A stretch of 64,000 nucleotides of DNA from Janthinobacterium sp. 17J80-10. GTDB lineage: Bacteria; Pseudomonadota; Gammaproteobacteria; Burkholderiales; Burkholderiaceae_D. This document shows, piece after piece, positions 1-64,000 of this stretch (positions are counted from its first letter, which is position 1; each line of letters starts with the position of its first letter). Made by a program: the position numbers and the translations under genes. The DNA is taken from positions 2,852,001 to 2,916,000 of the forward strand of contig NZ_CP035311.1 in the NCBI RefSeq assembly GCF_004114795.1, read 5' to 3'. A model generated the notes under the pieces. It searched no databases and had not been told where the DNA came from. It saw only the letters and a program-made list of their open reading frames with translations.

Positions 1-159
1 GGTGGAGGAACATCCCTATCTGTACGTTGCAGCACATAGGGGCAACGATGCCGGGTGCCAGAATGGCTTCGCTATCGATTCAACACATGACGTGCATCAA
101 TCCAAGTACGCCTTATCTTCATGTGAGACCTCTACAATATTTACCCGGAATTTCTGATT

Positions 160-2223
160 TTGCTTAATACCGACTTGTTTCATGACGCCCCGATGAATTC
201 GCCTACCACCATGGTGCACAAACCCCACTGGATGGCCGTCCTGGCGGCTGCATTGCTGACCTTGTGCAGCATCACGCTGATCATTGGATGGCATGTCAGC
301 CCGTTGTTTCCACATGACATAAACCAGCATGCCGCGTTTTTCCCGCGTTCCCACACGGTAGTTATCATGATGCTGGCCAGCATCACCTTGTGGTTGCAGT
401 GTTATCCCGCGCCATTTCGGCATCGGCTTGCCAACCGCGCTTTTCGCGGGCTGGCACAAGGCCTGGCTGTGCTGGTAATTATCGGCGGGTTGTTATCACT
501 GGCAAATATATTCTGGGGGCTGGACCAATTCATTGATCCCTATTTGCTGACGATGAACTGGCAAGCTTATTTGCTGAAAACCAATGCCGTTTCCTTGCTG
601 GGCGCGCTGGGATTTATTCTGGCAGGAGCAAGCCTGCTTCTCCTGGATCGTCCAACACGATCGGGACGCTACCCTGCCGAATATTGTGCTTTAACGATGG
701 CCGCCGTCATGTGCATCCCGATGATGGGATATCTGTTCAATGTCCAGGCCCTGACAGAATTTGCACCGGTACCGGCAATCTCCAGGCAGGCGCCCCCGGC
801 CTTCGTCATGCTCGCCATCGGCATCCTGTTTTCAAGGCCGGCGCACCCGATGATGTCGATACTGCTCAGCCCCGCTCCCGGCGGGCGCCTTTTGCGCAGC
901 GTGCTGCCAGTAACGCTGGTGTTGCTGGTGACCCTGGACTTGCTTGCCAAGTGGGGGGCCGGCAGAGGCTTTTACGACCATGACATGATTTCTCCTTTGG
1001 CGCTTTTGGTTGGCAGCGCACTGCTGCTCGTACTGTTCTGGCGTGCCGCTCTCATGCTCAACCATGAGTATGGCAGCCGTCTGAAAGGAGAAGCCGAACT
1101 GGCAAGAACCCATGAATTGCTGCGCATCGTCAGCGACTTCACGACCGAGGGGATTTGCGTCAAGGACCAGAAAGGTTGTTACATCTTCGCCAACCCGGCC
1201 GCACTGAGTATTCTGGGAAAAGACCAGGCATCGGTGATCGGCCATACCAGCGCCGAAGTATTTCCCGACCCCGATGTGGCGACCCGCATCGAGGAAAACA
1301 ATCTCGATGTTTTGAAAGAAGGCAAAGCCAAGTCCGTCGAATTTCCTATCGACCTGCCACGCGGCCAGCGTACCTATTACCTGACCGAAGCCCCCTGGTT
1401 TGGCCAGAACAGCGAAGTATTGGGATCGGTCGGGATCACCACCGATATCACCGATCGCAAGCGCATTGAAGAAGCCATGAAGGCCCATGAAACACGGCTG
1501 GAAAACCTGGTGGAATCCCGGACTCTGGAAGTAAGGGAGTTGATTGGCCATCTGCAAACCATGCGTGAAGAAGAAAAACGGGCGATCGCCCGCGAATTGC
1601 ATGACGACCTTGGATCTTCCCTTACAGCATTGAATATGCACCTGGCGATCCTGTTTCAGCAAATGCCGAACGATGTCGGCATTACCGAACGCATTGTGCA
1701 GATCAAGGCATTGCTGCAGTCGATTACCGCCACCAAGCGCCGCATCCAGAGTGGATTGCGGCCAGATAAACTCGACATCTTCGGCATCAAGACCGCGATC
1801 AGCGATCAGGCCCAGGAGTTTGAAACCTATACGGGGGTGACGTGCTCGGTCAGCCTGCCAGACGAAGATATCCAGTACTCCAGCCAGGTCGAGATTTCAC
1901 TTTTTCGCATGGTCCAGGAAACGCTGAACAATATCGCCAAGCACGCGAAGGCAACTCATGTTGATATCATCCTGGACGATAACGACGAAGAAATCTACCT
2001 GACGATCCGCGATAATGGTATCGGGATTTCCTCGCAGAAGCTGCCCTCTAATTCGACCCATGGACTGCGGGGCATGCGAGAGCGGGTGGTCTATCTTGGC
2101 GGCACGATCGCAATTGAAAGCGCTCCCGGATCAGGTACCCGCATCAAGATCAAGCTGCCGAAATTTCCGCAAGGAGATGGCAGCGCAACCGCTGCCCTGG
2201 AAAAAACCGGGCACCCTGCCTGA
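160..2223 (+). CDS. Membrane PAS sensor histidine kinase (NarX/DegS-type HisKA_3)
   Basis: A 687-residue sensor kinase. About eight hydrophobic segments fill the first 300 residues. A PAS domain follows at roughly 315-440, then a HisKA_3 dimerisation helix with the phospho-acceptor histidine in RELHDDLGSS (about H481). The C-terminal HATPase_c domain shows an N-box (NNIAKHA), DNGIGIS and a GLRGMRERV lid. This architecture normally phosphorylates LuxR/NarL-type response regulators, and such a regulator lies at 3826-4458, although on the opposite strand. The start is uncertain: TTG at 160 has a GGAA about 10 bases upstream, and ATG at 193 or 211 would shorten only the cytoplasmic N-terminus. 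The stimulus cannot be inferred. It is convergent with the Crp-family gene. Confidence 0.85.
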   Translation: MLNTDLFHDAPMNSPTTMVHKPHWMAVLAAALLTLCSITLIIGWHVSPLFPHDINQHAAFFPRSHTVVIMMLASITLWLQCYPAPFRHRLANRAFRGLAQGLAVLVIIGGLLSLANIFWGLDQFIDPYLLTMNWQAYLLKTNAVSLLGALGFILAGASLLLLDRPTRSGRYPAEYCALTMAAVMCIPMMGYLFNVQALTEFAPVPAISRQAPPAFVMLAIGILFSRPAHPMMSILLSPAPGGRLLRSVLPVTLVLLVTLDLLAKWGAGRGFYDHDMISPLALLVGSALLLVLFWRAALMLNHEYGSRLKGEAELARTHELLRIVSDFTTEGICVKDQKGCYIFANPAALSILGKDQASVIGHTSAEVFPDPDVATRIEENNLDVLKEGKAKSVEFPIDLPRGQRTYYLTEAPWFGQNSEVLGSVGITTDITDRKRIEEAMKAHETRLENLVESRTLEVRELIGHLQTMREEEKRAIARELHDDLGSSLTALNMHLAILFQQMPNDVGITERIVQIKALLQSITATKRRIQSGLRPDKLDIFGIKTAISDQAQEFETYTGVTCSVSLPDEDIQYSSQVEISLFRMVQETLNNIAKHAKATHVDIILDDNDEEIYLTIRDNGIGISSQKLPSNSTHGLRGMRERVVYLGGTIAIESAPGSGTRIKIKLPKFPQGDGSATAALEKTGHPA

Positions 2224-2264
2224 AATCCCGCTCCGGGCCAAGGCTGACCGGCGATTGGAATCGT

Positions 2265-3155
2265 TTATCCCGCCAGGGAGGCCGTGTCGACCCGGATGGG
2301 CAACAAGCGGGCGTATTCATGCCTGACATCGCCATAGCATTCGCAGACCCGGCGCTCGAGCGCCTCCCGGTCCAGTACCGTGATGTGGCCCCGGCTGTAA
2401 TGAATGACGTTGTCTTCCTGCAGGCGGCCGGCCGCCTCCGCCACGCTTTCGCGGCGCACGCCAAGCATGTTGGCAATCATTTCTTGCGTCATGATCAGTT
2501 CATTGGAAGGCAGCCGGTCCAGGCGCAACAGAAGCCACAGGCATAGCTGTTGCGCCACGTTATGATGCCGGTTGCATACCGCCGCCTGCGACATTTGCGT
2601 CAGCAGCGCCTGGGTGAACCGCAGCAAATGCTTGTGAAGCGCCTCGCCACGCTCAAACTCGTCTTGCAAGAGCCCTGCGCCAAGACGAAAGCCAAATCCG
2701 GCACTCGTCACCACAGCACGGCAGGACGTGCCGCCCCCGCCCAACCAGACCCCGACACCGACCAGGCCTTCATTGCCGATCACGGCCGTTTCGGCAGTCG
2801 CGCCGTCCCGGGTATCGTGCAGGATCGATACGATACTGCTTGTAGGAAAGTAAACATGCTGGAGTGTACGACTGGGTTCGCTTAATACCATTCCTGTAGG
2901 CATGGAGACCAGTTCCAGCTCTGCGGCGAAGCGTCCATATTCAGCATCGGGCAAGGCTGCCAGAATATGGTTTTGCTGCGGGTTATGACCATACAAGCCG
3001 GCGATACGCACAGGCTTGGCATTAAGAAAGGATTGTGATGCGGACTGGAATTCTGGCTCCGCCTGTCGCAAAGCCGAGAAGACATGCGAATTAACAGTGC
3101 GCAAGCGACCTGCGACGATATTGGTATCTGTAAATGAACCGGCTTTTTGACCCAT
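2265..3155 (-). CDS. Crp/FNR-family transcriptional regulator
   Basis: A 296-residue regulator with an N-terminal cyclic-nucleotide-binding-like beta-roll and a C-terminal Crp-type winged helix (LGVRRESVAEAAGRLQ recognition region). No clustered cysteines of the FNR kind are visible, so the effector is unknown. I chose ATG 3155 because AAGGAGGG lies four bases upstream. An in-frame ATG at 3218 with GGAG eight bases upstream would add 21 residues and is the main alternative. It lies next to a response-regulator/sigma-54-activator operon on the same strand. Its upstream region carries a 41-bp element that is also found ahead of the sigma-54 activator, which suggests common control. Confidence 0.85.
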   Translation of the reverse strand: MGQKAGSFTDTNIVAGRLRTVNSHVFSALRQAEPEFQSASQSFLNAKPVRIAGLYGHNPQQNHILAALPDAEYGRFAAELELVSMPTGMVLSEPSRTLQHVYFPTSSIVSILHDTRDGATAETAVIGNEGLVGVGVWLGGGGTSCRAVVTSAGFGFRLGAGLLQDEFERGEALHKHLLRFTQALLTQMSQAAVCNRHHNVAQQLCLWLLLRLDRLPSNELIMTQEMIANMLGVRRESVAEAAGRLQEDNVIHYSRGHITVLDREALERRVCECYGDVRHEYARLLPIRVDTASLAG

Positions 3156-3214
3156 GCCACCCTCCTTGGTTATCCCGCTTTCCGATACATCATCTGCGAA
3201 AGCAAAATATTGCT

Positions 3215-3255
3215 GCATCCGTGTTTCTCCGATTCTGCTGTGGGATTCCGCCGAC
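3215..3255 (-). promoter_or_regulatory. Conserved upstream element, copy A
   Basis: Read on the minus strand, 3215-3234 is AATCGGAGAAACACGGATGC, and it is identical to 5613-5632 ahead of the sigma-54 activator. The flanking 21 bases match at 14 positions, giving 34/41 overall. The core lies 60 bases from the ATG at 3155, against 64 bases from the start codon in copy B. Conservation at matched distances suggests a shared operator or promoter. Confidence 0.55.
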
Positions 3256-3313
3256 AACCAGAAGTTGCGCAAGCGCTTATCGGTACGGTGGAATTTCAGG
3301 ACGATGCGAAGAT

Positions 3314-3742
3314 TCAGGATGCCATTGCGGCACTTGCAAGCTCTTGCACTACAGAACGTAGCTGAAGGAAGTCGGTCGACTTATCGAAAAAAAACCCCGC
3401 GCCATACTGTTCCCCGGCCCGACGATAGGTATCGCTGGCATTATTGGTAAATACGATCTTGACGCCCGCACCAGGGTTCGGGCCTCGGGACAGCGTACGC
3501 AACAGGCTCATGCCATTGCCTTGCTTGAGGCGAATATCCAGGATCAGAATGTCGCATGAGGCGCGTGACAATTGATCCAGCGCATCCTCCTCCGCTTCGG
3601 CAACACCGGCAAGTTCGATACCGGGAATATTCGTCAGGTTCTGGATCAGCAGTTCGCGTACTTCAGCTGAATCCTCGACCAGGAAAATCCGCAAGCAGCG
3701 GGACGTTGGCGGACCGGAGGAGGATGGGAATGGATGATCCAT
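3314..3742 (-). CDS. Stand-alone response-regulator receiver protein
   Basis: A 142-residue protein consisting of one receiver domain. It shows the acidic pocket (LVEDSAEV), the phospho-acceptor aspartate (LILDIRLKQGNG), a switch threonine (VFTNNAS) and the conserved lysine (FFFDKSTD). There is no DNA-binding or enzymatic output domain, so it resembles CheY/Spo0F-like shuttles or sinks. The start at 3742 (MDHPFP) gives a usual-size receiver; a longer frame reaches 3829 but would overlap the neighbouring stop. It lies 83 bases downstream of the LuxR-type response regulator on the same strand and may share its transcript. Its role in the cluster is inferred from position only. Confidence 0.8.
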   Translation of the reverse strand: MDHPFPSSSGPPTSRCLRIFLVEDSAEVRELLIQNLTNIPGIELAGVAEAEEDALDQLSRASCDILILDIRLKQGNGMSLLRTLSRGPNPGAGVKIVFTNNASDTYRRAGEQYGAGFFFDKSTDFLQLRSVVQELASAAMAS

Positions 3743-3825
3743 AATGCAGGGAAAATAACCGCTATTTCCTGTGAAGGTGAGTGTAAGCCCCGTTGCAAAG
3801 ATCGATCCCAAGTCAACAAATCGAC

Positions 3826-4458
3826 TCAATCGATCAATTTTTCCTTGATGGCATAGTAAATCAGGTCAGCATTCGTGCTCATATTCATCTTTTGCAAGAT
3901 GCGGGTGCGATAAGTGCTGACGGTCTTGACGCTCAGGCACAAGGCTTCGGCAATACGCGTCACCCCCTCGCCCTGGCTCAATTTGCAAAAAATTTCGTAT
4001 TCCCGGCGTGAAAGTGTTTCATGCAATGCCTTGTCACTATTGCTTTCTTTTTCGGTCGTCAGCAATTCAGCGACACCATAGCTGATGTACTTATGCCCCC
4101 CTCGCACGGTGTGGATGGCATTCAGCAGGTCGGTGGCAAGCGCTTCCTTTTGTACATAGCCTGCCGCGCCGCTACGCAGCATGTGGACGGCGTACCGGCT
4201 TTCCGGATGCATGCTCAGGATCAGCACCGGCAACGCCGGCTTCTCGCGCTTTATTTGCCGCAAGACCTCGAGGCCGCTCTTGTCCGGCATGACGATATCC
4301 AGTAACACGATATCCCAGTCCTGGGCACGGATCATGCGGATTGCTTCCTCAGCGCTGGCAGCTTCGCCACCAATGCGCAAATCGGGCAAACTGCCAATAA
4401 TGTGATGCACGCCCGCGCGCACCACGGCATGGTCATCAACGACCAGAATATCTATCAT
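3826..4458 (-). CDS. LuxR/NarL-family response regulator
   Basis: A 210-residue response regulator. The N-terminal receiver has VVDDHAVVRAG, a phospho-acceptor aspartate in VLLDIVMPDKSG and a lysine in YVQKEALA. The C-terminal LuxR/GerE helix-turn-helix has LSRREYEIFCKLSQGEGV and CLSVKTVSTYRTRILQKM. The first four bases of the gene overlap the stop of the upstream sigma-54 activator (ATGA), so the two are probably translationally coupled. The HisKA_3 kinase at 160-2223 is of the class that pairs with such regulators and is a plausible partner. Targets are unknown; the shared element ahead of the two neighbouring regulators is a candidate binding site. Confidence 0.88.
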   Translation of the reverse strand: MIDILVVDDHAVVRAGVHHIIGSLPDLRIGGEAASAEEAIRMIRAQDWDIVLLDIVMPDKSGLEVLRQIKREKPALPVLILSMHPESRYAVHMLRSGAAGYVQKEALATDLLNAIHTVRGGHKYISYGVAELLTTEKESNSDKALHETLSRREYEIFCKLSQGEGVTRIAEALCLSVKTVSTYRTRILQKMNMSTNADLIYYAIKEKLID

Positions 4459-5549
4459 GCTGGCTTCACCTGCGAATCATATTCTTTTAATCGGTTGTAC
4501 AAGGTTTTCAGGCTTACGCCGAGAACCGCTGCGGCAAGCGTCTTGTTGCCATGATAATGGCCGATTGTGGCACAGATCAACCGGCGCTGCGCATCTTCCA
4601 GCGTACTGCCAACTTGCAAGGTGATGCAGTCGCTCGCGCCGTCCGGGGCGACAGGCTCATTTTCGACCGGTGCATGCGCCGTCATGGCGGCCGTCAGATC
4701 GAGTTCATGGTCTGCCAGTATGAATGCGCGATGAACGGCGTTTTTGAGTTCGCGCACATTACCGGGCCAAGTGTAGGTTTGCATGAATTCCCGGGAGGCT
4801 GGCGAAAACACCTTGGCCGTCCCGTCATCCTGGTTGAGCCGATCAAGAAAGACACTTGCCATCAACTGGACATCGTCACCGCGCTCACGCAAGGATGGCA
4901 CTTGCAAGGGAAATACCGACAGCCGATAGTAAAGGTCGCTCCGCAATAACCCATCTTGCACAGCCTGCCTCGGGCAGCGATTAGTCGCGGCAATCACCCG
5001 CACCTTGACCTGTGTCTCGGTGTCGGCGCCAATACGGCAAAAACGGCCGGTTTCGAGGATGCGCAACAGCTTGATTTGCATATCCATCGGCATCTCGGTC
5101 ACTTCATCCAGAAAAAGGATGCCGCCATCGGCCCGTTCGAAACAGCCCTTGCGGCTTTTTACCGCACCCGTAAAACTGCCGCGCTCGTGTCCGAACAACT
5201 CGGCCTCGATCAGGTGCGGCGAGATCGCGCCGCAGTTGACCGCCACGAGGGGTTGGCCGGCACGCCCGCTCATCAGGTAAATCGTATTGGCAACGAGCTC
5301 CTTGCCGGTGCCGCTTTCTCCTTCGATCAAGACATTGGCATGGGTCGGCGCAACGCGGGCAATCATGCGAAACAACTGGCGCATCGGCCGCGACGCGCCG
5401 AAGAGATCGCCAAACCTCGCTTGCGCCTGCACCATGTGCCTGGGGGCTTCTTCTACAACCGGGGGAGTCGCCAGCGCTGCAGGCGGTTCATAGGCAAGGC
5501 AATGGATTGCAGTCTGAGCCGTCTCAGTACTCTGAAATTCGTTTAGCAC
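4455..5549 (-). CDS. Sigma-54-dependent activator (AAA+ and Fis HTH, no receiver)
   Basis: A 364-residue enhancer-binding protein. A short N-terminal tail of about 50 residues replaces a sensory domain. The AAA+ core has Walker A (EGESGTGKE), the sigma-54 contact loop as GSFTGA rather than GAFTGA, Walker B (GGILFLDEVTEM) and the SLRERGDD region. The C-terminus is a Fis-type HTH (NKTLAAAVLGVSLKTLYNRL). The start is GTG 5549 with AAGGAG seven bases upstream. Lacking an obvious sensor domain, it may be controlled by its level or by a partner protein. It heads an operon with the LuxR-type regulator and is divergent from prkA, which is a sigma-54-linked gene in enterobacteria. Confidence 0.87.
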   Translation of the reverse strand: MLNEFQSTETAQTAIHCLAYEPPAALATPPVVEEAPRHMVQAQARFGDLFGASRPMRQLFRMIARVAPTHANVLIEGESGTGKELVANTIYLMSGRAGQPLVAVNCGAISPHLIEAELFGHERGSFTGAVKSRKGCFERADGGILFLDEVTEMPMDMQIKLLRILETGRFCRIGADTETQVKVRVIAATNRCPRQAVQDGLLRSDLYYRLSVFPLQVPSLRERGDDVQLMASVFLDRLNQDDGTAKVFSPASREFMQTYTWPGNVRELKNAVHRAFILADHELDLTAAMTAHAPVENEPVAPDGASDCITLQVGSTLEDAQRRLICATIGHYHGNKTLAAAVLGVSLKTLYNRLKEYDSQVKPA

Positions 5550-5935
5550 GGGACACTCCTTGGTTTACTGCATGGATGTGTTGATAATATTTACATAATT
5601 TGAAAAATTGACGCATCCGTGTTTCTCCGATTTTGATGTAGGAATGCACTGACTGGTGCACCGTTTTTTTTCGCATGGGCTGAACAATTGATTTGTCTCA
5701 AATGTCTTACATGGCAGGCAATTCAATGTGGCAGAGACGCCTTTCTCTCCCCTTGCTTGCATGCTTTAAAACCATTGCAAACAAGGTGTGACATTTCTCC
5801 CAAAAACCACGGAAACTAAGAGACACAAAATGAAATATCGGCGTATTATTAAATCGTTGCCAGACGCAAACTCATCTGGGAAACAGAGGCACCCGTTCTG
5901 GTTGTAGCGGATACTTTTTGCACAAAGGATCACCC
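5550..5935. other. Divergent intergenic region, sigma-54 activator / prkA
   Basis: This 386-bp AT-richer spacer holds the promoters of two divergent operons and no credible gene. It contains copy B of the conserved element (5613-5653). I looked for a -24/-12 sigma-54 promoter ahead of prkA and found no good match; a TTGCA at about 5918 lacks a properly spaced GG. Confidence 0.6.
5613..5653 (-). promoter_or_regulatory. Conserved upstream element, copy B
   Basis: This is the second copy of the element at 3215-3255, 64 bases upstream of the GTG start of the sigma-54 activator. On the minus strand it begins with a TTCCTACA-like half and ends with the 20-base identical block. TTCCTACA resembles half-sites of NarL/EvgA-class response regulators, so the adjacent LuxR-type regulator is a candidate binder. 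This assignment is an inference. Confidence 0.5.
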
Positions 5936-7858
5936 ATGAAAGTCTTCGAGAATTATGCTTCGCGTTACGAGCGCACCAAAGAAGAAGAATATTCCCTGAA
6001 GGAATACCTGGAGATCTGCAAGCGCGACCGGATGGCGTATGCCTCCGCCGCCGAGCGCATGCTGCAGGCGATTGGCGAGCCGGAACTGGTCGATACCCGC
6101 CATGACCAGCGCCTCTCGCGCATCTTCGCCAACAAGGTGGTCAAGATTTATCCGGCGTTCCGCGAGTTTTACGGCACGGAAGAAGTCATCGAACAAGTCG
6201 TTTCCTATTTCCGCCATGCTGCCCAGGGGCTGGAAGAACGCAAGCAGATCCTTTACCTGCTGGGCCCGGTCGGCGGCGGCAAGTCGTCGATTGCGGAAAA
6301 GCTCAAGCAATTGATGGAACATGTCCCCTTCTACGCCATCAAGGGTTCGCCGGTGAATGAATCACCGCTCGGACTGTTCGATGAACTCGAGGATGGCGCC
6401 ATCCTGGAAGAGGACTTCGGCATCCCGCGCCGCTACCTGCGCACCATCCCCAGCCCATGGGCAGTCAAGCGCCTGGCCGAATTCAATGGCGACATCAACC
6501 AGTTTCGGGTGGTCAAGCGTTATCCATCGGTCCTGAAGCAGGTCGCCATCTCCAAGACCGAGCCAGGCGATGAAAACAACCAGGATATCTCCTCGCTGGT
6601 CGGCAAGGTCGATATCCGCAAGCTGGAAGAATACTCCCAGGATGATCCGGATGCCTACAGCTACTCCGGCGGCCTGTGCCTGGCCAACCAGGGCTTGATG
6701 GAATTCGTCGAAATGTTCAAGGCGCCCATCAAGGTGCTGCACCCCTTGCTGACCGCTACCCAGGAAGGCAACTTCAAGGGCACCGAAGGTTTCGGCGCGA
6801 TCCCCTTTGACGGCGTGATCCTGGCGCACTCCAACGAATCCGAATGGAAAGCCTTCCGCAACAATAAGAACAACGAGGCCTTCCTCGACCGTATCTATAT
6901 CGTCAAGGTGCCGTATTGCCTGCGCGTGTCGGAGGAAGTAAAGATCTACGACAAGCTGATGCGCAATTCCTCGCTGTCGCAGGCGCCCTGCGCACCGGGC
7001 ACGCTCAAGATGATGGCGCAGTTTGCCGTGCTGTCGCGCCTGAGGGAACCGGAAAATTCCAGCATCTATTCCAAGATGCTGGTCTATGATGGCGAAAACC
7101 TCAAGGATACCGACCCCAAGGCCAAGTCGATCCATGAATACATTGATTACGCCGGCGTCGATGAAGGCATGGATGGCTTGTCCACCCGCTTTGCCTTCAA
7201 GATCCTGTCCAAGGTCTTCAACTTCGATACCACCGAGGTGGCGGCCAATCCGGTGCACCTGCTGTACGTGCTGGAACAGCAGGTGGCGCGCGAACAGTTC
7301 CCGCCCGAAATCGAGCAAAAGTACCTTACGTACATCAAGGAGCACCTGGCGCAACGCTATGTGGATTTCATCGGCAAGGAAATCCAGACCGCTTACCTGG
7401 AGAGTTATTCCGAGTATGGCCAGAACATCTTCGACCGCTACGTGCTGTTCGCCGATTTCTGGATCCAGGACCAGGAATTCCGCGATCCGGACACCGGCGA
7501 AAGTTTCGACCGCAATGCGCTGAACAATGAACTGGAAAAGATCGAGAAGCCGGCCGGCATTTCCAACCCGAAGGATTTCCGCAACGAAATCGTCAACTTC
7601 GTCTTGCGCGCCCGCGCGCACAATGCCGGCAAGAACCCGCTCTGGACCAGTTATGAAAAACTGCGCACGGTAATCGAGAAGAAAATGTTCTCGAATACCG
7701 AAGACTTGCTGCCGGTGATTTCCTTCAATGCCAAGGCCAGTGCCGACGATGCTCACAAGCATGAGGAATTCGTCAAGCGCATGGTGGACAAAGGCTATAC
7801 TGCCAAGCAGGTACGCCTCTTGTGCGAATGGTATCTGCGCGTGCGGAAATCGTCGTAA
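5936..7858 (+). CDS. prkA: PrkA family serine protein kinase (YeaG)
   Basis: A 640-residue protein, essentially the length of E. coli YeaG (about 644). The N-terminal AAA-like half has a P-loop (LLGPVGGGKSSIAEKLK) around residues 105-121. The C-terminal half is the PrkA kinase-like domain. Start 5936 (MKVFENY) is chosen because AAAGGA lies about six bases upstream; an upstream in-frame codon at 5918 has no such site. It is the first gene of prkA-yeaH-spoVR, an order conserved across proteobacteria and linked to nitrogen or carbon starvation and stationary-phase stress. Substrates here are unknown. The adjacent regulatory cluster probably controls it. Confidence 0.95.
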   Translation: MKVFENYASRYERTKEEEYSLKEYLEICKRDRMAYASAAERMLQAIGEPELVDTRHDQRLSRIFANKVVKIYPAFREFYGTEEVIEQVVSYFRHAAQGLEERKQILYLLGPVGGGKSSIAEKLKQLMEHVPFYAIKGSPVNESPLGLFDELEDGAILEEDFGIPRRYLRTIPSPWAVKRLAEFNGDINQFRVVKRYPSVLKQVAISKTEPGDENNQDISSLVGKVDIRKLEEYSQDDPDAYSYSGGLCLANQGLMEFVEMFKAPIKVLHPLLTATQEGNFKGTEGFGAIPFDGVILAHSNESEWKAFRNNKNNEAFLDRIYIVKVPYCLRVSEEVKIYDKLMRNSSLSQAPCAPGTLKMMAQFAVLSRLREPENSSIYSKMLVYDGENLKDTDPKAKSIHEYIDYAGVDEGMDGLSTRFAFKILSKVFNFDTTEVAANPVHLLYVLEQQVAREQFPPEIEQKYLTYIKEHLAQRYVDFIGKEIQTAYLESYSEYGQNIFDRYVLFADFWIQDQEFRDPDTGESFDRNALNNELEKIEKPAGISNPKDFRNEIVNFVLRARAHNAGKNPLWTSYEKLRTVIEKKMFSNTEDLLPVISFNAKASADDAHKHEEFVKRMVDKGYTAKQVRLLCEWYLRVRKSS

Positions 7859-7909
7859 CCCGTTCCCTCCCTGTCATGGGGAGGGAAGCAATATCAGCAG
7901 GAGAAGGTT

Positions 7910-9178
7910 TTGGTGCATCTCATTGACCGTCGTCTGCAGGGCAAGAACAAGTCCGCGATCAACCGGGAGCGCTTCATCCGGCGCTACAAGGGACAGATCA
8001 AGGAGGCCGTGGCGCGCGCCGTCAAGGGACGCTCGATCACGGATATTGAAAGCGGCGAGAAAATCTCCATTCCCGTCAAGGACATCAATGAACCGGTGTT
8101 CGGCCATGCTCATGGCGGCATTTGGGAAAACGTCCACCCCGGCAACAAGGAATACGCCAAGGGCGACCAGATCGAACGCCCCAAGGGCGGCCGCGGCGGC
8201 TCGGGCAAAGGCAAGGCTGGCAATAGCGACGAGACCGGTGAAGACGATTTTTCCTTCGAATTGTCGCGTGAGGAATTCCTGAATGTTTTCTTCGAAGATC
8301 TCGAATTGCCCAACCTGGTCAAGACCCAGTTGACTGCCGTTCCGGAATTCAAGAACCAGCGTGCCGGCTACAATGTCTCAGGCACGCCGTCCAATATCCA
8401 CGTGCTGCGTTCCCTGCGCGGCGCGCTGGGACGCCGCATCGCCGTGGGCGGCGCGCCGCGCAAACGCCTGAAAGAGGCGGAGGAGGAATTGCAGGCACTC
8501 CTGAAGACAGCCGAAGAAGACGACCTGCGCGTCATTGAATTGCGCCGCGAAATTCATCACTTGCGCACGCGCATCCTGGCAATCCCCTTCATCGATCCGT
8601 TCGATCTGCGCTACAGCAACCGCATCAAGGTGCCCAAGCCAGCCAGCCAGGCGGTGATGTTTTGCGTCATGGATGTCTCCGGCTCGATGGATGAAGCGCG
8701 CAAGGACATGGCCAAGCGCTTCTTCATCCTGCTCTACCTGTTCCTGACGCGCGCCTATGAAAAAATCGAAGTCGTCTTCATCCGCCACCATACTTCGGCG
8801 ACCGAAGTCGATGAACAGGATTTTTTCCATTCGCGAGAATCCGGCGGCACGGTGGTTTCTTCAGCCTTGCACCTCTTGAAGGACATTATCGCCGAACGCT
8901 ACCCGACCAATGACTGGAATGCCTATGTCGCGCAAGCCTCCGATGGCGACAACTGGGACAGCGATTCGCTGACCTGCCATGACCTGCTGGTGAATGCGAT
9001 CATGCCGATGGTGCAGTACTATGCCTACATTGAAATCACCGATGGCCCGCCGCAAAACCTGTGGGAAGAGTATTCACAAATTCCTGCAGTCCATCCGAAC
9101 TTCGCCATGCAAAAAATCGAATCGCCCGCCGACATTTACCCGGTGTTCCGCGAGTTGTTCAAAAAGCAGGTGAAATAA
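7910..9178 (+). CDS. yeaH: YeaH/YhbH family protein (DUF444, VWA-like)
   Basis: A 422-residue DUF444 protein. The start is a TTG at 7910, chosen because MVHLIDRRLQGKNKS aligns end to end with the N-terminus of enterobacterial YeaH and AGGAGAAGG lies just upstream. Residues around 90-110 are glycine/lysine-rich and probably disordered. A von Willebrand A-like fold follows with a MIDAS-type motif (MDVSGSMDEA) near residue 255. YeaH is always found with the PrkA kinase and is thought to act in the same stress pathway, possibly as a partner or substrate. It sits 51 bases after prkA. The molecular role is unknown. Confidence 0.93.
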   Translation: MVHLIDRRLQGKNKSAINRERFIRRYKGQIKEAVARAVKGRSITDIESGEKISIPVKDINEPVFGHAHGGIWENVHPGNKEYAKGDQIERPKGGRGGSGKGKAGNSDETGEDDFSFELSREEFLNVFFEDLELPNLVKTQLTAVPEFKNQRAGYNVSGTPSNIHVLRSLRGALGRRIAVGGAPRKRLKEAEEELQALLKTAEEDDLRVIELRREIHHLRTRILAIPFIDPFDLRYSNRIKVPKPASQAVMFCVMDVSGSMDEARKDMAKRFFILLYLFLTRAYEKIEVVFIRHHTSATEVDEQDFFHSRESGGTVVSSALHLLKDIIAERYPTNDWNAYVAQASDGDNWDSDSLTCHDLLVNAIMPMVQYYAYIEITDGPPQNLWEEYSQIPAVHPNFAMQKIESPADIYPVFRELFKKQVK

Positions 9179-9194
9179 GTAAAGGATGTTGTCC

Positions 9195-10742
9195 ATGAAT
9201 GCCGTGCATGCCCTGCCTGAACCCGAAAACCCGCGCCGCCTGCCCGAGCAGTCGGAATGGACTTTCGACCTGATCGAACAGGCGCACGAAGAAGTGCGCC
9301 GCGTGGCTGAAAAATTTGGCCTGGACACCTATCCGAACCAGCTCGAAATCATCAGCGCCGAGCAGATGATGGATGCCTATGCCTCGGTCGGCTTGCCGGT
9401 GTCATATCATCACTGGTCATTCGGCAAGCACTTCCTGGCGACGGAAAAGAGTTACAAGCGCGGCCAGATGGGCCTGGCGTACGAGATCGTCATCAATTCG
9501 AATCCGTGCATCGCCTACCTGATGGAAGAAAACAGTCTGATGATGCAGACGCTGGTGATCGCGCATGCCGCCTACGGCCATAATTCTTTCTTCAAGGGAA
9601 ACTACCTTTTCCGTACCTGGACCGATGCCGAAGCCATTGTGGATTACATGGTGTTTGCCAGAAAGTACATCAGCCAGTGTGAGGAGCGCCACGGCATCGA
9701 GGAAGTCGAATTGCTGCTCGATTCCTGCCATGCCCTGCAAAATTACGGCGTTGACCGCTACAAGCGCCCCGCCAAGCTGTCGCTGGAAAAGGAATACGCG
9801 CGCCAGAAGGAACGCGAGCAATACCTGCAGTCGCAAGTCAACGACCTCTGGCGCACGCTGCCGCGGCGCGAAGAGGAAGCGCACGAGGAAGCCCATCATC
9901 GTTTCCCTGAAGAACCGCAGGAAAACTTGCTGTACTTCATCGAAAAATACGCGCCGCTGCTGGAACCCTGGCAGCGCGAAATCGTGCGCATCGTACGCAA
10001 GATTTCCCAGTATTTCTATCCGCAGCGGCAGACGCAAGTCATGAACGAAGGCTGGGCCACCTTCTGGCACTACACCATCCTCAACCAGTTGTACGAGGAA
10101 GGCATCGTCGGCAATGGCTTCATGATGGAATTTTTGCAAAGCCACACCAACGTGGTGTACCAGCCGCCCATTTCCAGCCCCTACTACAGCGGCATCAACC
10201 CGTACGCCCTGGGCTTTGCCATGATGCGCGACATCCGCCGCATTTGCGAAGCGCCCACCGAGGAAGACCGCGCCTGGTTCCCGGAAATTGCCGGCAGCGA
10301 CTGGGTCAAGACGCTGGATTTCGCCATGCGCAACTTCAAGGATGAAAGCTTCATCGCGCAATACCTGTCGCCCAAGCTGATCCGCGAATTCCATTTCTTT
10401 TCGGTGCTCGATGATGACCGTAATGAAAACCTGTATGTGTCGGCGATCCATGACGACAGCGGCTACCGTCACGTGCGCGAGCAACTGGCCGCCCAATACA
10501 ACCTCGGCAACCGGGAGCCGAACATCCAGGTTTGGTCAGTCAATACCCACGGCGACCGTACGCTGACCCTGCGCCATACGCAGTTCCAGCGGCGGCCGCT
10601 CCACCAGAGTGCCGAGGAAGTCTTGCGGCATGTAACGCGCCTTTGGAACTTCGACGTCCACCTGGAAACCGTCAATCCCGAAGGCACGGTGCTGCACACC
10701 CTGGAATCCAAGGCAGAGAAGCGGCGCCGGCACAAGAAATGA
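9195..10742 (+). CDS. spoVR: SpoVR family protein (YcgB)
   Basis: A SpoVR-like protein of 515 residues, a usual length for the family. Features include the N-terminal WTFDLIEQAHEEVRRVAEKFGL segment (first part only quoted here: WTFDLIEQAHEE), conserved histidine-rich stretches around HHWSFGKHF and MNEGWATFWHY, and a C-terminal segment typical of gram-negative SpoVR. ATG 9195 is preferred over ATG 9186 because AAAGGA is properly spaced only for the former. It is 16 bases after yeaH and completes the prkA-yeaH-spoVR operon. In Bacillus, SpoVR affects spore cortex; in non-sporulating proteobacteria its function is not established, but it co-occurs with PrkA. Confidence 0.93.
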   Translation: MNAVHALPEPENPRRLPEQSEWTFDLIEQAHEEVRRVAEKFGLDTYPNQLEIISAEQMMDAYASVGLPVSYHHWSFGKHFLATEKSYKRGQMGLAYEIVINSNPCIAYLMEENSLMMQTLVIAHAAYGHNSFFKGNYLFRTWTDAEAIVDYMVFARKYISQCEERHGIEEVELLLDSCHALQNYGVDRYKRPAKLSLEKEYARQKEREQYLQSQVNDLWRTLPRREEEAHEEAHHRFPEEPQENLLYFIEKYAPLLEPWQREIVRIVRKISQYFYPQRQTQVMNEGWATFWHYTILNQLYEEGIVGNGFMMEFLQSHTNVVYQPPISSPYYSGINPYALGFAMMRDIRRICEAPTEEDRAWFPEIAGSDWVKTLDFAMRNFKDESFIAQYLSPKLIREFHFFSVLDDDRNENLYVSAIHDDSGYRHVREQLAAQYNLGNREPNIQVWSVNTHGDRTLTLRHTQFQRRPLHQSAEEVLRHVTRLWNFDVHLETVNPEGTVLHTLESKAEKRRRHKK

Positions 10743-10819
10743 CAAGGATGGGGCAGGCAATGGGGGAACCGCTTTGCGCCCTGCCGCTCATAGAAATAAC
10801 ACGGTCACCGGGATCAACC

Positions 10820-11041
10820 ATGTCATCTGCTGCCTTTCCGCATTCCCGGGCCATGCCGGGCAACGCCTCACTTTGCGGCAACATAGTCCTGCGCCTGCAT
10901 CGCGCGCCGATCCCGGAAGAAGAACCCTTGCCCGGCGAGGAACCGACGCCGGACGAGGAAGAGCAACCGCCGCACCCCGATCCGTCGGCGGCGCAGCGCG
11001 ATGCACCGCATGTTGGGGCAAAGGTTGACCCGCTCACATAG
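10820..11041 (+). CDS. Possible small Pro/Glu-rich protein
   Basis: A 73-codon frame whose second half is dominated by acidic and proline residues (IPEEEPLPGEEPTPDEEEQ), followed by PPHPDPSA. Such compositional regularity is unlikely from an unconstrained frame. Short acidic, proline-rich hypothetical proteins are common in Burkholderiales genomes. The start is weakly supported: ATG 10820 has GGGA about seven bases upstream, while ATG 10748 in the same frame is almost on top of its AAGG. It lies directly downstream of spoVR and upstream of another small gene. No function can be assigned. Confidence 0.4.
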   Translation: MSSAAFPHSRAMPGNASLCGNIVLRLHRAPIPEEEPLPGEEPTPDEEEQPPHPDPSAAQRDAPHVGAKVDPLT

Positions 11042-11077
11042 CCACAACCAGCACATCCAGGCAAACAGGAGGCAGCG

Positions 11078-11323
11078 ATGGCCGATGCAGCGGAAGATTA
11101 TGCAAGCGAACTGGTACGTCGTTTTGACGAATTCACCAGCTGGGCAATCGCCAATTGGCCGGAAAAAAATTATCCCCTGATGTCATCGGATTTTGCGGAA
11201 TCACGTCGCGAAGTCAGCCAGATTTTGGGCCGCAAGTTGCATGAAGGCACATCTGCGCCAGCATCGACCACTGCACAGGAAAATGCCCCTTACCTCGATA
11301 CCAATCCAACGCCTTGGCCCTGA
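11078..11323 (+). CDS. Small hypothetical protein
   Basis: An 81-residue protein preceded by a strong AGGAGG seven bases before the ATG, which is the main reason to believe it. The sequence is soluble, starts MADAAEDYASELVRRFDEF, and is predicted helical in the first two-thirds with several tryptophans (SWAIANWPEKNYP). No signal peptide or membrane segment is visible. I do not recognise a family. It is on the same strand as prkA-yeaH-spoVR and the other small genes and may belong to the same response. Confidence 0.65.
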   Translation: MADAAEDYASELVRRFDEFTSWAIANWPEKNYPLMSSDFAESRREVSQILGRKLHEGTSAPASTTAQENAPYLDTNPTPWP

Positions 11324-11359
11324 GCGGGCCCGCTGGCCCCTGATATAGCACAGATACCA

Positions 11360-11520
11360 AGGAAAACCACGGCGCACACGGCGGGCGTGACGAAAGGCAT
11401 GGCGCTTTCTTCTTCAGCGAGTGACAAAAAGCATTCGCTTCATGCAGGCTAAGGCCAAAGGCCATGGTATTCCCGCTATGGGGTTTTTCCGGCGCGCCCG
11501 CCGTGTACGTCGTGGTTCCT
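11360..11520. repeat. 161-bp element with long terminal inverted repeats (MITE/extragenic palindrome-like)
   Basis: The left arm 11360-11387 (AGGAAAACCACGGCGCACAC then GGCGGGCG) and the reverse complement of the right arm 11495-11520 agree except for a two-base length difference and two substitutions. About 107 bases separate them and contain smaller self-complementary pieces (AGCGA..TCGCT). The whole could fold as one long hairpin. The ACCACGG..ACACGG pattern resembles dispersed extragenic palindromes seen in many proteobacteria. It occupies the gap between two converging genes, so it could also act as a terminator. Confidence 0.6.
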
Positions 11521-11534
11521 GTCTGATTTCCAGT

Positions 11535-12122
11535 TCACAAATGTCTCATCCTGGCAGCCGCGCGATGCGCATGCGAGGACGATAGATAGACATCTTCTTC
11601 GGGAAATTGTTCATCCGCGATTTCCTCAATCGGCATCCCATAGCGGGCACGCATGGCATTTTTAGCGTCCAACAATTCCCTTCCCAAGGCAATCAGGTCG
11701 ACGTTGGACACCAGAACCTGCGGAAACATGACGCCTTCCTCGTCCTGGATATGGTGCTCGACCTGCTCCGCCAGGATGCGCACCTTCGAATCGAACATGG
11801 GTTCATCCGGCGGTATCTTGCCCAATAAGATAATCAGGCTTTTAGCGGAGTCGTGCTGATCCCAGGCTTCGTCCATTGCGGCGTCGTCGTGTATTTCCTC
11901 GCGCACCCTCGGATAAAAAATGCCTTCCTCGATTGCGAAATGAATCAGCAACTCGGCGCAGGCCTTGCGCACAAGTTCAAACTTCTCGTGCGTGCGCATC
12001 CGTCCCTTTTTTGCCTGCAATTCCGCAAACAGGGCCTGCACCTTACGATGGTCGAGCGTCAGCAATCCGATTACGTCCGGATAGACGACCGTCGGCAAAA
12101 CGAGCTGAGGACGTTTGATCAT
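11535..12122 (-). CDS. Hemerythrin HHE cation-binding domain protein
   Basis: A 195-residue protein with a hemerythrin-like four-helix bundle. Candidate iron ligands lie in LDHRKVQALF, HFAIEEGIFYPRV, WDQHDSAKSL and VEHHIQDEEGVMFPQV. Proteins of this class bind a di-iron site and are linked to oxygen, nitric-oxide or iron sensing and storage. The start at 12122 (MIKRPQ) is chosen because AGAAAGG lies about six bases upstream; the longer frame to 12152 lacks a site. The C-terminus (about residues 150-195) is extended and acidic. It is monocistronic and convergent with the small genes after spoVR, which suggests a stress role. Confidence 0.85.
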   Translation of the reverse strand: MIKRPQLVLPTVVYPDVIGLLTLDHRKVQALFAELQAKKGRMRTHEKFELVRKACAELLIHFAIEEGIFYPRVREEIHDDAAMDEAWDQHDSAKSLIILLGKIPPDEPMFDSKVRILAEQVEHHIQDEEGVMFPQVLVSNVDLIALGRELLDAKNAMRARYGMPIEEIADEQFPEEDVYLSSSHAHRAAARMRHL

Positions 12123-12372
12123 GCCGTACCTTTCTGCAAGGCGGTTGTTCACATGGACACGCCAAGATCCAAATTACTCACTTGGATCACTTTGCATTTG
12201 CGATAGCACAAATGCACCGCCAGCGAGTGAAGGTTCCAATTGGAAATCCTGCCGCATATTCTTTCGCCCGGAGCCGATTGTCCTCGAACTAAGAATCACT
12301 GGACGTATCTCAGTGACATGATCGGCAAGGCTATTCCGCCGGCGGACAGGACTCACAAAATCGGAGACTGCA

Positions 12373-12765
12373 ATGAAACCTAAAATCGAGCACTTCATGG
12401 ACGAAGCTGATATTGGTTCCGGCGAAAAGACGCCGACCGAATTGGCCGACCAGAAAGATACCGAGCATCTGCGCGAGCAGCAGGAGCAGGTCCGGCAACA
12501 GGAGCACCCCATGGATGGCGGCTCGCTGCTGCAGGTAACCGAGGAACAGCAATTCATCGCCCAGCGCGAAAGCCATACCCCTCCAGAGGACGCGGACGCC
12601 GCAGCAGCGCTCGAAACCCTGGAACCTGCCCAATCGGCAAAAGCGCCAGGAGCAGAGATGGCGCCTCCGGAGGTAGCCTCTCATGCCGCAAGTGGCGCCA
12701 CCACCAAAAAATCCCGCCGTGGCCACACCCGGCACGAGACCGCCAGGCATGGCCGGGCAGGCTAG
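12373..12765 (+). CDS. Hydrophilic low-complexity hypothetical protein
   Basis: A 130-residue protein, very rich in Glu, Gln, Ala and Thr, with no hydrophobic core and no transmembrane segment, and with a basic tail (KKSRRGHTRHETARHGRAG). It is probably intrinsically disordered. A GGAG six bases before the ATG supports the start. The bases just upstream (12354-12366, CAAAATCGGAGA) match part of the conserved element found ahead of the Crp-family and sigma-54 regulators, though here they overlap the ribosome-binding site. I recognise no family. Composition and position suggest a stress-protective protein, but this is only inference. Confidence 0.6.
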   Translation: MKPKIEHFMDEADIGSGEKTPTELADQKDTEHLREQQEQVRQQEHPMDGGSLLQVTEEQQFIAQRESHTPPEDADAAAALETLEPAQSAKAPGAEMAPPEVASHAASGATTKKSRRGHTRHETARHGRAG

Positions 12766-13134
12766 GCGAGGCGTTGGCCTGCCGGATTACCCACTATTTT
12801 CATGCTTTTTCGTCAAACAGTATTTCTACGATGCAATAAATTCATCATGTGTGTTTCATGGCCGCTTGCCAGCGCCACGCCACCGCCAGCGGCCATGACG
12901 CAGCAAAGATTACTTCAAGAAAACTCTCAAGCCACTGATTTATAAGAATAAATTTTTGAAAAATTCTTTTTTAGAAAGAATTTTCGTCACTACGCGCGTC
13001 CGTTTCCAGCGTTATCAGGAATGAAGCACGCCGCCATGTCATTCAACTTCTGAATATCAATAATCAAAACTCGTAATTTGATTTATAGCTTGGAGAGGCC
13101 ATAATGAAAGTATCAAATTTCACAGGAGGACATC
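12766..13134. other. AT-rich intergenic region with palindromes
   Basis: I see no credible gene in these 369 bases. The region is clearly richer in A and T than its surroundings from about 12930 onward. It contains a perfect 10-bp inverted repeat at 12960-12984 and a 7-bp inverted repeat AATCAAA/TTTGATT (13062-13068 and 13077-13083) 52 bases ahead of the next gene, which could be an operator. Confidence 0.5.
12960..12984. repeat. Perfect 10-bp inverted repeat, A/T-rich
   Basis: AAAATTCTTT (12960-12969) and AAAGAATTTT (12975-12984) are exact reverse complements around a five-base loop. With only two GC pairs it is a weak hairpin. It could be a terminator-like structure after the gene ending at 12765 or an operator. 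Confidence 0.5.
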
Positions 13135-13395
13135 ATGTTCAACTCTAATTTTGCAACTTATCCGTATGTCAGCCCGGTTCATTCCTATAGCGAAAATCTG
13201 GGCCGCGCCGCACGCAGCTTCATTGCCGCCTTGCTGGCGATTGATCCCGCGCGTGTCGAAGCCGCACCGGTTCTTGCGAAAGCCACGGAAGACAAAGCGG
13301 CTACTGCTGCCGAGTTGAGCCGCCTGGCGCGCGAATTTGATGCGTTCATGCCCAATCAGGCAGCTGAACTGCGTTATCTGGCTGGCCGCGATTAA
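13135..13395 (+). CDS. Small hypothetical protein, terminator-flanked
   Basis: An 86-residue protein preceded by AGGAGG (13126-13131) and followed 43 bases later by a clear rho-independent terminator, so it is a discrete expressed unit. The body is alanine-rich and probably helical (RAARSFIAALLAI, ATAAELSRLAREFDAFM). No signal peptide or cysteine is visible. I do not recognise a named family. It lies in a run of small single genes downstream of the prkA operon. Confidence 0.7.
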   Translation: MFNSNFATYPYVSPVHSYSENLGRAARSFIAALLAIDPARVEAAPVLAKATEDKAATAAELSRLAREFDAFMPNQAAELRYLAGRD

Positions 13396-13438
13396 ATACT
13401 GCGCTTGCGATTTTCGCGAGCAGGGCTAATTCCCCTAA

Positions 13439-13467
13439 GGGAAACCGCTTCTTGGGGTTTCCCTTTT
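13439..13467 (+). terminator. Rho-independent terminator
   Basis: GGGAAACC (13439-13446) pairs with GGTTTCCC (13456-13463), followed by TTTT. It ends the gene at 13135-13395. Confidence 0.85.
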
Positions 13468-13648
13468 CTATTTCTTCGAAAATACAACGATTCTGAAACG
13501 AGATTAGGTTTCCTCCGAGATTTTTAACGGCTTCTGTTTCTCCTAATCAACTACACAAATGTCTCTCAAAGGAAATTGATTTTACTCAACGTTGTCAAAT
13601 TTCAACGAGGAATAATAGCTTAAAGAAATTATTTACAAGGAGACAAAC

Positions 13649-13957
13649 ATGCAAGATCTGACAAGCCTTCAAATGGTGAAATCGCTGGTCGACGCTTATA
13701 GCGCGCAAAACGCCAGTTTGCGACAGAAGCATGTTTACGAGCAAACCTTGCTTGCCTTGGTTCGTCTGGCCAAATCGGAGCAATTCATGGAGATCAAGGC
13801 CAACGTCAGGAAACTGACCGGCCCATTGCCGATCTTGAAACCGCGCGTACCGGCGCAAAGGACCAAGCTGGAAGTCCTGGCGCAATTGGCCCTGCCAGGC
13901 CTGGAAGAGAAAGAAAAAGTGGGCGCGCACGGCACCCCGGTTCGCCGCCGAAAATGA
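13649..13957 (+). CDS. Small basic hypothetical protein
   Basis: A 102-residue protein with AAGGAG six bases before ATG 13649 and a strong terminator about 45 bases after its stop. The first half is helical (LTSLQMVKSLVDAYSAQNAS), and the C-terminus is rich in Lys/Arg/Pro (KPRVPAQRTKLE, HGTPVRRRK). It may bind nucleic acid, but no known domain is evident. The upstream 150 bases contain GATTAGG..CCTAATC (13502-13508 and 13542-13548), a possible operator. No family recognised. Confidence 0.68.
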   Translation: MQDLTSLQMVKSLVDAYSAQNASLRQKHVYEQTLLALVRLAKSEQFMEIKANVRKLTGPLPILKPRVPAQRTKLEVLAQLALPGLEEKEKVGAHGTPVRRRK

Positions 13958-13999
13958 GCGACGCCCCTTCTCGCAGCGGCAACGTTAGCGCAGGCGAAA

Positions 14000-14024
14000 A
14001 AAACGGCCCATCATGGGCCGTTTT
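14000..14024 (+). terminator. Rho-independent terminator
   Basis: AAAACGGCCCA, loop TCA, TGGGCCGTTTT: a perfect 11-bp stem flanked by A and T tracts, so it can work in both directions. It separates the small gene at 13649 from the tRNA-Ser transcribed toward it. Confidence 0.85.
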
Positions 14025-14031
14025 GCATTTC

Positions 14032-14121
14032 TGGCGGAGGCTGTGAGATTCGAACTCACGGACGGGTCACCCCGTCGGCAGTTTTCAAGACTGCTGGTTT
14101 AAACCACTCACCCAAACCTCC
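14032..14121 (-). tRNA. tRNA-Ser(TGA)
   Basis: A 90-nt cloverleaf on the minus strand. The acceptor stem GGAGGTT pairs with AGCCTCC, followed by discriminator G and an encoded CCA (14032-14034). The anticodon loop CTTGAAA gives anticodon TGA, reading UCA-type serine codons. A T-arm GTTCGAATC and the long variable arm typical of class II serine tRNAs are present (CCGACGGGGTGACCCG region). Confidence 0.96.
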
Positions 14122-14170
14122 TTCGGGGGCCTAATTATACCCAAGGCGCTCGGCGGTGCCACAAGATTTT

Positions 14171-15415
14171 CTAGTCTTGCAAGAACATTTCTTGCAAATC
14201 ATTCAAGAAGCGCTGCCCAAGCGCCGTTGGCATGATGACCTGGTGGTCGCGGTACAGCAATCCCTTGGCTTCGGCGGCATTCAGCTCGGCCTCGATCGTG
14301 TTCACGGTCAGCCCGGTGCGTTCGGCAAACAGGTTGACGGCAAAGCCGTCGCGCAAACGCAGGGCGTTCAGCATGAATTCAAAGCCTAGTTCGCCCCGGC
14401 CGATTTCCCTTTCCTCTTGCACGGAATTGCCGGCGGCAACTTGCTGCATGTACGCCCTGGGTTGCTTGTAGCGCGCCTGGCGCACGATGCGGTGCGGGAA
14501 AGACAGCTTGGAATGGGCGCCGGCGCCGATGCCCAGGTAATCGCCGAACTCCCAGTAATTCAGGTTGTGGCGCGCCTGCCTGCCGGCCTGGGCATAGGCC
14601 GAGACTTCGTAATGGGTGTAGCCGGCCGCGGCAGTCGCCTCTTCGATCATGTCCTGCATTTCGGCGCTGGCGTCGTCGTCCGGCAAGGCCGGCGGATACT
14701 TGGCGAAATAGGTGTTCGGCTCCAGCGTCAGGTGGTAGAGCGACAGGTGCGGCGCTGCCGCGGCGATGGCCAGGGCGAGGTCGGCGCGCGCTTCGGCCAT
14801 GGTCTGCTGTGGCAGGGCATACATCAGGTCGAGGTTGAAATTGTCAAAGCTGGCGTGGGCAATCTCGATGGCGCGGCGTGCCTGGTCGCCGTCATGGATA
14901 CGTCCCAGCGCTTCGAGATGGCGCGAATTGAAACTCTGGATGCCGATCGACAGACGATTGATGCCGCTGTCGCGATACGACTTGAATTTTTCTGCTTCGA
15001 AGGTACCCGGGTTGGCTTCCATGGTGATTTCCGCCCGGCCGTCGAGCGGCAACAGCGTGCGGATATCCGACAGCAGCCGCTCCAGGCCTGCGGCCGACAT
15101 CAGGCTGGGCGTGCCGCCGCCGATGAAAACCGTATGGATGCGCCGCCCCCAGACCAGCGGCAAGGCGCTTTCCAGGTCCGCGCGCATGGCGTCAAGGTAT
15201 TCCTGCTCTGGAAAACCGCCCTGCGCTTCATGCGAATTGAAATCGCAATACGGGCACTTGCGTACGCACCAGGGAAAGTGCACGTACAGGGCCAGCGGCG
15301 GCAGGCTTTGCAAATTGAGGATGCCGGGCTTCAGGTAGGCATTGGCTGCCTGGGCCGCGGCGGATGGGCCGGCACCCGAGGCCGGCGCCATGCCAACAGG
15401 CTTGATTGGAATCAT
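14171..15415 (-). CDS. hemW: HemW-like radical SAM protein
   Basis: A 414-residue radical SAM protein of the coproporphyrinogen III oxidase-like family. The cluster motif is CVRKCPYCDF (C-x3-C-x2-C) around residue 52, and a HemN C-terminal domain follows. HemW proteins bind heme and are thought to be heme chaperones rather than the anaerobic CPO HemN, which has an extra N-terminal motif missing here. The start at 15415 overlaps the stop of rdgB by four bases (ATGA), showing translational coupling in an rdgB-hemW operon. The first 40 residues are Ala/Pro-rich and poorly conserved, so a slightly later start is possible. Confidence 0.93.
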   Translation of the reverse strand: MIPIKPVGMAPASGAGPSAAAQAANAYLKPGILNLQSLPPLALYVHFPWCVRKCPYCDFNSHEAQGGFPEQEYLDAMRADLESALPLVWGRRIHTVFIGGGTPSLMSAAGLERLLSDIRTLLPLDGRAEITMEANPGTFEAEKFKSYRDSGINRLSIGIQSFNSRHLEALGRIHDGDQARRAIEIAHASFDNFNLDLMYALPQQTMAEARADLALAIAAAAPHLSLYHLTLEPNTYFAKYPPALPDDDASAEMQDMIEEATAAAGYTHYEVSAYAQAGRQARHNLNYWEFGDYLGIGAGAHSKLSFPHRIVRQARYKQPRAYMQQVAAGNSVQEEREIGRGELGFEFMLNALRLRDGFAVNLFAERTGLTVNTIEAELNAAEAKGLLYRDHQVIMPTALGQRFLNDLQEMFLQD

Positions 15416-15996
15416 CGGAGTTTTTCAACCAGCAGGCGCATGGCCTGGCCGCGGTGCGACAGGCGATTCTTTTCTTCCGAGGTCAACTCGGCAACCGTCT
15501 TGTCCAGGGTGGGCAGCCAGAAATGCGGATCGTAGCCGAATCCGCCGGCGCCACGCGGCGCCGCAATGACTTCGCCATCCCAGCGCCCGTCGGCAATCAG
15601 CGGCTGCGGATCGTCGGCATGGCGCACGAATACCAGCACACAATAATAATAAGCGCGCTTGTCGGCCTGGTCGGCCAGTTCGGCCACCAGCTTTTCACTG
15701 TTGCGGGTATCCGACTTCGGTTCGCCCGCATAGCGCGCCGACCAGACCCCGGGCGCGCCCTGCAATGCCTGCACACAAATACCCGAATCGTCCGCCAGTG
15801 CCGGCAAACCGGTCAGGCGCGACGCATGGCGTGCCTTGGCCAGGGCATTTTCGACAAAAGTCTGGTGCGGCTCATCCGCTTCGGGCACCTGGAAAGCGCC
15901 CTGCGGCTGCAAGTCAAAGCCCAGCGGCGCCAGCAGCTGGGAAAATTCTTTTAGCTTGCCTGCATTATTGGAAGCGAGAACGAGGGTTTGGGTCAT
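15412..15996 (-). CDS. rdgB: XTP/dITP diphosphatase (RdgB/HAM1)
   Basis: A 194-residue house-cleaning pyrophosphatase that hydrolyses XTP, dITP and ITP to monophosphates, keeping deaminated purines out of nucleic acids. Recognisable motifs are LASNNAGKLKEFSQLL at the N-terminus, ALADDSGICVQALQGAPGVW (metal-binding acidic pair), SARYAGE and GFGYDPHFW. Length and motifs are normal for the family. It is the first gene before hemW and overlaps it. In many Burkholderiales rph lies directly upstream of rdgB; here 5.2 kb separate them. Confidence 0.95.
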   Translation of the reverse strand: MTQTLVLASNNAGKLKEFSQLLAPLGFDLQPQGAFQVPEADEPHQTFVENALAKARHASRLTGLPALADDSGICVQALQGAPGVWSARYAGEPKSDTRNSEKLVAELADQADKRAYYYCVLVFVRHADDPQPLIADGRWDGEVIAAPRGAGGFGYDPHFWLPTLDKTVAELTSEEKNRLSHRGQAMRLLVEKLR

Positions 15997-16013
15997 GAAT
16001 GGATTGTATAAAA

Positions 16014-16532
16014 TTACCAGCCACTGGTCAGCTGGTCGATCGTGGCTGGCGTGATCAAACCGGAATGGGCGATGCGCTCACCGCGCGCATTAAACCAGTA
16101 GCTGCGCGGTTTTTCCCCATGCCATTTGGGGTCTATCATATACCGCAATTGCTCCGCGGGTGCTTCCCCGTACGCCCAGGCGTTGCCGGGCAAGCCGAAG
16201 GCGGCCAGCCGCTGGCGCATCATCGGCCCCAGCTCAGGGTCGGCAGCGGCATCGGTCGAGAGCGTCACCACGCGCAAGGCCTTGCGCTTGCGCTGTTCCT
16301 GGCCAAGCGTTTTCAAACTGGCGATGCAATACTGGCAATCCAGCGACCAGAGCACCAGGACAAAGGGCTTGCCTTGCTGCTGCGCGACCAGGCGCTCGAA
16401 ACTGTCCGGCTCAAATGCCCGCAGGGTTTGCGCTGCCGGCCCAGTTGCGGCGGCAGGCGCCGCGGCCACACCGGCGCCCAGAAAAACCGCCATACCAATT
16501 GCGGCAACAATTCTTGCTGATACTGTCTTCAT
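16014..16532 (-). CDS. Exported thioredoxin-fold protein (TlpA-like)
   Basis: A 172-residue protein with an N-terminal signal peptide (MKTVSARIVAAIGMAVFLGA...) and a thioredoxin fold. The redox motif is CQYC in LWSLDCQYCIASL around residue 64. C-x2-C with this environment resembles periplasmic TlpA/ResA reductants. The start ATG 16532 has GGAGAAG about five bases upstream. It begins two bases after the stop of the BNR-propeller gene and is the last gene of a TonB-receptor locus. A role in reducing a metal site or a cysteine of a partner is plausible but unproven. Confidence 0.8.
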   Translation of the reverse strand: MKTVSARIVAAIGMAVFLGAGVAAAPAAATGPAAQTLRAFEPDSFERLVAQQQGKPFVLVLWSLDCQYCIASLKTLGQEQRKRKALRVVTLSTDAAADPELGPMMRQRLAAFGLPGNAWAYGEAPAEQLRYMIDPKWHGEKPRSYWFNARGERIAHSGLITPATIDQLTSGW

Positions 16533-16534
16533 GT

Positions 16535-17782
16535 TTACTTCTCCGCATTGACCGCTGCGTTCGCAATGACAGGCACGATGCGCATGCCTTCTTGTTGAGT
16601 GCGCCAGGCCAGCACGATGCCGTCCGGGGTCTTCAGCAGGCGGGGTTGGTCCGAACCCTGGGACGTGCGCGCCAGTTCCATATCGCGCCAGGTCAGGCCG
16701 CCATCGCCGGAATGCTTGCCGAGGATAGCCGTGCCCTTGCCATCGAACTGGCGCCACGCCAGCACGACATGCTTGCCGAGAACAGCCACATCGGCATGCG
16801 CGGCCTGCGCCGTGCCGAGACGCTGCGGCGTGCCCATGACGCCGGCCGGACTGACGCTGGCATGGAACACCCCGCCCTCGTCGCCCTTCAGGTTGAACCA
16901 TACCTGGTGGCGCGTGCCATCGTCGGCATAGGCCAGCCCCGGGCCATGATGGGGGCAGGCATCGATGCGCCAGTCGTCGAAGGTCGCGCGCGCCGGCGCC
17001 GTCCCTTTGCCATCCGGCGCCAGCACCGCAATGGCATGGTCGCGGGCGTTCGGCTCGAACACATGCCGCCACAGCGCCACCGGCTTGCCGTCCGGCGTCA
17101 GCGCCATGGCGATGCGGCAGCATTCGCAGCTATGGTCCGCCAGCCTGTAATCGCCCCTGAAGCTGTTGCCGGCATCGTCCGACACGGCGTAATACACGGC
17201 GGAGCCGCGATAAGGCATACCTTGGGCCTTTGCATCCGCTGCGCCGCGCCCATCGATCCAGGCGATATAGATCCTGCCAGCACCATCAACGATCATGGAG
17301 CCGAAGGCATGGGCAATCCTGTCACGATTGGCATGCACCGTGACAGGATCAGAAAAACTCCGGCCGCCGTCCAGCGAACGGGCGAAACGGATTTCACCCA
17401 CGTGCGGCTTGGCGATCGGCCGCGTGTAGGCAACATAGATTTCGCCCTTGCTGCCGAACGCAAGCTTTGGACGATCATCACCGCCCGCGGCGACCGGCTC
17501 CGGCGCCTGCTGTACTTTCCTCGGCGCCGACCAGGTCTTACCCAGGTCGGCGGACTGGCGCAGCACCACGAAGTCGCCGCCGTCGAGCGATTCTTTTGTC
17601 GCGACCCAGAGGTGCCCTTCCCTGTCCACTGCGGCGGAAGTGCCGAGCTCGGTGCGTCCGGCGACCCTGGGCGCGGCGTGTTCCTCGTGCGCATGAGCGC
17701 TTTGCGCCGAACCGGCCGCGAAGGCAAGCACGCAATAAAGCATCGCCAGCGCAGTGCGTGCTTCATACCTTACTCGGCTCAT
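16535..17782 (-). CDS. Exported sialidase-fold (BNR/Asp-box) beta-propeller protein
   Basis: A protein of about 415 residues with a signal peptide ending near SAHAHEEHAAP and repeated Asp-box-like turns (SADLGKTWSAP, SLDGGRSFSDP, SDDAGNSFRG, SGDGGLTWRDM), indicating a six-bladed sialidase-type propeller. True sialidase catalytic residues cannot be confirmed, and the genomic setting argues against sugar cleavage. The mature N-terminus has a short His-rich patch (HAHEEH). ATG 17782 is chosen because GGAGGAA is best spaced for it; two further ATGs lie just upstream. It lies 93 bases after the TonB receptor and directly ahead of the thioredoxin-fold gene, so the three form a probable operon. Confidence 0.75.
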   Translation of the reverse strand: MSRVRYEARTALAMLYCVLAFAAGSAQSAHAHEEHAAPRVAGRTELGTSAAVDREGHLWVATKESLDGGDFVVLRQSADLGKTWSAPRKVQQAPEPVAAGGDDRPKLAFGSKGEIYVAYTRPIAKPHVGEIRFARSLDGGRSFSDPVTVHANRDRIAHAFGSMIVDGAGRIYIAWIDGRGAADAKAQGMPYRGSAVYYAVSDDAGNSFRGDYRLADHSCECCRIAMALTPDGKPVALWRHVFEPNARDHAIAVLAPDGKGTAPARATFDDWRIDACPHHGPGLAYADDGTRHQVWFNLKGDEGGVFHASVSPAGVMGTPQRLGTAQAAHADVAVLGKHVVLAWRQFDGKGTAILGKHSGDGGLTWRDMELARTSQGSDQPRLLKTPDGIVLAWRTQQEGMRIVPVIANAAVNAEK

Positions 17783-17875
17783 CATTTCCTCCATTTGATA
17801 ATTTGTTCAATTGGCGCTCCAGGTTCAAACTGCGGCTCACTGCATTTCTCCTGGAAGCCCTTTCCCTTCAATCAC

Positions 17876-20251
17876 TTACATGTCGAATTTCAGCTCCGCG
17901 GTGTAGCTGCGCTGCGGATAAGGATGGAAATTCCAATATTTGTAATTGTTGAGATTGTCGATGCCAAAGGCCGCTGTCCATTGCTTGGCAACCCGGTACC
18001 GCACGCGCAAATCTGTCGTGAAGTACTTGCTCACCCCTTGGTAGGTGAATCCATTCACATCCGCGTTGTTCAGAGTGCGATACTGCGGGCCGCTATAGCG
18101 CGCACCCAGTGCAGCAGTCCAGCGCTCGTCGAAGCGGTAGCTGATCAACGCAGTGGCGCGCCATTCCGGAATGTTGGGTTGCCGTTTGCCGATGGTATCG
18201 CCCGGCGCTGCCACAAAACCGCTGTTTTCCTTGATGATGGAATCGGCATAGGTAATGCTGCCCGACAAGTCCAGTCCCTTCTTGAAGACATCGTTGCCGT
18301 TAAATGCCATTTCCAGGCCATTGGTATGGATGCGGCCGACGTTTTGCACGCGGGTGACGTTGGTGTTGGTCAGCGGGTTTAAAGCCGTCTGCGAATAGAT
18401 CGAATCGCGGGTATCTTCCGTGAAGAACGTCAGGCGCAGTATGCCGCTGCCCAAGTCCTTTTCAGCCGTGAGTTCCGTTGTCCATGATTTTTCCGGCTTG
18501 AGGTTCGGATCATTGATGAACTGCGCATTGACGGTGGTCGTGGCGCCATAGAGTTCCGATACGGTTGGCATACGCACCGCACGGCCAATTGACGCCTTCA
18601 GCACGGTGTCGCTCCGCCATTGATAAGACAGCGCCGCTTTAGGCGAAATGAAGTTTTCGCTGCGGTCGGCATAGCGTGCTTCGGCCGGGGCAAGGCCGCC
18701 AGTCCTGGTGAAACCGCTAGAAGCAGTCCAGTTTTCAAGCCTTGCGCCAAGTACGGCTTTCCACTTCGGATCAAATTTCCAGGCATCTTGCGCCCATAAG
18801 CTGCGCAATGTCGCCTTGCCGCCAACCTCATTGGCCAGCGCGCCGGCAGCGTCGGCCTGCCAGTTTCCGGCGATATTGGAAGTGAGGTAATTCAGCGTGT
18901 AGCTATCTTGTTGCATGCCAAAATCGACAATATGCGCACCCTTGATCCCTTGAGGACGCCAGGTGCCTTTGAATGCCAGTGTATTCCAGCCGGTACCGTC
19001 GCCATCGGCGATCGTGCCGGCACCACCGGTCGCGGCGCTCGCCATAGGATTGCTCCCCGCGTTCTGGCGCTTCTGGTCTTTGTCGTAGTCGTAGAGGCTG
19101 GCGGCGACCTCCCAATCCCATGCGCCTTTCGTATTACTTTTCACCGAGAGGCCGTGCATGACGTGAGTCAATTTTTCATTGGTCAATGCAAAGTCGCCCC
19201 CGGTTAAGGCTTGGGCACCGGTGTACGCGAGCCCATTGATATTGATGGGACCGCTGTATACCGGCTGGCCGGCCGCATCGCGCAAATACGAAACGGGTCG
19301 ACCCTCCGACGAATTTTGCCAAATGCCTAGCAGGTAGCTGGCGCGAATGGTCGGCGTAATATCGTAGGCCAGCTTGATCTTGGCGTGATCCTGAATCGTG
19401 TGGTATTCGGTGCCAGTGCCAAGAACATAGATCGGCGCATTAGCATTGTTTCTATCCACTAGCATCCCGGTCACGGGAGTTCCGGCTGCGCTGGCAATCC
19501 CGTTACTGAGAAAACGCGTCGGAAAGGTCAACGGCTGGCCATGACTGTCAGTGTGATTGTAGTTAAAGAACCACGACCAGTCGCCACTCCTGTCGCCGAC
19601 CGAGGCGCTGGTCTGCCACGCGTTATACGTCGTATCGGTGTTGTAAAGCTTGAAGGGTTGCGAGACATAGTTGGCCTTGGCATGGGCCTCGAATTTTGTC
19701 GGCATGCGGGTGACATAATCCACCACCGCACCGACGGAGTTGCCAGGATAAGCTGCAGAGAACGGGCCATACATTACGTCGGCTCGCTCGATTTCTTCGG
19801 GGGTAACCATTCCCCAGCGCGGCGGAAAACTCAACCCCCCGACGCCATTGCCCAGATAATTGGATAACAAGATGCCGTCTGCATAGACGGCCGAACGCGC
19901 GCTGTTGCCGGTGCCTGAAGCACGGCTGGACAAAATGGCATGGTTATAGTCGCCGATATAGCGTTTGCGCACCAGCAGGCTGGGAAAATACTTCAGCGCA
20001 TCCTGGCTGTCGGTTGCATTGACGGTCGCTTCGATCTGTTCCTTCGTCGTGCCTTCCATCGTCGTCGGGATTTGCGTCGGCAACGACGTCGGCCGTCCGC
20101 CGTAAACGGTAACGGTGCCAAGCTCTTTGACGGGCGCGTCGGTTGCCACGCCCTGGGCGAAAGCGTTCGTCATGAAAAGTTGTGCAATGACCAATGCCAT
20201 TACGGTAGGCGTCGTCAGCGGCAAGCTGCTGTTTTTTTTCTGCGTGACCAT
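17876..20251 (-). CDS. TonB-dependent outer-membrane receptor
   Basis: A 791-residue TonB-dependent receptor. The signal peptide ends at about TNAFAQG. A TonB-box-like stretch (VKELGTVTVYG) leads into the plug domain (SSRASGTGNSARSAVYADGI, GPFSAAYPGNSVGAVVDYVT), and the C-terminal barrel ends YTAELKFDM with the aromatic/hydrophobic alternation typical of outer-membrane proteins. ATG 20251 is preferred since GGAAG lies five bases upstream. The substrate is not directly readable. A DUF2946 protein 239 bases upstream is a type of gene often found beside copper-related TonB receptors, so a metal ligand is a reasonable guess. Confidence 0.87.
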   Translation of the reverse strand: MVTQKKNSSLPLTTPTVMALVIAQLFMTNAFAQGVATDAPVKELGTVTVYGGRPTSLPTQIPTTMEGTTKEQIEATVNATDSQDALKYFPSLLVRKRYIGDYNHAILSSRASGTGNSARSAVYADGILLSNYLGNGVGGLSFPPRWGMVTPEEIERADVMYGPFSAAYPGNSVGAVVDYVTRMPTKFEAHAKANYVSQPFKLYNTDTTYNAWQTSASVGDRSGDWSWFFNYNHTDSHGQPLTFPTRFLSNGIASAAGTPVTGMLVDRNNANAPIYVLGTGTEYHTIQDHAKIKLAYDITPTIRASYLLGIWQNSSEGRPVSYLRDAAGQPVYSGPININGLAYTGAQALTGGDFALTNEKLTHVMHGLSVKSNTKGAWDWEVAASLYDYDKDQKRQNAGSNPMASAATGGAGTIADGDGTGWNTLAFKGTWRPQGIKGAHIVDFGMQQDSYTLNYLTSNIAGNWQADAAGALANEVGGKATLRSLWAQDAWKFDPKWKAVLGARLENWTASSGFTRTGGLAPAEARYADRSENFISPKAALSYQWRSDTVLKASIGRAVRMPTVSELYGATTTVNAQFINDPNLKPEKSWTTELTAEKDLGSGILRLTFFTEDTRDSIYSQTALNPLTNTNVTRVQNVGRIHTNGLEMAFNGNDVFKKGLDLSGSITYADSIIKENSGFVAAPGDTIGKRQPNIPEWRATALISYRFDERWTAALGARYSGPQYRTLNNADVNGFTYQGVSKYFTTDLRVRYRVAKQWTAAFGIDNLNNYKYWNFHPYPQRSYTAELKFDM

Positions 20252-20490
20252 GATTACTTCCATTTCGTTAAGACAAGCCTGAGGTATTTCGCTGAAGCCA
20301 TTCTTTCCCAGACCGGCCTTTCATGACCTTGATGTGAATCAGGTCTTTGCAAGCCCGGGCCTTTGCCCGGCTTGCGAAAGCCGGCAGGGACAGAAAGAAC
20401 GTCGCTCCGTACAGACGGGCTTTTTCTCAGGATGACGTGAAACGGCAGGCATGCCCGCGCATGGACAAGGCCAGCCGTTATCAGTTGAAA

Positions 20491-20883
20491 TCAGGATTGC
20501 GCAGGTGGCGCACGGGATTGCGGACTGGCCCACACGAACAGCGGGCGTGGCGCCTGATAAAACAGCGAGGGGAAGGGAAAACTGCCCTGATAGGCAGGCA
20601 AGACAAACGCAACAGATGACGGCAAGGCAGGCATGCCGCCATGGGTCTGGCAGAATGGGCAATGATCAAAGGCGCTGGCAGGTTCGCCATGTGTGGGCGA
20701 CGCCGGCCCCAGGTCCAGCTTGATCAGTTTCAGGCCTGCCGAGGAACAGATTTCGGACCACAGGAAACGTGACTTGCCGGAATCGGACAGTGCATGCGAA
20801 ATCGACGGCGCGAGCGCAGCCATCAGGATCGCCAGGCATGCGAAGGCCGCGGTGATGCGTCTGGTGAACCGGGAGGAAGTCAT
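20491..20883 (-). CDS. DUF2946 family protein
   Basis: A 130-residue protein with an N-terminal hydrophobic segment (ITAAFACLAILMAALAPSIS) and the DUF2946 hallmark DHCPFCQTHG followed by a second hydrophobic stretch and a C-terminal RAPPA-type ending. The Cys/His motif looks metal-capable. DUF2946 genes frequently neighbour TonB-dependent copper receptors, which suggests a joint role with the receptor downstream, but biochemical function is unknown. The ribosome-binding site is weak. The spacing to the TonB gene (239 bases) may hold a separate promoter. Confidence 0.8.
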   Translation of the reverse strand: MTSSRFTRRITAAFACLAILMAALAPSISHALSDSGKSRFLWSEICSSAGLKLIKLDLGPASPTHGEPASAFDHCPFCQTHGGMPALPSSVAFVLPAYQGSFPFPSLFYQAPRPLFVWASPQSRAPPAQS

Positions 20884-20911
20884 GCCGAAATTCTATCACG
20901 CCAGCTGCGCA

Positions 20912-21223
20912 TCAGCCTTGCATGCGCAGCATTGCCGAGATGATCCTGATCTGCTCCTGGTAGCGCAAGGCATGCTCGGGCAAACCCATCTGCTGGGCGG
21001 CGTAGTACAGCTCTTTCCAGAAATGCGCTTCTGTTTCATGGCCGCTGTGCAGGTAGCCAATCTGCTCCAGGGCATCCAGCGCGGCCGGGCATTCGCCCAG
21101 GCGCAGCGCTGTGTGATAGCCGCGCTCAAGGTCGGCCGGACAATCAAGCGCTTCCGGCAAAAAGTAGCGCGCTGCCGCCAGCAGGCGCAGCGCCTGTTTC
21201 GATTCCTGTGGCCAGTTGCGCAT
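20912..21223 (-). CDS. Small helical hypothetical protein
   Basis: A 103-residue, all-helical-looking protein with TPR-like periodicity (LRLLAAARYFLPEALDCPAD, ALRLGECPAALDALEQIGYL). It has no signal peptide or membrane segment. It starts 23 bases after the rph stop, so it is probably co-transcribed with rph. I do not recognise a family. It marks the left border of the conserved rph side before the DUF2946/TonB block. Confidence 0.65.
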   Translation of the reverse strand: MRNWPQESKQALRLLAAARYFLPEALDCPADLERGYHTALRLGECPAALDALEQIGYLHSGHETEAHFWKELYYAAQQMGLPEHALRYQEQIRIISAMLRMQG

Positions 21224-21246
21224 GTTTGTCTGCCTGCACGCCGGGT

Positions 21247-21987
21247 TCAGCCTGCCAGGCCCAGCGCCTCTTTCTGCAGGCGGTTCAACTGGACGATGCC
21301 GGCCTGCGCCAGGTCCAGCAAACGGTCCATGGTGTTGCGGTCGAAGGCTTCGCCCTCGGCGGTGCCCTGCACCTCAATAAAATGCCCGGCATCGGTCATC
21401 ACCACGTTCATGTCGGTGTCGCAGGCCGAATCTTCGAGGTAATCCAGGTCCAGCACCGGGGTGCCGCGATACACGCCGACCGAGATCGCCGCGACAAAAT
21501 GCCGCAACGGAATGGCTGCGATCAGCTGGCGCGCGGCCAGTTGCGCGAAGGCGTCGTAGGCGGCCACCATGGCGCCGGTGATCGAGGCAGTGCGCGTGCC
21601 GCCATCGGCCTGGATGACGTCGCAATCAAGATGCAGGGTGCGCTCGCCGAAGCCGTTGAGGTCGAACGCGGCGCGCAGGGAGCGGCCGATCAGGCGCTGG
21701 ATTTCCTGGGTGCGGCCGGACTGCTTGCCCTTGGCGGCTTCGCGGTCCATGCGGCTATGGGTGGAACGCGGCAGCATGCCATATTCGGCAGTTAGCCAGC
21801 CTTGCCCCTTGCCCTTTAAAAAGCCGGGCACCTTGTCTTCGATGCTGGCCGTGCAAATGACCTTGGTGTCGCCGAATTCGATCAGCACCGAACCTTCGGC
21901 ATGCTTGGTGTACTGGCGGGTCAGGCGCACTGGGCGCAATATGTCGGCGGCGCGGCCGCTCGGGCGAATCTCGGCAGAAATCATCAT
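21247..21987 (-). CDS. rph: Ribonuclease PH
   Basis: A 246-residue phosphorolytic 3'-5' exoribonuclease that trims tRNA 3' ends. It starts with an RPSGRAAD motif and includes [33 protein letters not shown] and [18 protein letters not shown], all diagnostic. The length is normal (about 240). Two adjacent ATGs (21987 and 21984) are possible; neither has a strong ribosome-binding site. It lies 45 bases downstream of the PP2C phosphatase gene on the same strand. Confidence 0.96.
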
Positions 21988-22032
21988 GGGGTCAGAGTGG
22001 GTTAAATAATTCAGTGCAACGAACCCCGCAGT

Positions 22033-22962
22033 TTACCCCTTGCCCGTGACCTTCGAGGATTTTTCGATGGCGTTGCGGATTTCCTCGATTGCCCTTTCGA
22101 TGTCGTTATCATCGTACAGATCGGCGCTTTCGAGGTCGGCATGGCGCGGCGCCTCGATGGTGGTCGTGACGGCGCCGATCGGCAGCACATTGGTCGTGAT
22201 CGAATTGACATCGTCGCTGCCATCGCCGCCTTCCCACATCATGGCCAGGGCGGTCACGTTGTCACTGGTCTTGCCGGCGATGCTGGCGGCGGAATTGACC
22301 AGTTGCGGCACGGCGCGCACGATGGTGTTGTTTTGCAGCGCATGGGCGAGCTGGTGGTCGGGCAGGATCGACCACAGGCCATCCGAACACAGCAGCATCA
22401 CGTCGCCGGCCTGCAGGCTGGCGTTGCGCGAGATCTCGACGATCGGCATGTTGGGCGCCCCCAGGCAATTGAACAGCTTGTTGCGCTCCGGGTGCGTATC
22501 GCGCTCGGAAGGATCGACCTTGCCCTGGGCGATCAGGGTTTCGATGCGCGAATGGTCGCGCGTGCGCATGAGGATCTGGCCATTGCGCATCCAGTACAGC
22601 CGCGAATCGCCGCAGTGAGCCCAGAAGGCAGTGTTATGCTGGATCAGGCAGGCGACGATGGTGGTGCGCGGCGTTTCCGGCAAGTTGTTGATGGCACGAT
22701 AACGGTGAATTTCGCGGTGCGCGGCAAAGAAACTCTCTTCCAGGAAGCGCTCCGGCTTTTTGACATAGGGGTTGGCATTGCGCTGGAATAGCGAGGCGAT
22801 GGTTTGCATGGCAATCGTCGCCGCCGCATCACCCTGGATATGTCCGCCCATGCCGTCGGCCAGCAGCAACAGCAGGGCATCCCGCGTAAAGCTGTACCCC
22901 ATGCGGTCCTGGTTGACCTTGCGGCCGCCGATATTGCTTTCTTGGTAGACGGAAAATCGCAT
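22033..22962 (-). CDS. PP2C-family serine/threonine phosphatase
   Basis: A 309-residue PPM/PP2C-type phosphatase. The N-terminal motif GRKVNQDRMGY supplies the conserved metal-binding aspartate, LLADGMGGH the second, followed by CGDSRLYW and LLCSDGLW. These metal-ligand motifs appear intact, so it should be active with Mn or Mg. The last 70 residues form an acidic extension. It is 12 bases downstream of a Hanks-type kinase gene, giving the kinase/phosphatase pair found next to rph in Burkholderiales. The targets are unknown. Confidence 0.93.
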   Translation of the reverse strand: MRFSVYQESNIGGRKVNQDRMGYSFTRDALLLLLADGMGGHIQGDAAATIAMQTIASLFQRNANPYVKKPERFLEESFFAAHREIHRYRAINNLPETPRTTIVACLIQHNTAFWAHCGDSRLYWMRNGQILMRTRDHSRIETLIAQGKVDPSERDTHPERNKLFNCLGAPNMPIVEISRNASLQAGDVMLLCSDGLWSILPDHQLAHALQNNTIVRAVPQLVNSAASIAGKTSDNVTALAMMWEGGDGSDDVNSITTNVLPIGAVTTTIEAPRHADLESADLYDDNDIERAIEEIRNAIEKSSKVTGKG

Positions 22963-22974
22963 GACTTATTCGGC

Positions 22975-23985
22975 TTATTGATACTGGGTGGTTTCCTGGA
23001 GGGTATCGAGCGCGTCCTTGTCCTTGCCGAACCGGCTGAACAGGCCGCGCACTTTGCGCGACAGGTTCTGCAGGCTTTCAGTGCCCTTCTTTTCCGGGAT
23101 CGGTTCACGCAAGGCCTTTTGCAGTGCAAACACGCTTTGCGGCCGCTCCAGGGAATCGAGCTTGAGGCTCCAGCGAATCACGTCGAGCAATTCGCTCGAA
23201 TAGATGCCCTCCAGCTTGCGCAAGTGGCCTTCCATCTTGTCCGAGACCTTGCGCTGGTCCGCAGGCTGCGGCGGCGCGCCCACCATGCAGGCGAACATCG
23301 AGGCGCCGATGCTGTAGATATCGGTCCAGGGGCCGAGATTGCCGCTTTTCTCGTAGAGTTCCGGCGGCGCAAAGCCCGGCGTATACATCGGATACAGCTT
23401 GGGCTGGTCGGTCTTCAGGGTCTGGCGGGCCGCGCCGAAATCCAGCAGGATGGGCGTGCCATCGACGCGCAGGTAGATATTGGCCGGCTTCAGGTCGAGA
23501 TGCAGCAGCTTGTTGGTGTGCACTTCACGCAGGCCCATCATCACGTGCGAAAACATCTTGCGAATGAAGCGCTCGGAAACGATGGGCCGCTCGCCCTTGT
23601 CGCGCCGGCGCAGGATGTACTCCTGCAGGGACCGGCCGGACTCGTAGGCCATCACCATGTAGACCGTATCGTTGGCTCGGAAAAAATTCAGCACGCTGAC
23701 CACGTTGGGATGGGCGATGCGCGCCAGCGCCCGGCCTTCCTCGAAAAAGCACTTCAGGCCAATGCGGAAGATGGGCAGGTTTTCCGCGGCGATGATCGGC
23801 ACCAGCTCACCAGGCTCGCGCAGCGCCAGCGAACTGGGCAAATATTCCTTGATGGCGACAGCGTTGCCGTCTTCATCGTATGCAAGATAGACAATACTGA
23901 AGCCGCCGGATGCGATCTTCTTTACAATGCGGTATCCGGCAATTTCCAGGCCGTCTGGCAAGGGAGCATTATTCTGGGCTGCCAA
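22975..23985 (-). CDS. Hanks-type serine/threonine protein kinase
   Basis: A 336-residue eukaryotic-like kinase. Visible motifs are the glycine-rich loop (KKIASGGFSIVY), the VAIK lysine (VAIKEYLP), the catalytic loop HLDLKPANIYL, DFGAAR and an APPE-like segment (FAPPELYE). The catalytic loop has HLD rather than HRD, making it a non-RD kinase that may not need activation-loop phosphorylation. No transmembrane helix or extracellular sensor domain follows; the C-terminus is short and charged. It is the first gene of the kinase-phosphatase-rph transcript and diverges from yicC. Confidence 0.93.
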   Translation of the reverse strand: MAAQNNAPLPDGLEIAGYRIVKKIASGGFSIVYLAYDEDGNAVAIKEYLPSSLALREPGELVPIIAAENLPIFRIGLKCFFEEGRALARIAHPNVVSVLNFFRANDTVYMVMAYESGRSLQEYILRRRDKGERPIVSERFIRKMFSHVMMGLREVHTNKLLHLDLKPANIYLRVDGTPILLDFGAARQTLKTDQPKLYPMYTPGFAPPELYEKSGNLGPWTDIYSIGASMFACMVGAPPQPADQRKVSDKMEGHLRKLEGIYSSELLDVIRWSLKLDSLERPQSVFALQKALREPIPEKKGTESLQNLSRKVRGLFSRFGKDKDALDTLQETTQYQ

Positions 23986-24130
23986 GTAGTGACTCCATGA
24001 TAAAGCGATAAAATGGCGTGGAATCCATCAGCTGCGGCGCGCTAGCGCCGACGAGTTCCTTACCTAAACACAATGACATTGATTGTGTGGATAAATCACT
24101 GTTTTGTAAAGATAAACCGAGGTTTCCATT

Positions 24131-25051
24131 TTGACTATCCATAGCATGACCGGTTATGCGGTCGCCACGCGCGAAACCGCTGCCGGCACTGTCACCGTTG
24201 AACTCAAGAGCGTCAATTCACGCTTTCTCGACTTGCAATTCAAGCTCAATGACGACTTGCGCGCCGCCGAGCCGGCGTTGCGCGAAGCCATCATGGCCCG
24301 CGTCGCCCGCGGCAAGCTTGAGTGCCGGCTGAGCTTTGGCCGCCGGCATGCAGAAGGGGATGTCCAGGCCTTGAACCAGGCCGTTCTGGCAACGCTGGCG
24401 CAATTGCAGGACAGCGTGCGCCAGCAATTTCCCGCAGCCGCCCCCTTGAGCGTCAATGAATTGCTGCGCTGGCCGGGCGTGATCGAAGAAGCGCAGTTTT
24501 CCCAGGAAGCCTTGTTGGCCGATATCCAGGCCACGCTGGCCACGGCGCTGGACGCCTTCATGGAAACGCGCGCCCGCGAAGGCGCAGCCATGCAGAATGT
24601 CATCCTGGCCCGGGTCGACGCCATGCAAGCCATCGTCCAGCGCATTACCCCGCTGGTGCCGGTAGTAATTGCGCAGTTTCTGCAAAAAGCTGTCGAACGC
24701 ATGGAAGACGCGCTTGGCGTGTCATTGCAAGGCAATGCCGGCACACTGGCTGCACCGTCCGTGTCGCGCGAGGATGCGCTCGACCGCATCCGCCAGGAAG
24801 TGACGCTGTACGGCATCCGCATCGATGTCGCCGAAGAACTGGCGCGACTGGGTGCGCACCTGGAGGAAACCCGCCACATCCTGAAAAAGGGCGGCCCGGT
24901 GGGCAAGCGCCTGGATTTCATGATGCAGGAATTGAACCGCGAAGCCAATACGCTTGGCTCCAAGGCCGCCCTGAAGGAACTGGCGGACGCCTCGATGGAG
25001 CTGAAACTCCTGATCGACCAGATGCGCGAACAAGTGCAAAATTTGGAATAA
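24131..25051 (+). CDS. yicC: YicC family endoribonuclease
   Basis: A 306-residue YicC/YloC-type protein. The start is TTG 24131, because it yields the family N-terminus (MTIHSMTGYA) and a GAGG lies about nine bases upstream. The N-terminal YicC domain contains VELKSVNSRFLDLQFKL; the C-terminal DUF1732 contains GKRLDFMMQELNREANTLGSK (quoted in part: LDFMMQELNREANTLGSK), highly conserved. YicC proteins have been linked to small-RNA degradation and stationary-phase survival. It begins the yicC-gmk-rpoZ-spoT series. Confidence 0.94.
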   Translation: MTIHSMTGYAVATRETAAGTVTVELKSVNSRFLDLQFKLNDDLRAAEPALREAIMARVARGKLECRLSFGRRHAEGDVQALNQAVLATLAQLQDSVRQQFPAAAPLSVNELLRWPGVIEEAQFSQEALLADIQATLATALDAFMETRAREGAAMQNVILARVDAMQAIVQRITPLVPVVIAQFLQKAVERMEDALGVSLQGNAGTLAAPSVSREDALDRIRQEVTLYGIRIDVAEELARLGAHLEETRHILKKGGPVGKRLDFMMQELNREANTLGSKAALKELADASMELKLLIDQMREQVQNLE

Positions 25052-25098
25052 TCACTGCCAAGTATTATTCTGGATAAATATTTTACTAGAGGAAACCC

Positions 25099-25743
25099 AT
25101 GCCCCACGCACCCGCCACTGCCGGTAGCCTGTTCATGGTCGTCGCCCCTTCCGGCGCCGGCAAATCCAGCCTGGTCAACGCCCTGCTGGAGCGGGAACCG
25201 GCCATCAAGCTGTCGATTTCCTACACCACCCGGCAGCCGCGCCCGGGCGAACAGCACGGCCGCGAATACTTTTTCACGTCTGCGGACGATTTTCTCGTCA
25301 AGCGCGATGCCGGGGAATTCCTGGAATCGGCCGAAGTCCATGGGAATTACTATGGCACGTCGCGCATCCAGATTGCCGAACAAATGAAGGCCGGCACCGA
25401 TATCCTTCTGGAAATTGACTGGCAAGGCGCACAACAGGTCAAAAAACAGTTTCCGCAAGCGACCGGCATCTTTATCCTGCCGCCGTCGATTGCGGCCCTC
25501 GAAGAGCGCCTGCACAAGCGCGGCCAGGATGAGCCGCACGTCATTACACGCCGGATCCTGGCGGCCGGCGGGGAAATCGCCCACGCGCCAGAGTCTGAAT
25601 ATGTTATTATTAATCAAGACTTTGCAACTGCTTTGTCAGAGTTGACCGCAATTATCAAGGCGGCACGTTGCCGCTTCGCGCAACAGGCGGCACGCAACGC
25701 GTCCCTGTTCACCCAGCTTGGCATCCATGCCAACTTGACCTAA
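25099..25743 (+). CDS. gmk: Guanylate kinase
   Basis: A 214-residue enzyme phosphorylating GMP to GDP with ATP. The P-loop is [13 protein letters not shown] near residue 14. The GMP-binding region shows [19 protein letters not shown], and [14 protein letters not shown] and ERLHKRGQD follow. Length and motifs are normal. It lies 47 bases after yicC and 18 before rpoZ, an arrangement conserved in proteobacteria that links guanine nucleotide supply with ppGpp synthesis. Confidence 0.97.
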
Positions 25744-25761
25744 CCCGATCCAGGAGCACAA

Positions 25762-25965
25762 ATGGCCCGTATTACCATCGAAGATTGCCTCAAGCAGATC
25801 CCTAACCGTTTCCAGCTGACCCTGGCTGCCACCTATCGTGCACGCCAACTGCTGCAAGGCCACACCCCGAAAGTCGATGCCAAGGACAAGCCGACCGTGC
25901 TGGCCCTGCGTGAAATCGCCGCCGGCAAAGTCGGCATCGAAATGCTGAAAAAGGTTCCGACCTGA
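25762..25965 (+). CDS. rpoZ: RNA polymerase omega subunit
   Basis: A 67-residue omega subunit, recognised by [19 protein letters not shown] and the following YRARQLLQG. Omega supports beta-prime folding and forms part of a ppGpp-binding site. Length matches betaproteobacterial omega. AGGAG lies seven bases before the ATG. It is in the usual place between gmk and spoT. Confidence 0.97.
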
Positions 25966-26013
25966 GGCGCTGACAGCGCCATGCTGTTGCCCGTCATGGG
26001 CTAAGGCCCTGCC

Positions 26014-28275
26014 ATGAGCATCCTACCTGCAGATTCGCCGTCGCCTGCTGCCGCCAAGCGCGCAGCAGGAAAACGCACGGCCGCGAATCCTGCAGGCTCG
26101 CCAGCCGAGGCGGCATCTGCCGCCGGCGTGGCATCCATCACCGAACTCTCCACCAAGCTCTCCGCCTACCTCAGCCCGTCCGACCTGAAAAAGGTCAAGG
26201 AAGCGTATCGCTTTTCCGACGAGATGCACCTGGGGCAGATGCGCAAATCGGGCGAACCCTACATTTCGCACCCGATTGCCGTCGCCGAAATCTGCGCCGA
26301 CTGGAAGCTCGATGCGCAGGCAATCATGGCGGCGCTACTGCACGACGTCATGGAAGACCAGGACGTCAAGAAGGAAGAGTTGATCGAGCGCTTCGGCGCC
26401 CAGGTCGCCTCGCTGGTGGATGGCCTGTCCAAACTCGACAAGCTCGAATTCCAGAGCCAGATCGAGATCCAGGCCGAGAACTTCCGCAAGATGCTGCTGG
26501 CCATGGCGCGCGATGTGCGCGTAATTTTGGTCAAGCTGGCCGACCGCCTGCACAACATGCGCACGCTGGGCTTCATGGCGCCGGAAAAGAAGCGCCGCAT
26601 CGCCCGCGAGACCATGGAAGTCTATGTGCCCATTGCGCACCGGCTAGGCCTGAACAATATCTACCGCGAGCTGCAGGACCTGTCGTTCGCGCACCTGCAT
26701 CCGCTGCGCTACCGCACCCTGTCCAAGGCGGTAAAATCCGCGCGCGGCAACCGCCGCGAAGTGGTCAGCAAGATCCTCGAATCGGTGAAAAGCACCCTGG
26801 CCGCCGCCGGCCTGGAAGTGCAGGTATATGGCCGCGAAAAGACGCTGTACGGCATCTATCGCAAGATGCGCAGCAAGCACCTGTCGTTTTCGCAGGTGCT
26901 GGACGTCTACGGCTTTCGCATCGTCGTCGACAGCTTCGCCAACTGCTATGTGGCGCTGGGCACCCTGCATGCGCTGTACAAGCCGATGCCGGGCAAGTTC
27001 AAGGATTACATCGCGATCCCCAAGCTGAACGGCTACCAGTCGCTGCACACGACCCTCATCGGCCCCTACGGCACGCCGGTGGAATTCCAGATCCGCACCC
27101 AGGAAATGCACCGCGTGGCGGAGTCCGGCGTGGCTGCCCACTGGCTCTACAAGAGCGAGGAAGACAGCCTGACCGACCTGCAGCAGCGCACCCATGCCTG
27201 GCTGCAGTCGCTTCTGGATATCCAGAAACAGACCGGCGACTCGGCGGAATTCCTCGAACACGTCAAGGTCGACCTGTTCCCGGACTCGGTGTACGTATTC
27301 ACCCCCAAGTCCCGGATCATCGCCCTGCCCCGCGGCGCCACCGCGCTCGACTTTGCCTACACCATCCACACCGATGTGGGCGACCAGGCCATTGCCGTGA
27401 AGATCAACCACGAGCAGGCGCCCCTGCGTTCCGAATTGCGCAATGGCGATATCGTCGAGATCATCACCTCGCCCACCTCGCGGCCGAGCCCGAACTGGCT
27501 GACGTTTGTCCGCACCGGCAAGGCACGCTCGGCGATCCGTCACTACCTGCGCACGATCAACCTGGCCGAATCGACCGAACTGGGCCGGCGCCTCCTGAAC
27601 CAGGCGCTGATCACACTCAAGCTCGACCCGGAACTGCCGCCGCAGCTGGTAGACCGCATCCTGAACGAATCCAGCGCAAAGTCCATGGACGAGCTGTACG
27701 CCGACATTGGCGTGGGCAAGCGCATGGCCGCCCTGGTGGCGCGCCACATCCTCGGGCTGGTGGAAAACGAGACGTCGGCCGCCGTCGCGCAAAATCCCCA
27801 GGGCGATGCCATCCAGAGCAAGCCGGCGCCAGTCGTCATTTACGGCACCGAAGGCGTGTCGGTGCAACTGGCGCAGTGCTGCATGCCGATCCCCGGCGAC
27901 GGCCTGCAAGGGCAGCTGCGGCGCGACCAGGGCCTGGTCGTGCATGCGCTCGACTGCTACCAGGCCAAGCGCAACCGCGCCAAGGAGCCGGACCGCTGGA
28001 TCGATGTCGTCTGGGGTGAGGAACTCAACCGCCGCTTCGATTGCCGCATCATGGTGCTGGTCAAGAACGAGCGCGGCATGCTGGCGCGCATCGCCGCAGA
28101 AATCGGCGAATCCGATGCCAATATCACCTATGTGGCCATGGATGGCGAAAAGGACCAGCTGATGATGCAGCTGAAATTCACCATCCAGGTGGAAGACCGC
28201 GTGCACCTGGCGCGCCTGCTGCGCAACGTCCGACGCATTCCCAACGTCGCGCGCATCATGCGCGAGCGCGGCTGA
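26014..28275 (+). CDS. spoT: Bifunctional (p)ppGpp synthetase/hydrolase
   Basis: A 753-residue Rel/SpoT homologue. Domains in order: an HD hydrolase with the HDVMED motif intact, a synthetase domain (YGREKTLYGIYRKM, YGFRIVVDSF, KDYIAIPKLNGYQSLHTT), TGS (VYVFTPKSRIIALPRGATAL), a helical/zinc-finger-type segment (QLAQCCMPIPGD) and a C-terminal ACT domain. The intact HD site indicates hydrolase activity; synthetase motifs also look intact, so it is probably bifunctional. It follows rpoZ by 48 bases. A 40-residue Ala-rich N-terminal tail precedes the HD domain. Confidence 0.96.
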   Translation: MSILPADSPSPAAAKRAAGKRTAANPAGSPAEAASAAGVASITELSTKLSAYLSPSDLKKVKEAYRFSDEMHLGQMRKSGEPYISHPIAVAEICADWKLDAQAIMAALLHDVMEDQDVKKEELIERFGAQVASLVDGLSKLDKLEFQSQIEIQAENFRKMLLAMARDVRVILVKLADRLHNMRTLGFMAPEKKRRIARETMEVYVPIAHRLGLNNIYRELQDLSFAHLHPLRYRTLSKAVKSARGNRREVVSKILESVKSTLAAAGLEVQVYGREKTLYGIYRKMRSKHLSFSQVLDVYGFRIVVDSFANCYVALGTLHALYKPMPGKFKDYIAIPKLNGYQSLHTTLIGPYGTPVEFQIRTQEMHRVAESGVAAHWLYKSEEDSLTDLQQRTHAWLQSLLDIQKQTGDSAEFLEHVKVDLFPDSVYVFTPKSRIIALPRGATALDFAYTIHTDVGDQAIAVKINHEQAPLRSELRNGDIVEIITSPTSRPSPNWLTFVRTGKARSAIRHYLRTINLAESTELGRRLLNQALITLKLDPELPPQLVDRILNESSAKSMDELYADIGVGKRMAALVARHILGLVENETSAAVAQNPQGDAIQSKPAPVVIYGTEGVSVQLAQCCMPIPGDGLQGQLRRDQGLVVHALDCYQAKRNRAKEPDRWIDVVWGEELNRRFDCRIMVLVKNERGMLARIAAEIGESDANITYVAMDGEKDQLMMQLKFTIQVEDRVHLARLLRNVRRIPNVARIMRERG

Positions 28276-28312
28276 GAAAACCCGCTACCCGCCGGTACCG
28301 CCCTGCGCGTAC

Positions 28313-28870
28313 TTAGCTCGCCGCCGGATAAGTCACTTCCAGCAGTTCCAGCTCTTCGATGCCGCCGGGGGTATGCAGCGTCACCACCTCGCCTTCGCGC
28401 GCCTTGGTCAGGGCGCGCGCCACCGGTGATATCCAGCTGATCTTGCCATTCAGGGGATCGAGCTCGTCGATGCCGACAATGGTGACCGTGTGCTCGGCGC
28501 CAGCCTGGTTCTGGTAAGTGACGGTCGCGCCAAAGAACACCTGGTCGGAGCCGTGATGCACGCTCGGATCCACCACCTCGGCCAGGTCCATGCGCTTGGT
28601 CAGGAAACGGATGCGGCGGTCGATCTCGCGCAGGCGCTTCTTGCCATAGATATAGTCGCCATTCTCGGAGCGGTCGCCATTGGACGCGGCCCAGTGCACC
28701 ACGCGCACCACTTCCGGCCGGTCGACATCGATCAGCTGCAGCAACTCGTCCTTGATGCGGCGATAGCCGGCGGGCGTGATGTAATTTTTTGCGCCGGCCG
28801 GGATCGGCGGCATGGCCGCGTCGAGATCATCCTCGTCGCCTTCGGTTTCCTTGACAAATGCCTTGTTCAT
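28313..28870 (-). CDS. greB: Transcription elongation factor GreB
   Basis: A 185-residue Gre factor: an N-terminal coiled coil (ITPAGYRRIKDELLQL, RSENGDYIYGKKRLREIDRR with the conserved acidic tip DRSENGDY) and a C-terminal FKBP-like domain ending KAREGEVVTLHTPGG. It stimulates transcript cleavage by backtracked RNA polymerase. The EYIYGKKRLREIDRRIRFL-type signature favours GreB over GreA. A 25-residue acidic N-terminal extension is common in betaproteobacterial GreB. It is convergent with spoT. Confidence 0.95.
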   Translation of the reverse strand: MNKAFVKETEGDEDDLDAAMPPIPAGAKNYITPAGYRRIKDELLQLIDVDRPEVVRVVHWAASNGDRSENGDYIYGKKRLREIDRRIRFLTKRMDLAEVVDPSVHHGSDQVFFGATVTYQNQAGAEHTVTIVGIDELDPLNGKISWISPVARALTKAREGEVVTLHTPGGIEELELLEVTYPAAS

Positions 28871-28904
28871 GACCGTGATTATAGTGCCCTAAAGGCCAGG
28901 CATG

Positions 28905-30185
28905 TCAGGCGCTGGCGTCGGCGATGCTGTTACTCCAGCGGAAAGCGTGCACCTGCAACTCCGCCACATCCTCTGCCGACAATCCGAGCTTGCGCATTAC
29001 AGGCAGCAACAGCGGCCAGGCTTGTTCTATGCGTTCGATATATTCAGCCAGCTTGAGCATGTCGCCCAGCTCGCCGCGCCGGAACAGCAAGGCATCGTGG
29101 ACTTCCTGCGCCACCGTCAGTTGCCCGAGCACGGCCTCCATCGGCAAGCCGAAGAGGACATCCATCAGCGACATGATGCCGACCGTAAAGGATTTTTCGC
29201 TCAAGCTGCGGTGATCGGGATAACGCTTCAGCGTCATGAGCTCCAGCAGCTTGCCACGGGCGGTGGCCAGTGCCAACAAGGGCGATTTCAGGCCATCCCC
29301 CTGGCCGGCGCCGGCGTACAGGAGGATTTGCAACCAGCGTTGTAATTGCACGCGCCCCAGCACGATCAGGGCCTGACCTACCGATTCGATATGCCTGCCA
29401 CCGCTGATGCCGACGGAATTGACCAGCCGCAGCAAATTCAGGGATAGCGACACATCATGCTTGATGGTGTGTTCCAGCACGGTACTGTCTTCATCCGCAA
29501 CAATCTGGTTCATCAGCTGGACAATCGCAAGTTGCGAAGGCGCAAGCTTTTTACCACTTAAAATCAGCGGCTTGGCAAAGTAATAGCCCTGAAAATAGTC
29601 AAATCCCAAGTCCAGGCAAGTCTCGAATTCCGCGATGGTCTCGACTTTTTCCGCCAACAGCTTCTTGCCGCCCTGCTTGAGCTGAAAGACGAGGCTGCGC
29701 AAGGCATCGGGCTGCACGCCTAGGATATCCACCTTGATGACATGCGCCAACGGCAACAACTGGCGCACGTCCTCCGACTTCACCACCACGTCGTCCAGCG
29801 CAAACTGGTAGCCAGCCTCGCTCAACTCCTTGATACGCGCGATGATGGCAGGGGTAACCTTGACGGTTTCGAGGATTTCCAGGACAACCTTGTCGGCAGG
29901 CAGAAAACCGATGAAATCGCTCATCAGCACTGCGGCATCGATATTGACGAAGCCCAGCGATTCACCCACCACGTTGTCCAGGCCCAGTTCGGCAACGTGC
30001 GCCATTACCGTTGCCGTGGCGGCGACATGATCGACGACATTGGCCGCGCCGGAAGCCGCATCGCGGAACAGCAACTCGTAGGCCACAAGATGCTGCTGCC
30101 TGTTCAAAATGGGTTGGCGCGCCAGGAAAAAATCCCTGGCGTGCTGCGCCGGTGCGGCGCCCCCATTGAACGCATCCGGAGTCAT
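28905..30185 (-). CDS. EAL-HDOD domain signalling protein (YuxH/CdgJ-type)
   Basis: A 426-residue protein with an N-terminal EAL-like domain and a C-terminal HDOD domain. The EAL signature is degenerate (VAYELLFRD; ELL in place of EAL), and other metal-binding positions also depart from consensus (FALDDVVVK, EKVETIAEF). It probably does not hydrolyse c-di-GMP and acts as a regulator, as known for related EAL-HDOD proteins affecting motility. The HDOD part runs from about residue 215 (LAIVQLMNQIV, LLRLVNSV, RVQLQRWL). It is monocistronic. Confidence 0.88.
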   Translation of the reverse strand: MTPDAFNGGAAPAQHARDFFLARQPILNRQQHLVAYELLFRDAASGAANVVDHVAATATVMAHVAELGLDNVVGESLGFVNIDAAVLMSDFIGFLPADKVVLEILETVKVTPAIIARIKELSEAGYQFALDDVVVKSEDVRQLLPLAHVIKVDILGVQPDALRSLVFQLKQGGKKLLAEKVETIAEFETCLDLGFDYFQGYYFAKPLILSGKKLAPSQLAIVQLMNQIVADEDSTVLEHTIKHDVSLSLNLLRLVNSVGISGGRHIESVGQALIVLGRVQLQRWLQILLYAGAGQGDGLKSPLLALATARGKLLELMTLKRYPDHRSLSEKSFTVGIMSLMDVLFGLPMEAVLGQLTVAQEVHDALLFRRGELGDMLKLAEYIERIEQAWPLLLPVMRKLGLSAEDVAELQVHAFRWSNSIADASA

Positions 30186-30310
30186 CGGAAAAATGCCTTT
30201 GCTAGAGTAGGAATAGAGAACCCGAAGGACGTAAGTTTTCCTCAGAGAACTTCTTTATTGTACTTGCAAACCATGCCGATGATATGGCAGTTTCTGAAAA
30301 TAAGTTACCG

Positions 30311-31207
30311 TTAGTTCCTGGAGCCTTCTCCGGTCTCCAGGGTAAAGCGGGCGCCCTCGTCTTCCGCCAGGGCTTCGACCAGCCACGGCATCAGCTTGCG
30401 CAATTCCGGCGCCAGCGTGTAAGGGGGATTGAGCACGAACATGCCACTGCTGCGTAAGCCCAGGCCATCGGGCATCGGCGTGCCGACCGACAGGGTCACG
30501 TTCAGCCAGTCCTTGGCCGGCAGCCGCTTCAAATGTTCCGGCAACTGGCGCGATTCCGGCCTTTGCAGGACCGGATACCAGACCGCATATGTGCCGGTAG
30601 AAAAACGTTTCAGGGCGTCGTCCAGCGTATTGGCCACGCGCCGGTAATCCTGCTTGACTTCATAAGGCGGATCGACCAGCACCAGACCACGCCGCGAAGG
30701 CGGCGGCAGCAAGGCTTTCAAGCCGTCGAAACCATCGGCCTTCTGCACCAACACGCGCTTGCCGCGGGTGCTGGGACGCTGGCCCTGGGCCGCCGCATGG
30801 GCTTCGAGCTTTTGAAAATTCTCGAACAGGATCTTGACCTCGTTGGGATGCAATTCGAACAGGCGCAGGCGGTCCTGCTCGCGCATCACCTTCTCGGCGC
30901 AAAAAGGCGAACCCGGGTAGTAGCGCATCTTGCCGCTGGGGTTCATGGCCTTGATCAGGCCGACATAGTCGGCGACCGCTTCCGGCAAATCGTTCCGCTC
31001 CCACAGGCGGCCGATGCCGGTAGCAAACTCGGCATTCTTGGCTGCCTGCGTGCTGTCGAGCGCATACACGCCGGCGCCGGCATGGGTGTCGATCACCATG
31101 TAGGGCGTGTCTTTCTGGTTCAGGTAGCGCAGCAACTGGATGAGCACCATGTGCTTGAGCACATCGGCGTGATTACCCGCGTGGAAGGCGTGACGGTAAC
31201 TCAGCAT
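30311..31207 (-). CDS. rlmJ: 23S rRNA (adenine(2030)-N(6))-methyltransferase
   Basis: A 298-residue YhiR/RlmJ enzyme that methylates A2030 of 23S rRNA. It has the diagnostic N-terminus MLSYRHAFHAGNHADVLKHM, a SAM-binding region (YMVIDTHAGAGVY) and the amino-methyltransferase catalytic motif DPPYEVKQDY. The length is typical. It is separated by 126 bases from the EAL-HDOD gene downstream. Confidence 0.95.
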   Translation of the reverse strand: MLSYRHAFHAGNHADVLKHMVLIQLLRYLNQKDTPYMVIDTHAGAGVYALDSTQAAKNAEFATGIGRLWERNDLPEAVADYVGLIKAMNPSGKMRYYPGSPFCAEKVMREQDRLRLFELHPNEVKILFENFQKLEAHAAAQGQRPSTRGKRVLVQKADGFDGLKALLPPPSRRGLVLVDPPYEVKQDYRRVANTLDDALKRFSTGTYAVWYPVLQRPESRQLPEHLKRLPAKDWLNVTLSVGTPMPDGLGLRSSGMFVLNPPYTLAPELRKLMPWLVEALAEDEGARFTLETGEGSRN

Positions 31208-31279
31208 AGAAGAAAAATCCGATAAGCAGGGAGAAAGCAGGAAGTATGACAGCTGGCGGCGCTTCCTGCCGCCGCCGCA

Positions 31280-31966
31280 TCAATATTTGAATGGATAAGC
31301 AGCACCTTCGAACGGCGGCTTGCGGCCGACCAGGGCCTCCAGCATCGTCAGTTCGGCATCGGTATGGTTGATGACCGGCGCCTTGGCCATCATGGTCTGT
31401 CCGGGCTTGTCGCCGATATACAGGGGGCGCTCGTGGTGCTGCGTGCGCAGGATCTCGCGCGCATCCGGGTCAGCCAGCGGCGCCAGCTCTGCCTCGCCAT
31501 AACACAGGCAAAAATACGTGCGCGCCGGCGCCGCCTCGATGTAGCAGGCGGTGCCGCGAATGCCGATGGCGGCAGTTGGCGTGCGCAACTGCTTTGCCCC
31601 CTTGCCGAAGACGGCAAGTATTTTCCCGGAGAGGTAGCGCAAGACCGCAACGCCAGTGCCGGCTTCCATCAAGAATTCGCTGTCGGGCCGCTGCAGGAAA
31701 GCGTCCTGACCAACAATGAAAACCACTTCGCCGTCGGCGCCGGTGACCACCTTCTGGCCCAGGCCGATCGCCTGGCCGGGCGCAGCAGGCTTGCCATCCA
31801 CGCTGACTGCGCCCTTGATGCGCACGATGCCCTGTTTTCCGCTGCCAGCCATGGCAGCGCATGCCAGTGCGTAAAACCCGCTGCCAGCCAGCGCCGTTGC
31901 GCCGAGCCGGCGCAAGGCGGCGCGCCGCCGGGCGTCACTGTTTTTCTTGCCGGCGATTCCTGTCAT
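31280..31966 (-). CDS. Exported FecR-domain protein
   Basis: A 228-residue protein with an N-terminal twin-arginine-like leader (RRRAALRRLGATALAG) and a FecR-type beta-rich domain (GIVRIKGAVSVDGKPA, QKVVTGADGEVVFIVG, LRTPTAAIGIRGTACYIE). FecR domains act in signal transduction or as periplasmic modules. Start 31966 has AGGGAG about five bases upstream; a longer frame to 32035 is unlikely. Three cysteines occur (TACYIE, YFCLCYG). No sigma factor gene is adjacent, so it is not a classical FecR anti-sigma system. Confidence 0.75.
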   Translation of the reverse strand: MTGIAGKKNSDARRRAALRRLGATALAGSGFYALACAAMAGSGKQGIVRIKGAVSVDGKPAAPGQAIGLGQKVVTGADGEVVFIVGQDAFLQRPDSEFLMEAGTGVAVLRYLSGKILAVFGKGAKQLRTPTAAIGIRGTACYIEAAPARTYFCLCYGEAELAPLADPDAREILRTQHHERPLYIGDKPGQTMMAKAPVINHTDAELTMLEALVGRKPPFEGAAYPFKY

Positions 31967-32033
31967 GCCGCGCTCCCTGTGGTTTGTTATCGGGACTTGC
32001 CCCCTCGTGCGCACATTATACGGGCGCAAATAC

Positions 32034-32066
32034 AAAAAAAGCCGCCCGGCGAACCGGGCGGCTTTT
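32034..32066. terminator. Bidirectional rho-independent terminator
   Basis: A7 then GCCGCCCGG, loop CGAA, CCGGGCGGC and TTTT. The perfect 9-bp GC stem is flanked by A and T tracts. It ends aceA on the minus strand. Confidence 0.9.
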
Positions 32067-32106
32067 GCATCTGTCCTTCAGGCTCCTTGCAAAGCCCGAG
32101 GCAAGA

Positions 32107-33417
32107 TTAGTGGAACTGCTCTTCTTCGGTCGAGCCGGTCAGGGCTTTCACGGAAGAGGTGCCGCCCTGGATCACGGTGGTCACGTCGTCGAAGTAGCCA
32201 GCGCCGACTTCCTGCTGGTGCGACACAAAGGTGTAACCCTTTTCGCGTGCTGCGAATTCCGGCTCCTGCACCATGTTGGTGTAGTGCTTCATGCCTTCGC
32301 CGCGGGCGTAAGCGTGGGCGAACTGGAAGGTGTTGAACCAGTTGATATGGATACCAGCCAGGGTGATGAACTGGTACTTGTAGCCCAGTGCCGACAGCTC
32401 TTCCTGGAACGAAGCGATCTGGCTGTCGTTCAGGTTCTTCTTCCAGTTGAAGGAAGGCGAGCAGTTGTACGACAACAGCTTGCCCGGCACGGCAGCGTGC
32501 ACGGCTTGGGCGAATTCGCGGGCGAAGCCAATGTCAGGCACGCCGGTTTCGCACCAGACCAGGTCAGCGAACGGTGCATAAGCAACGCCGCGGCTGATGG
32601 CTTGTTCCAGGCCGTTCTTGACGCGGTAGAAACCTTCCTGGGTGCGCTCGCCGGTCAGGAATGGCTTGTCGTTGGCATCGTGATCGGAAGTGATCAGGTT
32701 GGCAGCTTCAGCATCGGTACGGGCCAGAACGATGGTCGACACGCCCATGACGTCAGCAGCGAAACGTGCAGCGGTCAGCTTTTCGATGGCTTCCTGGGTC
32801 GGAACCAGCACCTTGCCGCCCATATGGCCGCACTTCTTCACGGCAGCCAGCTGGTCTTCGAAGTGCACGCCGGCAGCGCCGGAAGCGATCATGTTCTTCA
32901 TCAGTTCGAAAGCGTTCAGCACGCCGCCGAAACCGGCTTCCGCGTCAGCGACGATCGGCAGGAAGTAGTCGACGAAACCTTCGTCGCCCGGGTTGATGTT
33001 ACGCGACCACTGGATTTCGTCAGCGCGCTTGAAGGTGTTGTTGATGCGGCGAACCATGGTCGGCACGGAATCGTAAGCGTACAGCGATTGATCCGGGTAC
33101 ATGGTTTCGGAAGTGTTGCCGTCGGCAGCGACTTGCCAGCCCGACAGGTAGACGGCTTCCAGGCCAGCCTTGGCTTGTTGCATGGCTTGACCGGCAGTGA
33201 TCGCGCCGAAGGCGTTCACATAGCCCTTCTTGGCGCCGCCGTTGACTTTTTCCCAGAGCTTTTCTGCGCCGTTCTTGGCCAGGGTGTACTCGGGTTGCAG
33301 GCTGCCGCGCAGACGGACGACGTCTTCAGCGGTGTAGTTACGCTTGACGCTTGCCCAACGGGGATTTTCTGCCCAGTCTTTTTTCAGTGCTGCGATTTGC
33401 TGTTCACGAGTTGCCAT
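32107..33417 (-). CDS. aceA: Isocitrate lyase
   Basis: A 436-residue isocitrate lyase, cleaving isocitrate into glyoxylate and succinate, the first step of the glyoxylate shunt needed for growth on acetate or ethanol. The catalytic signature KKCGHMGGK is present, with NWKKNLNDS and FCKVWCE-like regions replaced by typical betaproteobacterial variants (VWCETGVPD). Length is normal. ATG 33417 is chosen because AGGAG lies seven bases upstream; another ATG at 33423 is too close. It is divergent from an FNR-like regulator across a palindrome-rich region, and it complements the two-carbon oxidation genes at 43-63 kb. Confidence 0.96.
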
Positions 33418-33504
33418 TGTCATTCTCCTGAGTTGAACGGTGTTACAAAATGAAGGTGAAACCTGATTGGGCAAATCATATTCCTTTTCTTGCGGAGCAA
33501 CAAG

Positions 33505-33518
33505 GTCTTATATAAGAC
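33505..33518. promoter_or_regulatory. Perfect 14-bp palindrome upstream of aceA
   Basis: GTCTTATATAAGAC is a perfect palindrome, 88 bases upstream of the aceA start. Its form is typical of a dimeric repressor site such as those of GntR-type regulators. The binding protein is unknown. Confidence 0.6.
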
Positions 33519-33559
33519 ATATAAGTAAATTTATTCTATTTAAATTCAATTACTTATAT
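33519..33559. repeat. 10-bp inverted repeat upstream of aceA
   Basis: ATATAAGTAA (33519-33528) and TTACTTATAT (33550-33559) are exact reverse complements, with 21 bases between them. It directly abuts the 14-bp palindrome. Operator pair or AT-rich promoter structure. Confidence 0.5.
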
Positions 33560-33623
33560 TTTTTGTTTCAGAATGCGGAACAAAAATCGCCAATTTACAA
33601 CACCAAAGTGCCATCTCAACGAC

Positions 33624-33671
33624 GGCATTTTTCACAATACAAGAAAGCAAATTCGGATTGTGAAAAATGGC
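33624..33671. repeat. 15-bp inverted repeat between aceA and FNR-like gene
   Basis: GGCATTTTTCACAAT (33624-33638) and the reverse complement of ATTGTGAAAAATGGC (33657-33671) agree at 14 of 15 positions, with an 18-base spacer. It is 138-185 bases ahead of the FNR-like start, so a paired operator or a hairpin in a leader is possible. Confidence 0.6.
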
Positions 33672-33808
33672 GACAGAAAAGATGGCGCAGCGCGCTGCGA
33701 AACAGGAATATCTGCGCAAGGCTTCCCCACAAGTCTCCTCACAAACAATTACAATACCGGCTGCACAGGCGTGATCCGAAAGGCCTGTTGCCGAATCCCG
33801 AAAGCTTG

Positions 33809-34525
33809 ATGAAAAACCCATCCCCCCCGAAAATCTGGCGTGGCCGCTCCGACTGCAACAAGTGTGGCGGCGAGTGCGCCCTGTTCGGCGACCTGCCGGC
33901 TCATGAGCTGGACCTGATTCACACGCCGTTTGACGACTTGCAGTATCCCGCGGGCACATCCCTCTTCCTGCAGGGCGATGACGTCAATGGCATCTATTAC
34001 ATCCGCAGCGGCATGGTCAAGCTCAACCGCATCAATCCTGACGGCACCCAGCGCATCGTGCGCGTGCTCAGGCCCGGCAATACCGTGGGCCTGGAAGCCA
34101 TGGTGCATCCGCAGTATGAGCACGATGCCATTCCCCTCACGCCGGTGGTGGCTTGCCGCATTCCGCTGGATGTCATGGCCAAGCTTGACCGCGAATCACC
34201 CACCCTGCACCGGCGCGTGCTGCAGCAATGGCATGCGGCGCTCTCCGACGCCGACCACTGGTTTGCCGAGCTGGCAAACGGCCCGGCGCGGGTGCGCATC
34301 GCGCGCTTGCTGCTGAAGATGCGCGACCCCAACCATCCGGAAAATTCCGTCTTGTTTACGCTGGAGGATATCGGCTCGATGCTGGGCATGACGGTGGAAA
34401 CCGCGAGCCGCATCATCAATGCCTTCCTCAGGGAAGGCAAGATCAAGCGGCTTGAATCCCATGGCCGCGATTACCAGATCGACGTCGCCGCGCTGGAAGC
34501 AGAAGCCCAGTCCGACGCCGTCTGA
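33809..34525 (+). CDS. FNR-like Crp-family regulator with candidate Fe-S cysteines
   Basis: A 238-residue Crp/FNR protein. The N-terminus has C16-x2-C19-x3-C23 (SDCNKCGGECALF), and a fourth cysteine, C116 (VVACRIPL), aligns with the C122 region of E. coli FNR (VCEIPF). Four such cysteines suggest an oxygen-labile iron-sulfur cluster, though the N-terminal spacing is shorter than FNR's. The C-terminal HTH has DIGSMLGMTVETASRIINAF. Start 33809 is inferred from domain limits; the ribosome-binding site is weak (GAAAG). It is divergent from isocitrate lyase and may regulate it. Confidence 0.8.
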   Translation: MKNPSPPKIWRGRSDCNKCGGECALFGDLPAHELDLIHTPFDDLQYPAGTSLFLQGDDVNGIYYIRSGMVKLNRINPDGTQRIVRVLRPGNTVGLEAMVHPQYEHDAIPLTPVVACRIPLDVMAKLDRESPTLHRRVLQQWHAALSDADHWFAELANGPARVRIARLLLKMRDPNHPENSVLFTLEDIGSMLGMTVETASRIINAFLREGKIKRLESHGRDYQIDVAALEAEAQSDAV

Positions 34526-34547
34526 AGTTCAGGGAAATTAAGGCCGC

Positions 34548-35042
34548 TCAGGCCAGCTTGGCCGCCGATACCAGCACACCGTCGGCATCGGCATAGATCC
34601 AGTCGCCGGGCTTGACGGTCACGCCGGCAATCGATACCTGCAAATCCTTGTCGCCCACGCCCTTGCGGATGCTGCGCTGCGGATGCGTGGCCAGCGCGCG
34701 CACGCCGATATCGCAGCCATTGATTTCCTCGGAGTCGCGGATGCAGCCATTGACGAGGATGCCGGCCCAGCCGTTTTTCTCGGCCAGCACGCCCAGGTTG
34801 CCGCCCACCAGGGCGCAGCGCAGGCTGCCGCCGCCGTCGATCACCAGCACATGGCCTTCGCCCGGCGTTTCCAGGGCTGCGCGCACCAGCACATTATCCT
34901 CGAATACCTTCAGCGTCCTTGCCGGGCCGGCAAAAGCCGGCCGCTTGCCAAAGGACTTGAATACCGGCGGCAGCACCGCCAGGGTGCCGCCGGCCAGCTT
35001 GTCTTCATTGGCGTCGCAGATATCGCAAGTGGCAAAACTCAT
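34548..35042 (-). CDS. RraA family protein (HMG/CHA aldolase-like or RNase E regulator)
   Basis: A 164-residue RraA-like protein. Family motifs: [16 protein letters not shown] (glycine-rich) and [17 protein letters not shown] with the R-D pair used in metal and pyruvate binding by 4-hydroxy-4-methyl-2-oxoglutarate aldolases. RraA of E. coli inhibits RNase E and lacks full aldolase features; here the GCIRD motif keeps both options open. It lies 48 bases downstream of the MFS gene on the same strand, so a catabolic role with that transporter is also possible. Confidence 0.88.
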
Positions 35043-35089
35043 TGATTTCTCCCATTGAAAAAATGATCATGCGGGAATTGTAAGCGAGT

Positions 35090-36331
35090 TCATGCGGCTT
35101 GGGCAGCGGCGGCACGCCTTGCGGTATTGCTGCCGACATTGACCGCGGTCAGGATCGCCAGGACCTGGAACACGCCGATCAGCACGAATACCAGCGCCGG
35201 ATGGTGCGCATCCATCAGCGCCCCGAACAGCAGCGGGCCGGCGGCCAGGCCGATGTCGAGGCCGGAATAGACGACGCCATAGACACGCCCGGTGGCATTC
35301 TTGGGCGCTGCCGCGCGGATCAGCAAGTCGCGCGATGGCCCGGCGACGCCAGCGCCGAAACCGACCGCGCCCATCAGCAGCACGGCCATCCAGCCCGGCG
35401 CAAGCGCTGAAGCGATCAATAGCGAAAACAGCCCCGAGGCGGCAAAGGCCATGGCAATGGTGCGGTCATGGCGCGCCGCCTTCGACGCCAGGAAGCCGCC
35501 CCACACCATGCCGGCAGCCGACGCCAGCATATAGGCAGTCTGGCCGGCCGTGGCCGAGGCCAGCGACATGTTGTACAGGTCGCGCAGGCCGGCGGCGGAA
35601 AAACTCTGGATGCCGCCCAGGGCCATGGCGGTAATGAAGAAAAAGGCAAAGCACATCCAGACTGCCGGCAGGCGGATAAAGGCGAGCGCCCCGCCCTCTT
35701 GCTGCGGCGCGCCGGCATGCTTGCCGGCAGCCGCGGCCTGGCCGTGCTCCGTTGCGAGGATGCCGCGGTAGGCCAACAGCACCGCCAGCCAGGCAAATGG
35801 CACGAAGGCAGCGGCCACCAGCGCCGTGCGCCATCCGGCAATGCCGGCAATACCCGCCAGGAAAACCGGTGCGGCAGCCCACCCCAGGTTGCCCGAAATG
35901 CCATGCACCGAAAATGCATGGCCGAGGCGGCCGGCGGACACCCGCTTGTTCAGCAGGGTAAAGTCGGCAGGGTGGAACACGCTATTGCCCAGCCCGGCCA
36001 GCATCGAGCCGGCCAGCAGCATCGGGTAGTTTTGCGCCGTTGCCAGCGCCAGCGCCGACAGGCCCAGCAGCGCCATGCCGGAAAACAGGACGGCGCGGGC
36101 CCCCACCCGGTCGACCACGAAACCAGCCACTGCCTGGCCGATGCCAGACACCACAAAAAAGACGGTCATGAGCAATCCCAGCTCGGCATACGACAAGTCG
36201 AATGCCTGCTTCAGCCAGGGAAACAGCGGCGCCAGGATCAGGTGGAAGAAATGCGATACGCCGTGGGCGACGCCGACCAGGGCAATCACCTGGGCATCCT
36301 GGCGCAACGAGGGAGCGGCAATGGCTGTCAT
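35090..36331 (-). CDS. MFS transporter
   Basis: A 413-residue major facilitator protein with about twelve hydrophobic segments. An MFS-type loop occurs between helices 2 and 3 (FVVDRVGARAVLFSG), and the second half includes GFLASKAARHDRT. Start 36331 (MTAIAAPS) is chosen as the first codon consistent with the family N-terminus; the upstream extension to 36403 lacks support. The substrate is not evident. It is divergent from an AraC-type regulator, the usual arrangement for a transporter and its regulator, and is followed by the RraA-family gene. Confidence 0.88.
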   Translation of the reverse strand: MTAIAAPSLRQDAQVIALVGVAHGVSHFFHLILAPLFPWLKQAFDLSYAELGLLMTVFFVVSGIGQAVAGFVVDRVGARAVLFSGMALLGLSALALATAQNYPMLLAGSMLAGLGNSVFHPADFTLLNKRVSAGRLGHAFSVHGISGNLGWAAAPVFLAGIAGIAGWRTALVAAAFVPFAWLAVLLAYRGILATEHGQAAAAGKHAGAPQQEGGALAFIRLPAVWMCFAFFFITAMALGGIQSFSAAGLRDLYNMSLASATAGQTAYMLASAAGMVWGGFLASKAARHDRTIAMAFAASGLFSLLIASALAPGWMAVLLMGAVGFGAGVAGPSRDLLIRAAAPKNATGRVYGVVYSGLDIGLAAGPLLFGALMDAHHPALVFVLIGVFQVLAILTAVNVGSNTARRAAAAQAA

Positions 36332-36434
36332 GTTGAGATAGTGAAGTGAAGATGGGGCAAGTGTAGGGAAATTTTGCGCGTCTGTTTTAAGATAACATGA
36401 CATTTTTTATCGAATTAAAGCCATCCCTTCCACC

Positions 36435-37226
36435 ATGTCCAACCCGCCCGTCACCCACACCCGACTCCACTTGCCCGGAATTGCGCCCAGCGCCAGGCGT
36501 CCGGTCAGAATGGTCGCGCGCAACCTGGCAGCCTCGGAAACGCTGGCCGCGCATCGCCACGGCTGGGGCCAGGTCACCTATGCCCTGGAAGGCGTGATCC
36601 GGGTCACGGCTGCCGACAGCAGCTGGATCGTGCCGCCCTTGCGGGCGATCTGGATCCCGCCGGATGTCATCCATGAAGTCGTCACCCTGGAAATGGCCAA
36701 GCTGCGGGCCATCTATGTGCATGCCGGAGCCGCGCCTTTTACAGAGGAGCAATGCCAGGTGATCGACGTGTCGGCGCTGCTTCGCGAACTGATCGTTGCG
36801 CTGGAACTGACCGACGGCAATTCGCCACGCGAGGCATTGTTGTCGGCGCTGCTCCTGGATGAACTGGGCAATGCCACCACGTTGCCAATACGCATAGCGC
36901 TGCCCAATGACAAGCGGCTGCGCGCGTTGTGCCGCCTGCTGATCGATACGCCGTCGGCATTTGCCACGCTCGAAGAAGGCGCGCGCCGGGTGGGCGCATC
37001 CGAACGCACCCTGGCCAGGCTGTTCGAACAGGAACTGGGCATGAGCTTCGGGCAATGGCGCCGGCAAATGCGCCTGGCCCACGCCGCAGCAATGATTACG
37101 CGCGGCGTGCCGATGTCGCGGGTGGCTGCAGAACTCGGTTATGCCAGTCAGTCAGCATTTTCAGCCATGTTCAAGAAGACTTTTGGCCATGCGCCATCGA
37201 AATTCTTTACCAAAAAACAGCACTAA
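36435..37226 (+). CDS. AraC-family transcriptional regulator
   Basis: A 263-residue regulator with an N-terminal cupin-like sensing domain (AAHRHGWGQVTYALEGVIRV, WIPPDVIHEV) and a C-terminal double HTH of AraC type (GASERTLARLFEQELGMSF, AAELGYASQSAFSAMFKKTF). The cupin histidines in HRHGWGQ suggest binding of a small ligand or metal. It is divergent from the MFS transporter at 35090-36331, its most likely target. The ribosome-binding site is weak. Confidence 0.9.
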   Translation: MSNPPVTHTRLHLPGIAPSARRPVRMVARNLAASETLAAHRHGWGQVTYALEGVIRVTAADSSWIVPPLRAIWIPPDVIHEVVTLEMAKLRAIYVHAGAAPFTEEQCQVIDVSALLRELIVALELTDGNSPREALLSALLLDELGNATTLPIRIALPNDKRLRALCRLLIDTPSAFATLEEGARRVGASERTLARLFEQELGMSFGQWRRQMRLAHAAAMITRGVPMSRVAAELGYASQSAFSAMFKKTFGHAPSKFFTKKQH

Positions 37227-37324
37227 AATTCTTTTGCCGATCGCCCATTAACAGTGCGAAATTGCGCACCATTGCGCTATTATGAAGCAGTGCCACATTA
37301 TTAAATTGTCTGAAAAAGACACTT

Positions 37325-37340
37325 CATTCTTCCAAGAATG
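37325..37340. promoter_or_regulatory. 16-bp palindrome ahead of the AcoR-like gene
   Basis: CATTCTTCCAAGAATG is perfectly palindromic and lies 15 bases before the ATG of the AcoR-like activator, close to the ribosome-binding site. It may be an autoregulatory operator or a small mRNA hairpin. Confidence 0.45.
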
Positions 37341-37354
37341 ATGAGAGGCTGAAT

Positions 37355-39373
37355 ATGAGACAGATTGCCAAAGGTGATCAAAAATTCACGGACCAGACAT
37401 CCGGGAAAACCCGTGTTTTAGTTGAACAATCGACAGCGCCGTCTGGCGTCCAGTTTTCGCCAAACAGCTATGACAAGATCATTGAAGAATCGCATCAGCG
37501 TTCGGCAGGATATGGATTAAACGAAAACCTCACGCCAGACTTCAGTCCCGTCTGCCGTGGTGACTTGTCCTCGATTACTGAAAAAAACCGGGTGTTGAGC
37601 GCGCATGCGTTGCCAGTCATGGAAACCTTGTACGAGCAAATCATCAACACCCACAACATGGTGCTCCTGACGGATGCCAACGGCGTCATCGTGCATACGC
37701 TGGGGGATGATGATTTCCTGGAGAAAGCGGACAAGGTCGCCTTGCAGCCAGGTGTGCCCTGGTCGGAGCAAAGTAAGGGCACCAATGCTATCGGCACCGC
37801 GATTGCCGAACAGTCAGCGGTATTGGTCCACGCCAATCAGCATTTCTTGTCAGCCCATCACTTTCTGACCTGTTCTGCAGCACCGATCTTCGATCCGAAC
37901 GGCGAGGTCATCGGCGTACTGGACGTATCAGGCGAGCAACATAGTTATCATAAGCACACAATGGCGCTGGTACGCATGTCGGCGCAAATGATCGAAAACC
38001 AGGTGTTTTCCAGTGCTTTCCAGGACGCCATTACCCTGCACTTTCACAGCCGGCCGGAATTCATCGGCACCCTGATGGAAGGCATTGCTTCCTTCACGCC
38101 GGGCGGGCGCTTTTTAGCTGCCAATCGCTGCGGCCTGTTCCAGCTCGGCCTTTCGCTGAATGCATTAAAGACCCATACCTTCAGCTCGCTGTTCGGCTTG
38201 CCGGTGTCGGCCCTGTTTGACCATTACCGCACCGCCGCACCGGGCGTGCTCAGCTTGTGCCTGCACAGCGGCGTACGCGTGTATGCAAAGGCAGAAATGC
38301 GCGTGCCGAACCCGGTGTTCCAGCACGTTACCAGTAATGAACGCGCCCCCCAGCCAATGCCCGTCGTGCAGGCCCTGGCACAAGGCGCCCGGCACCGCTC
38401 CGGCCTGGCGGACCTGAACACGGGCGATCCGCAAATTGCGGCGCTGATTGCCAAGCTCCAGAAAGTGATTGGGCGCGATATCGCGATCCTGGTCACCGGC
38501 GAAACCGGCACCGGCAAAGAATTGCTGGCCCAAGCCATCCACAATGATTCGCCGCGCGCAAACAGCCCCTTCATCGCCGTCAATTGCGCCTCGATTCCCG
38601 AGACGCTGATCGAATCCGAGTTGTTCGGCTATGAAGACGGCGCCTTCACCGGCGCGCGCAAGAAAGGCAGCGTCGGCAAGATCCTGCAAGCCAATGGCGG
38701 CACGCTCTTCCTGGATGAAATCGGCGACATGCCCCTGAGCCTGCAGGCGCGCCTCTTGCGCGTGCTGCAGGAGCGCATGGTGACGCCGCTGGGCAGCAGC
38801 AAATCCATTCCGGTGAACGTGGCGCTGATCTGCGCCACGCACCGCAACCTGCGCGACCTGATCGCCAGAAACGCATTTCGCGAAGATCTGTATTACCGCC
38901 TGAACGGCCTTGTGGTCAAGCTGCCGCCGCTGCGCGAACGCACCGACCTAGACCTTGTAATTCAAAAGCTGCTTTCCCATGACACTGGCGGGGCCTGTTA
39001 CACCGTTGCCCCGCCAATCATGCAGTTGTTCAAGCAGCACAAGTGGCCAGGCAACCTGCGCCAGTTGATCAATTTGCTGCGCACGGCAATGCTGATGACG
39101 GACGACGATCATGAAATCCGCTACGAGCATTTGCCGGACGATTTTCTGGACGATATCGCGGTGGCACAAGCAGAAGCCCAAGCGCAAAACCAGGCCGCTG
39201 CGCCAATCCTCGGTGCAGCAGGAGGCAGGCTGGAAGATGTCGAATTGTCGCTGATCCAGAAAACCCTCGAAGCGCATGGCGGCAATGTATCGGCCACTGC
39301 CCGCGCACTGGGCGTATCGCGCAACACCATCTATCGCAAGAGCGCTACCCTCGGCAATATTGAAGATCAGTGA
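37355..39373 (+). CDS. AcoR-like sigma-54 activator, paralogue 1
   Basis: A 672-residue enhancer-binding protein of the AcoR/DhaR class. The N-terminal half has a GAF-like sensor (residues about 75-230, with LTDANGVIVHTLGDDDFLEK, WSEQSKGTNAIGTAI). The AAA+ domain has Walker A (TGETGTGKE), the sigma-54 contact loop GAFTGARKKG and Walker B (GGTLFLDEIGDMP). A Fis-type HTH closes it (VSATARALGVSRNTIYRK). It is a close paralogue of 49810-51714. Its last 29 bases overlap the convergent EAL gene. Unlike paralogue 2, it is 22 kb from the PQQ cluster. Confidence 0.93.
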   Translation: MRQIAKGDQKFTDQTSGKTRVLVEQSTAPSGVQFSPNSYDKIIEESHQRSAGYGLNENLTPDFSPVCRGDLSSITEKNRVLSAHALPVMETLYEQIINTHNMVLLTDANGVIVHTLGDDDFLEKADKVALQPGVPWSEQSKGTNAIGTAIAEQSAVLVHANQHFLSAHHFLTCSAAPIFDPNGEVIGVLDVSGEQHSYHKHTMALVRMSAQMIENQVFSSAFQDAITLHFHSRPEFIGTLMEGIASFTPGGRFLAANRCGLFQLGLSLNALKTHTFSSLFGLPVSALFDHYRTAAPGVLSLCLHSGVRVYAKAEMRVPNPVFQHVTSNERAPQPMPVVQALAQGARHRSGLADLNTGDPQIAALIAKLQKVIGRDIAILVTGETGTGKELLAQAIHNDSPRANSPFIAVNCASIPETLIESELFGYEDGAFTGARKKGSVGKILQANGGTLFLDEIGDMPLSLQARLLRVLQERMVTPLGSSKSIPVNVALICATHRNLRDLIARNAFREDLYYRLNGLVVKLPPLRERTDLDLVIQKLLSHDTGGACYTVAPPIMQLFKQHKWPGNLRQLINLLRTAMLMTDDDHEIRYEHLPDDFLDDIAVAQAEAQAQNQAAAPILGAAGGRLEDVELSLIQKTLEAHGGNVSATARALGVSRNTIYRKSATLGNIEDQ

Positions 39374-40172
39374 AGCCTGCCATTTCAGGCGCGGCAAACG
39401 TCACCAGGTAATCCTGCAAATCCTCATACGGCATCGGACTGCCCAGATAAAATCCCTGTCCCTGGCTGCAGCCCAATGACTGGACAAACTCCAGCTCGCC
39501 CCTTGTTTCGATGCCTTCTGCGACGGTGCGCATATGCAACCGATCGGCCAGCTGCACGACGAACTCCAGGATGGCTTGCGATTTGCGGTTATTCGCCACG
39601 CCGCCCACAAACATGCGGTCAATCTTAATTTCCGTAAACGGCATGCGGTTCAGTTCCTGCAAGGAGGAATAACCGACGCCAAAATCATCCGCGGAAATAC
39701 CAAACCCTTGCATGCGCAAGCGAACCAGCGAAGCAAGCAGGCCGGCGAAATCGTCTGCGCAGGCGGTTTCCGTCACTTCAATCGTGATGCGCTCGCAAGC
39801 AACGCCATAGGAATTCACCAGCGAACAGATACGGCTTGCCATATGCGGTTTCCCCAGGGTGATCGGCGAGATATTGATCGCAAATCCAATATCCGCGTTG
39901 CATTCGCTGATATCCTGCGCGCACGCCAGCAACTGGTGCAGCAAGCAATCGGTCAATTGATCGATCAGGTCCATCTGCTCCATCAACTCGATGAACTGGC
40001 TGGGAGGCAAGATACCGAGGACAGGATGTACCCAGCGCGCCAGCGTCTCGCAAGACACTGGACGCCCCGTAACAAGATCGATTTTGGGCTGGAAGTAAGG
40101 CACGAACTGCCTGGCCTGAATTGCTGCCAGCAAATCCCGCCTTGACCATTGATGATTTGAAGAATTTTCCAC
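39345..40172 (-). CDS. EAL-domain cyclic-di-GMP phosphodiesterase
   Basis: A 275-residue protein that is almost wholly one EAL domain. The signature is CETLARW, retaining the metal-binding glutamate. The remaining catalytic set appears intact: N in FAINISP, E in IEVTE, the DD pair in SADDFGVGYSSL, K in EIKIDRM, E in AEGIETRGE and Q in GQGFYLGSPM. Hydrolysis of c-di-GMP to pGpG is therefore likely. The start is GTG 40172 with a GAGG about 11 bases upstream. No sensor domain is fused. Its 3' end overlaps the AcoR-like gene tail-to-tail. Confidence 0.9.
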   Translation of the reverse strand: MENSSNHQWSRRDLLAAIQARQFVPYFQPKIDLVTGRPVSCETLARWVHPVLGILPPSQFIELMEQMDLIDQLTDCLLHQLLACAQDISECNADIGFAINISPITLGKPHMASRICSLVNSYGVACERITIEVTETACADDFAGLLASLVRLRMQGFGISADDFGVGYSSLQELNRMPFTEIKIDRMFVGGVANNRKSQAILEFVVQLADRLHMRTVAEGIETRGELEFVQSLGCSQGQGFYLGSPMPYEDLQDYLVTFAAPEMAGFTDLQYCRG

Positions 40173-40477
40173 AGTGAATCCCGCCTCAATGTTTGTTACC
40201 TAATGACATGCCATGACACCACTGCACTACTCACATTTGCATGCTGGCGGGAGTTTCGGCTTACCCACTCTTCCATCAAGAGTTCGACTGTTTATTCGCA
40301 ATCGGCATGCCAGCCGATCAAGTCGTACGATACGGCGCTGTTTAAGGGAAAAAGAATGAGAATCACTTGTTTTCCGCTGAATCAGCGCCGGTGACGTAGT
40401 ATTTTTTCAGGAATGTACAAAGCATCTGCTCCAATCTGGAGCGACTGTCACATCGAGGAACACGGCGACCTGGGCCA
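40173..40477. other. Intergenic region without visible gene
   Basis: In these 305 bases I see no gene, terminator or convincing repeat. It must include the promoter of the EAL gene and the 3' end of the chemoreceptor transcript. Confidence 0.5.
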
Positions 40478-41995
40478 TCAATGGCGATAAAAGCCGCAGG
40501 AGATAACCAGGTCATCCACCTTTTCCAGATACACCGACTTGGACTGGATTTCCTTGGTCAATGGATGCGGCCACTTGTAGTCGACCCAGCCATTGCCTTT
40601 GCTTTTGGCCATATTGACGATATCGACGACAAACAGCTTGCCGTCGCTGTCCTTAAGGCCCTTGCCATCGACCCCGACCAGGCGCGGATTGGCGCCATTG
40701 GCGACGAATAGGTAATCGAGGTCATAGACGCTCAGGTACATGTCGCGATCGATGAACTGGCTCTTTTCCTGTTTGCAGACATCGTCGACAAAGGCATTTC
40801 TGCCATGGCTGCGCACAAAGGCCACGCCGGATTCGACCATTTCCCTGGCCTCATCGGCGTTGGCATATTCCCGCTCGCCAAGGTTATAGATCGATACCGC
40901 CTGCGACAGCGACACTGCCTGTTCGTGCAAGCTGACGGCAGTACGTGTCGCCACCTCGACCAGGCCGGCATTTTGCCGGGCCATGCCACCGATCTGCACC
41001 ACGGCGCTGTTGAGTTCGACAATGCCGGCGCTTTGCTCGGCGCTGGCGGCACTGATTTCGCTCATCAAGGCGGCGACCCGATTCACACTGGCGGCGATTT
41101 CGCGCATGGTCTGGCCGGCGTCTTCCACCAGCTTCTCGCCGGATTCCACCTTTTCCACCGAATCGCTGATCAGCAAGGCAATCTCGCGCGCTGCGGAAGC
41201 CGAGCGTTGTGCCAGGGCGCGCACCTCGCTGGCCACGACCGCGAAACCACGCCCCTGTTCGCCGGCGCGGGCCGCTTCCACTGCCGCATTCAATGCGAGG
41301 ATATTGGTCTGGAAGGCGATGCTGTCGATCACGCCAATAATTGTCGCGATGGTCCTGGCACTTTCACTGATCGCGCCCATGGTATGGATCACGTCGCCCA
41401 CGACCTGTTCGCCCTTGCCCGCAGAATTTTTCGCGGTCGTTACCAGCGTGTCGGCCTTGTGGGCATTATCGGCATTCTGACTGACGGTTAACGTCATTCT
41501 TTCAAGCGATGACACGGTTTGCTGCAGCGCGCTTGCCTGTAATTCGGAACGTGCCGACAAGGCGCTATTGTCGCTGGTGATGGCGTTTGAAGTGCCGCCA
41601 ACGGCAATCGTGCCATTGCGAATTTTCGCCGTGATCTTGAACATGCGTTCATTGATCTCTTGCAGGGAGCGTTGCAATTCTCCCAGCTCATTGTCGGACC
41701 CGGCGGCAAATGACAAGCTCAAGTCGCCGGTTGCCATGCGCCTGGCGACCGCAGTGACATCCCGCAAGGGTTGCACGATGCCGCGGTAACTCCACCATGC
41801 AACAACGACGCCCGCCAGCAGCATGACGAGCCCCAGGCCAAGCAGCGACATCGCGGCCACGTCACCGTATGCGACGGCGACGTTTTTCACTGAAAAGATC
41901 AACAGGCCAACAAGGCCCGACAGCATGATGCCAAAGCTGATGGCAAGACGGGCGCTGATGCCCAAATTTGCAAATTTCATTCTATTCAAAATCAC
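40478..41995 (-). CDS. Methyl-accepting chemotaxis protein with C-terminal Cache-like domain
   Basis: A 505-residue chemoreceptor with unusual order. Two transmembrane helices lie at about 17-70 with almost no periplasmic loop, then HAMP (about 70-125) and the signalling hairpin (tip near [20 protein letters not shown]). A C-terminal domain of about 125 residues (from [15 protein letters not shown]) resembles Cache folds ([33 protein letters not shown]). Cache domains normally sit outside the cell; here the domain follows the signalling part and must be cytoplasmic. GTG 41995 has GGA about eight bases upstream; ATG 41980 is an alternative. It starts three bases after the DUF3422 gene stop. 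Confidence 0.87.
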
Positions 41996-41998
41996 AAT

Positions 41999-43357
41999 TC
42001 ACGTTCCGTGCAACTTCCTGCGCATCCGGCACAGCCCCAGCCAGACGCCTGCAGCGATTGCGGGTACCAGGACCCCCGTGGCAAGGTCGGGGCTGACCGG
42101 CCAGCCTGCCGTCTTGGCTGCCTTGCCAACATAGTTCAACAAGCCGGCCAGGTAATAGGTAATTGCCACGACGGACAATCCTTCCACTGCCTGTTGCAGG
42201 CGCAATTGCTGCTCGGCGCGCCGGTTAAGCGATTGCAAAATCTTCCGGTTCTGCTGCTCCTGGACGATGCCCACGCGCGTGCGCAACAAGTCATTCGTAT
42301 GCGCGATCCGTTCAGCCAATGCTTCCTGCCGCTGCGCAGTCGAGGCGCAGGTATTCATGGCTGGCGCCAGGCGCCGATCCATGAATTCCGCCAGCGTGGG
42401 CACGCCTTCGATACGCGCCTCCCGCATTTCCTCGATTCTGGCATGCACTAATCGCACATAAGCCTGCGAGGCAGAAAAACGATAACTGTTATTGAGCGAT
42501 AGTTTTTCCATGCGTGCAGCAAGCCCGGTGATTTGACGAAGTAAGGATTGCTCAACATCAGTACTGTCGGATAGCGCACAGGCGAGAGTATCGGCAATCG
42601 CCGCGTCAGTGTCAACCATGGCAGATGTGAGTTGCGCTAACTCTCCCTCGATGGCATTCAAGGCTGGAATTGCGCGCTGCGCATGCGGCAGTCCGAGCAA
42701 GGCCATCATCCGATAGGTTTCAATTTCCAGCACGCGCTGCACCAATAGCCCAGCCTCCTGTTCTCGCAAGCCAAAGTCCTGCACGACAAAGCGCGAAAAA
42801 CCGTCTGACTGAATCAGGAAATCCGTCCATACCCGGGCGCCTTGCAAGACATGGCTGCCAACCAGCAGCACGCCTTCAAATACGTCCGGCGCCTCGGCAG
42901 CACAATCTTCCACCGAAGAATCCATGGAAGCCAGCACCAGATGCGCCGCCACCATGGTTTTCCCCTGGAGGCTGGCCAGCCATTTTTTCGGCACATAGGC
43001 TACCGGCATTTTCTGGAATGCCGCAGCCTGCAGCAGACCATGGTCAAATCGTTCTGCGAAAGTGTAAGTCGCAAACTCGGTATGGCATTCCCACTTGAGC
43101 CGAAAGTGGCCAAAATCGTGAAAATAATGCCTGGCATTGGCGGCGGGCCCTGCCACGCCAAAATGCCCGCATAGCGCTATCAGCAATGCATGTTGCGCAG
43201 CCGCGTTGCCACCGGTGGCGCCGGCATCTTCGCCGGCATACACCGCCAGGTGCGTCAGGCACTCCGGCGCCTGCAGGCGCATGGAAGGCCGCGAATGCGC
43301 TTCGGCCGCAAGTGGTTCACGCAATGCGTGATTGAGGCCTGAATATACCGTCGACAT
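41999..43357 (-). CDS. DUF3422 family membrane-anchored protein
   Basis: A 452-residue DUF3422 protein. The conserved core RLKWECHTEFATYTFAERF is present near residue 88, followed by long helical stretches (RAEQQLRLQQAVEGLSVV) and two C-terminal transmembrane segments (VVAITYYLAGLLNYVG, GVLVPAIAAGVWLGLC). The function of the family is unknown. It lies directly upstream of the chemoreceptor gene with a two-base gap, so the two are surely co-transcribed, which may hint at a signalling role. Confidence 0.88.
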   Translation of the reverse strand: MSTVYSGLNHALREPLAAEAHSRPSMRLQAPECLTHLAVYAGEDAGATGGNAAAQHALLIALCGHFGVAGPAANARHYFHDFGHFRLKWECHTEFATYTFAERFDHGLLQAAAFQKMPVAYVPKKWLASLQGKTMVAAHLVLASMDSSVEDCAAEAPDVFEGVLLVGSHVLQGARVWTDFLIQSDGFSRFVVQDFGLREQEAGLLVQRVLEIETYRMMALLGLPHAQRAIPALNAIEGELAQLTSAMVDTDAAIADTLACALSDSTDVEQSLLRQITGLAARMEKLSLNNSYRFSASQAYVRLVHARIEEMREARIEGVPTLAEFMDRRLAPAMNTCASTAQRQEALAERIAHTNDLLRTRVGIVQEQQNRKILQSLNRRAEQQLRLQQAVEGLSVVAITYYLAGLLNYVGKAAKTAGWPVSPDLATGVLVPAIAAGVWLGLCRMRRKLHGT

Positions 43358-43435
43358 GATTAATTCCTGAAAAAATGCGGGCCGCCATGGATCTGCAAAA
43401 TCTCAGGCAAAACGCTTCAATTGCACCCGTGGCTT

Positions 43436-43630
43436 TTAAGCTTCCAGCGCTTCTGCCACCGTCCAGCCAAGATCGCGCCGGATCTGCTCCAGCGAAGGCA
43501 GCGGGACCGGCCGGGCCAGGCGCTCGGCCATCCAGCTCCGCACCTGTTCTTTGGTCGGCCGCTTGATTTCGCCGCTGCTGCCGAGGGCCGGCTTCGGGCA
43601 GGCCGCGGCTTCATCGATGTAGGATTTCAT
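43436..43630 (-). CDS. Small hypothetical protein downstream of acs
   Basis: A 64-residue protein. ATG 43630 has GAGGATG upstream and gives MKSYIDEAAACPKPALG as N-terminus. The rest is charged and probably helical (RPTKEQVRSWMAERLARP, SLEQIRRDLGWTVAEALEA). It starts 32 bases after the acs stop on the same strand and is likely co-transcribed. No family recognised; the C-terminal pattern could be a small helical adaptor, but this is speculation. Confidence 0.65.
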   Translation of the reverse strand: MKSYIDEAAACPKPALGSSGEIKRPTKEQVRSWMAERLARPVPLPSLEQIRRDLGWTVAEALEA

Positions 43631-43662
43631 GATCAGTTCATCCTCTTCCACACACGGGTTGC

Positions 43663-45645
<1,983 letters not shown>

Positions 45646-45751
45646 CGTCTTCTCCTGCACTACTTATGTTGTTATACGTAAAAATAAAAAACATGCTCGG
45701 CATCCACGTTCATCCCCCGGGCAAACCAGGATGAGCAGATTTTTCTTGCCG

Positions 45752-46144
45752 TCATCCGATCAGTATCAGATTCGCCGCTTCCGCCAGTTGCCGGTTTTCC
45801 TGATCGGTAAACAAGCGCGAGCGGGTCAAAAAGCGTTTGCCGGTGCCGTTATCGAGCGCAAACATGCCGCCATTGCCATCGACGACGTCAATGATGAGTT
45901 GTGTGTGCTTCCAGTATTCGAACTGGTCCGATCCAATGTAAAACTTGGCGCCGTCCAGGTCTCCGAGATAGACATCGGTCGTGCTGACATTGAATTCACC
46001 AACCGAATAGCATTGCGGCGCGCTGCCATCGCAGCATCCGCCCGATTGAAAGAACATCAATGGCCCGTGCATTTGCCGCAGCATGGAAATGAAATCGAGC
46101 GCAGCCTGCGTTGCAATTACGCGTGGAATGTGTGTGCTTGACAT
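45752..46144 (-). CDS. DUF779 family protein
   Basis: A 130-residue DUF779 protein, identified by FFQSGGCCDGSAPQCY, a cysteine-rich motif, and by GDLDGAKFYIGSDQFEYWKH. DUF779 genes commonly accompany AldB/ExaC-type aldehyde dehydrogenases, as here: it is 128 bases downstream of aldehyde dehydrogenase copy 1 on the same strand. The paired cysteines suggest a metal or redox role, possibly aiding the dehydrogenase. The start at 46144 (MSSTHIPRV) has no strong ribosome-binding site. Confidence 0.88.
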   Translation of the reverse strand: MSSTHIPRVIATQAALDFISMLRQMHGPLMFFQSGGCCDGSAPQCYSVGEFNVSTTDVYLGDLDGAKFYIGSDQFEYWKHTQLIIDVVDGNGGMFALDNGTGKRFLTRSRLFTDQENRQLAEAANLILIG

Positions 46145-46202
46145 GATATTTTTGGCAACATGAACGAAATAAGTTATCCCGCCGCGCCGCAGCGGGCACC
46201 TC

Positions 46203-47805
46203 ATGCGATTGAGTAGCAGCACGCCCTGCTTGTGACAAGGCGCGCCCTACCGTTTCACACCATTTCAGTGTTTAGAAAAAGCCCAGCGCCTTCGGGCTAT
46301 AGCTGACCAGCAGATTCTTGGTTTGCTGATAGTGTTCCAGCATCATCTTGTGCGTCTCGCGGCCAATGCCTGATTGCTTGTAGCCGCCGAAGGCCGCATG
46401 CGCCGGATACAGGTGGTAGCAGTTGGTCCACACGCGCCCCGCCTGGATGGCGCGGCCAACGCGGAAGGCGCGCGAACCGTCACGGGTCCACAAGCCGGCG
46501 CCCAGGCCGTACAGCGTATCGTTGGCAATCGCCAGCGCCTCGGCTTCATCCTTGAAGGTGGTCACCGATACCACCGGCCCAAAGATCTCTTCCTGGAAGA
46601 TGCGCATCTTGTTGTTGCCGGCAAAGACCGTCGGCTTGACGTAGTAGCCGCCGGCCAGGTCGCCCGCAAGCTTGTTCTGCTCGCCGCCGATCAGCACCTC
46701 GGCGCCTTCCTGGCGGCCGATGTCCATGTACGACAGGATCTTTTCCATCTGTTCATTGGAGGCCTGGGCGCCGATCATGGTGCTGCTGTCGAGCGGGTTG
46801 CCCTGCTTGATGGCGGCTACCCGCGCAATGGCGCGTTCCATGAATTTCTCGTAGATCGATTCCTGTACCAGCACGCGCGACGGGCAGGTGCAGACTTCAC
46901 CCTGGTTCAGGGCAAACATCGCAAAGCCTTCCAGGCACTTGTCGAAGTAATCGTCATCGGCATCCATGATGTCGGCGAAGAAGATGTTGGGCGATTTGCC
47001 GCCCAGCTCCAGCGTCACCGGGATGATGTTTTGCGCGGCGTATTGCATGATCAGGCGGCCGGTGCCGGTTTCGCCCGTGAAGGCGATCTTGGCGATGCGC
47101 TTGCTGGTGGCCAGCGGCTTGCCCGCTTCCAGGCCAAAGCCGTTGACGATGTTGAGCACGCCCGGCGGCAGCAGGTCGCCGATCAGTTCGATCAGCACCA
47201 GGATCGAGGCCGGCGTTTGCTCGGCCGGTTTCAAGACCACGCAATTGCCGGCGGCCAGCGCAGGCGCCAGCTTCCACACCGCCATCAGGATGGGGAAATT
47301 CCAGGGAATGATCTGGCCGACCACGCCGAGGGGCTCGTGGAAGTGGTAGGCATAGGTTTCCGAATCGATCTGCGCCACGCTGCCTTCCTGGGCGCGGATG
47401 CAGCCGGCGAAGTAGCGGAAATGGTCGATCGCCAGCGGGATGTCGGCCGCCATGGTTTCGCGGATGGGCTTGCCATTGTCGATGGTCTCGGCGGTGGCGA
47501 TCAATTCCAGGTTCGCTTCCATGCGGTCGGCCATCTTGTTGAGGATGTTGGCGCGCTCGGTGAGCGAAGTCTTGCCCCAGGCAGCGCGGGCAGCGTGGGC
47601 AGCGTCCAGCGCCAGTTCGATATCCTCGGCGGTGGAGCGGGCGATTTCGCAAAACGGCTGGCCGGTGATCGGCGTGATGTTCGGGAAGTACTCACCCTTG
47701 ACCGGCGCCACGAATTTGCCGCCGATGTAATTGTCGTAGCGTTGCTTGAACGGGTTCTTGATCCCCAGCTTGCTGATGTCTGCCAAATTCATTTCTGCCT
47801 CCTAA
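46203..47805. repeat. 1.6-kb direct repeat, copy 1
   Basis: This block (aldehyde dehydrogenase copy 1 plus 68 downstream bases and the ribosome-binding site) recurs in the same orientation at 61522-63124 with a constant offset of 15,319 bases and no gap. I count about 13 substitutions, mostly in the first 450 bases; the middle of about 1 kb looks identical. Confidence 0.95.
46272..47792 (-). CDS. NAD-dependent aldehyde dehydrogenase, copy 1 (ExaC/AldB-like)
   Basis: A 506-residue aldehyde dehydrogenase oxidising acetaldehyde-type substrates to acids. It shows [19 protein letters not shown], the cofactor loop FTGETGTGR, the general base in LELGGKSPN and the catalytic cysteine in [11 protein letters not shown] (about residue 301). 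Related ExaC/AldB enzymes act after PQQ ethanol dehydrogenase. AGGAGG precedes the ATG. A near-perfect sigma-54 promoter lies 70 bases upstream (47862-47876). The protein is identical to that of copy 2 at 61591-63111. DUF779 follows. Confidence 0.95.
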
Positions 47806-47861
47806 GATTTATTGGAACTACACGTTGATTGGAACAGGTGCTGCTAACACCTTCCTCTTTC

Positions 47862-47876
47862 GCAATCGGCGTGCCA
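47862..47876 (-). promoter_or_regulatory. Sigma-54 promoter of aldehyde dehydrogenase copy 1
   Basis: On the minus strand TGGCAC-GCCGA-TTGC matches the -24/-12 consensus perfectly with correct spacing. Two ATTGGAAC repeats (47811 and 47828) lie in the leader. The nearby AcoR-like activator is the likely partner. Confidence 0.85.
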
Positions 47877-48087
47877 GCTTGCCAAATCCCTGCAAATCCC
47901 CCGCAAACCCGCGCCGCGCCGAGGTCTTGCCGACAGCGCCCGATTGTTGGCCGCAGCCGCGCAGCGTGCCGTTTTGTTTTTTTATGAACAACAGGATCGG
48001 CCAGGTGTACCAATTTGTAGCAACTGTCCACTACCCTGGTCATGCAAAGGTCGAGGGATGCCGCAATCACGCCAGCAATTGCATATA

Positions 48088-48133
48088 GAAAAAATGCAGG
48101 CCCGGCGACGCGCGTCGCACAGTGCCTGCATTT
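48088..48133 (-). terminator. Terminator of the binding-protein/cytochrome operon
   Basis: AAATGCAGGC (48092-48101) pairs with GCCTGCATTT (48124-48133), with a further GCGAC..GTCGC inner stem, and an A run at 48088-48094 gives a U tract on the minus-strand transcript. Confidence 0.75.
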
Positions 48134-48152
48134 GCGGAAGGGAAGTGGAATG

Positions 48153-48983
48153 TCAGGGCCTGATCGCCGCCACGCCATGCTTCGAAAATATCTTTGCCAG
48201 TTCGCCGGACGCCGTCAGTTCATCGCTTGCGGCCTGCAGCAGCCTGGCCAGCTCGGCCTGGTCTTTTTTCACCGCCATGCCAACCACCCAGCCCTGCCGC
48301 GGCAAGCGCGGGAAGCTTACATCGTGGACTTGATAATTCGGGTCGCGCCCCACCGCCGATTCAATTTCCGAACGGTTGGCCAATACTGCGTCAAGGGCGC
48401 CGGCCTGGAGTTGCGCCAGTGCCTCGGCGGCAGTCGGATAGATCCGGACTTGCTCGCGGTACTTGCCGCCATCCTCGCCCAGCAGCACGACGGCCGAGAT
48501 TGAAATCTTTTCGACGCCGATTTTTTTTCCGGCGAGCGACGCCAGGCCGTCGTAGCTGGGCACGGTCGCCACGCGGCGCACCAGCTGCACCGCGTCGCGG
48601 TAATACGGCGCAAAAATTTCCACCTTCGGATTTTCTGCAATCAGGTGCCGGTCCACCGGCACATGCAGCAGCACGTCGGCCGGACCGTAGCCAAGGTAAT
48701 GCCCCTTCCACACCATGTTGCGCAAATCGTCGCCGAGATTTTCACCGGCCGGAAATGGCAGCAGCGCCAGCTTCAACCCCAGCTTCTTTGCCAGCGCCTC
48801 CGCCAGCTCGATATCGATGCCGCGGCCACCGGCCGAAAATGGCACCAGGTCGTCGTAGACCGCCACTTTCAAGGTACCCGACTGGCGGATTTTTTCCATG
48901 TCGGCATGAGCTGGCAGTGCCAGCGACCATGCCAGGAAAATGACCATCAACGCAGCCATGCTGCGAAAAAAGAACTTGGGCAT
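48153..48983 (-). CDS. Quinoprotein-associated periplasmic binding protein (XoxJ/MoxJ-like)
   Basis: A 276-residue solute-binding-protein fold (family 3) with a signal peptide (MAALMVIFLAWSLALPAHA). It begins the mature part with IRQSGTLKVAVYDDLVPFS. Genes of this kind without an ABC permease nearby are associated with PQQ dehydrogenases, as MxaJ/XoxJ in methylotrophs, where they may help maturation or activation of the enzyme. No permease or ATPase gene is adjacent here, fitting that view. ATG 48983 has GGAGAC upstream. It follows cytochrome c-550 by 76 bases. Confidence 0.85.
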   Translation of the reverse strand: MPKFFFRSMAALMVIFLAWSLALPAHADMEKIRQSGTLKVAVYDDLVPFSAGGRGIDIELAEALAKKLGLKLALLPFPAGENLGDDLRNMVWKGHYLGYGPADVLLHVPVDRHLIAENPKVEIFAPYYRDAVQLVRRVATVPSYDGLASLAGKKIGVEKISISAVVLLGEDGGKYREQVRIYPTAAEALAQLQAGALDAVLANRSEIESAVGRDPNYQVHDVSFPRLPRQGWVVGMAVKKDQAELARLLQAASDELTASGELAKIFSKHGVAAIRP

Positions 48984-49059
48984 GCTTGTCTCCAATGCGT
49001 TGGGCACCCGCCTGTGGCGGGCACATTGCTGAGACGGGGGATTTCCCCGCCTTGCAGGC

Positions 49060-49533
49060 TTACTTGGTTGCGCGACGCGTTTCCAGGTAGGCCTTCAGCG
49101 CCCACACCGCTTCCTGGCTCAACGTGCCCTCGAACGGCGGCATGTATACCGCGCCGTTGCGTACCTTGCCCTGACGGACCGAGCTGGCGAAATAGGCATC
49201 GTTCTCCTTGAAGCACGCCTGCTTTTTGGCCTCGTTTTTTTGTCCCATGCAGTCGCGGTCGAGCAAGCGCAGGTCGGGGGCGATCCCGCCGGAAATCGCC
49301 TCCAGCCCGTGGCAGCGCGCGCAGTTCTGGGTGTACGCCGAGGTGCCGATCCGGACTGCTTCGGTATTGCCCCGATAGGGATTTTCAGCGGCCCACTTGT
49401 CGCCCAGCTTCGGCAACGACTTGGTGTCGACTGCCTGCGGCGTGACGTCGCCATGCGCGGCGGCCGGCAGCGTTACCGCGCCCAGGGCGGCAAAGATGGA
49501 ACTGATGGCGATGATGCGTTTTGCGAGATTCAT
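49060..49533 (-). CDS. pedF: Cytochrome c-550 (PedF-like)
   Basis: A 157-residue periplasmic c-type cytochrome. The signal peptide ends near LPAAAHG. A single heme-binding motif CARCH occurs at residues 71-75, and M131 (VYMPPFEG) is the probable sixth ligand. An extra cysteine pair (DRDCMGQK, QACFKE) may form a disulfide as in PQQ ethanol dehydrogenase-linked cytochromes c-550. It should accept electrons from the PQQ alcohol dehydrogenase. AGGAGG lies eight bases before the ATG, and a sigma-54 promoter lies at 49577-49591. Confidence 0.9.
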   Translation of the reverse strand: MNLAKRIIAISSIFAALGAVTLPAAAHGDVTPQAVDTKSLPKLGDKWAAENPYRGNTEAVRIGTSAYTQNCARCHGLEAISGGIAPDLRLLDRDCMGQKNEAKKQACFKENDAYFASSVRQGKVRNGAVYMPPFEGTLSQEAVWALKAYLETRRATK

Positions 49534-49576
49534 GATGACTCCTCCTATTGGTTTTGAAATGACTGGAGGCATCTGT

Positions 49577-49591
49577 GCAATTGCCATGCCA
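49577..49591 (-). promoter_or_regulatory. Sigma-54 promoter of cytochrome c-550
   Basis: On the minus strand TGGCAT-GGCAA-TTGC matches the -24/-12 consensus with one variation (T for C). It lies 44 bases upstream of the start codon. TTGGAACAGGTGTTGC at 49631-49646 lies just upstream and may be the activator site. Confidence 0.82.
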
Positions 49592-49630
49592 AGCGTTTTA
49601 GGCAGCTTGGCACCCGGGCATTGATTCGTT

Positions 49631-49646
49631 TTGGAACAGGTGTTGC
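49631..49646. promoter_or_regulatory. TTGGAACAGG motif (candidate activator half-site)
   Basis: TTGGAACAGGTGTTGC. The core TTGGAACAGG also occurs at 47829 and 63329, always near a sigma-54 promoter of this cluster. It fits the GGAACA half of AcoR-class sites. Confidence 0.5.
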
Positions 49647-49751
49647 ATTTGCGAGCACAACAATCGCAAAAAATGAAACAGCCAACGGCGAAAACGGCCG
49701 GACAGGCTAAAAATCGCGCCGGCACTGGTGGTTCAGCGCTTTTTTACCGGG

Positions 49752-49766
49752 TGGCATGGTTTGTGC
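49752..49766 (+). promoter_or_regulatory. Possible sigma-54 promoter of the AcoR-like gene
   Basis: TGGCAT-GGTTT-GTGC has correct spacing but G instead of T at the first -12 position. It would give autoregulation of the activator at 49810. Confidence 0.5.
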
Positions 49767-49809
49767 GAATTAGCGCTTGTTATGAACCGTGTTTGGAGCA
49801 GGCGCCACC

Positions 49810-51714
49810 ATGATAAAAGAATCCCGCGAACGTTCCATCGCTTACGGCCTTACCGAGAGCGCCATTCCCGACTTCAGCCCGGTGAACCGCACCGACCTGA
49901 CGCTGGCCATCGAGCAAAACCGGATCTTGCACACGCATGCGCTGCCGGTGATGGAAACCTTGTATGAGCAAATCATCAACACCCACAACATGGTCATCCT
50001 GACGGATGCGCACGGCCTGATCGTGCATACGCTGGGCGATGACGATTTCCTGGAGAAAGCCAACCGGGTCGCGCTGCAGCCGGGGGTGGCCTGGTCGGAA
50101 CAGAGCAAGGGCACCAATGCGATCGGCACTGCCATCGCCGAACAGGCGCCGGCCCAGGTCCACGCCAACGAGCATTATCTGATTGCCAATCATTTCCTGA
50201 CCTGCTCAGCAGCGCCGATCTTCGATTCGGAAGGCAGCGTGATCGGCGTACTCGACGTCACCGGCGACCAGAACAGCTTTCACAAGCACACCATGGGGCT
50301 GGTGCGCATGTCGGCGCAGATGATCGAAAACCAGATGTTTTCCGCCGCCTTTTCGGACGCTATCACGCTGCGTTTCCATAGCCGGCCGGAATTCATCGGC
50401 ACTCTGATGGAGGGCATCGCCGCCTTTACCCAGGGCGGGCGCTTTTTGTCAGCCAACCGCTGCGGCCTGTTCCAGCTCGGCTTGCCTCTCAACTCGCTGA
50501 AGATGCATACCTTCAGTTCGCTGTTCGGCTTGCCGGTGTCAGCCCTGTTCGACCATTACCGCACCGCCTCTCCGGGCTTGCTGAACTTGTGCATGCATAG
50601 CGGGGTTCGGGTCTATGCGCGTGCACAATTGCATCGGGCGAACATGTTCTTTCAGGCAGAGCCGTTGCCCGCTGGCGCATCCGAGCGCAGCGCACCGCCG
50701 CAGGCACAGGCTGCACAGCGCGTCGACCAGCAGGCGACACGCCGCCTGTCGAGCCTGCATTACCTCAATACCGGCGATGCCCAGATCGCCGCCCTGATCG
50801 AGAAAGTGAACAAAGTGCTCGGACGCGATATCGCGATCCTGGTCACCGGCGAAACCGGCACCGGCAAGGAATTGCTGGCGCAAGCCATCCACAATGATTC
50901 GCCGCGCGCAAACAGCCCCTTCGTTGCCGTCAATTGCGCCTCGATTCCCGAGACGCTGATTGAATCGGAGTTGTTCGGCTATGAAGACGGCGCCTTCACC
51001 GGCGCCCGCAAGAAAGGCAGCGTCGGCAAGATCCTGCAAGCCAATGGCGGCACGCTGTTCCTGGATGAAATCGGCGACATGCCCCTGAGCCTGCAGGCGC
51101 GCCTCTTGCGCGTGCTGCAGGAGCGCATGGTGACGCCGCTGGGCAGCAGCCGTTCGATCCCCGTCAACGTAGCGCTGATCTGCGCCACGCACCGCAACCT
51201 GCGCGAACTGATATCCGCCGGCGTGTTTCGCGAAGACTTGTACTACCGCCTGAACGGCTTGGTCGTGAAACTGCCGCCCTTGCGCGAGCGCAGCGACCTG
51301 GAAGTGGTGGTCCAGCGCTTGATCGTCTCGGAAGCCGATGGCATGCAGTGCACCGTGTCGGCCGAGGTATTGCAGTTATTCAAGCGGCACAACTGGCCCG
51401 GCAACTGCCGCCAGCTGACCAATTTGCTGCGCACCGCCATCGTCATGGTCGGCGATGACCGCGAAATCCGTCGCGAGCACTTGCCGGACGACTTCCTGGA
51501 CGATATCGACGCAGTGCGGCAAGGCGAGAGCACGCAAAGCACTCGGATCGGCGCAGAGGTATACGCGCCGATGCCGGCATCGGCCACGCTCGACGATGTC
51601 GAAATATCGCTGATCCAGAAAGCCCTGGCAGCGCACGGCGGCAATATTTCAGCCACCGCGCGCGCGCTGGGGGTTTCCCGCAACAAGATTTACCGCAAGA
51701 TCCCGCAGCAATAA
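49810..51714 (+). CDS. AcoR-like sigma-54 activator, paralogue 2 (alcohol oxidation regulator)
   Basis: A 634-residue GAF / AAA+ / Fis-HTH activator. The sensor half contains LTDAHGLIVHTLGDDDFLEK and WSEQSKGTNAIGTAI, the AAA+ part TGETGTGKE and GAFTGARKKG, and the HTH ISATARALGVSRNKIYRK. It is highly similar along its whole length to 37355-39373, with the AAA+ region nearly identical. ATG 49810 follows a GGAGCAGG. It is divergent from cytochrome c-550 and surrounded by sigma-54 promoters, so it very likely activates this alcohol oxidation regulon. The inducing ligand, perhaps an alcohol or aldehyde, is unknown. Confidence 0.93.
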   Translation: MIKESRERSIAYGLTESAIPDFSPVNRTDLTLAIEQNRILHTHALPVMETLYEQIINTHNMVILTDAHGLIVHTLGDDDFLEKANRVALQPGVAWSEQSKGTNAIGTAIAEQAPAQVHANEHYLIANHFLTCSAAPIFDSEGSVIGVLDVTGDQNSFHKHTMGLVRMSAQMIENQMFSAAFSDAITLRFHSRPEFIGTLMEGIAAFTQGGRFLSANRCGLFQLGLPLNSLKMHTFSSLFGLPVSALFDHYRTASPGLLNLCMHSGVRVYARAQLHRANMFFQAEPLPAGASERSAPPQAQAAQRVDQQATRRLSSLHYLNTGDAQIAALIEKVNKVLGRDIAILVTGETGTGKELLAQAIHNDSPRANSPFVAVNCASIPETLIESELFGYEDGAFTGARKKGSVGKILQANGGTLFLDEIGDMPLSLQARLLRVLQERMVTPLGSSRSIPVNVALICATHRNLRELISAGVFREDLYYRLNGLVVKLPPLRERSDLEVVVQRLIVSEADGMQCTVSAEVLQLFKRHNWPGNCRQLTNLLRTAIVMVGDDREIRREHLPDDFLDDIDAVRQGESTQSTRIGAEVYAPMPASATLDDVEISLIQKALAAHGGNISATARALGVSRNKIYRKIPQQ

Positions 51715-51754
51715 ACGTCAATACCACAAATACTAAAATCTCCGGAGACATCTG

Positions 51755-54148
51755 ATGCCCCACTCTACCCTGCCGCGATCACGGCGCCGGCACGCCACTG
51801 CCTGTACGCCGCCCCTGCTTGCCGCCGTCCTCTGTGTTCCTGCAATGGCGCAGACAGGCGAGCCTGCGGCGCGACCTGAAACCACCCTGGCGCCGATCGC
51901 AGTCGTGGCAAAGATGTCTGGGCCGGGAATCGGGATTGAACGCGACCTGCTGCCGTATCCGGTGCAGACCGCGTCCGCCGGCGCGCTGCGCCAGGCGCAG
52001 GCGGGCAACCTGATCGACTTCATGGCGACCAGCCTGACCGGCGTCAACGTCAACGAAGTCCAGGGCAGTCCGTTTCAGAACGACATCACCTTCCGCGGCT
52101 TTCGCGCTTCGCCGATCCTCGGCTCGGCCCAGGGCCTGTCGGTGTACCTCGACGGCGTGCGCGTCAACGAGCCGTTCGGCGACGTGGTCAACTGGGACAT
52201 GCTGCCGGAGGCGGCGATCGCCGACCTGACGCTGGTGCCGGGGTCGAACCCCTTGTATGGCTTTAATACGCTGGGTGGCGCGCTGGCTTTCACTACCAAG
52301 TCGGGCCGGACCCATCCCGGCATGGAAGCCGAAATCTCCTACGGCAGTAATGCCAGAAAGCGCATCGACGCCGGCTACGGGGCGCGCTTCGACAATGGCA
52401 TGCACGCCTTCGTCGCCACCACCCTGTTCGACGAAAATGGCTGGCGCGAGCATTCGGCCGGACGCATGGGCAACCTGTACGCCAAGGTCGGCCGCGATTC
52501 GGGCCAGACCCAATGGGATATCTCGGCACTGCATGGCGAAAGCAAGCTGATCGGCAACGGCCTCTTGCCGAGCTACCGCTGGGCCAATGGCACGCTGGCG
52601 AACGGCTTGTATGAAAGCGACCGGCGCGCGGCCTACACCCACCCGGATCAAACCCGCAACCGACTGCAGCAGGCAGCCTTCAACCTGCGTCACTGGATCG
52701 ATGATGACACCGAACTGTCGGCGCTGGCCTATGTGCGCCGCAGCCGGCGCGACACGCTCAACGGCGACGTCAACGGCGATTACGAAGCGTATGCGGAAGA
52801 TTGCGAAGACGGCTTCAATGCCGACGGCAGCGCGGCAGAGCCGGACGACTGCGGCTTTACCGCGGCGCAAGGGGCGGCGCAGCACAATGCGGTATTGAAC
52901 CGCACGCATACCCGCCAGACCAGCGCCGGCCTGGCCCTGAACCTGTCGCGCCAGACCGGGCGCCATCAATTCGCTGTCGGCGCCAGCCTCGACCAGAGCC
53001 GCGTCAGTTTCGCGCAAACCCGGCAAGACGCCTGGTTCGACGCCGGTCGCGGCGTACAGCCGGACGCGCTGGCGCCGGAAGTGGCGTCGTCGTCCGTCAC
53101 CGGCAGTTCACAGGCGTTCGGACTGTACGCCACCGATACCTGGCAGCTGGCGCCGGCGACCCACCTGACGGCATCGGCGCGCTGGAACCACGCCCGCGTC
53201 TCCAATACGCTGACGGGCCAGAACGGCCTGCAGCCGAAGGAGACTTTCAATTACAGCAAGCTCAATCCGGCCATCGGCCTGACGCACAAGCTGTCGCCCG
53301 GCTTGACCGTGTTTGGCGGGGTGTCGCAAAGCAACAGGGTGCCAACCGTGATCGAGCTCGGCTGCGCCGATCCGCTGCAAGCGTGCGTCCTGCCCACCGG
53401 CTTGCAGTCGGACCCTTACCTGAAGCAGGTGGTGTCACGCACCGTCGAGGCTGGCGTGCGCTGGCAAGCCGGCGGCGCGACGCTGTCGGCCTCGCTGTAC
53501 CGCGCAATCAACCGCGACGATATCCTGTTCCTGCGCGCCGGCTCGACCCAACTGGGCTACTTTGCCAACTTCGATCGCACCCGCCACCAGGGCCTGGATC
53601 TTTCGGCGCGCAAAGAGTGGAAGGCGTTCACGCTGCAAGCGAATTACAGCCTGCTCGACGCCACCTACGATGCAAATGGCCGCCTGTTTGCGGGCGAGCG
53701 CACCATCAATGTCGTGCCTGGCACGCCAATCGCCGGCTTGCCGCGCCATACGCTGAAACTTGCGCTGGACTGGAAGCCGGCGCCGGCGTGGCTGCTGGGC
53801 GGCGAAATGGTCGCAGTGTCATCGCTGACGACGCAGGGCAACGAAGATGGCTTGCGCACCGACCCGAAAGCAGGCGCCACACCGAAAACTGCCGACTGGC
53901 GCATCCGCGGGCATGCCGTTTTCAACCTGCGCGGCAGTTACCGCAGCAGCAAGCAACTTGAACTGTTTGCGCGCGTCCAGAATGTATTCAACCGCAAGTA
54001 TGAAACCTATGGCGCGATCGGCGCAGACATGTTCCCCGACGGTCAACTACTGCAGCCGCATGTAGCAGCACAAGACGCCGGCGACGCCCGCTTCGTCGCC
54101 CCCGGTGCGCCGCGCTCGATCAAGGTCGGCATGCGTTACCACTTTTAG
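51755..54148 (+). CDS. TonB-dependent receptor in the PQQ/alcohol cluster (candidate lanthanide or PQQ receptor)
   Basis: A 797-residue outer-membrane receptor. A signal peptide (ends near VPAMAQTG), plug domain (DITFRGFRASPILGSAQGL, VYLDGVRVNEPFGDVVNWDM, GSNPLYGFNTLGGALAF) and barrel ending SIKVGMRYHF are visible. A predicted surface loop at residues 338-366 is strongly acidic and contains an EF-hand-like pattern (DVNGDYEAYAED) followed by a Cys350/Cys366 pair enclosing further Asp/Glu. It begins 40 bases after the activator gene. With a probable lanthanide-type alcohol dehydrogenase in the cluster, metal or metallophore uptake is a good hypothesis; PQQ or another siderophore is possible. 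Confidence 0.85.
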   Translation: MPHSTLPRSRRRHATACTPPLLAAVLCVPAMAQTGEPAARPETTLAPIAVVAKMSGPGIGIERDLLPYPVQTASAGALRQAQAGNLIDFMATSLTGVNVNEVQGSPFQNDITFRGFRASPILGSAQGLSVYLDGVRVNEPFGDVVNWDMLPEAAIADLTLVPGSNPLYGFNTLGGALAFTTKSGRTHPGMEAEISYGSNARKRIDAGYGARFDNGMHAFVATTLFDENGWREHSAGRMGNLYAKVGRDSGQTQWDISALHGESKLIGNGLLPSYRWANGTLANGLYESDRRAAYTHPDQTRNRLQQAAFNLRHWIDDDTELSALAYVRRSRRDTLNGDVNGDYEAYAEDCEDGFNADGSAAEPDDCGFTAAQGAAQHNAVLNRTHTRQTSAGLALNLSRQTGRHQFAVGASLDQSRVSFAQTRQDAWFDAGRGVQPDALAPEVASSSVTGSSQAFGLYATDTWQLAPATHLTASARWNHARVSNTLTGQNGLQPKETFNYSKLNPAIGLTHKLSPGLTVFGGVSQSNRVPTVIELGCADPLQACVLPTGLQSDPYLKQVVSRTVEAGVRWQAGGATLSASLYRAINRDDILFLRAGSTQLGYFANFDRTRHQGLDLSARKEWKAFTLQANYSLLDATYDANGRLFAGERTINVVPGTPIAGLPRHTLKLALDWKPAPAWLLGGEMVAVSSLTTQGNEDGLRTDPKAGATPKTADWRIRGHAVFNLRGSYRSSKQLELFARVQNVFNRKYETYGAIGADMFPDGQLLQPHVAAQDAGDARFVAPGAPRSIKVGMRYHF

Positions 54149-54165
54149 GCGCCGCGCATACCCGC

Positions 54166-55173
54166 TTACTTCTGCATCACATCCCTGATTGCCAGGCGCA
54201 GCGCCGCGAGGACCTTCGGGTCGGCCGGCGTATGCGTGCCATCCTGCACCCAGCGCAAGTCGGCATGCGGCATGAAGCGCTTCAGGCGTTGCGCATTTTC
54301 AGGCGGGCAGACCAGATCATGCGTGCCATGGATCAGGATGGTCGGGATATGCGCAGTGCGTCGCGCGCATCGAAACAGCGCGCGTTCGCTGGTGAAACAG
54401 GCTTGCGACAGGTAATGCGCCTGCAAGCGGTACTTCGTAATCGTCTGCGCCAAAACGCTTTCCGGCGGCGTCGATCCTAGGCCGCCAGGCACCGTCCGTG
54501 AATTCGCGAGTTGTCCCGTTTGCGCAGCCGAAGCCATCATCCGGCGCATGATCGCTTCTTCATAATCGTGCCAGCGGCGGGCTGCATCATTGCGCTGTTC
54601 ACATGTTCCGTTTTGTAACAGGCCTGTCAGAGATTGGAGCACATTGCGCTGTTGCGCCACGGACCAGCCGGCCGTAAGGCGAGCCCAGGCATCAGGCACT
54701 TCAGCTTGCAGGGACTGAAAAAAACGGTGGACCTCGCGTGCGCTTGCCAGAAATGCACCGCGCAGCACCAGCCCGTGCACGGCCGCCGGATAGCGCCCGG
54801 CATAACTCAACCCGAGCGTCGCGCCCCATGATCCGCCCACCACCAGCCAGCGCGGAATGCGCAGGTGAACGCGCACCTGTTCGATATCTTCAACCAGGTG
54901 CGCGGTGTGATTGTGCGCGGTTTCGCCCAGCGGCACACTCTTGCCGGCGCCGCGCTGATCGAGCAGCACCACGCGCTGGCGCGACAGGTCGAACCAGTCC
55001 AGCATCGCCGGCTTGCAACCGCTGCCGGGGCCGCCATGCAGCACCACGGCCGCCGGCGCGCCCGGTTCGCCATATTGGGCGCAATACAGGCGATGGCCAC
55101 CGCCGACCGCGATATGGCTTTCGCAAAATGGCGCCCTGATGTGCGCCGGCATGGAATTTGCGTTGATAGGCAT
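54166..55173 (-). CDS. pip: Proline iminopeptidase-like alpha/beta hydrolase
   Basis: A 335-residue S33-family peptidase. It has the oxyanion-hole HGGPG (VVLHGGPGSGC), the nucleophile elbow GGSWGATLGL and DQRGAGKSVP, all typical of prolyl aminopeptidases; the late D (LIHGTHDLVCPP) and H (DGTHTPAD) complete the triad. The start at 55173 or an internal ATG at 55152 is possible. It is divergent from pqqA. A role in trimming PqqA-derived peptide is conceivable because a peptidase is needed in PQQ synthesis, but this family is not established for that step. Confidence 0.85.
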   Translation of the reverse strand: MPINANSMPAHIRAPFCESHIAVGGGHRLYCAQYGEPGAPAAVVLHGGPGSGCKPAMLDWFDLSRQRVVLLDQRGAGKSVPLGETAHNHTAHLVEDIEQVRVHLRIPRWLVVGGSWGATLGLSYAGRYPAAVHGLVLRGAFLASAREVHRFFQSLQAEVPDAWARLTAGWSVAQQRNVLQSLTGLLQNGTCEQRNDAARRWHDYEEAIMRRMMASAAQTGQLANSRTVPGGLGSTPPESVLAQTITKYRLQAHYLSQACFTSERALFRCARRTAHIPTILIHGTHDLVCPPENAQRLKRFMPHADLRWVQDGTHTPADPKVLAALRLAIRDVMQK

Positions 55174-55258
55174 GGTTGCGAGCAGTTGAGGTCAAGAAGT
55201 CATTCAGCCGTAAGCAATCAAGAAATGTACCTACACCAATCAATCATAGGAGATCACC

Positions 55259-55333
55259 ATGCAATGGACCAAGCCTGAATTCACCGACTTGCGCTTCGGC
55301 TTTGAAATCACGATGTACATCGCCAACCGTTAA
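55259..55333 (+). CDS. pqqA: PqqA precursor peptide
   Basis: A 24-residue peptide beginning MQWTKPEFTDLRFGFE and ending TMYIANR. The E-x3-Y motif (EITMY) supplies the glutamate and tyrosine that are cross-linked by PqqE to form PQQ. AGGAG lies six bases before the ATG. It is the first gene of pqqABCDE. Confidence 0.97.
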   Translation: MQWTKPEFTDLRFGFEITMYIANR

Positions 55334-55371
55334 TCCGCAGGCGACGGCACGGCTCGGCAAGCTGCCGGACC

Positions 55372-56345
55372 GTGCCGGCAGCATTATTCACTGAATACTG
55401 TCCCGACTGGCGCATCATGAAAATCATCGTACTGGGATCATCCGCCGGCGGCGGCTTCCCGCAGTGGAATTGCAATTGTCGAAATTGCGCAGGCGTTCGC
55501 ACAGGCGCCATCCGGGCGCAGGCGCGCACGCAATCATCCATCGCCGTGTCGAGCAATGGCAGCGACTGGCTCCTGATCAACGCCTCACCCGACATCCTGG
55601 CGCAAATCAGGGCAACGCCGGCATTACAGCCGAAACGACACGCCCGCGACACCGGCATCAAGGCGGTGCTGCTGATGGATGCCCAGATCGACCATGTCAC
55701 CGGACTGCTGATGCTGCGCGAAGGCGCACCGATCCCGCTGTACTGCACACCTTCAGTGTGGGACGACCTGACCGACGGCTTGCCACTGGTGCCGGTCCTG
55801 TCGCATTACTGCGGCGTGCAATGGCATCCGATCGCAGTCGGCGGCGATGGCAACGCGGAAAGCAATGCCTTCCAGGTGCCGGCGCTTGACGGCATCCGTT
55901 TGACACCATTGGCCTTGCTGAGCAAGGCCCCCCCTATTCACCGCACCGCGAACAGCCCCTGCCCGGCGACAATCTCGGCCTCATGATCGAAGATACCACG
56001 ACCGGCAAGCGCCTGTTCTATGCGCCGGGACTTGGCCAGATCGAGCCGCATGTGCAAGCCGCAATGCAACAGGCCGACTGCGTGCTGGTCGACGGCACGC
56101 TCTGGACCGCCGACGAAATGATCCGCCAGGGATTTTCGAAAAAAATGGCGGCCGACATGGGCCACCTGCCCCTGTCCGGCGCCGGCGGCATGATCGAGCT
56201 GCTCGACGCCATCGGCGGGCAGCGCAAGATTCTCATCCACATCAACAATACCAATCCGATCCTCGACGAGGATTCGGTCGAATGCGCGGACCTTGCCCAA
56301 CGCGGCATCGAGGTTGCCTACGACGGCATGGAGATCTCATTATGA
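55372..56345 (+). pseudogene. pqqB: pqqB, split by a frameshift in a C7 tract
   Basis: PqqB is a metallo-beta-lactamase-fold protein of about 300 residues, a hydroxylase in PQQ synthesis. Here the first frame (55372-55986, 204 codons) reads well until [12 protein letters not shown] and then becomes nonsense. The second frame (55983-56345) resumes with [18 protein letters not shown]. At 55928-55934 there are seven C; eight would restore [17 protein letters not shown] and a full-length protein. The MBL metal motif (DAQIDHVTGL) is in the first part. It is a real mutation, sequencing error or slippage site. The fragments overlap by ATGA. Confidence 0.88.
55928..55934 (+). other. C7 homopolymer at the pqqB frameshift
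   Basis: Seven consecutive C. One additional C restores the conserved PqqB reading frame. Homopolymers of this length are common sites of sequencing error and of strand slippage. Confidence 0.85.
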
Positions 56346-57058
56346 ATACCGCCATCCAGAATGACACTGAAGCCAGGCAGCCGTGGAGCCGCGCCGAGTT
56401 CGAGCGCCGCCTGCGCGACAGGGGCGAGGCTTATCATATTCACCACCCCTTCAATGTCAGCATGCGCGAAGGGCGCCTGAGCGCCGATCAGATACGCGGC
56501 TGGGTTGCCAACCGCTTTTACTACCAGGTCAAGATCCCGCAAAAGGATGGCGCCATCATCGCCAATTGCCCGGACCGCGAAACGCGCAGGAAGTGGGTGC
56601 TGCGCATCCTCGACCACGATGGCTGGGAGGACAACCCGGGCGGCATCGAAGCCTGGTCCCGGCTGGGCGAAGCCGTCGGCATCGACCGTGACCTGCTGTG
56701 GTCGCAAAAGCTGGTCGTGCCGGGGGTGCGCTTTGCGGTCGACGCCTATGTCAATTTCGCGCGCAGTGCGCCGTGGCAGGAAGCGGTGTGCTCGTCGCTG
56801 ACGGAAATGTTCGCGCCGAAGATCCACCAGGACCGGCTTGCCACCTGGCCGCAGCATTATCCGTGGATCGAGCCGGCGGGATTGCAATACTTCCGCAGCC
56901 GCATTTCGCTGGCCGAGCGCGACGTGGTACACGGCTTGCAAGTCACGCTGGACCATTTCACGACGCACACGCAACAGCAGCGCGCGCTGGAAATCCTGCA
57001 ATTCAAGCTCGACGTGCTGTGGTCGATCTCGGACGCGATCGCACTGGAGTATCCGTGA
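56342..57058 (+). CDS. pqqC: Pyrroloquinoline-quinone synthase PqqC
   Basis: A 238-residue cofactor-less oxidase performing the last ring-closing oxidation of PQQ synthesis. The helical TENA/THI-4-like fold has [47 protein letters not shown] and [16 protein letters not shown]. Length matches the family. Its ATG overlaps the stop of the second pqqB frame by four bases, so its translation is coupled to a frame that only the frameshifted or restarted product would reach. Confidence 0.96.
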
Positions 57059-57107
57059 AGCGCGTTTTACCCTAGTTGCCTTGCCTGCCACGCCTGAAAG
57101 GTGAATG

Positions 57108-57371
57108 ATGAATGCCCTGTCTGCCACGCCCAAGCTCTCCCGGCTGTTCCGCCTGCAATGGGAGCCGACGCAAAACAATTATGTCTTGCTCTACCCGGAG
57201 GGCATGGTCAAGCTGAACCAGAGCGCCGCTGAAATCCTGAAGCGCTGTGACGGCGCGCGCGACATCCCCAGGATCGTCGACGACCTGGAACAGACCTTTG
57301 CCACCACGGGACTTTCCGGGCAAGTCAACGATTTCCTGCAATCGGCCCACCAGCGAGGCTGGCTTGTCTAG
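57108..57371 (+). CDS. pqqD: PqqD peptide chaperone
   Basis: An 87-residue RRE-domain protein that binds PqqA and presents it to PqqE. Recognised by [30 protein letters not shown] and the C-terminal [12 protein letters not shown]. Two tandem ATGs (57105, 57108); the second is better spaced from AAAGG. It overlaps the pqqE start. Confidence 0.95.
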
Positions 57372-58545
57372 CGCCAACGCAATCGACGCCGGCGCCGCCG
57401 GACAGAGTGCAGCCGTCAGGCCGCCCTTGTGGCTGCTGGCCGAGCTGACCTACCGTTGCCCGCTGCATTGCGTGTTCTGCTACAACCCGCTGAACTATGC
57501 CGAGAACCGCAATGAACTGAGCACTGCGCAGTGGATCGACGTCATGCGCCAGGCACGCGCGCTCGGCGCAGCGCAGCTCGGCTTTTCCGGCGGCGAGCCA
57601 TTGTTGCGCGACGACCTGGAAGAGTTGATCGCCGAAGGCTACCAGCTCGGCTACTACACCAACCTGATCACGTCCGGCATCGGCCTGACCGAGGCGCGCA
57701 TTGCGCACATGAAGGAACTCGGCCTCGACCACATCCAGTTGTCGTTCCAGGACTCGACCCGCGAAATGAACGATTTCCTGACCAGCACCAGGACTTTCGA
57801 CCTGAAGTCGCGCGTGGCGAAATTGATCAAGCAATACGACTACCCGATGGTCCTGAACGTGGTGCTGCACCGCTACAACCTCGACCATGTCGGCCGCATC
57901 ATCGACATGGCGCTGGAAATGGGGGTCGAATACCTGGAACTGGCCAATACCCAGTACTACGGCTGGGCGCTGGCAAACCGCGCGCAGCTTTTGCCGACGC
58001 GCGAGCAGCTGGAGCGCGCGGAAAGCGTGGTCAATGCCTATCGCGCGAAGATCGGCACGCAAATGCGCATCCTGTTCGTGGTGCCGGATTATTTCGAGGA
58101 GCGCCCAAAGGCTTGCATGAATGGCTGGGGCTCGGTGTTCCTTGCGGTCGCAGCCGATGGCGCGGCGCTGCCCTGCCATGCGGCCAAGTCGCTGCCCGGC
58201 TTTGATTTTCCCAATGTGACGCAGCAGGACTTGCGCACCATCTGGTATGACAGCGACGCCTTCAACCGCTACCGCGGCGATTCGTGGATGAAGGATCCGT
58301 GCCGCACCTGCCCCGAAAAAGAAAAGGACTTTGGCGGCTGCCGCTGCCAGGCGCTGGCCCTGACCGGCGCGGCCGAGAATGCCGACCCGGTGTGCGCCAA
58401 GTCGCCCCACCATGACCAGGTCAAAAACATCGTCCTGCAGGCGCAGCAGTCGAAGACTGCGGCGGCCAACCCGCAGCCGCTGCTGTTTCGCAGCGATGCG
58501 AACTCCCTGAGGAACAGTCTTGGGGCTGAAAAAAACGCCGGCTGA
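57364..58545 (+). CDS. pqqE: PqqA peptide cyclase (radical SAM PqqE)
   Basis: A 393-residue radical SAM/SPASM enzyme that links Glu and Tyr of PqqA. The SAM cluster motif is [13 protein letters not shown] (C-x3-C-x2-C); the C-terminal SPASM cysteines are in [23 protein letters not shown] and [12 protein letters not shown] 57364 is the probable start: it overlaps the pqqD stop by eight bases and gives the usual length. An extension to 57247 would overlap most of pqqD. It is the last gene of pqqABCDE. Confidence 0.95.
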
Positions 58546-58613
58546 CGGCGCTGGCGGCGCAGTCGCCCGGGCCTGTCCATCGGTGGATGAAATGCGCCGG
58601 CCGTAGAGTCTTC

Positions 58614-58629
58614 TGGCACGGCGATTGCA
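58614..58629 (+). promoter_or_regulatory. Sigma-54 promoter of the beta-propeller gene
   Basis: TGGCAC-GGCGA-TTGCA is a perfect -24/-12 match, 34 bases before the ATG at 58663. Confidence 0.88.
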
Positions 58630-58662
58630 TTTGTCATGTTTCCACAACCATAGGAGACAGAC

Positions 58663-59625
58663 ATGCCATTCCACCCCACCTTGCCGCGCCTGGCCGCAGC
58701 CCTGCAGCTGGCCTGGCCGCTGTTATGCGCGCCGGCGCTGGCCGCGCCGTTTGCCTACGTGCCGAATGAAAAATCCGGCACGGTCAGCGTCATCGATACT
58801 GCAAGCGATTCTGTGGTCGGCGAGATTGCGGCCGGCCAGCGGCCGCGCGGCATCGCCATCGACACTGCCTCGGGTGCCCTGTTCATCACCGATGCCACTG
58901 CCAGCGCGCTGCTGATGATCGATACAGCCGAACGTCGCGTGCTGCGGCAGGCGCCGCTGGGCGCATCGCCCGAAGGCGTGAGCCTCTCGCCGAACCGCAA
59001 GCTGGTGGCCGCCGCCGTCGAGGAAAGCAATAGCGTCACGCTCAAGGATGCCGTCAGCGGCGCGCACATCGCCGATATCAAGGTCGAAGGGCACAACCCG
59101 GAGCATGCGGTATTTTCCCCCGATGGCCGCGAGCTCTACGTCAGCGCCGAAGATGCCGAACAGATCGACATCATCGACGTCGCCAGGCAGCGCCAGGTGG
59201 CGTCGGTCGCGGTCGGCCGGCGCCCGCGCGGCATCGGCTTTTTGCCCGATGGCAGTCGCGCCTACGTCGCCTGCGAACTGTCCGACACGGTGTATGCAAT
59301 CGACGTCGCCAGCCGCAAGGTCGTCGCCACGATTGCTGCCGGCAAGAGCGCCAACGGGATCACGGTCCATCCCAGCGGCAAGCGAGTCTATGTCTCCAAC
59401 GGCCGCGACGCCACGGTCATGGTGATCGATACCGCCAGCAACAAGGTGGTCAACACCATCGCTGTCGGCAAGCGCCCATGGAACATGGCGCTGACCCCCG
59501 ACGGCAACAAGCTGTATGTCGCCAACGGCCGCTCCAACAGCGTGTCGGTGATCGATACCAGGACCGGGTGCGTCACTGCCGAGATCACGGTGGGCGAATT
59601 GCCCTGGGGCGTGGTCATCCGGTAA
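58663..59625 (+). CDS. PQQ-dependent catabolism-associated YVTN beta-propeller protein
   Basis: A 320-residue exported protein with a signal peptide (LQLAWPLLCAPALAAPFA) and seven YVTN-type repeats (AYVPNEKSGTVSVIDT, LYVSAEDAEQIDIIDV, VYVSNGRDATVMVIDT, LYVANGRSNSVSVIDT). Proteins of this group occur with PQQ alcohol dehydrogenases and may assist the periplasmic enzyme; no biochemical function is proven. It has its own sigma-54 promoter (58614-58629), separate from pqqABCDE, tying it to the alcohol regulon. A bidirectional terminator follows. Confidence 0.9.
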   Translation: MPFHPTLPRLAAALQLAWPLLCAPALAAPFAYVPNEKSGTVSVIDTASDSVVGEIAAGQRPRGIAIDTASGALFITDATASALLMIDTAERRVLRQAPLGASPEGVSLSPNRKLVAAAVEESNSVTLKDAVSGAHIADIKVEGHNPEHAVFSPDGRELYVSAEDAEQIDIIDVARQRQVASVAVGRRPRGIGFLPDGSRAYVACELSDTVYAIDVASRKVVATIAAGKSANGITVHPSGKRVYVSNGRDATVMVIDTASNKVVNTIAVGKRPWNMALTPDGNKLYVANGRSNSVSVIDTRTGCVTAEITVGELPWGVVIR

Positions 59626-59627
59626 GT

Positions 59628-59660
59628 AAAAAAAGGGCCGGTGATGCGAATCACCGGCCC
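59628..59660. terminator. Bidirectional terminator between propeller and alcohol dehydrogenase genes
   Basis: GGGCCGGTGAT (59635-59645), loop GCGA, ATCACCGGCCC (59650-59660); A7 at 59628-59634 provides a U tract for the minus-strand dehydrogenase transcript. Confidence 0.85.
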
Positions 59661-59719
59661 AAACTGTCTAAAGAGACAGGGAGACTAATTCTTTGCCGTT
59701 TTTTCTTGCTTCCTTCTGA

Positions 59720-61477
59720 TTACTTGCCGGCCAGCTTGAAGACCCAGACCGAACCGCCCTGTTCGAGGAAGTTCACCTTCTTGGCGACTTCGCCACCCCA
59801 CAGCGGCACGGCGCCGCCCCAACCGGACACCACTGCGACGTACTGCGTGTCGCCTTCCTTCCAGGTCACCGGGGGCGCGACCACGCCGGAGCCGGTCTGG
59901 AACTTCCACATTTCCTTGCCGGTCTTGGCGTCGACTGCTTTCAGGAAGCCTTCCGGCGTGCCGTAGAACACCAGGTCGCCAGCGGTGGCCATCACGCCCC
60001 CCCACAGCGGCGCATTGTTCTTGACTTCCCAGACAATCTTGCCGCTCTTCGGATCGACCGCGCGCATGACGCCGATATAGTCTTCGTTCAATGGCTTGAT
60101 GGTGAAGCCAGCGCCCAGATAGGCGGCGCCCTTCTTGTAGGCGACCGGCTCGTTCCAGATATCCATGCCCCATTCGTTGGCCGGCACATAGAACAGGTTG
60201 GTCTTCGGGCTATACGCCATCGGCATCTGGTTTTTGCCGCCCAGGAAAGATGGCGCCGAGAACACGGTCTTGCCCTTCTTGCCATCCTGTCCCTTGGTCG
60301 GGTCGCCCGGGCGGCCTTCCGGAATCAAGTTTGGCCGGCCGGTCTTCAGGTCGATGCTGGAAGCCCAGGTGATCTTGTTGACGAACGGGAAAGCATTCTG
60401 CAATTTGCCATTCTTGGCATCGATCACGTAGAAAAAGCCATTGCGGTCAGCCTTGCCGCCCATGCGCTTGCCATTCATGTCGAAGGTGATGAATTCATTG
60501 ACACCATCAAAATCCCAGCCATCGTTGGGCGTGGTCTGGTAATGCCACTTGATCTTGCCGGTCGCGACATCGATGGCCACCGTCGAGGCCGAATACAGGT
60601 TGTCGCCGGGACGCAGATGGCTGTTCCACGGCGCCGGATTGCCGGTGCCGAAATAAGCCAGGCCGGTGGAAGCATCAAAGGTGCCGCCGAGCCAGGTGGC
60701 AGCGCCGCCCGATTTCCACAGGTCGCCCGGCCAGGTGGCGTTGGTGGTGCCGGAAATGCCATTCTCGATTTCCTTGCCATCCTTGTCGTACTTGTAGCCC
60801 ATGTGGCCTTCGACCATCGGCCGTACCCAGACCAGTTCGCCGGTGCGCGGATTGCGCGCCTCGACCCGGCCGATCACGCCGAATTCACCGCCGGAGACAC
60901 CGGTCAGGAGCAAGCCCTTGGCAATCAGCGGCGCTGCCGAAGCCGAATAGCCGGCGTGGTAGTCGTCGATCTTTTCCTTCCAGACGACTTCGCCGGTATC
61001 CTGGTTCAGGGCCACCAGTTGCGCGTCGAGCGTGGCGAAGATCACCAGGTTGTCATACAGCGCCGCGCCGCGGTTGATGACGTCACAGCAAGGCATGATG
61101 CCGTCCGGCAGGCGGTGCTCGTATTTCCACAGCTTGGCGCCAGTCTTGACATCCAGCGCATAGATCCGCGAGTAGGAGGCGGTGACGAACATCTTGCCGT
61201 TGTAGATGACCGGCTGCGATTCCTGGCCGCGCTGTTTTTCGCCGCCGAACGAAAACGACCATGCCGGCACCAGTTTCGAGACGGTCTTGGAATTGATCTG
61301 GGTCAGCGGCGAAAAACGCTGGCCCTGCTGGCCCATACCCCAGGACAGCACATTGTTCGGCGCCTTGGCGTCGTTTTCAATCATCGCATCGGTCACGCCT
61401 GCGGCGTGTACTGCGGCTGACGCGAACGAGACCGCCAGCGCGGCGCCGATCACGGAAATGTTGAATTGCTTTTGCAT
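59720..61477 (-). CDS. PQQ-dependent alcohol dehydrogenase, predicted lanthanide type (PedH/ExaF-like)
   Basis: A 585-residue periplasmic quinoprotein oxidising primary alcohols to aldehydes. Signal peptide to about A25. The vicinal disulfide C130-C131 (MPCCDV) is present. Putative metal and PQQ ligands are E198 (GGEFG), N280 (GTGNPAPWN) and catalytic D322 (GWDFDG). D324 lies two residues after the catalytic aspartate; an Asp there is the marker of lanthanide-dependent enzymes (XoxF, PedH, ExaF), whereas calcium enzymes have a small residue. AAGGAG precedes the ATG. It is 113 bases after aldehyde dehydrogenase copy 2 with no promoter of its own evident, so the two probably form one operon. 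Confidence 0.93.
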
Positions 61478-61521
61478 ACCTATCTCCTTTGAGTACTATG
61501 AATGCGTTATTTTTTTAGTTG

Positions 61522-63124
61522 ATGCGGTTGAGTAGCAGCGCGCCCTGCTTGTGACAAGGCGCGCCCTACCGTTTCACACCATTTCAGTGTTTAGAAAAAG
61601 CCCAGCGCCTTCGGGCTGTAGCTGACCAGCAGGTTCTTGGTTTGCTGATAGTGTTCCAGCATCATCTTGTGCGTCTCGCGGCCAATGCCCGACTGCTTGT
61701 AGCCGCCGAAGGCCGCATGCGCCGGATACAGGTGGTAGCAGTTGGTCCACACGCGCCCCGCCTGGATGGCGCGGCCAACGCGGAAGGCGCGCGAGCCGTC
61801 GCGGGTCCACAAGCCGGCGCCCAGGCCGTACAGCGTGTCGTTGGCAATCGCCAGCGCCTCGGCTTCATCCTTGAAGGTGGTCACCGATACCACCGGCCCG
61901 AAGATCTCTTCCTGGAAGATGCGCATCTTGTTGTTGCCGGCAAATACCGTCGGCTTGACGTAGTAGCCGCCGGCCAGGTCGCCCGCAAGCTTGTTCTGCT
62001 CGCCGCCGATCAGCACCTCGGCGCCTTCCTGGCGGCCGATGTCCATGTACGACAGGATCTTTTCCATCTGTTCATTGGAGGCCTGGGCGCCGATCATGGT
62101 GCTGCTGTCGAGCGGGTTGCCCTGCTTGATGGCGGCTACCCGCGCAATGGCGCGTTCCATGAATTTCTCGTAGATCGATTCCTGTACCAGCACGCGCGAC
62201 GGGCAGGTGCAGACTTCACCCTGGTTCAGGGCAAACATCGCAAAGCCTTCCAGGCACTTGTCGAAGTAATCGTCATCGGCATCCATGATGTCGGCGAAGA
62301 AGATGTTGGGCGATTTGCCGCCCAGCTCCAGCGTCACCGGGATGATGTTTTGCGCGGCGTATTGCATGATCAGGCGGCCGGTGCCGGTTTCGCCCGTGAA
62401 GGCGATCTTGGCGATGCGCTTGCTGGTGGCCAGCGGCTTGCCCGCTTCCAGGCCAAAGCCGTTGACGATGTTGAGCACGCCCGGCGGCAGCAGGTCGCCG
62501 ATCAGTTCGATCAGCACCAGGATCGAGGCCGGCGTTTGCTCGGCCGGTTTCAAGACCACGCAATTGCCGGCGGCCAGCGCAGGCGCCAGCTTCCACACCG
62601 CCATCAGGATGGGGAAATTCCAGGGAATGATCTGGCCGACCACGCCGAGGGGCTCGTGGAAGTGGTAGGCATAGGTTTCCGAATCGATCTGCGCCACGCT
62701 GCCTTCCTGGGCGCGGATGCAGCCGGCGAAGTAGCGGAAATGGTCGATCGCCAGCGGGATGTCGGCCGCCATGGTTTCGCGGATGGGCTTGCCATTGTCG
62801 ATGGTCTCGGCGGTGGCGATCAATTCCAGGTTCGCTTCCATGCGGTCGGCCATCTTGTTGAGGATGTTGGCGCGCTCGGTGAGCGAAGTCTTGCCCCAGG
62901 CAGCGCGGGCAGCGTGGGCAGCGTCCAGCGCCAGTTCGATATCTTCGGCGGTGGAGCGGGCGATTTCGCAAAACGGCTGGCCGGTGATCGGCGTGATGTT
63001 CGGGAAGTACTCACCCTTGACCGGCGCCACGAATTTGCCGCCGATGTAATTGTCATAGCGTTGCTTGAACGGGTTCTTGATCCCCAGCTTGCTGATGTCT
63101 GCCAAATTCATTTCTGCCTCCTAA
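61522..63124. repeat. 1.6-kb direct repeat, copy 2
   Basis: Second copy of the block at 46203-47805. Its left end contains GCGCGCC..GGCGCGC, a perfect inverted repeat (61537-61563) that is damaged by one base in copy 1. The repeat ends exactly between the ribosome-binding site and the leader, so the promoters of the two copies are different sequences. Confidence 0.95.
61591..63111 (-). CDS. NAD-dependent aldehyde dehydrogenase, copy 2 (ExaC/AldB-like)
   Basis: A 506-residue enzyme with amino-acid sequence identical to copy 1 (46272-47792); all of the roughly eleven nucleotide differences are silent. Motifs are the same: [18 protein letters not shown] and catalytic cysteine in [11 protein letters not shown]. 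It has its own unrelated leader with a sigma-54 promoter at 63184-63198 and an upstream TGTTC-N7-GAACA site. It is followed by the PQQ alcohol dehydrogenase, so this copy is in operon with the alcohol oxidation step, while copy 1 is followed by DUF779. Confidence 0.95.
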
Positions 63125-63183
63125 ACGATATGAGATGCGTCTGATTTTTTTAAATTAAGTGCGACGAGCGCACAGGGGTTATG

Positions 63184-63198
63184 GCAAATGCCGTGCCA
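63184..63198 (-). promoter_or_regulatory. Sigma-54 promoter of aldehyde dehydrogenase copy 2 / alcohol dehydrogenase
   Basis: On the minus strand TGGCAC-GGCAT-TTGC is a perfect -24/-12 match, 73 bases upstream of the start codon. Confidence 0.87.
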
Positions 63199-63319
63199 GC
63201 ATGGAGACATCGCAAGGAAATTGAAAAAAAATGGCGGAGACGCAGCAGCTGTCTATAGAGCTGCACGCATTTTTTGATGGGGCGACTGGGACCGGAGGAA
63301 AAGCGTCAGCGAACGGATT

Positions 63320-63336
63320 TGTTCACTTTTGGAACA
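63320..63336. promoter_or_regulatory. Candidate activator binding site (UAS)
   Basis: TGTTC-N7-GAACA is a perfect inverted repeat about 122 bases upstream of the -24 element, a usual distance for sigma-54 activators. It resembles sites of AcoR-class regulators. Confidence 0.6.
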
Positions 63337-63369
63337 GGCGGGCAAACAGGTGTATCGAATCAATTCAAT

Positions 63370-63400
63370 CCTGCTGTGCGAGGATGGCACAGCAGGTTTT
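63370..63400. terminator. Hairpin between VOC gene and aldehyde dehydrogenase promoter
   Basis: CCTGCTGTGC (63370-63379), loop GAGGATG, GCACAGCAGG (63387-63396), then TTTT on the plus strand. A perfect 10-bp stem. It is placed to end the VOC gene transcript, although the U tract on the minus strand is poor. Confidence 0.6.
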
Positions 63401-63432
63401 CATCGGGCGTCGGGCGTCCGGCGATTGCGACG

Positions 63433-63918
63433 TCAACCGCGGCGCGCCGCCTCGATTGTGGCGATGTCGATCTTTTTCATTTCCATCATTGCGTCGAATG
63501 CGCGCTTGGCGGCGGCAGGGTCGGGGTCGGCTATCGCCTTGGTCAGCACGATTGGCGTGATCTGCCAGGACAGGCCCCACTTGTCTTTGCACCACCCGCA
63601 GGCACTCTCCACGCCACCGTTGTCGATGATTGCGTTCCAGTACCGATCGGTTTCGGCCTGGTCATCGGTTGCGACCTGAAACGAGAATGCTTCGTTGTGC
63701 TTGAACGCGGGGCCACCATTGAGCCCGAGGCAGGGAATCCCCATCACCGTGAACTCCACCGTCAACACATCCCCCTTTTTCCCTGATGGAAAGTCTCCCG
63801 GCGCAAGATAGACCGCGCCAACGGATGAATCGGGGAAGGTCTTGGCATAAAATTGCGCCGCCTGCTCGGCGTCGCCATCGTACCAAAGGCAAATCGTATT
63901 CTTGGCGTGCTTATCCAT
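63433..63918 (-). CDS. VOC-fold protein (PhnB-like / 3-dmu-9_3-mt domain)
   Basis: A 161-residue protein of the glyoxalase/VOC superfamily, 3-demethylubiquinone-9 methyltransferase-like type. It shows ICLWYDGDAEQAAQFYAKTF, LGLNGGPAFKHNEAFSFQV and GWCKDKWGLSWQITP, the characteristic signature. Such proteins are often annotated as PhnB-like; they are not methyltransferases and enzymatic roles are seldom known. A weak ribosome-binding site (GGAGAATTGCC) precedes ATG 63918. It appears unrelated to the neighbouring alcohol cluster. Confidence 0.88.
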   Translation of the reverse strand: MDKHAKNTICLWYDGDAEQAAQFYAKTFPDSSVGAVYLAPGDFPSGKKGDVLTVEFTVMGIPCLGLNGGPAFKHNEAFSFQVATDDQAETDRYWNAIIDNGGVESACGWCKDKWGLSWQITPIVLTKAIADPDPAAAKRAFDAMMEMKKIDIATIEAARRG

Positions 63919-64000
63919 GGCAATTCTCCATTGGGTTGAGGTGCCAGATGCCGCAGGAAAACGATATTTTCCGCGTCAAACTGCCAAAATCCTACCATGT

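Follow-up and report, generated by a model that had tools for sequence, protein, structure and literature searches.

The window, a stretch of 64,000 nucleotides from Janthinobacterium sp. 17J80-10, carries between rph and rdgB a block of four minus-strand genes in the order DUF2946 gene, TonB-dependent outer-membrane transporter (TBDT) gene, exported propeller gene and gene for a thioredoxin-like protein with a CQYC motif (Table 1). The first-pass annotation had placed a four-gene exported-protein locus here, at 16014-20883, and all four genes are indeed present on that strand. For the CQYC gene, the open reading frame 16014-17123 was rejected because of its over-extended start, and the shorter gene listed in Table 1 was adopted.

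Table 1. Positions in the window of the four-gene block, its sequence motifs and its flanking genes.
Feature	Position	Strand	Basis or remark
CruR-like leader gene (DUF2946, 130 aa)	20491..20883	-	PF11162, 73.8 bits (cut-off 23.7)
Leader CPFC (CXXC) codons, residues 75-78	20650..20661	-	computed from ORF start
Leader RAPP arrest-motif codons, residues 124-127	20503..20514	-	computed from ORF start
Leader-TBDT gap, 227 nt; Rho-dependent termination site if B. pertussis-like	20264..20490	-	
TBDT gene, 795 aa, cluster c1	17876..20263	-	PF00593, 174.6 bits; PF07715
Exported beta-propeller gene, 419 aa	16535..17794	-	BNR_2, 30.9 bits, just below the cut-off of 31.4
Propeller C-E-C-C codons (C223, C225, C226)	17117..17128	-	invariant in alignments A2 (39 rows) and A3 (76 rows)
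Propeller C-P-H-H-G codons (C280-G284)	16943..16957	-	conserved in A2
ResA/TlpA/CcmG-like thiol-protein gene, 172 aa, CQYC	16014..16532	-	AlphaFold2 model and structure matches
CQYC active-site codons (C66, C69)	16326..16337	-	both Cys invariant in 104 rows and also in A7 (63 rows)
103-aa ORF (orf103)	20912..21223	-	62% identical to the ORF at empty site L212
rdgB, right border	15412..15996	-	Ham1 family, 210.9 bits
rph, left flank	21247..21987	-	RNase_PH, 99.2 bits

The block appears to form one operon. The TBDT and propeller genes are separated by 81 nt, only 2 nt lie between the propeller stop and the thiol-protein start, and the end of the block is 17 nt from rdgB. Our promoter scan returned a single weak match, at 16031-16003, which is fewer than in shuffled sequences; orf103 and rph lie upstream of the leader on the same strand. 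An Rfam scan of 14000-23000 gave a tRNA at 14035-14121 as its sole result. Terminator-like sites numbered 11, against 6.3 expected. The host genome, a single contig of 4.02 Mb, contains one DUF2946 gene.

In Bordetella pertussis, the DUF2946 protein Bp2923 (CruR) is described, in the part of the report used here, as sensing copper through a CXXC motif and stalling the ribosome through RAPP, with 45 residues between the two motifs and a 162-nt gap before the TBDT gene (Roy et al. 2022, PMC9426467). The leader in the window consists of CPFC, 45 residues, RAPP, 3 further residues and the stop codon, followed by the 227-nt gap. Because it combines CPFC with a RAPP at its end, exactly 45 residues apart as in Bordetella, the DUF2946 product of the window is, judging from its sequence, most likely a copper-sensing leader of the CruR type rather than a working exported part. 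The annotation had counted it among the exported machinery; that assignment has to be given up, as the family includes the copper-responsive leader CruR (PMC9426467) and the window copy has its motifs and spacing, and a structural role in the uptake machine was rejected on the same grounds. Of the 37 DUF2946 copies that precede propeller modules, 32 carry RAPP or RGPP at their end, and the spacing is 45 in 24. In the coding strand, C outnumbers G in all 78-nt segments from 20919 down to 20322, covering most of the leader gene and of the gap, after which the relation is reversed; taken on its own, this profile would be compatible with a rut-type region, which is richer in C than in G.

We consider it very probable that the block is under copper control, and its copper label derives mainly from this leader, a regulator already known in kind. 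The earlier suggestion of metal acquisition, possibly of copper, is thus supported, since the CPFC-45-RAPP arrangement is of the CruR type, and the term "poorly described" remains apt for the propeller and its thiol partner; the regulator has already been described, as CruR.

The chromosomal site itself was compared in 29 rph loci belonging to other members of the family, namely those with the best matches when 79 genomes were searched. As the annotation had assumed, rph and rdgB are usually adjacent: rdgB lies no more than 1.5 kb downstream of rph in 24 of these loci, the block is present in one, and neither is within reach in four. The proposed comparison with relatives lacking the block could be made within the genus, where one genome (locus L212) has the order rph-orf103-rdgB-hemW and therefore represents the empty site. 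Since orf103 is also found there, the block in the window sits between orf103 and rdgB, and orf103 is probably native to the site and outside the block. A second congener (G354) has rph-cruR-TBDT-propeller-thiol protein-rdgB-hemW, and Paucimonas lemoignei has rph-cruR-orf103-TBDT-propeller-thiol protein-rdgB-hemW, which places orf103 inside the block in that organism.

Of 300 genomes of the order, 47 contained relatives of the propeller (40 at E below 1e-40), and a scan with a short peptide pattern confirmed at least 559 in contigs of named genomes. Two sets of loci were surveyed, which have five contigs in common: 80 named loci found through the CPHHG pattern, which by record title include Rhodocyclales, Gallionellaceae, Steroidobacter, Rhodanobacter and Opitutaceae, and 40 loci found by whole-protein search, for which stretches were taken from the 47 propeller genomes. 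The gene immediately before the propeller gene encodes a TBDT in 70 of the 80 named loci and in 35 of the 40 others; when the named loci are restricted to the 77 whose upstream sequence spans 1.2 kb or more, the figure is 68. The gene immediately after it encodes a CQYC protein in 65 of 77 named loci and 35 of 39 others for which enough sequence was available. Exceptions exist among the named loci: the upstream TBDT is absent in 9 of 77, the downstream thiol protein is absent in 12 of 77, and the thiol protein is encoded upstream instead in 4 of 80. The view that the block forms one functional unit is accordingly upheld for the TBDT, the propeller and the thiol protein, which are tightly linked across genomes, and the gene-neighbourhood survey indicates more than a chance assembly, the module recurring in scores of genomes.

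The association with DUF2946 is looser. A DUF2946 gene in the same orientation precedes the module in 24 of the 80 named loci and 12 of the 40 others, and nowhere else in these stretches, as judged with an HMM that we built from 19 seeds instead of Pfam's and that missed 2 of 40 DUF2946 loci. Because DUF2946 occurs in 108 of the 300 genomes, mostly in one to three copies each, we estimate that its linkage to the propeller is far above chance; its presence in the genome overall does not differ significantly between propeller genomes (18 of 40) and the others (90 of 260; p = 0.22). Unlinking of the block in other genomes, raised earlier as grounds for doubt, was therefore not encountered for the TBDT, propeller and thiol protein, but DUF2946 heads only a minority of the named loci, and in the 56 without it both control and cargo are putative. 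The propeller and the CQYC protein together form a conserved pair behind the TBDT, in the slot taken in Bordetella by the PepSY_TM protein CrpH.

CrtA, the Bordetella TBDT, is represented by the structures 9RVQ and 9RVX, and PepSY_TM is reported to come next in more than 75% of the loci of CrtA-family TBDTs, as stated in the portion of the source consulted (PMC12914433). The window TBDT gave no match to the 9RVQ sequence at E 0.001, falls outside the cluster of a TBDT from a CruR-TBDT-PepSY_TM locus (L249) that matches 9RVQ at 785 bits, and is followed by the propeller gene instead of PepSY_TM; we therefore rejected its membership in the CrtA family. Our search for a close characterised relative of this TBDT found none; TccA of Caulobacter is presented as another copper TBDT (PMC12617631). 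When the 170 TBDTs of the loci were clustered at 30% identity, that of the window fell into the largest cluster (c1, 66 members), in which it differs at residue 451, being Gln where 94% of the cluster have His. TBDTs of the window type also occur in CruR-headed loci with PepSY_TM (L234 and L251) or a DUF1775 protein (L238) as the next gene.

The Bordetella cruR-crtA-crpH arrangement, as far as it is laid out in the parts of the three reports used (PMC9426467, PMC12914433, PMC13038864), resembles that of the window in having a DUF2946 CXXC-45-RAPP leader first, then a long gap, a TBDT gene and a gene for periplasmic handling, but its TBDT is of another family, and the membrane protein CrpH (PepSY_TM) stands where the window has the propeller and the CQYC protein. 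The last of these sources treats CrpH as a putative copper reductase and CcoG as a copper reductase (PMC13038864). Pfam tallies of neighbouring genes covered 84 of 85 upstream genes (a set that leaves out 45 upstream genes of DUF2946-bearing loci), all 92 downstream genes and 98 of the 127 that follow CruR-like genes (88 in one set, A6, and 10 more). In loci without the propeller, CruR is followed by PepSY_TM (several cases), PCuAC, CopC, MbnP and MauG-type proteins. At propeller loci, PepSY_TM accounts for one of the 92 downstream genes and is absent from the 25 families listed for the 84 upstream genes.

The receptor in front of the propeller has been exchanged repeatedly. On a 116-row propeller tree made by a quick method, with five TBDT clusters, 98 rows assigned, 18 of the 116 without an assigned TBDT and five doubly sampled contigs removed, TBDT type changes at least 22 times, the minimum possible being 4 and the value for shuffles 40.7. 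Even at the single site between rph and rdgB, the TBDT belongs to cluster c1 in the window and to c4 in the congener G354 and Paucimonas lemoignei. These swaps, which also occur within the genus of the window, suggest that the target of the propeller and thiol protein is probably the metal and not one particular chelate. Our reading is that the TBDT follows the chelate on offer, and that the periplasmic step is performed either by PepSY_TM (CrpH) or by the propeller pair.

The AlphaFold2 model of the propeller, made from 76 sequences, has a pLDDT of 88.3 and a pTM of 0.85, and seven sheets were counted by eye from DSSP. PLL-type Photorhabdus lectins are seven-bladed, and in a second structure comparison these lectins gave the best fit to the model (Z 30.9, 2.8 Å over 307 residues). 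The window protein shares with them and with GH33 sialidases the propeller fold and Asp-boxes, but it is less than 20% identical to either, lacks the RIP motif and has an invariant set of four cysteines and histidines of its own.

In alignment A2 (39 rows), C280, P281 and G284 are invariant and H282 and H283 are present in at least 90% of the rows. CPHHG was the search pattern behind alignment A3, so its conservation there is circular and A2 provides the fair test; A3, whose 76 rows omit five of the 80 named loci because of an in-frame stop in the match range, has 29 invariant columns. In the model, the invariant residues E99, H162, R183, C223, C225, C226, R227, C280, H282 and H283 are predicted to lie in D-to-next-A or B-to-C loops, D181, R251 and D252 at strand ends facing those loops, and H296 at the opposite end. 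The D-A and B-C loops of a propeller form one face, and the C-x-C-C and C-P cysteines would thus share a single face with H162, H282 and H283. The window protein has five cysteines; the one outside this set is C21, which falls in the signal region. Distant relatives encoded on plasmids (23-25% identity) keep all four together with D181, R183, R243 and R251, and have VN or HC in place of H282/H283, so that this histidine pair is not universal.

A precedent for copper bound at the hub of a seven-bladed propeller is CuZ of nitrous oxide reductase, whose ligands are histidines; the idea of such a site is what CuZ and the window propeller may have in common, CuZ being His-ligated. Among the best 50 structure matches of the propeller in the second comparison, none is a copper protein by title, which does not show that structural relatives of that kind are absent. 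From the sequence, we rate the chance that the propeller binds copper as slightly better than even. NosZ (called at E below 1e-60, partial matches included) is present in 14 of the 40 genomes with a propeller at E below 1e-40 (of 47 in all) and in 35 of the 260 others (p = 0.0019); however, relatives are clustered, and the genome of the window has only a C-terminal NosZ match of 21.7 bits, and a tie between the module and NosZ was therefore rejected.

The model of the thiol protein has a pLDDT of 90.6, and its closest structures are MPT53 (1lu4; Z 13.6), ResA (Z 13.4) and CcmG (Z 12.1), with 7-20% identity among the best 50 matches. It shares with ResA, TlpA and CcmG the thioredoxin fold, the CXXC motif and a conserved Pro after Gly-Glu, but its identity to them is low and it reaches no curated family cut-off (TlpA model, 15.5 bits against 230; AhpC-TSA, 16.4 against 26). 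Across 104 rows, W62, C66, C69, D134, W137, G139, E140, P142 and G158 are invariant; alignment A7 comprises 62 of the 70 printed thiol-protein ranges and the window sequence. Export was read from the N-terminus by eye. TlpA-type proteins reduce the copper sites of Sco and CoxB, and it is for this reason that we assign a reductive role to the thiol protein; we consider it an evenly balanced question whether the protein acts on the propeller.

On balance, the block is best explained, and likely so, as a CruR-controlled operon that supplies copper to the periplasm during copper starvation and in which the propeller and thiol protein would receive copper or release it reductively. The computation establishes which genes are present, their motifs and linkage, the empty site, the exchange of partners and the predicted folds; from these we infer that copper is the cargo, that the propeller binds metal and that electrons flow from the thiol protein; import of copper by the block, as read from its sequence, appears quite probable. 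At low copper, the ribosome would stall at the RAPP of the nascent leader and bar Rho from the transcript, allowing expression of the three genes that follow; copper bound at the CPFC would relieve the stalling and allow Rho to stop transcription in the 227-nt gap. This mechanism is shown for CruR of B. pertussis in the part of the report used (PMC9426467), and we extend it to the window because the motifs and spacing are identical. The TBDT would then carry a copper chelate across the outer membrane, and the propeller would receive the copper, or strip it of its chelate, at C223, C225, C226 and C280 with H162, H282 and H283. The CQYC protein might keep these cysteines reduced or drive copper release by reduction. 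Together, the two proteins would do the job that the putative reductase CrpH does after CrtA in Bordetella.

The operon could also serve copper uptake with the propeller acting as a scaffold that binds glycan or peptidoglycan or docks to the TBDT; the four invariant cysteines could form structural disulfides, which the CQYC protein would isomerise or reduce during folding. Both the fold, which is that of lectins and sialidases, and the resemblance of the CQYC protein to ResA/CcmG-type thiol proteins are in keeping with such a role. We nevertheless find it unlikely, since in the model the four cysteines occupy two loops between blades on the same face, which also bears invariant His and Asp, an odd location for simple structural disulfides, and since relatives keep the cysteines in loci without an annotated CQYC-type neighbour and adjoin copper genes.

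About as improbable, in our estimation, is a module whose imported metal or nutrient varies from lineage to lineage, with CruR added only where the cargo is copper and the propeller serving as a general metallophore-handling protein. The minority of named loci headed by DUF2946 and the several clusters from which partner TBDTs are drawn would be expected under such a scheme, but the neighbouring genes point to copper. The genes upstream of loci without DUF2946 include TonB/ExbB/ExbD and also Fer4_5 and DsbD_2 proteins (4 genes each of 84), and CusF_Ec proteins are found downstream of some modules (4 of 92 genes). Among the distant plasmid relatives, copper genes adjoin the propeller gene in all eight loci viewed (of 63 records), in four arrangements; five of the eight have copper oxidase, copper-binding and azurin-like proteins in one shared inherited cluster. 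The relative in Tritonibacter adjoins a multicopper oxidase, that in Roseobacter litoralis lies next to CopC, CopD and a multicopper oxidase, and that in Methylomagnum is adjacent to CopC and not far from amoAB. Since control stretches elsewhere on three of these plasmids contained copper genes in two cases, this context supports a link to copper but does not prove it.

A copper-tolerance operon with a leader of the CutF type, through which copper raises downstream expression, seems very unlikely: CutF is described as a DUF2946-like leader of opposite sign, but its proline-rich motif is given as slightly different (PMC9973294), the spacing, RAPP sequence and long gap of the window fit CruR, and copper repression is what would be expected for a TBDT importer.

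The GH33 sialidase propeller is six-bladed, and RIP is the catalytic arginine motif of that family. That the propeller is an enzyme, a sialidase or another kind of glycosidase, acting on a ligand either ahead of its uptake or following it, is the least credible of these alternatives and can hardly be maintained, despite the four Asp-boxes of the window protein, the sialidase annotation of distant relatives and the sialidases that Foldseek ranks first (17-18% identity, with a poorer fit), because RIP occurs in 0 of 76 aligned sequences, over about 310 residues the seven-sheet model is a closer match to the Photorhabdus lectins than to sialidases, and the invariant set consists of Cys and His; GH33 identity and function were rejected on the missing motif and the seven sheets.

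Returning to the copper-starvation operon, we tentatively propose, with slightly less than even confidence, that periplasmic propellers currently labelled "sialidase-like", a large family, constitute a new class of copper protein, in which the face with four cysteines and histidines takes copper from any chelate delivered by a TBDT and reduction by a dedicated thioredoxin-fold partner frees it, as a soluble alternative to CrpH. Open-access full text, a scope that leaves aside subscription journals and preprints, yielded no link between a BNR or sialidase-like propeller and a copper TBDT; within that literature, the propeller and thiol protein as partners of CruR and a TBDT appear to be undescribed, the regulator and the general kind of system being known. 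Bacterial copper uptake across two membranes is still poorly known, and the module offers a testable and widespread candidate for what happens after outer-membrane import and before delivery; across genomes, it retains its periplasmic pair while changing its outer-membrane receptor. The distant relatives of the propeller are annotated "sialidase family protein", which suggests that many such annotations may hide copper-handling propellers.

The position of the 103-aa ORF relative to cruR, the gene of the CruR-like DUF2946 leader, differs between the window and Paucimonas lemoignei: in the window the ORF lies between rph and cruR, and in P. lemoignei it follows cruR and precedes the gene of the TonB-dependent transporter (TBDT), which places it within the putative CruR-controlled stretch. 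At a further compared locus (L245), 7 kb holds three DUF2946 genes, all on the same strand, with a TBDT gene next after at least one of them; these genes possibly constitute a serial CruR array.

At residue 451 the window TBDT carries Gln; across 64 aligned sequences of the cluster to which it belongs, this position is His in 94%. At L153, the TBDT gene is immediately preceded by genes for a Fer4_5 protein and a membrane protein with DsbD_2, an arrangement which hints that membrane proteins supply the module with electrons.

Short propeller-like ORFs of 174 aa (L221, genome G191) and 196 aa (L229, genome G072), each divergent to a CruR-headed TBDT operon, could represent either remnants of propellers or versions of half length. 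On a Methylomagnum ishizawai plasmid (L261), CopC adjoins a distant propeller relative, and genes annotated amoA/amoB lie a few kb away from it.

Coordinates of the features discussed
Feature	Locus	Coordinates
TBDT	window	17876-20263
stretch with the 103-aa ORF	L101 (P. lemoignei)	4703-5657
stretch with Fer4_5 and DsbD_2 genes	L153	3919-5632
whole locus with the three DUF2946 genes	L245	G076:C1:1250000-1264000

Follow-up and report, generated by a model that had tools for sequence, protein, structure and literature searches.

The TonB-dependent receptor encoded in the window (the whole stretch of 64,000 nucleotides analyzed here) is best read as a diverged LutH-family receptor, a variant of the known LutH type. 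This receptor likely imports lanthanide, free or chelated, for a periplasmic ExaF-type dehydrogenase, and would do so without the Lut/Ped inner-membrane ABC importer. Judging from sequence and genome comparisons, its substrate is very probably a lanthanide. The initial annotation had proposed a candidate lanthanide uptake receptor, and this is supported by the membership in a LanM-linked LutH family, the co-occurrence with lanthanide-type dehydrogenases, the coupling to pedG, and the presence of a separate PqqU in the genome. For the further proposal of a distinct uptake system, a divergent LutH-family member is the better description.

Genetic context of the receptor

The window comes from a complete genome of 4.02 Mb. 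The reading frame of the receptor is open and intact and encodes a TonB plug (PF07715) followed by a TonB-receptor barrel (PF00593). The surrounding genes are listed in Table 1. The neighboring quinoprotein scored 762 bits against TIGR03075 (cut-off of 480) and carries an extra Asp two residues past the catalytic Asp, in the form WDFDG (pattern WD[FY]DG), in agreement with its initial description as lanthanide type. The receptor had also been placed between the cluster activator and pqqABCDE. This order is nearly correct, but an alpha/beta-hydrolase gene that had been omitted lies between the receptor and pqqA; the receptor of B. multivorans is likewise adjoined by an alpha/beta-hydrolase.

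Table 1. Features of the receptor and of the cluster around it (positions in the window)
Feature	Coordinates	Strand	Remarks
PedG/MoxJ-like periplasmic binding protein	48153..49007	-	In 25 other loci, its orthologue runs into the receptor start
PedF-type cytochrome c550	49060..49725	-	TIGR04494, over cut-off
Sigma-54-dependent activator (GAF, AAA+, Fis HTH)	49789..51714	+	Ends 40 bases before the receptor
TonB-dependent receptor, LutH family (best reading), 797 aa	51755..54148	+	Intact ORF, domain models, tree, AlphaFold2
Plug domain, residues 66-176	51950..52282	+	PF07715
Acidic, putatively Cys-closed loop 4 (extracellular in the model), residues 338-366, C350 and C366	52766..52852	+	
Family motif in extracellular loop 7, residues 534-556, E-L-x-C537...C544...D553-P-x-L	53354..53422	+	
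Prolyl-aminopeptidase-like alpha/beta-hydrolase, between receptor and pqqA	54166..55173	-	
pqqA	55259..55333	+	
pqqB, two frames, frameshift in C run near 55930	55417..56345	+	
pqqC	56336..57058	+	TIGR02111, over cut-off
pqqD	57108..57371	+	Identified from sequence
pqqE, start approximate	57370..58545	+	TIGR02109, over cut-off
YVTN/PedA2-like beta-propeller	58663..59625	+	TIGR03866, below cut-off
ExaF/PedH-type PQQ alcohol dehydrogenase	59720..61477	-	Lanthanide-type Asp motif at about 60495-60532

Other features of the region were recorded. The frameshift in pqqB either arose in sequencing or assembly or is a genuine lesion affecting PQQ synthesis. Two aldehyde dehydrogenase genes (46272-47792 and 61591-63111) flank the cluster; their DNA is 99.3% identical, and the identity ends at the gene ends. 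Four sites of the sigma-54 type (-24/-12), each with at most 1 mismatch, are located at 58614-58629 (+), 49576-49591 (-), 47861-47876 (-), and 63183-63198 (-), upstream of the propeller gene, of pedF, and of the two aldehyde dehydrogenase genes. At this stringency, none was found before the receptor or the activator; with up to 2 mismatches, the total number of matches was no higher than expected by chance.

Relationship of the receptor to LutH

The best distant plasmid matches of the receptor included, among others, proteins of Methylobacterium nodulans and of a Methylococcaceae methanotroph. The M. nodulans receptor matches over the full length (30% identity, E of 5e-83), and its gene adjoins that of a lanmodulin, which has four DPDxDGTxD-type loops. 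LutH was identified here by synteny, through LanM or the lut cluster. The orthologue of the receptor adjoins LanM in Methylobacterium-like genomes (loci L199, L201, and L206), and L199 shows the whole lut order: a binding protein (TIGR03863), a propeller (TIGR03866), an ABC ATPase, an ABC-2 permease, the receptor, and LanM. This order agrees with that of the published lut cluster, whose LutH is subject to repression by La (PMC7391723). In Bradyrhizobium-like genomes, the receptor precedes an XoxF-like dehydrogenase, in agreement with the weakly similar lutH reported in Bradyrhizobium (PMC12628762).

A tree of 89 sequences, made by a quick method and with few outgroups, grouped the 81 members of the family on a single branch, separate from PqqU, BtuB, and a second receptor of the window's genome. 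To our knowledge, the substrates measured in this family are confined to the LutH group of Methylobacteriaceae and Methylosinus. The family also shares a motif in loop 7, of the general form E[LMIVA]xC-x3-14-C-x6-14-D[PA]x[LM], which was found in 136 of 138 members and in none of 8 outgroup sequences; a first version was too strict (95/138), and the relaxed form was fitted on the same data that gave the higher count. No solved structure of LutH was found when searching by sequence. The AlphaFold2 model of the receptor, built from 67 related sequences, reached a pLDDT of 88.2 and a pTM of 0.87, and in a fold comparison it matched BtuB, FhuA, PqqU, and FecA nearly alike (Z of 36 to 39). Since nearly all TonB receptors score alike by fold, this comparison does not decide the substrate.

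Two further loci were noted while surveying the family. A gammaproteobacterial locus (L212) brings together, within 19 kb, a LutH-like receptor, a full ABC set of the lutA/B/E/F type, PedF, PedG, and a lanthanide-type ExaF. A genome of the same genus (G003) has partial receptor copies (L016 and L019) in opposite directions at both ends of a 9.6-kb contig (C3); one of them has stop codons, and the arrangement is either a duplication or an assembly artifact.

Co-occurrence with lanthanide-type dehydrogenases

The presence of the receptor was compared over whole genomes with that of a DNA pattern representing active sites of the lanthanide type, whose reversed control gave 0 matches. Among 245 Burkholderiaceae genomes, 76 carry the receptor, 82 the lanthanide motif, and 67 both. 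When the receptor was shuffled within genera, this overlap was reached in 0 of 20,000 trials (mean of 43.6, maximum of 54); such co-occurrence is no proof of transport. The motif occurs without the receptor in 15 genomes and the receptor without the motif in 9, and therefore the pairing is not obligate. The same tendency was seen in a small sample of the class (274 genomes, mostly one or two per family), in which 16 of 18 genomes with the receptor have the motif, against 13 of the 256 others. There, the receptor goes with the lanthanide motif and not with PQQ dehydrogenases as a whole: it is found in 16 of the 29 PQQ-dehydrogenase genomes with the motif, in 2 of the 24 without it, and in none of the 221 genomes without a PQQ dehydrogenase. 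As for the two carriers in this sample that do not have the DNA motif, G199 has a PQQ dehydrogenase reading WDYDE, and G056 has one reading WDYT. The motif was present in 49 of 50 carrier genomes.

The association extends to gene order. Many Oxalobacteraceae have the arrangement PedF-PedG-receptor-(PqqU)-propeller-ALDH-DUF779-ExaF, and in the 25 loci where the pedG stop and the receptor start overlap, they do so by 4 or 1 bases, a sign that the two genes are translated jointly. In some carrier loci, the stretch examined contains no dehydrogenase gene.

The acidic loop of the receptor

The main argument of the initial annotation was an acidic, EF-hand-like loop. Residues 338 to 366, DVNGDYEAYAEDCEDGFNADGSAAEPDDC, hold the 11 Asp/Glu that had been counted, in 29 residues rather than 28, and the Cys pair that had been pointed out is present (Cys350 and Cys366); these two residues are a putative pair closing the loop. 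No other 29 consecutive residues of the receptor are as acidic as this segment, and an equally acidic stretch arose in 90 of 20,000 composition shuffles. The likeness to an EF-hand is partial: the D/N/E spacing is there (D338-x-N340-x-D342-x-E344-...-D349), but Tyr343 replaces the invariant Gly of the canonical DxDxDG-x5-E, and no EF-hand Pfam model matched. In the AlphaFold2 model, the segment is confidently placed (pLDDT of 94 to 97) between strands 319-339 and 379-401 on the long-loop side. It thus corresponds in the model to extracellular loop 4 and lies neither inside the barrel nor in the periplasm.

The distribution of the loop was followed in a homologue set of 80 named relatives, taken with their flanks from a genome scan. 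In 31 of the loci surveyed, the window's near twin (L039) left out, an ExaF of at least 75% identity is encoded nearby. The Cys-closed acidic loop is present in 14 of these 31 homologues and absent from 17, some of the loop-poor ones retaining only NGD and a few acidic residues. Loop-less homologues within the cluster are what the initial annotation had itself named as a refutation. On this count, the loop was rejected as the deciding feature and fails as the main argument. In the LutH clade, each of the 14 members carries, in the same place, an acidic loop that contains two cysteines (e.g., DGNDGNFENC...LCFEDDG). Loop 4 is thus an old trait of the family, common to the LutH clade and losable, and as such neither diagnostic nor new. 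It may serve to concentrate cations but, being absent from close relatives within the same cluster, cannot be the essential binding site.

Alternative ligands

TonB receptors usually take chelates, and the receptor of methylolanthanin is responsive to iron and groups with the receptors of iron siderophores (PMC11996626). A chelator could accordingly be the real ligand, the receptor importing a metal-chelator complex in the form of a lanthanophore or of an iron siderophore that also carries lanthanide. We regard this as unlikely. The siderophore receptor model TIGR01783 gave 96.7 bits, against a cut-off of 223.5, no other curated siderophore model reached its cut-off, and solved siderophore receptors are only weakly similar in sequence. 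A siderophore receptor was rejected on these grounds, and there is no orthology to one, which the initial annotation had named as a refuting condition. The tracking of lanthanide enzymes speaks, moreover, against a role in iron uptake alone. A lanthanide chelate as the ligand is compatible with lanthanide import by a LutH-family receptor.

The ligand might instead be another metal or small molecule of PQQ-dependent alcohol metabolism, such as calcium, copper for the oxidases, or a PQQ-metal complex, the link to lanthanide being indirect. A side branch of the family in Ideonella dechloratans (L175), where the gene stands near MbnP/MbnM-like copper genes and not near a dehydrogenase, would fit such a role, as would the carrier loci without a dehydrogenase nearby. 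This reading is nevertheless quite improbable, given that the receptor goes with the lanthanide motif and not with PQQ dehydrogenases at large, that its nearest characterized relatives are lanthanide receptors, and that calcium is not scarce.

A PqqU-like receptor, recapturing or scavenging PQQ for the quinoprotein, had been named as the main alternative, with PqqU as a point of comparison. This comparison turned out to disfavor it. The published signature of PqqU consists of Y99 (aromatic), R304, and R365 (PMC12124388). L122, S330, and F419 stand at these positions in the receptor (the register at R304 being uncertain, with arginines nearby), the PqqU residues are not conserved at these sites in the family, and the receptor falls on a separate branch; all 30 separate PqqU receptors examined keep F99, R304, and R365. 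The PqqU model NF041535 gave 99 bits against a cut-off of 1200, below which genuine Burkholderiales PqqU also fall, with 530 to 958. A separate PqqU is encoded in 49 of 50 carrier genomes, including that of the window (G000:C1:1106909-1108927). It lies in the same stretch as the receptor in 36 of 80 loci, mostly directly after and facing it, inside the ExaF cluster. The position near pqqABCDE speaks for PQQ import, and PqqU ranks first among the Foldseek matches by E-value and among solved relatives by sequence profile. PqqC was not above the cut-off in 25 of 49 carrier genomes, so that about half of the carriers must obtain PQQ from outside; all 25 of them have PqqU. PQQ users without the lanthanide motif have the receptor only rarely, in the 2 of 24 genomes given above. 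A PQQ receptor was hence rejected as the leading reading, and we consider it the least probable of the ligands weighed here. It is natural to conclude that each half of the cofactor has its own receptor, PqqU for PQQ and the LutH-family receptor for lanthanide.

Among Oxalobacteraceae (36 loci among L061 to L133), the gene of the YVTN propeller usually adjoins that of PqqU, like yncE beside pqqU in E. coli. By this analogy, the arrangement suggests that the propeller belongs to PQQ handling.

Proposed function and comparison with known systems

In lanthanide import by the LutH-family receptor, its outer loops would capture the lanthanide ligand, and TonB-driven displacement of the plug would let the ligand pass to the periplasm. 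There, the lanthanide would be handed to ExaF, possibly with the participation of PedG, and would join PQQ in the periplasmic ExaF-type alcohol dehydrogenase of the same cluster. The genome of the window gave only matches of about 22 bits to the LutA/PedA1 binding protein (TIGR03863, cut-off of 414); lacking this protein, it would use the metal in the periplasm only. The Oxalobacteraceae tested also lack LutA/PedA1, weak matches aside. Three Cupriavidus have it, and Ideonella-type genomes match it below the cut-off. Its absence, unlike the studied lut and ped systems, and the identity to LutH of only about 30% both count against the proposed function.

Several known systems resemble the one described here. 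LutH of Methylorubrum extorquens AM1 (META1p1785) and of Methylosinus (CQW49_RS02145) would belong to the same receptor family, through the LanM-linked Methylobacterium receptors, with which the window's receptor shares the acidic, putatively Cys-closed loop 4, the Cys motif of loop 7, and the link to lanthanide-type dehydrogenases. It differs from LutH by its low identity, by the lack of LanM and Lut ABC genes beside it and of LutA in the genome, and by its setting, an ethanol-dehydrogenase/pqq cluster that includes a sigma-54 activator. PqqU (YncD), the PQQ importer of E. coli, is likewise a 22-strand TonB receptor and the nearest solved relative by sequence profile, but the window's receptor is without its signature residues and on a separate branch, and a genuine PqqU is encoded elsewhere in the same genome. 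The ped cluster of Pseudomonas putida (PedF, PedG, PedH, and PedA1A2BC) has in common with the window PedF, PedG, a lanthanide-type dehydrogenase, and a PedA2-like propeller. The situation is otherwise the reverse: in P. putida the inner-membrane importer is present and a LutH homologue is missing, whereas here the receptor is present and PedA1 absent. The lack of LutH in P. putida has been reported, and its outer-membrane lanthanide route stated to be unresolved (PMC12997753). LanA of Methylotuvimicrobium buryatense, similar by description, is a TonB receptor needed for the lanthanide response (PMC12482762).

Taken further, these comparisons allow a more tentative proposal, which may or may not hold. 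Many ExaF clusters of Oxalobacteraceae might use paired receptors, PqqU for PQQ and the LutH-family receptor for lanthanide. The cells would bring in both halves of the cofactor and join them in the periplasm, with no PQQ synthesis of their own in about half of the carriers, and with no Lut/Ped importer. Loop 4 would then be an ancestral lanthanide-gathering element that was lost in some lineages.

For the entry of lanthanide through the outer membrane of bacteria outside the classical methylotrophs, the present analysis puts forward a candidate family of receptors, which occurs together with lanthanide enzymes in Burkholderiales and in the class at large. In an ocean survey, divergent lanthanide receptors could not be found for want of a signature (PMC11996626). 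The loop-7 motif is a candidate sequence motif for this receptor family, and in the clusters that encode both PqqU and a LutH-family receptor, the import of each half of the cofactor would be separable gene by gene.
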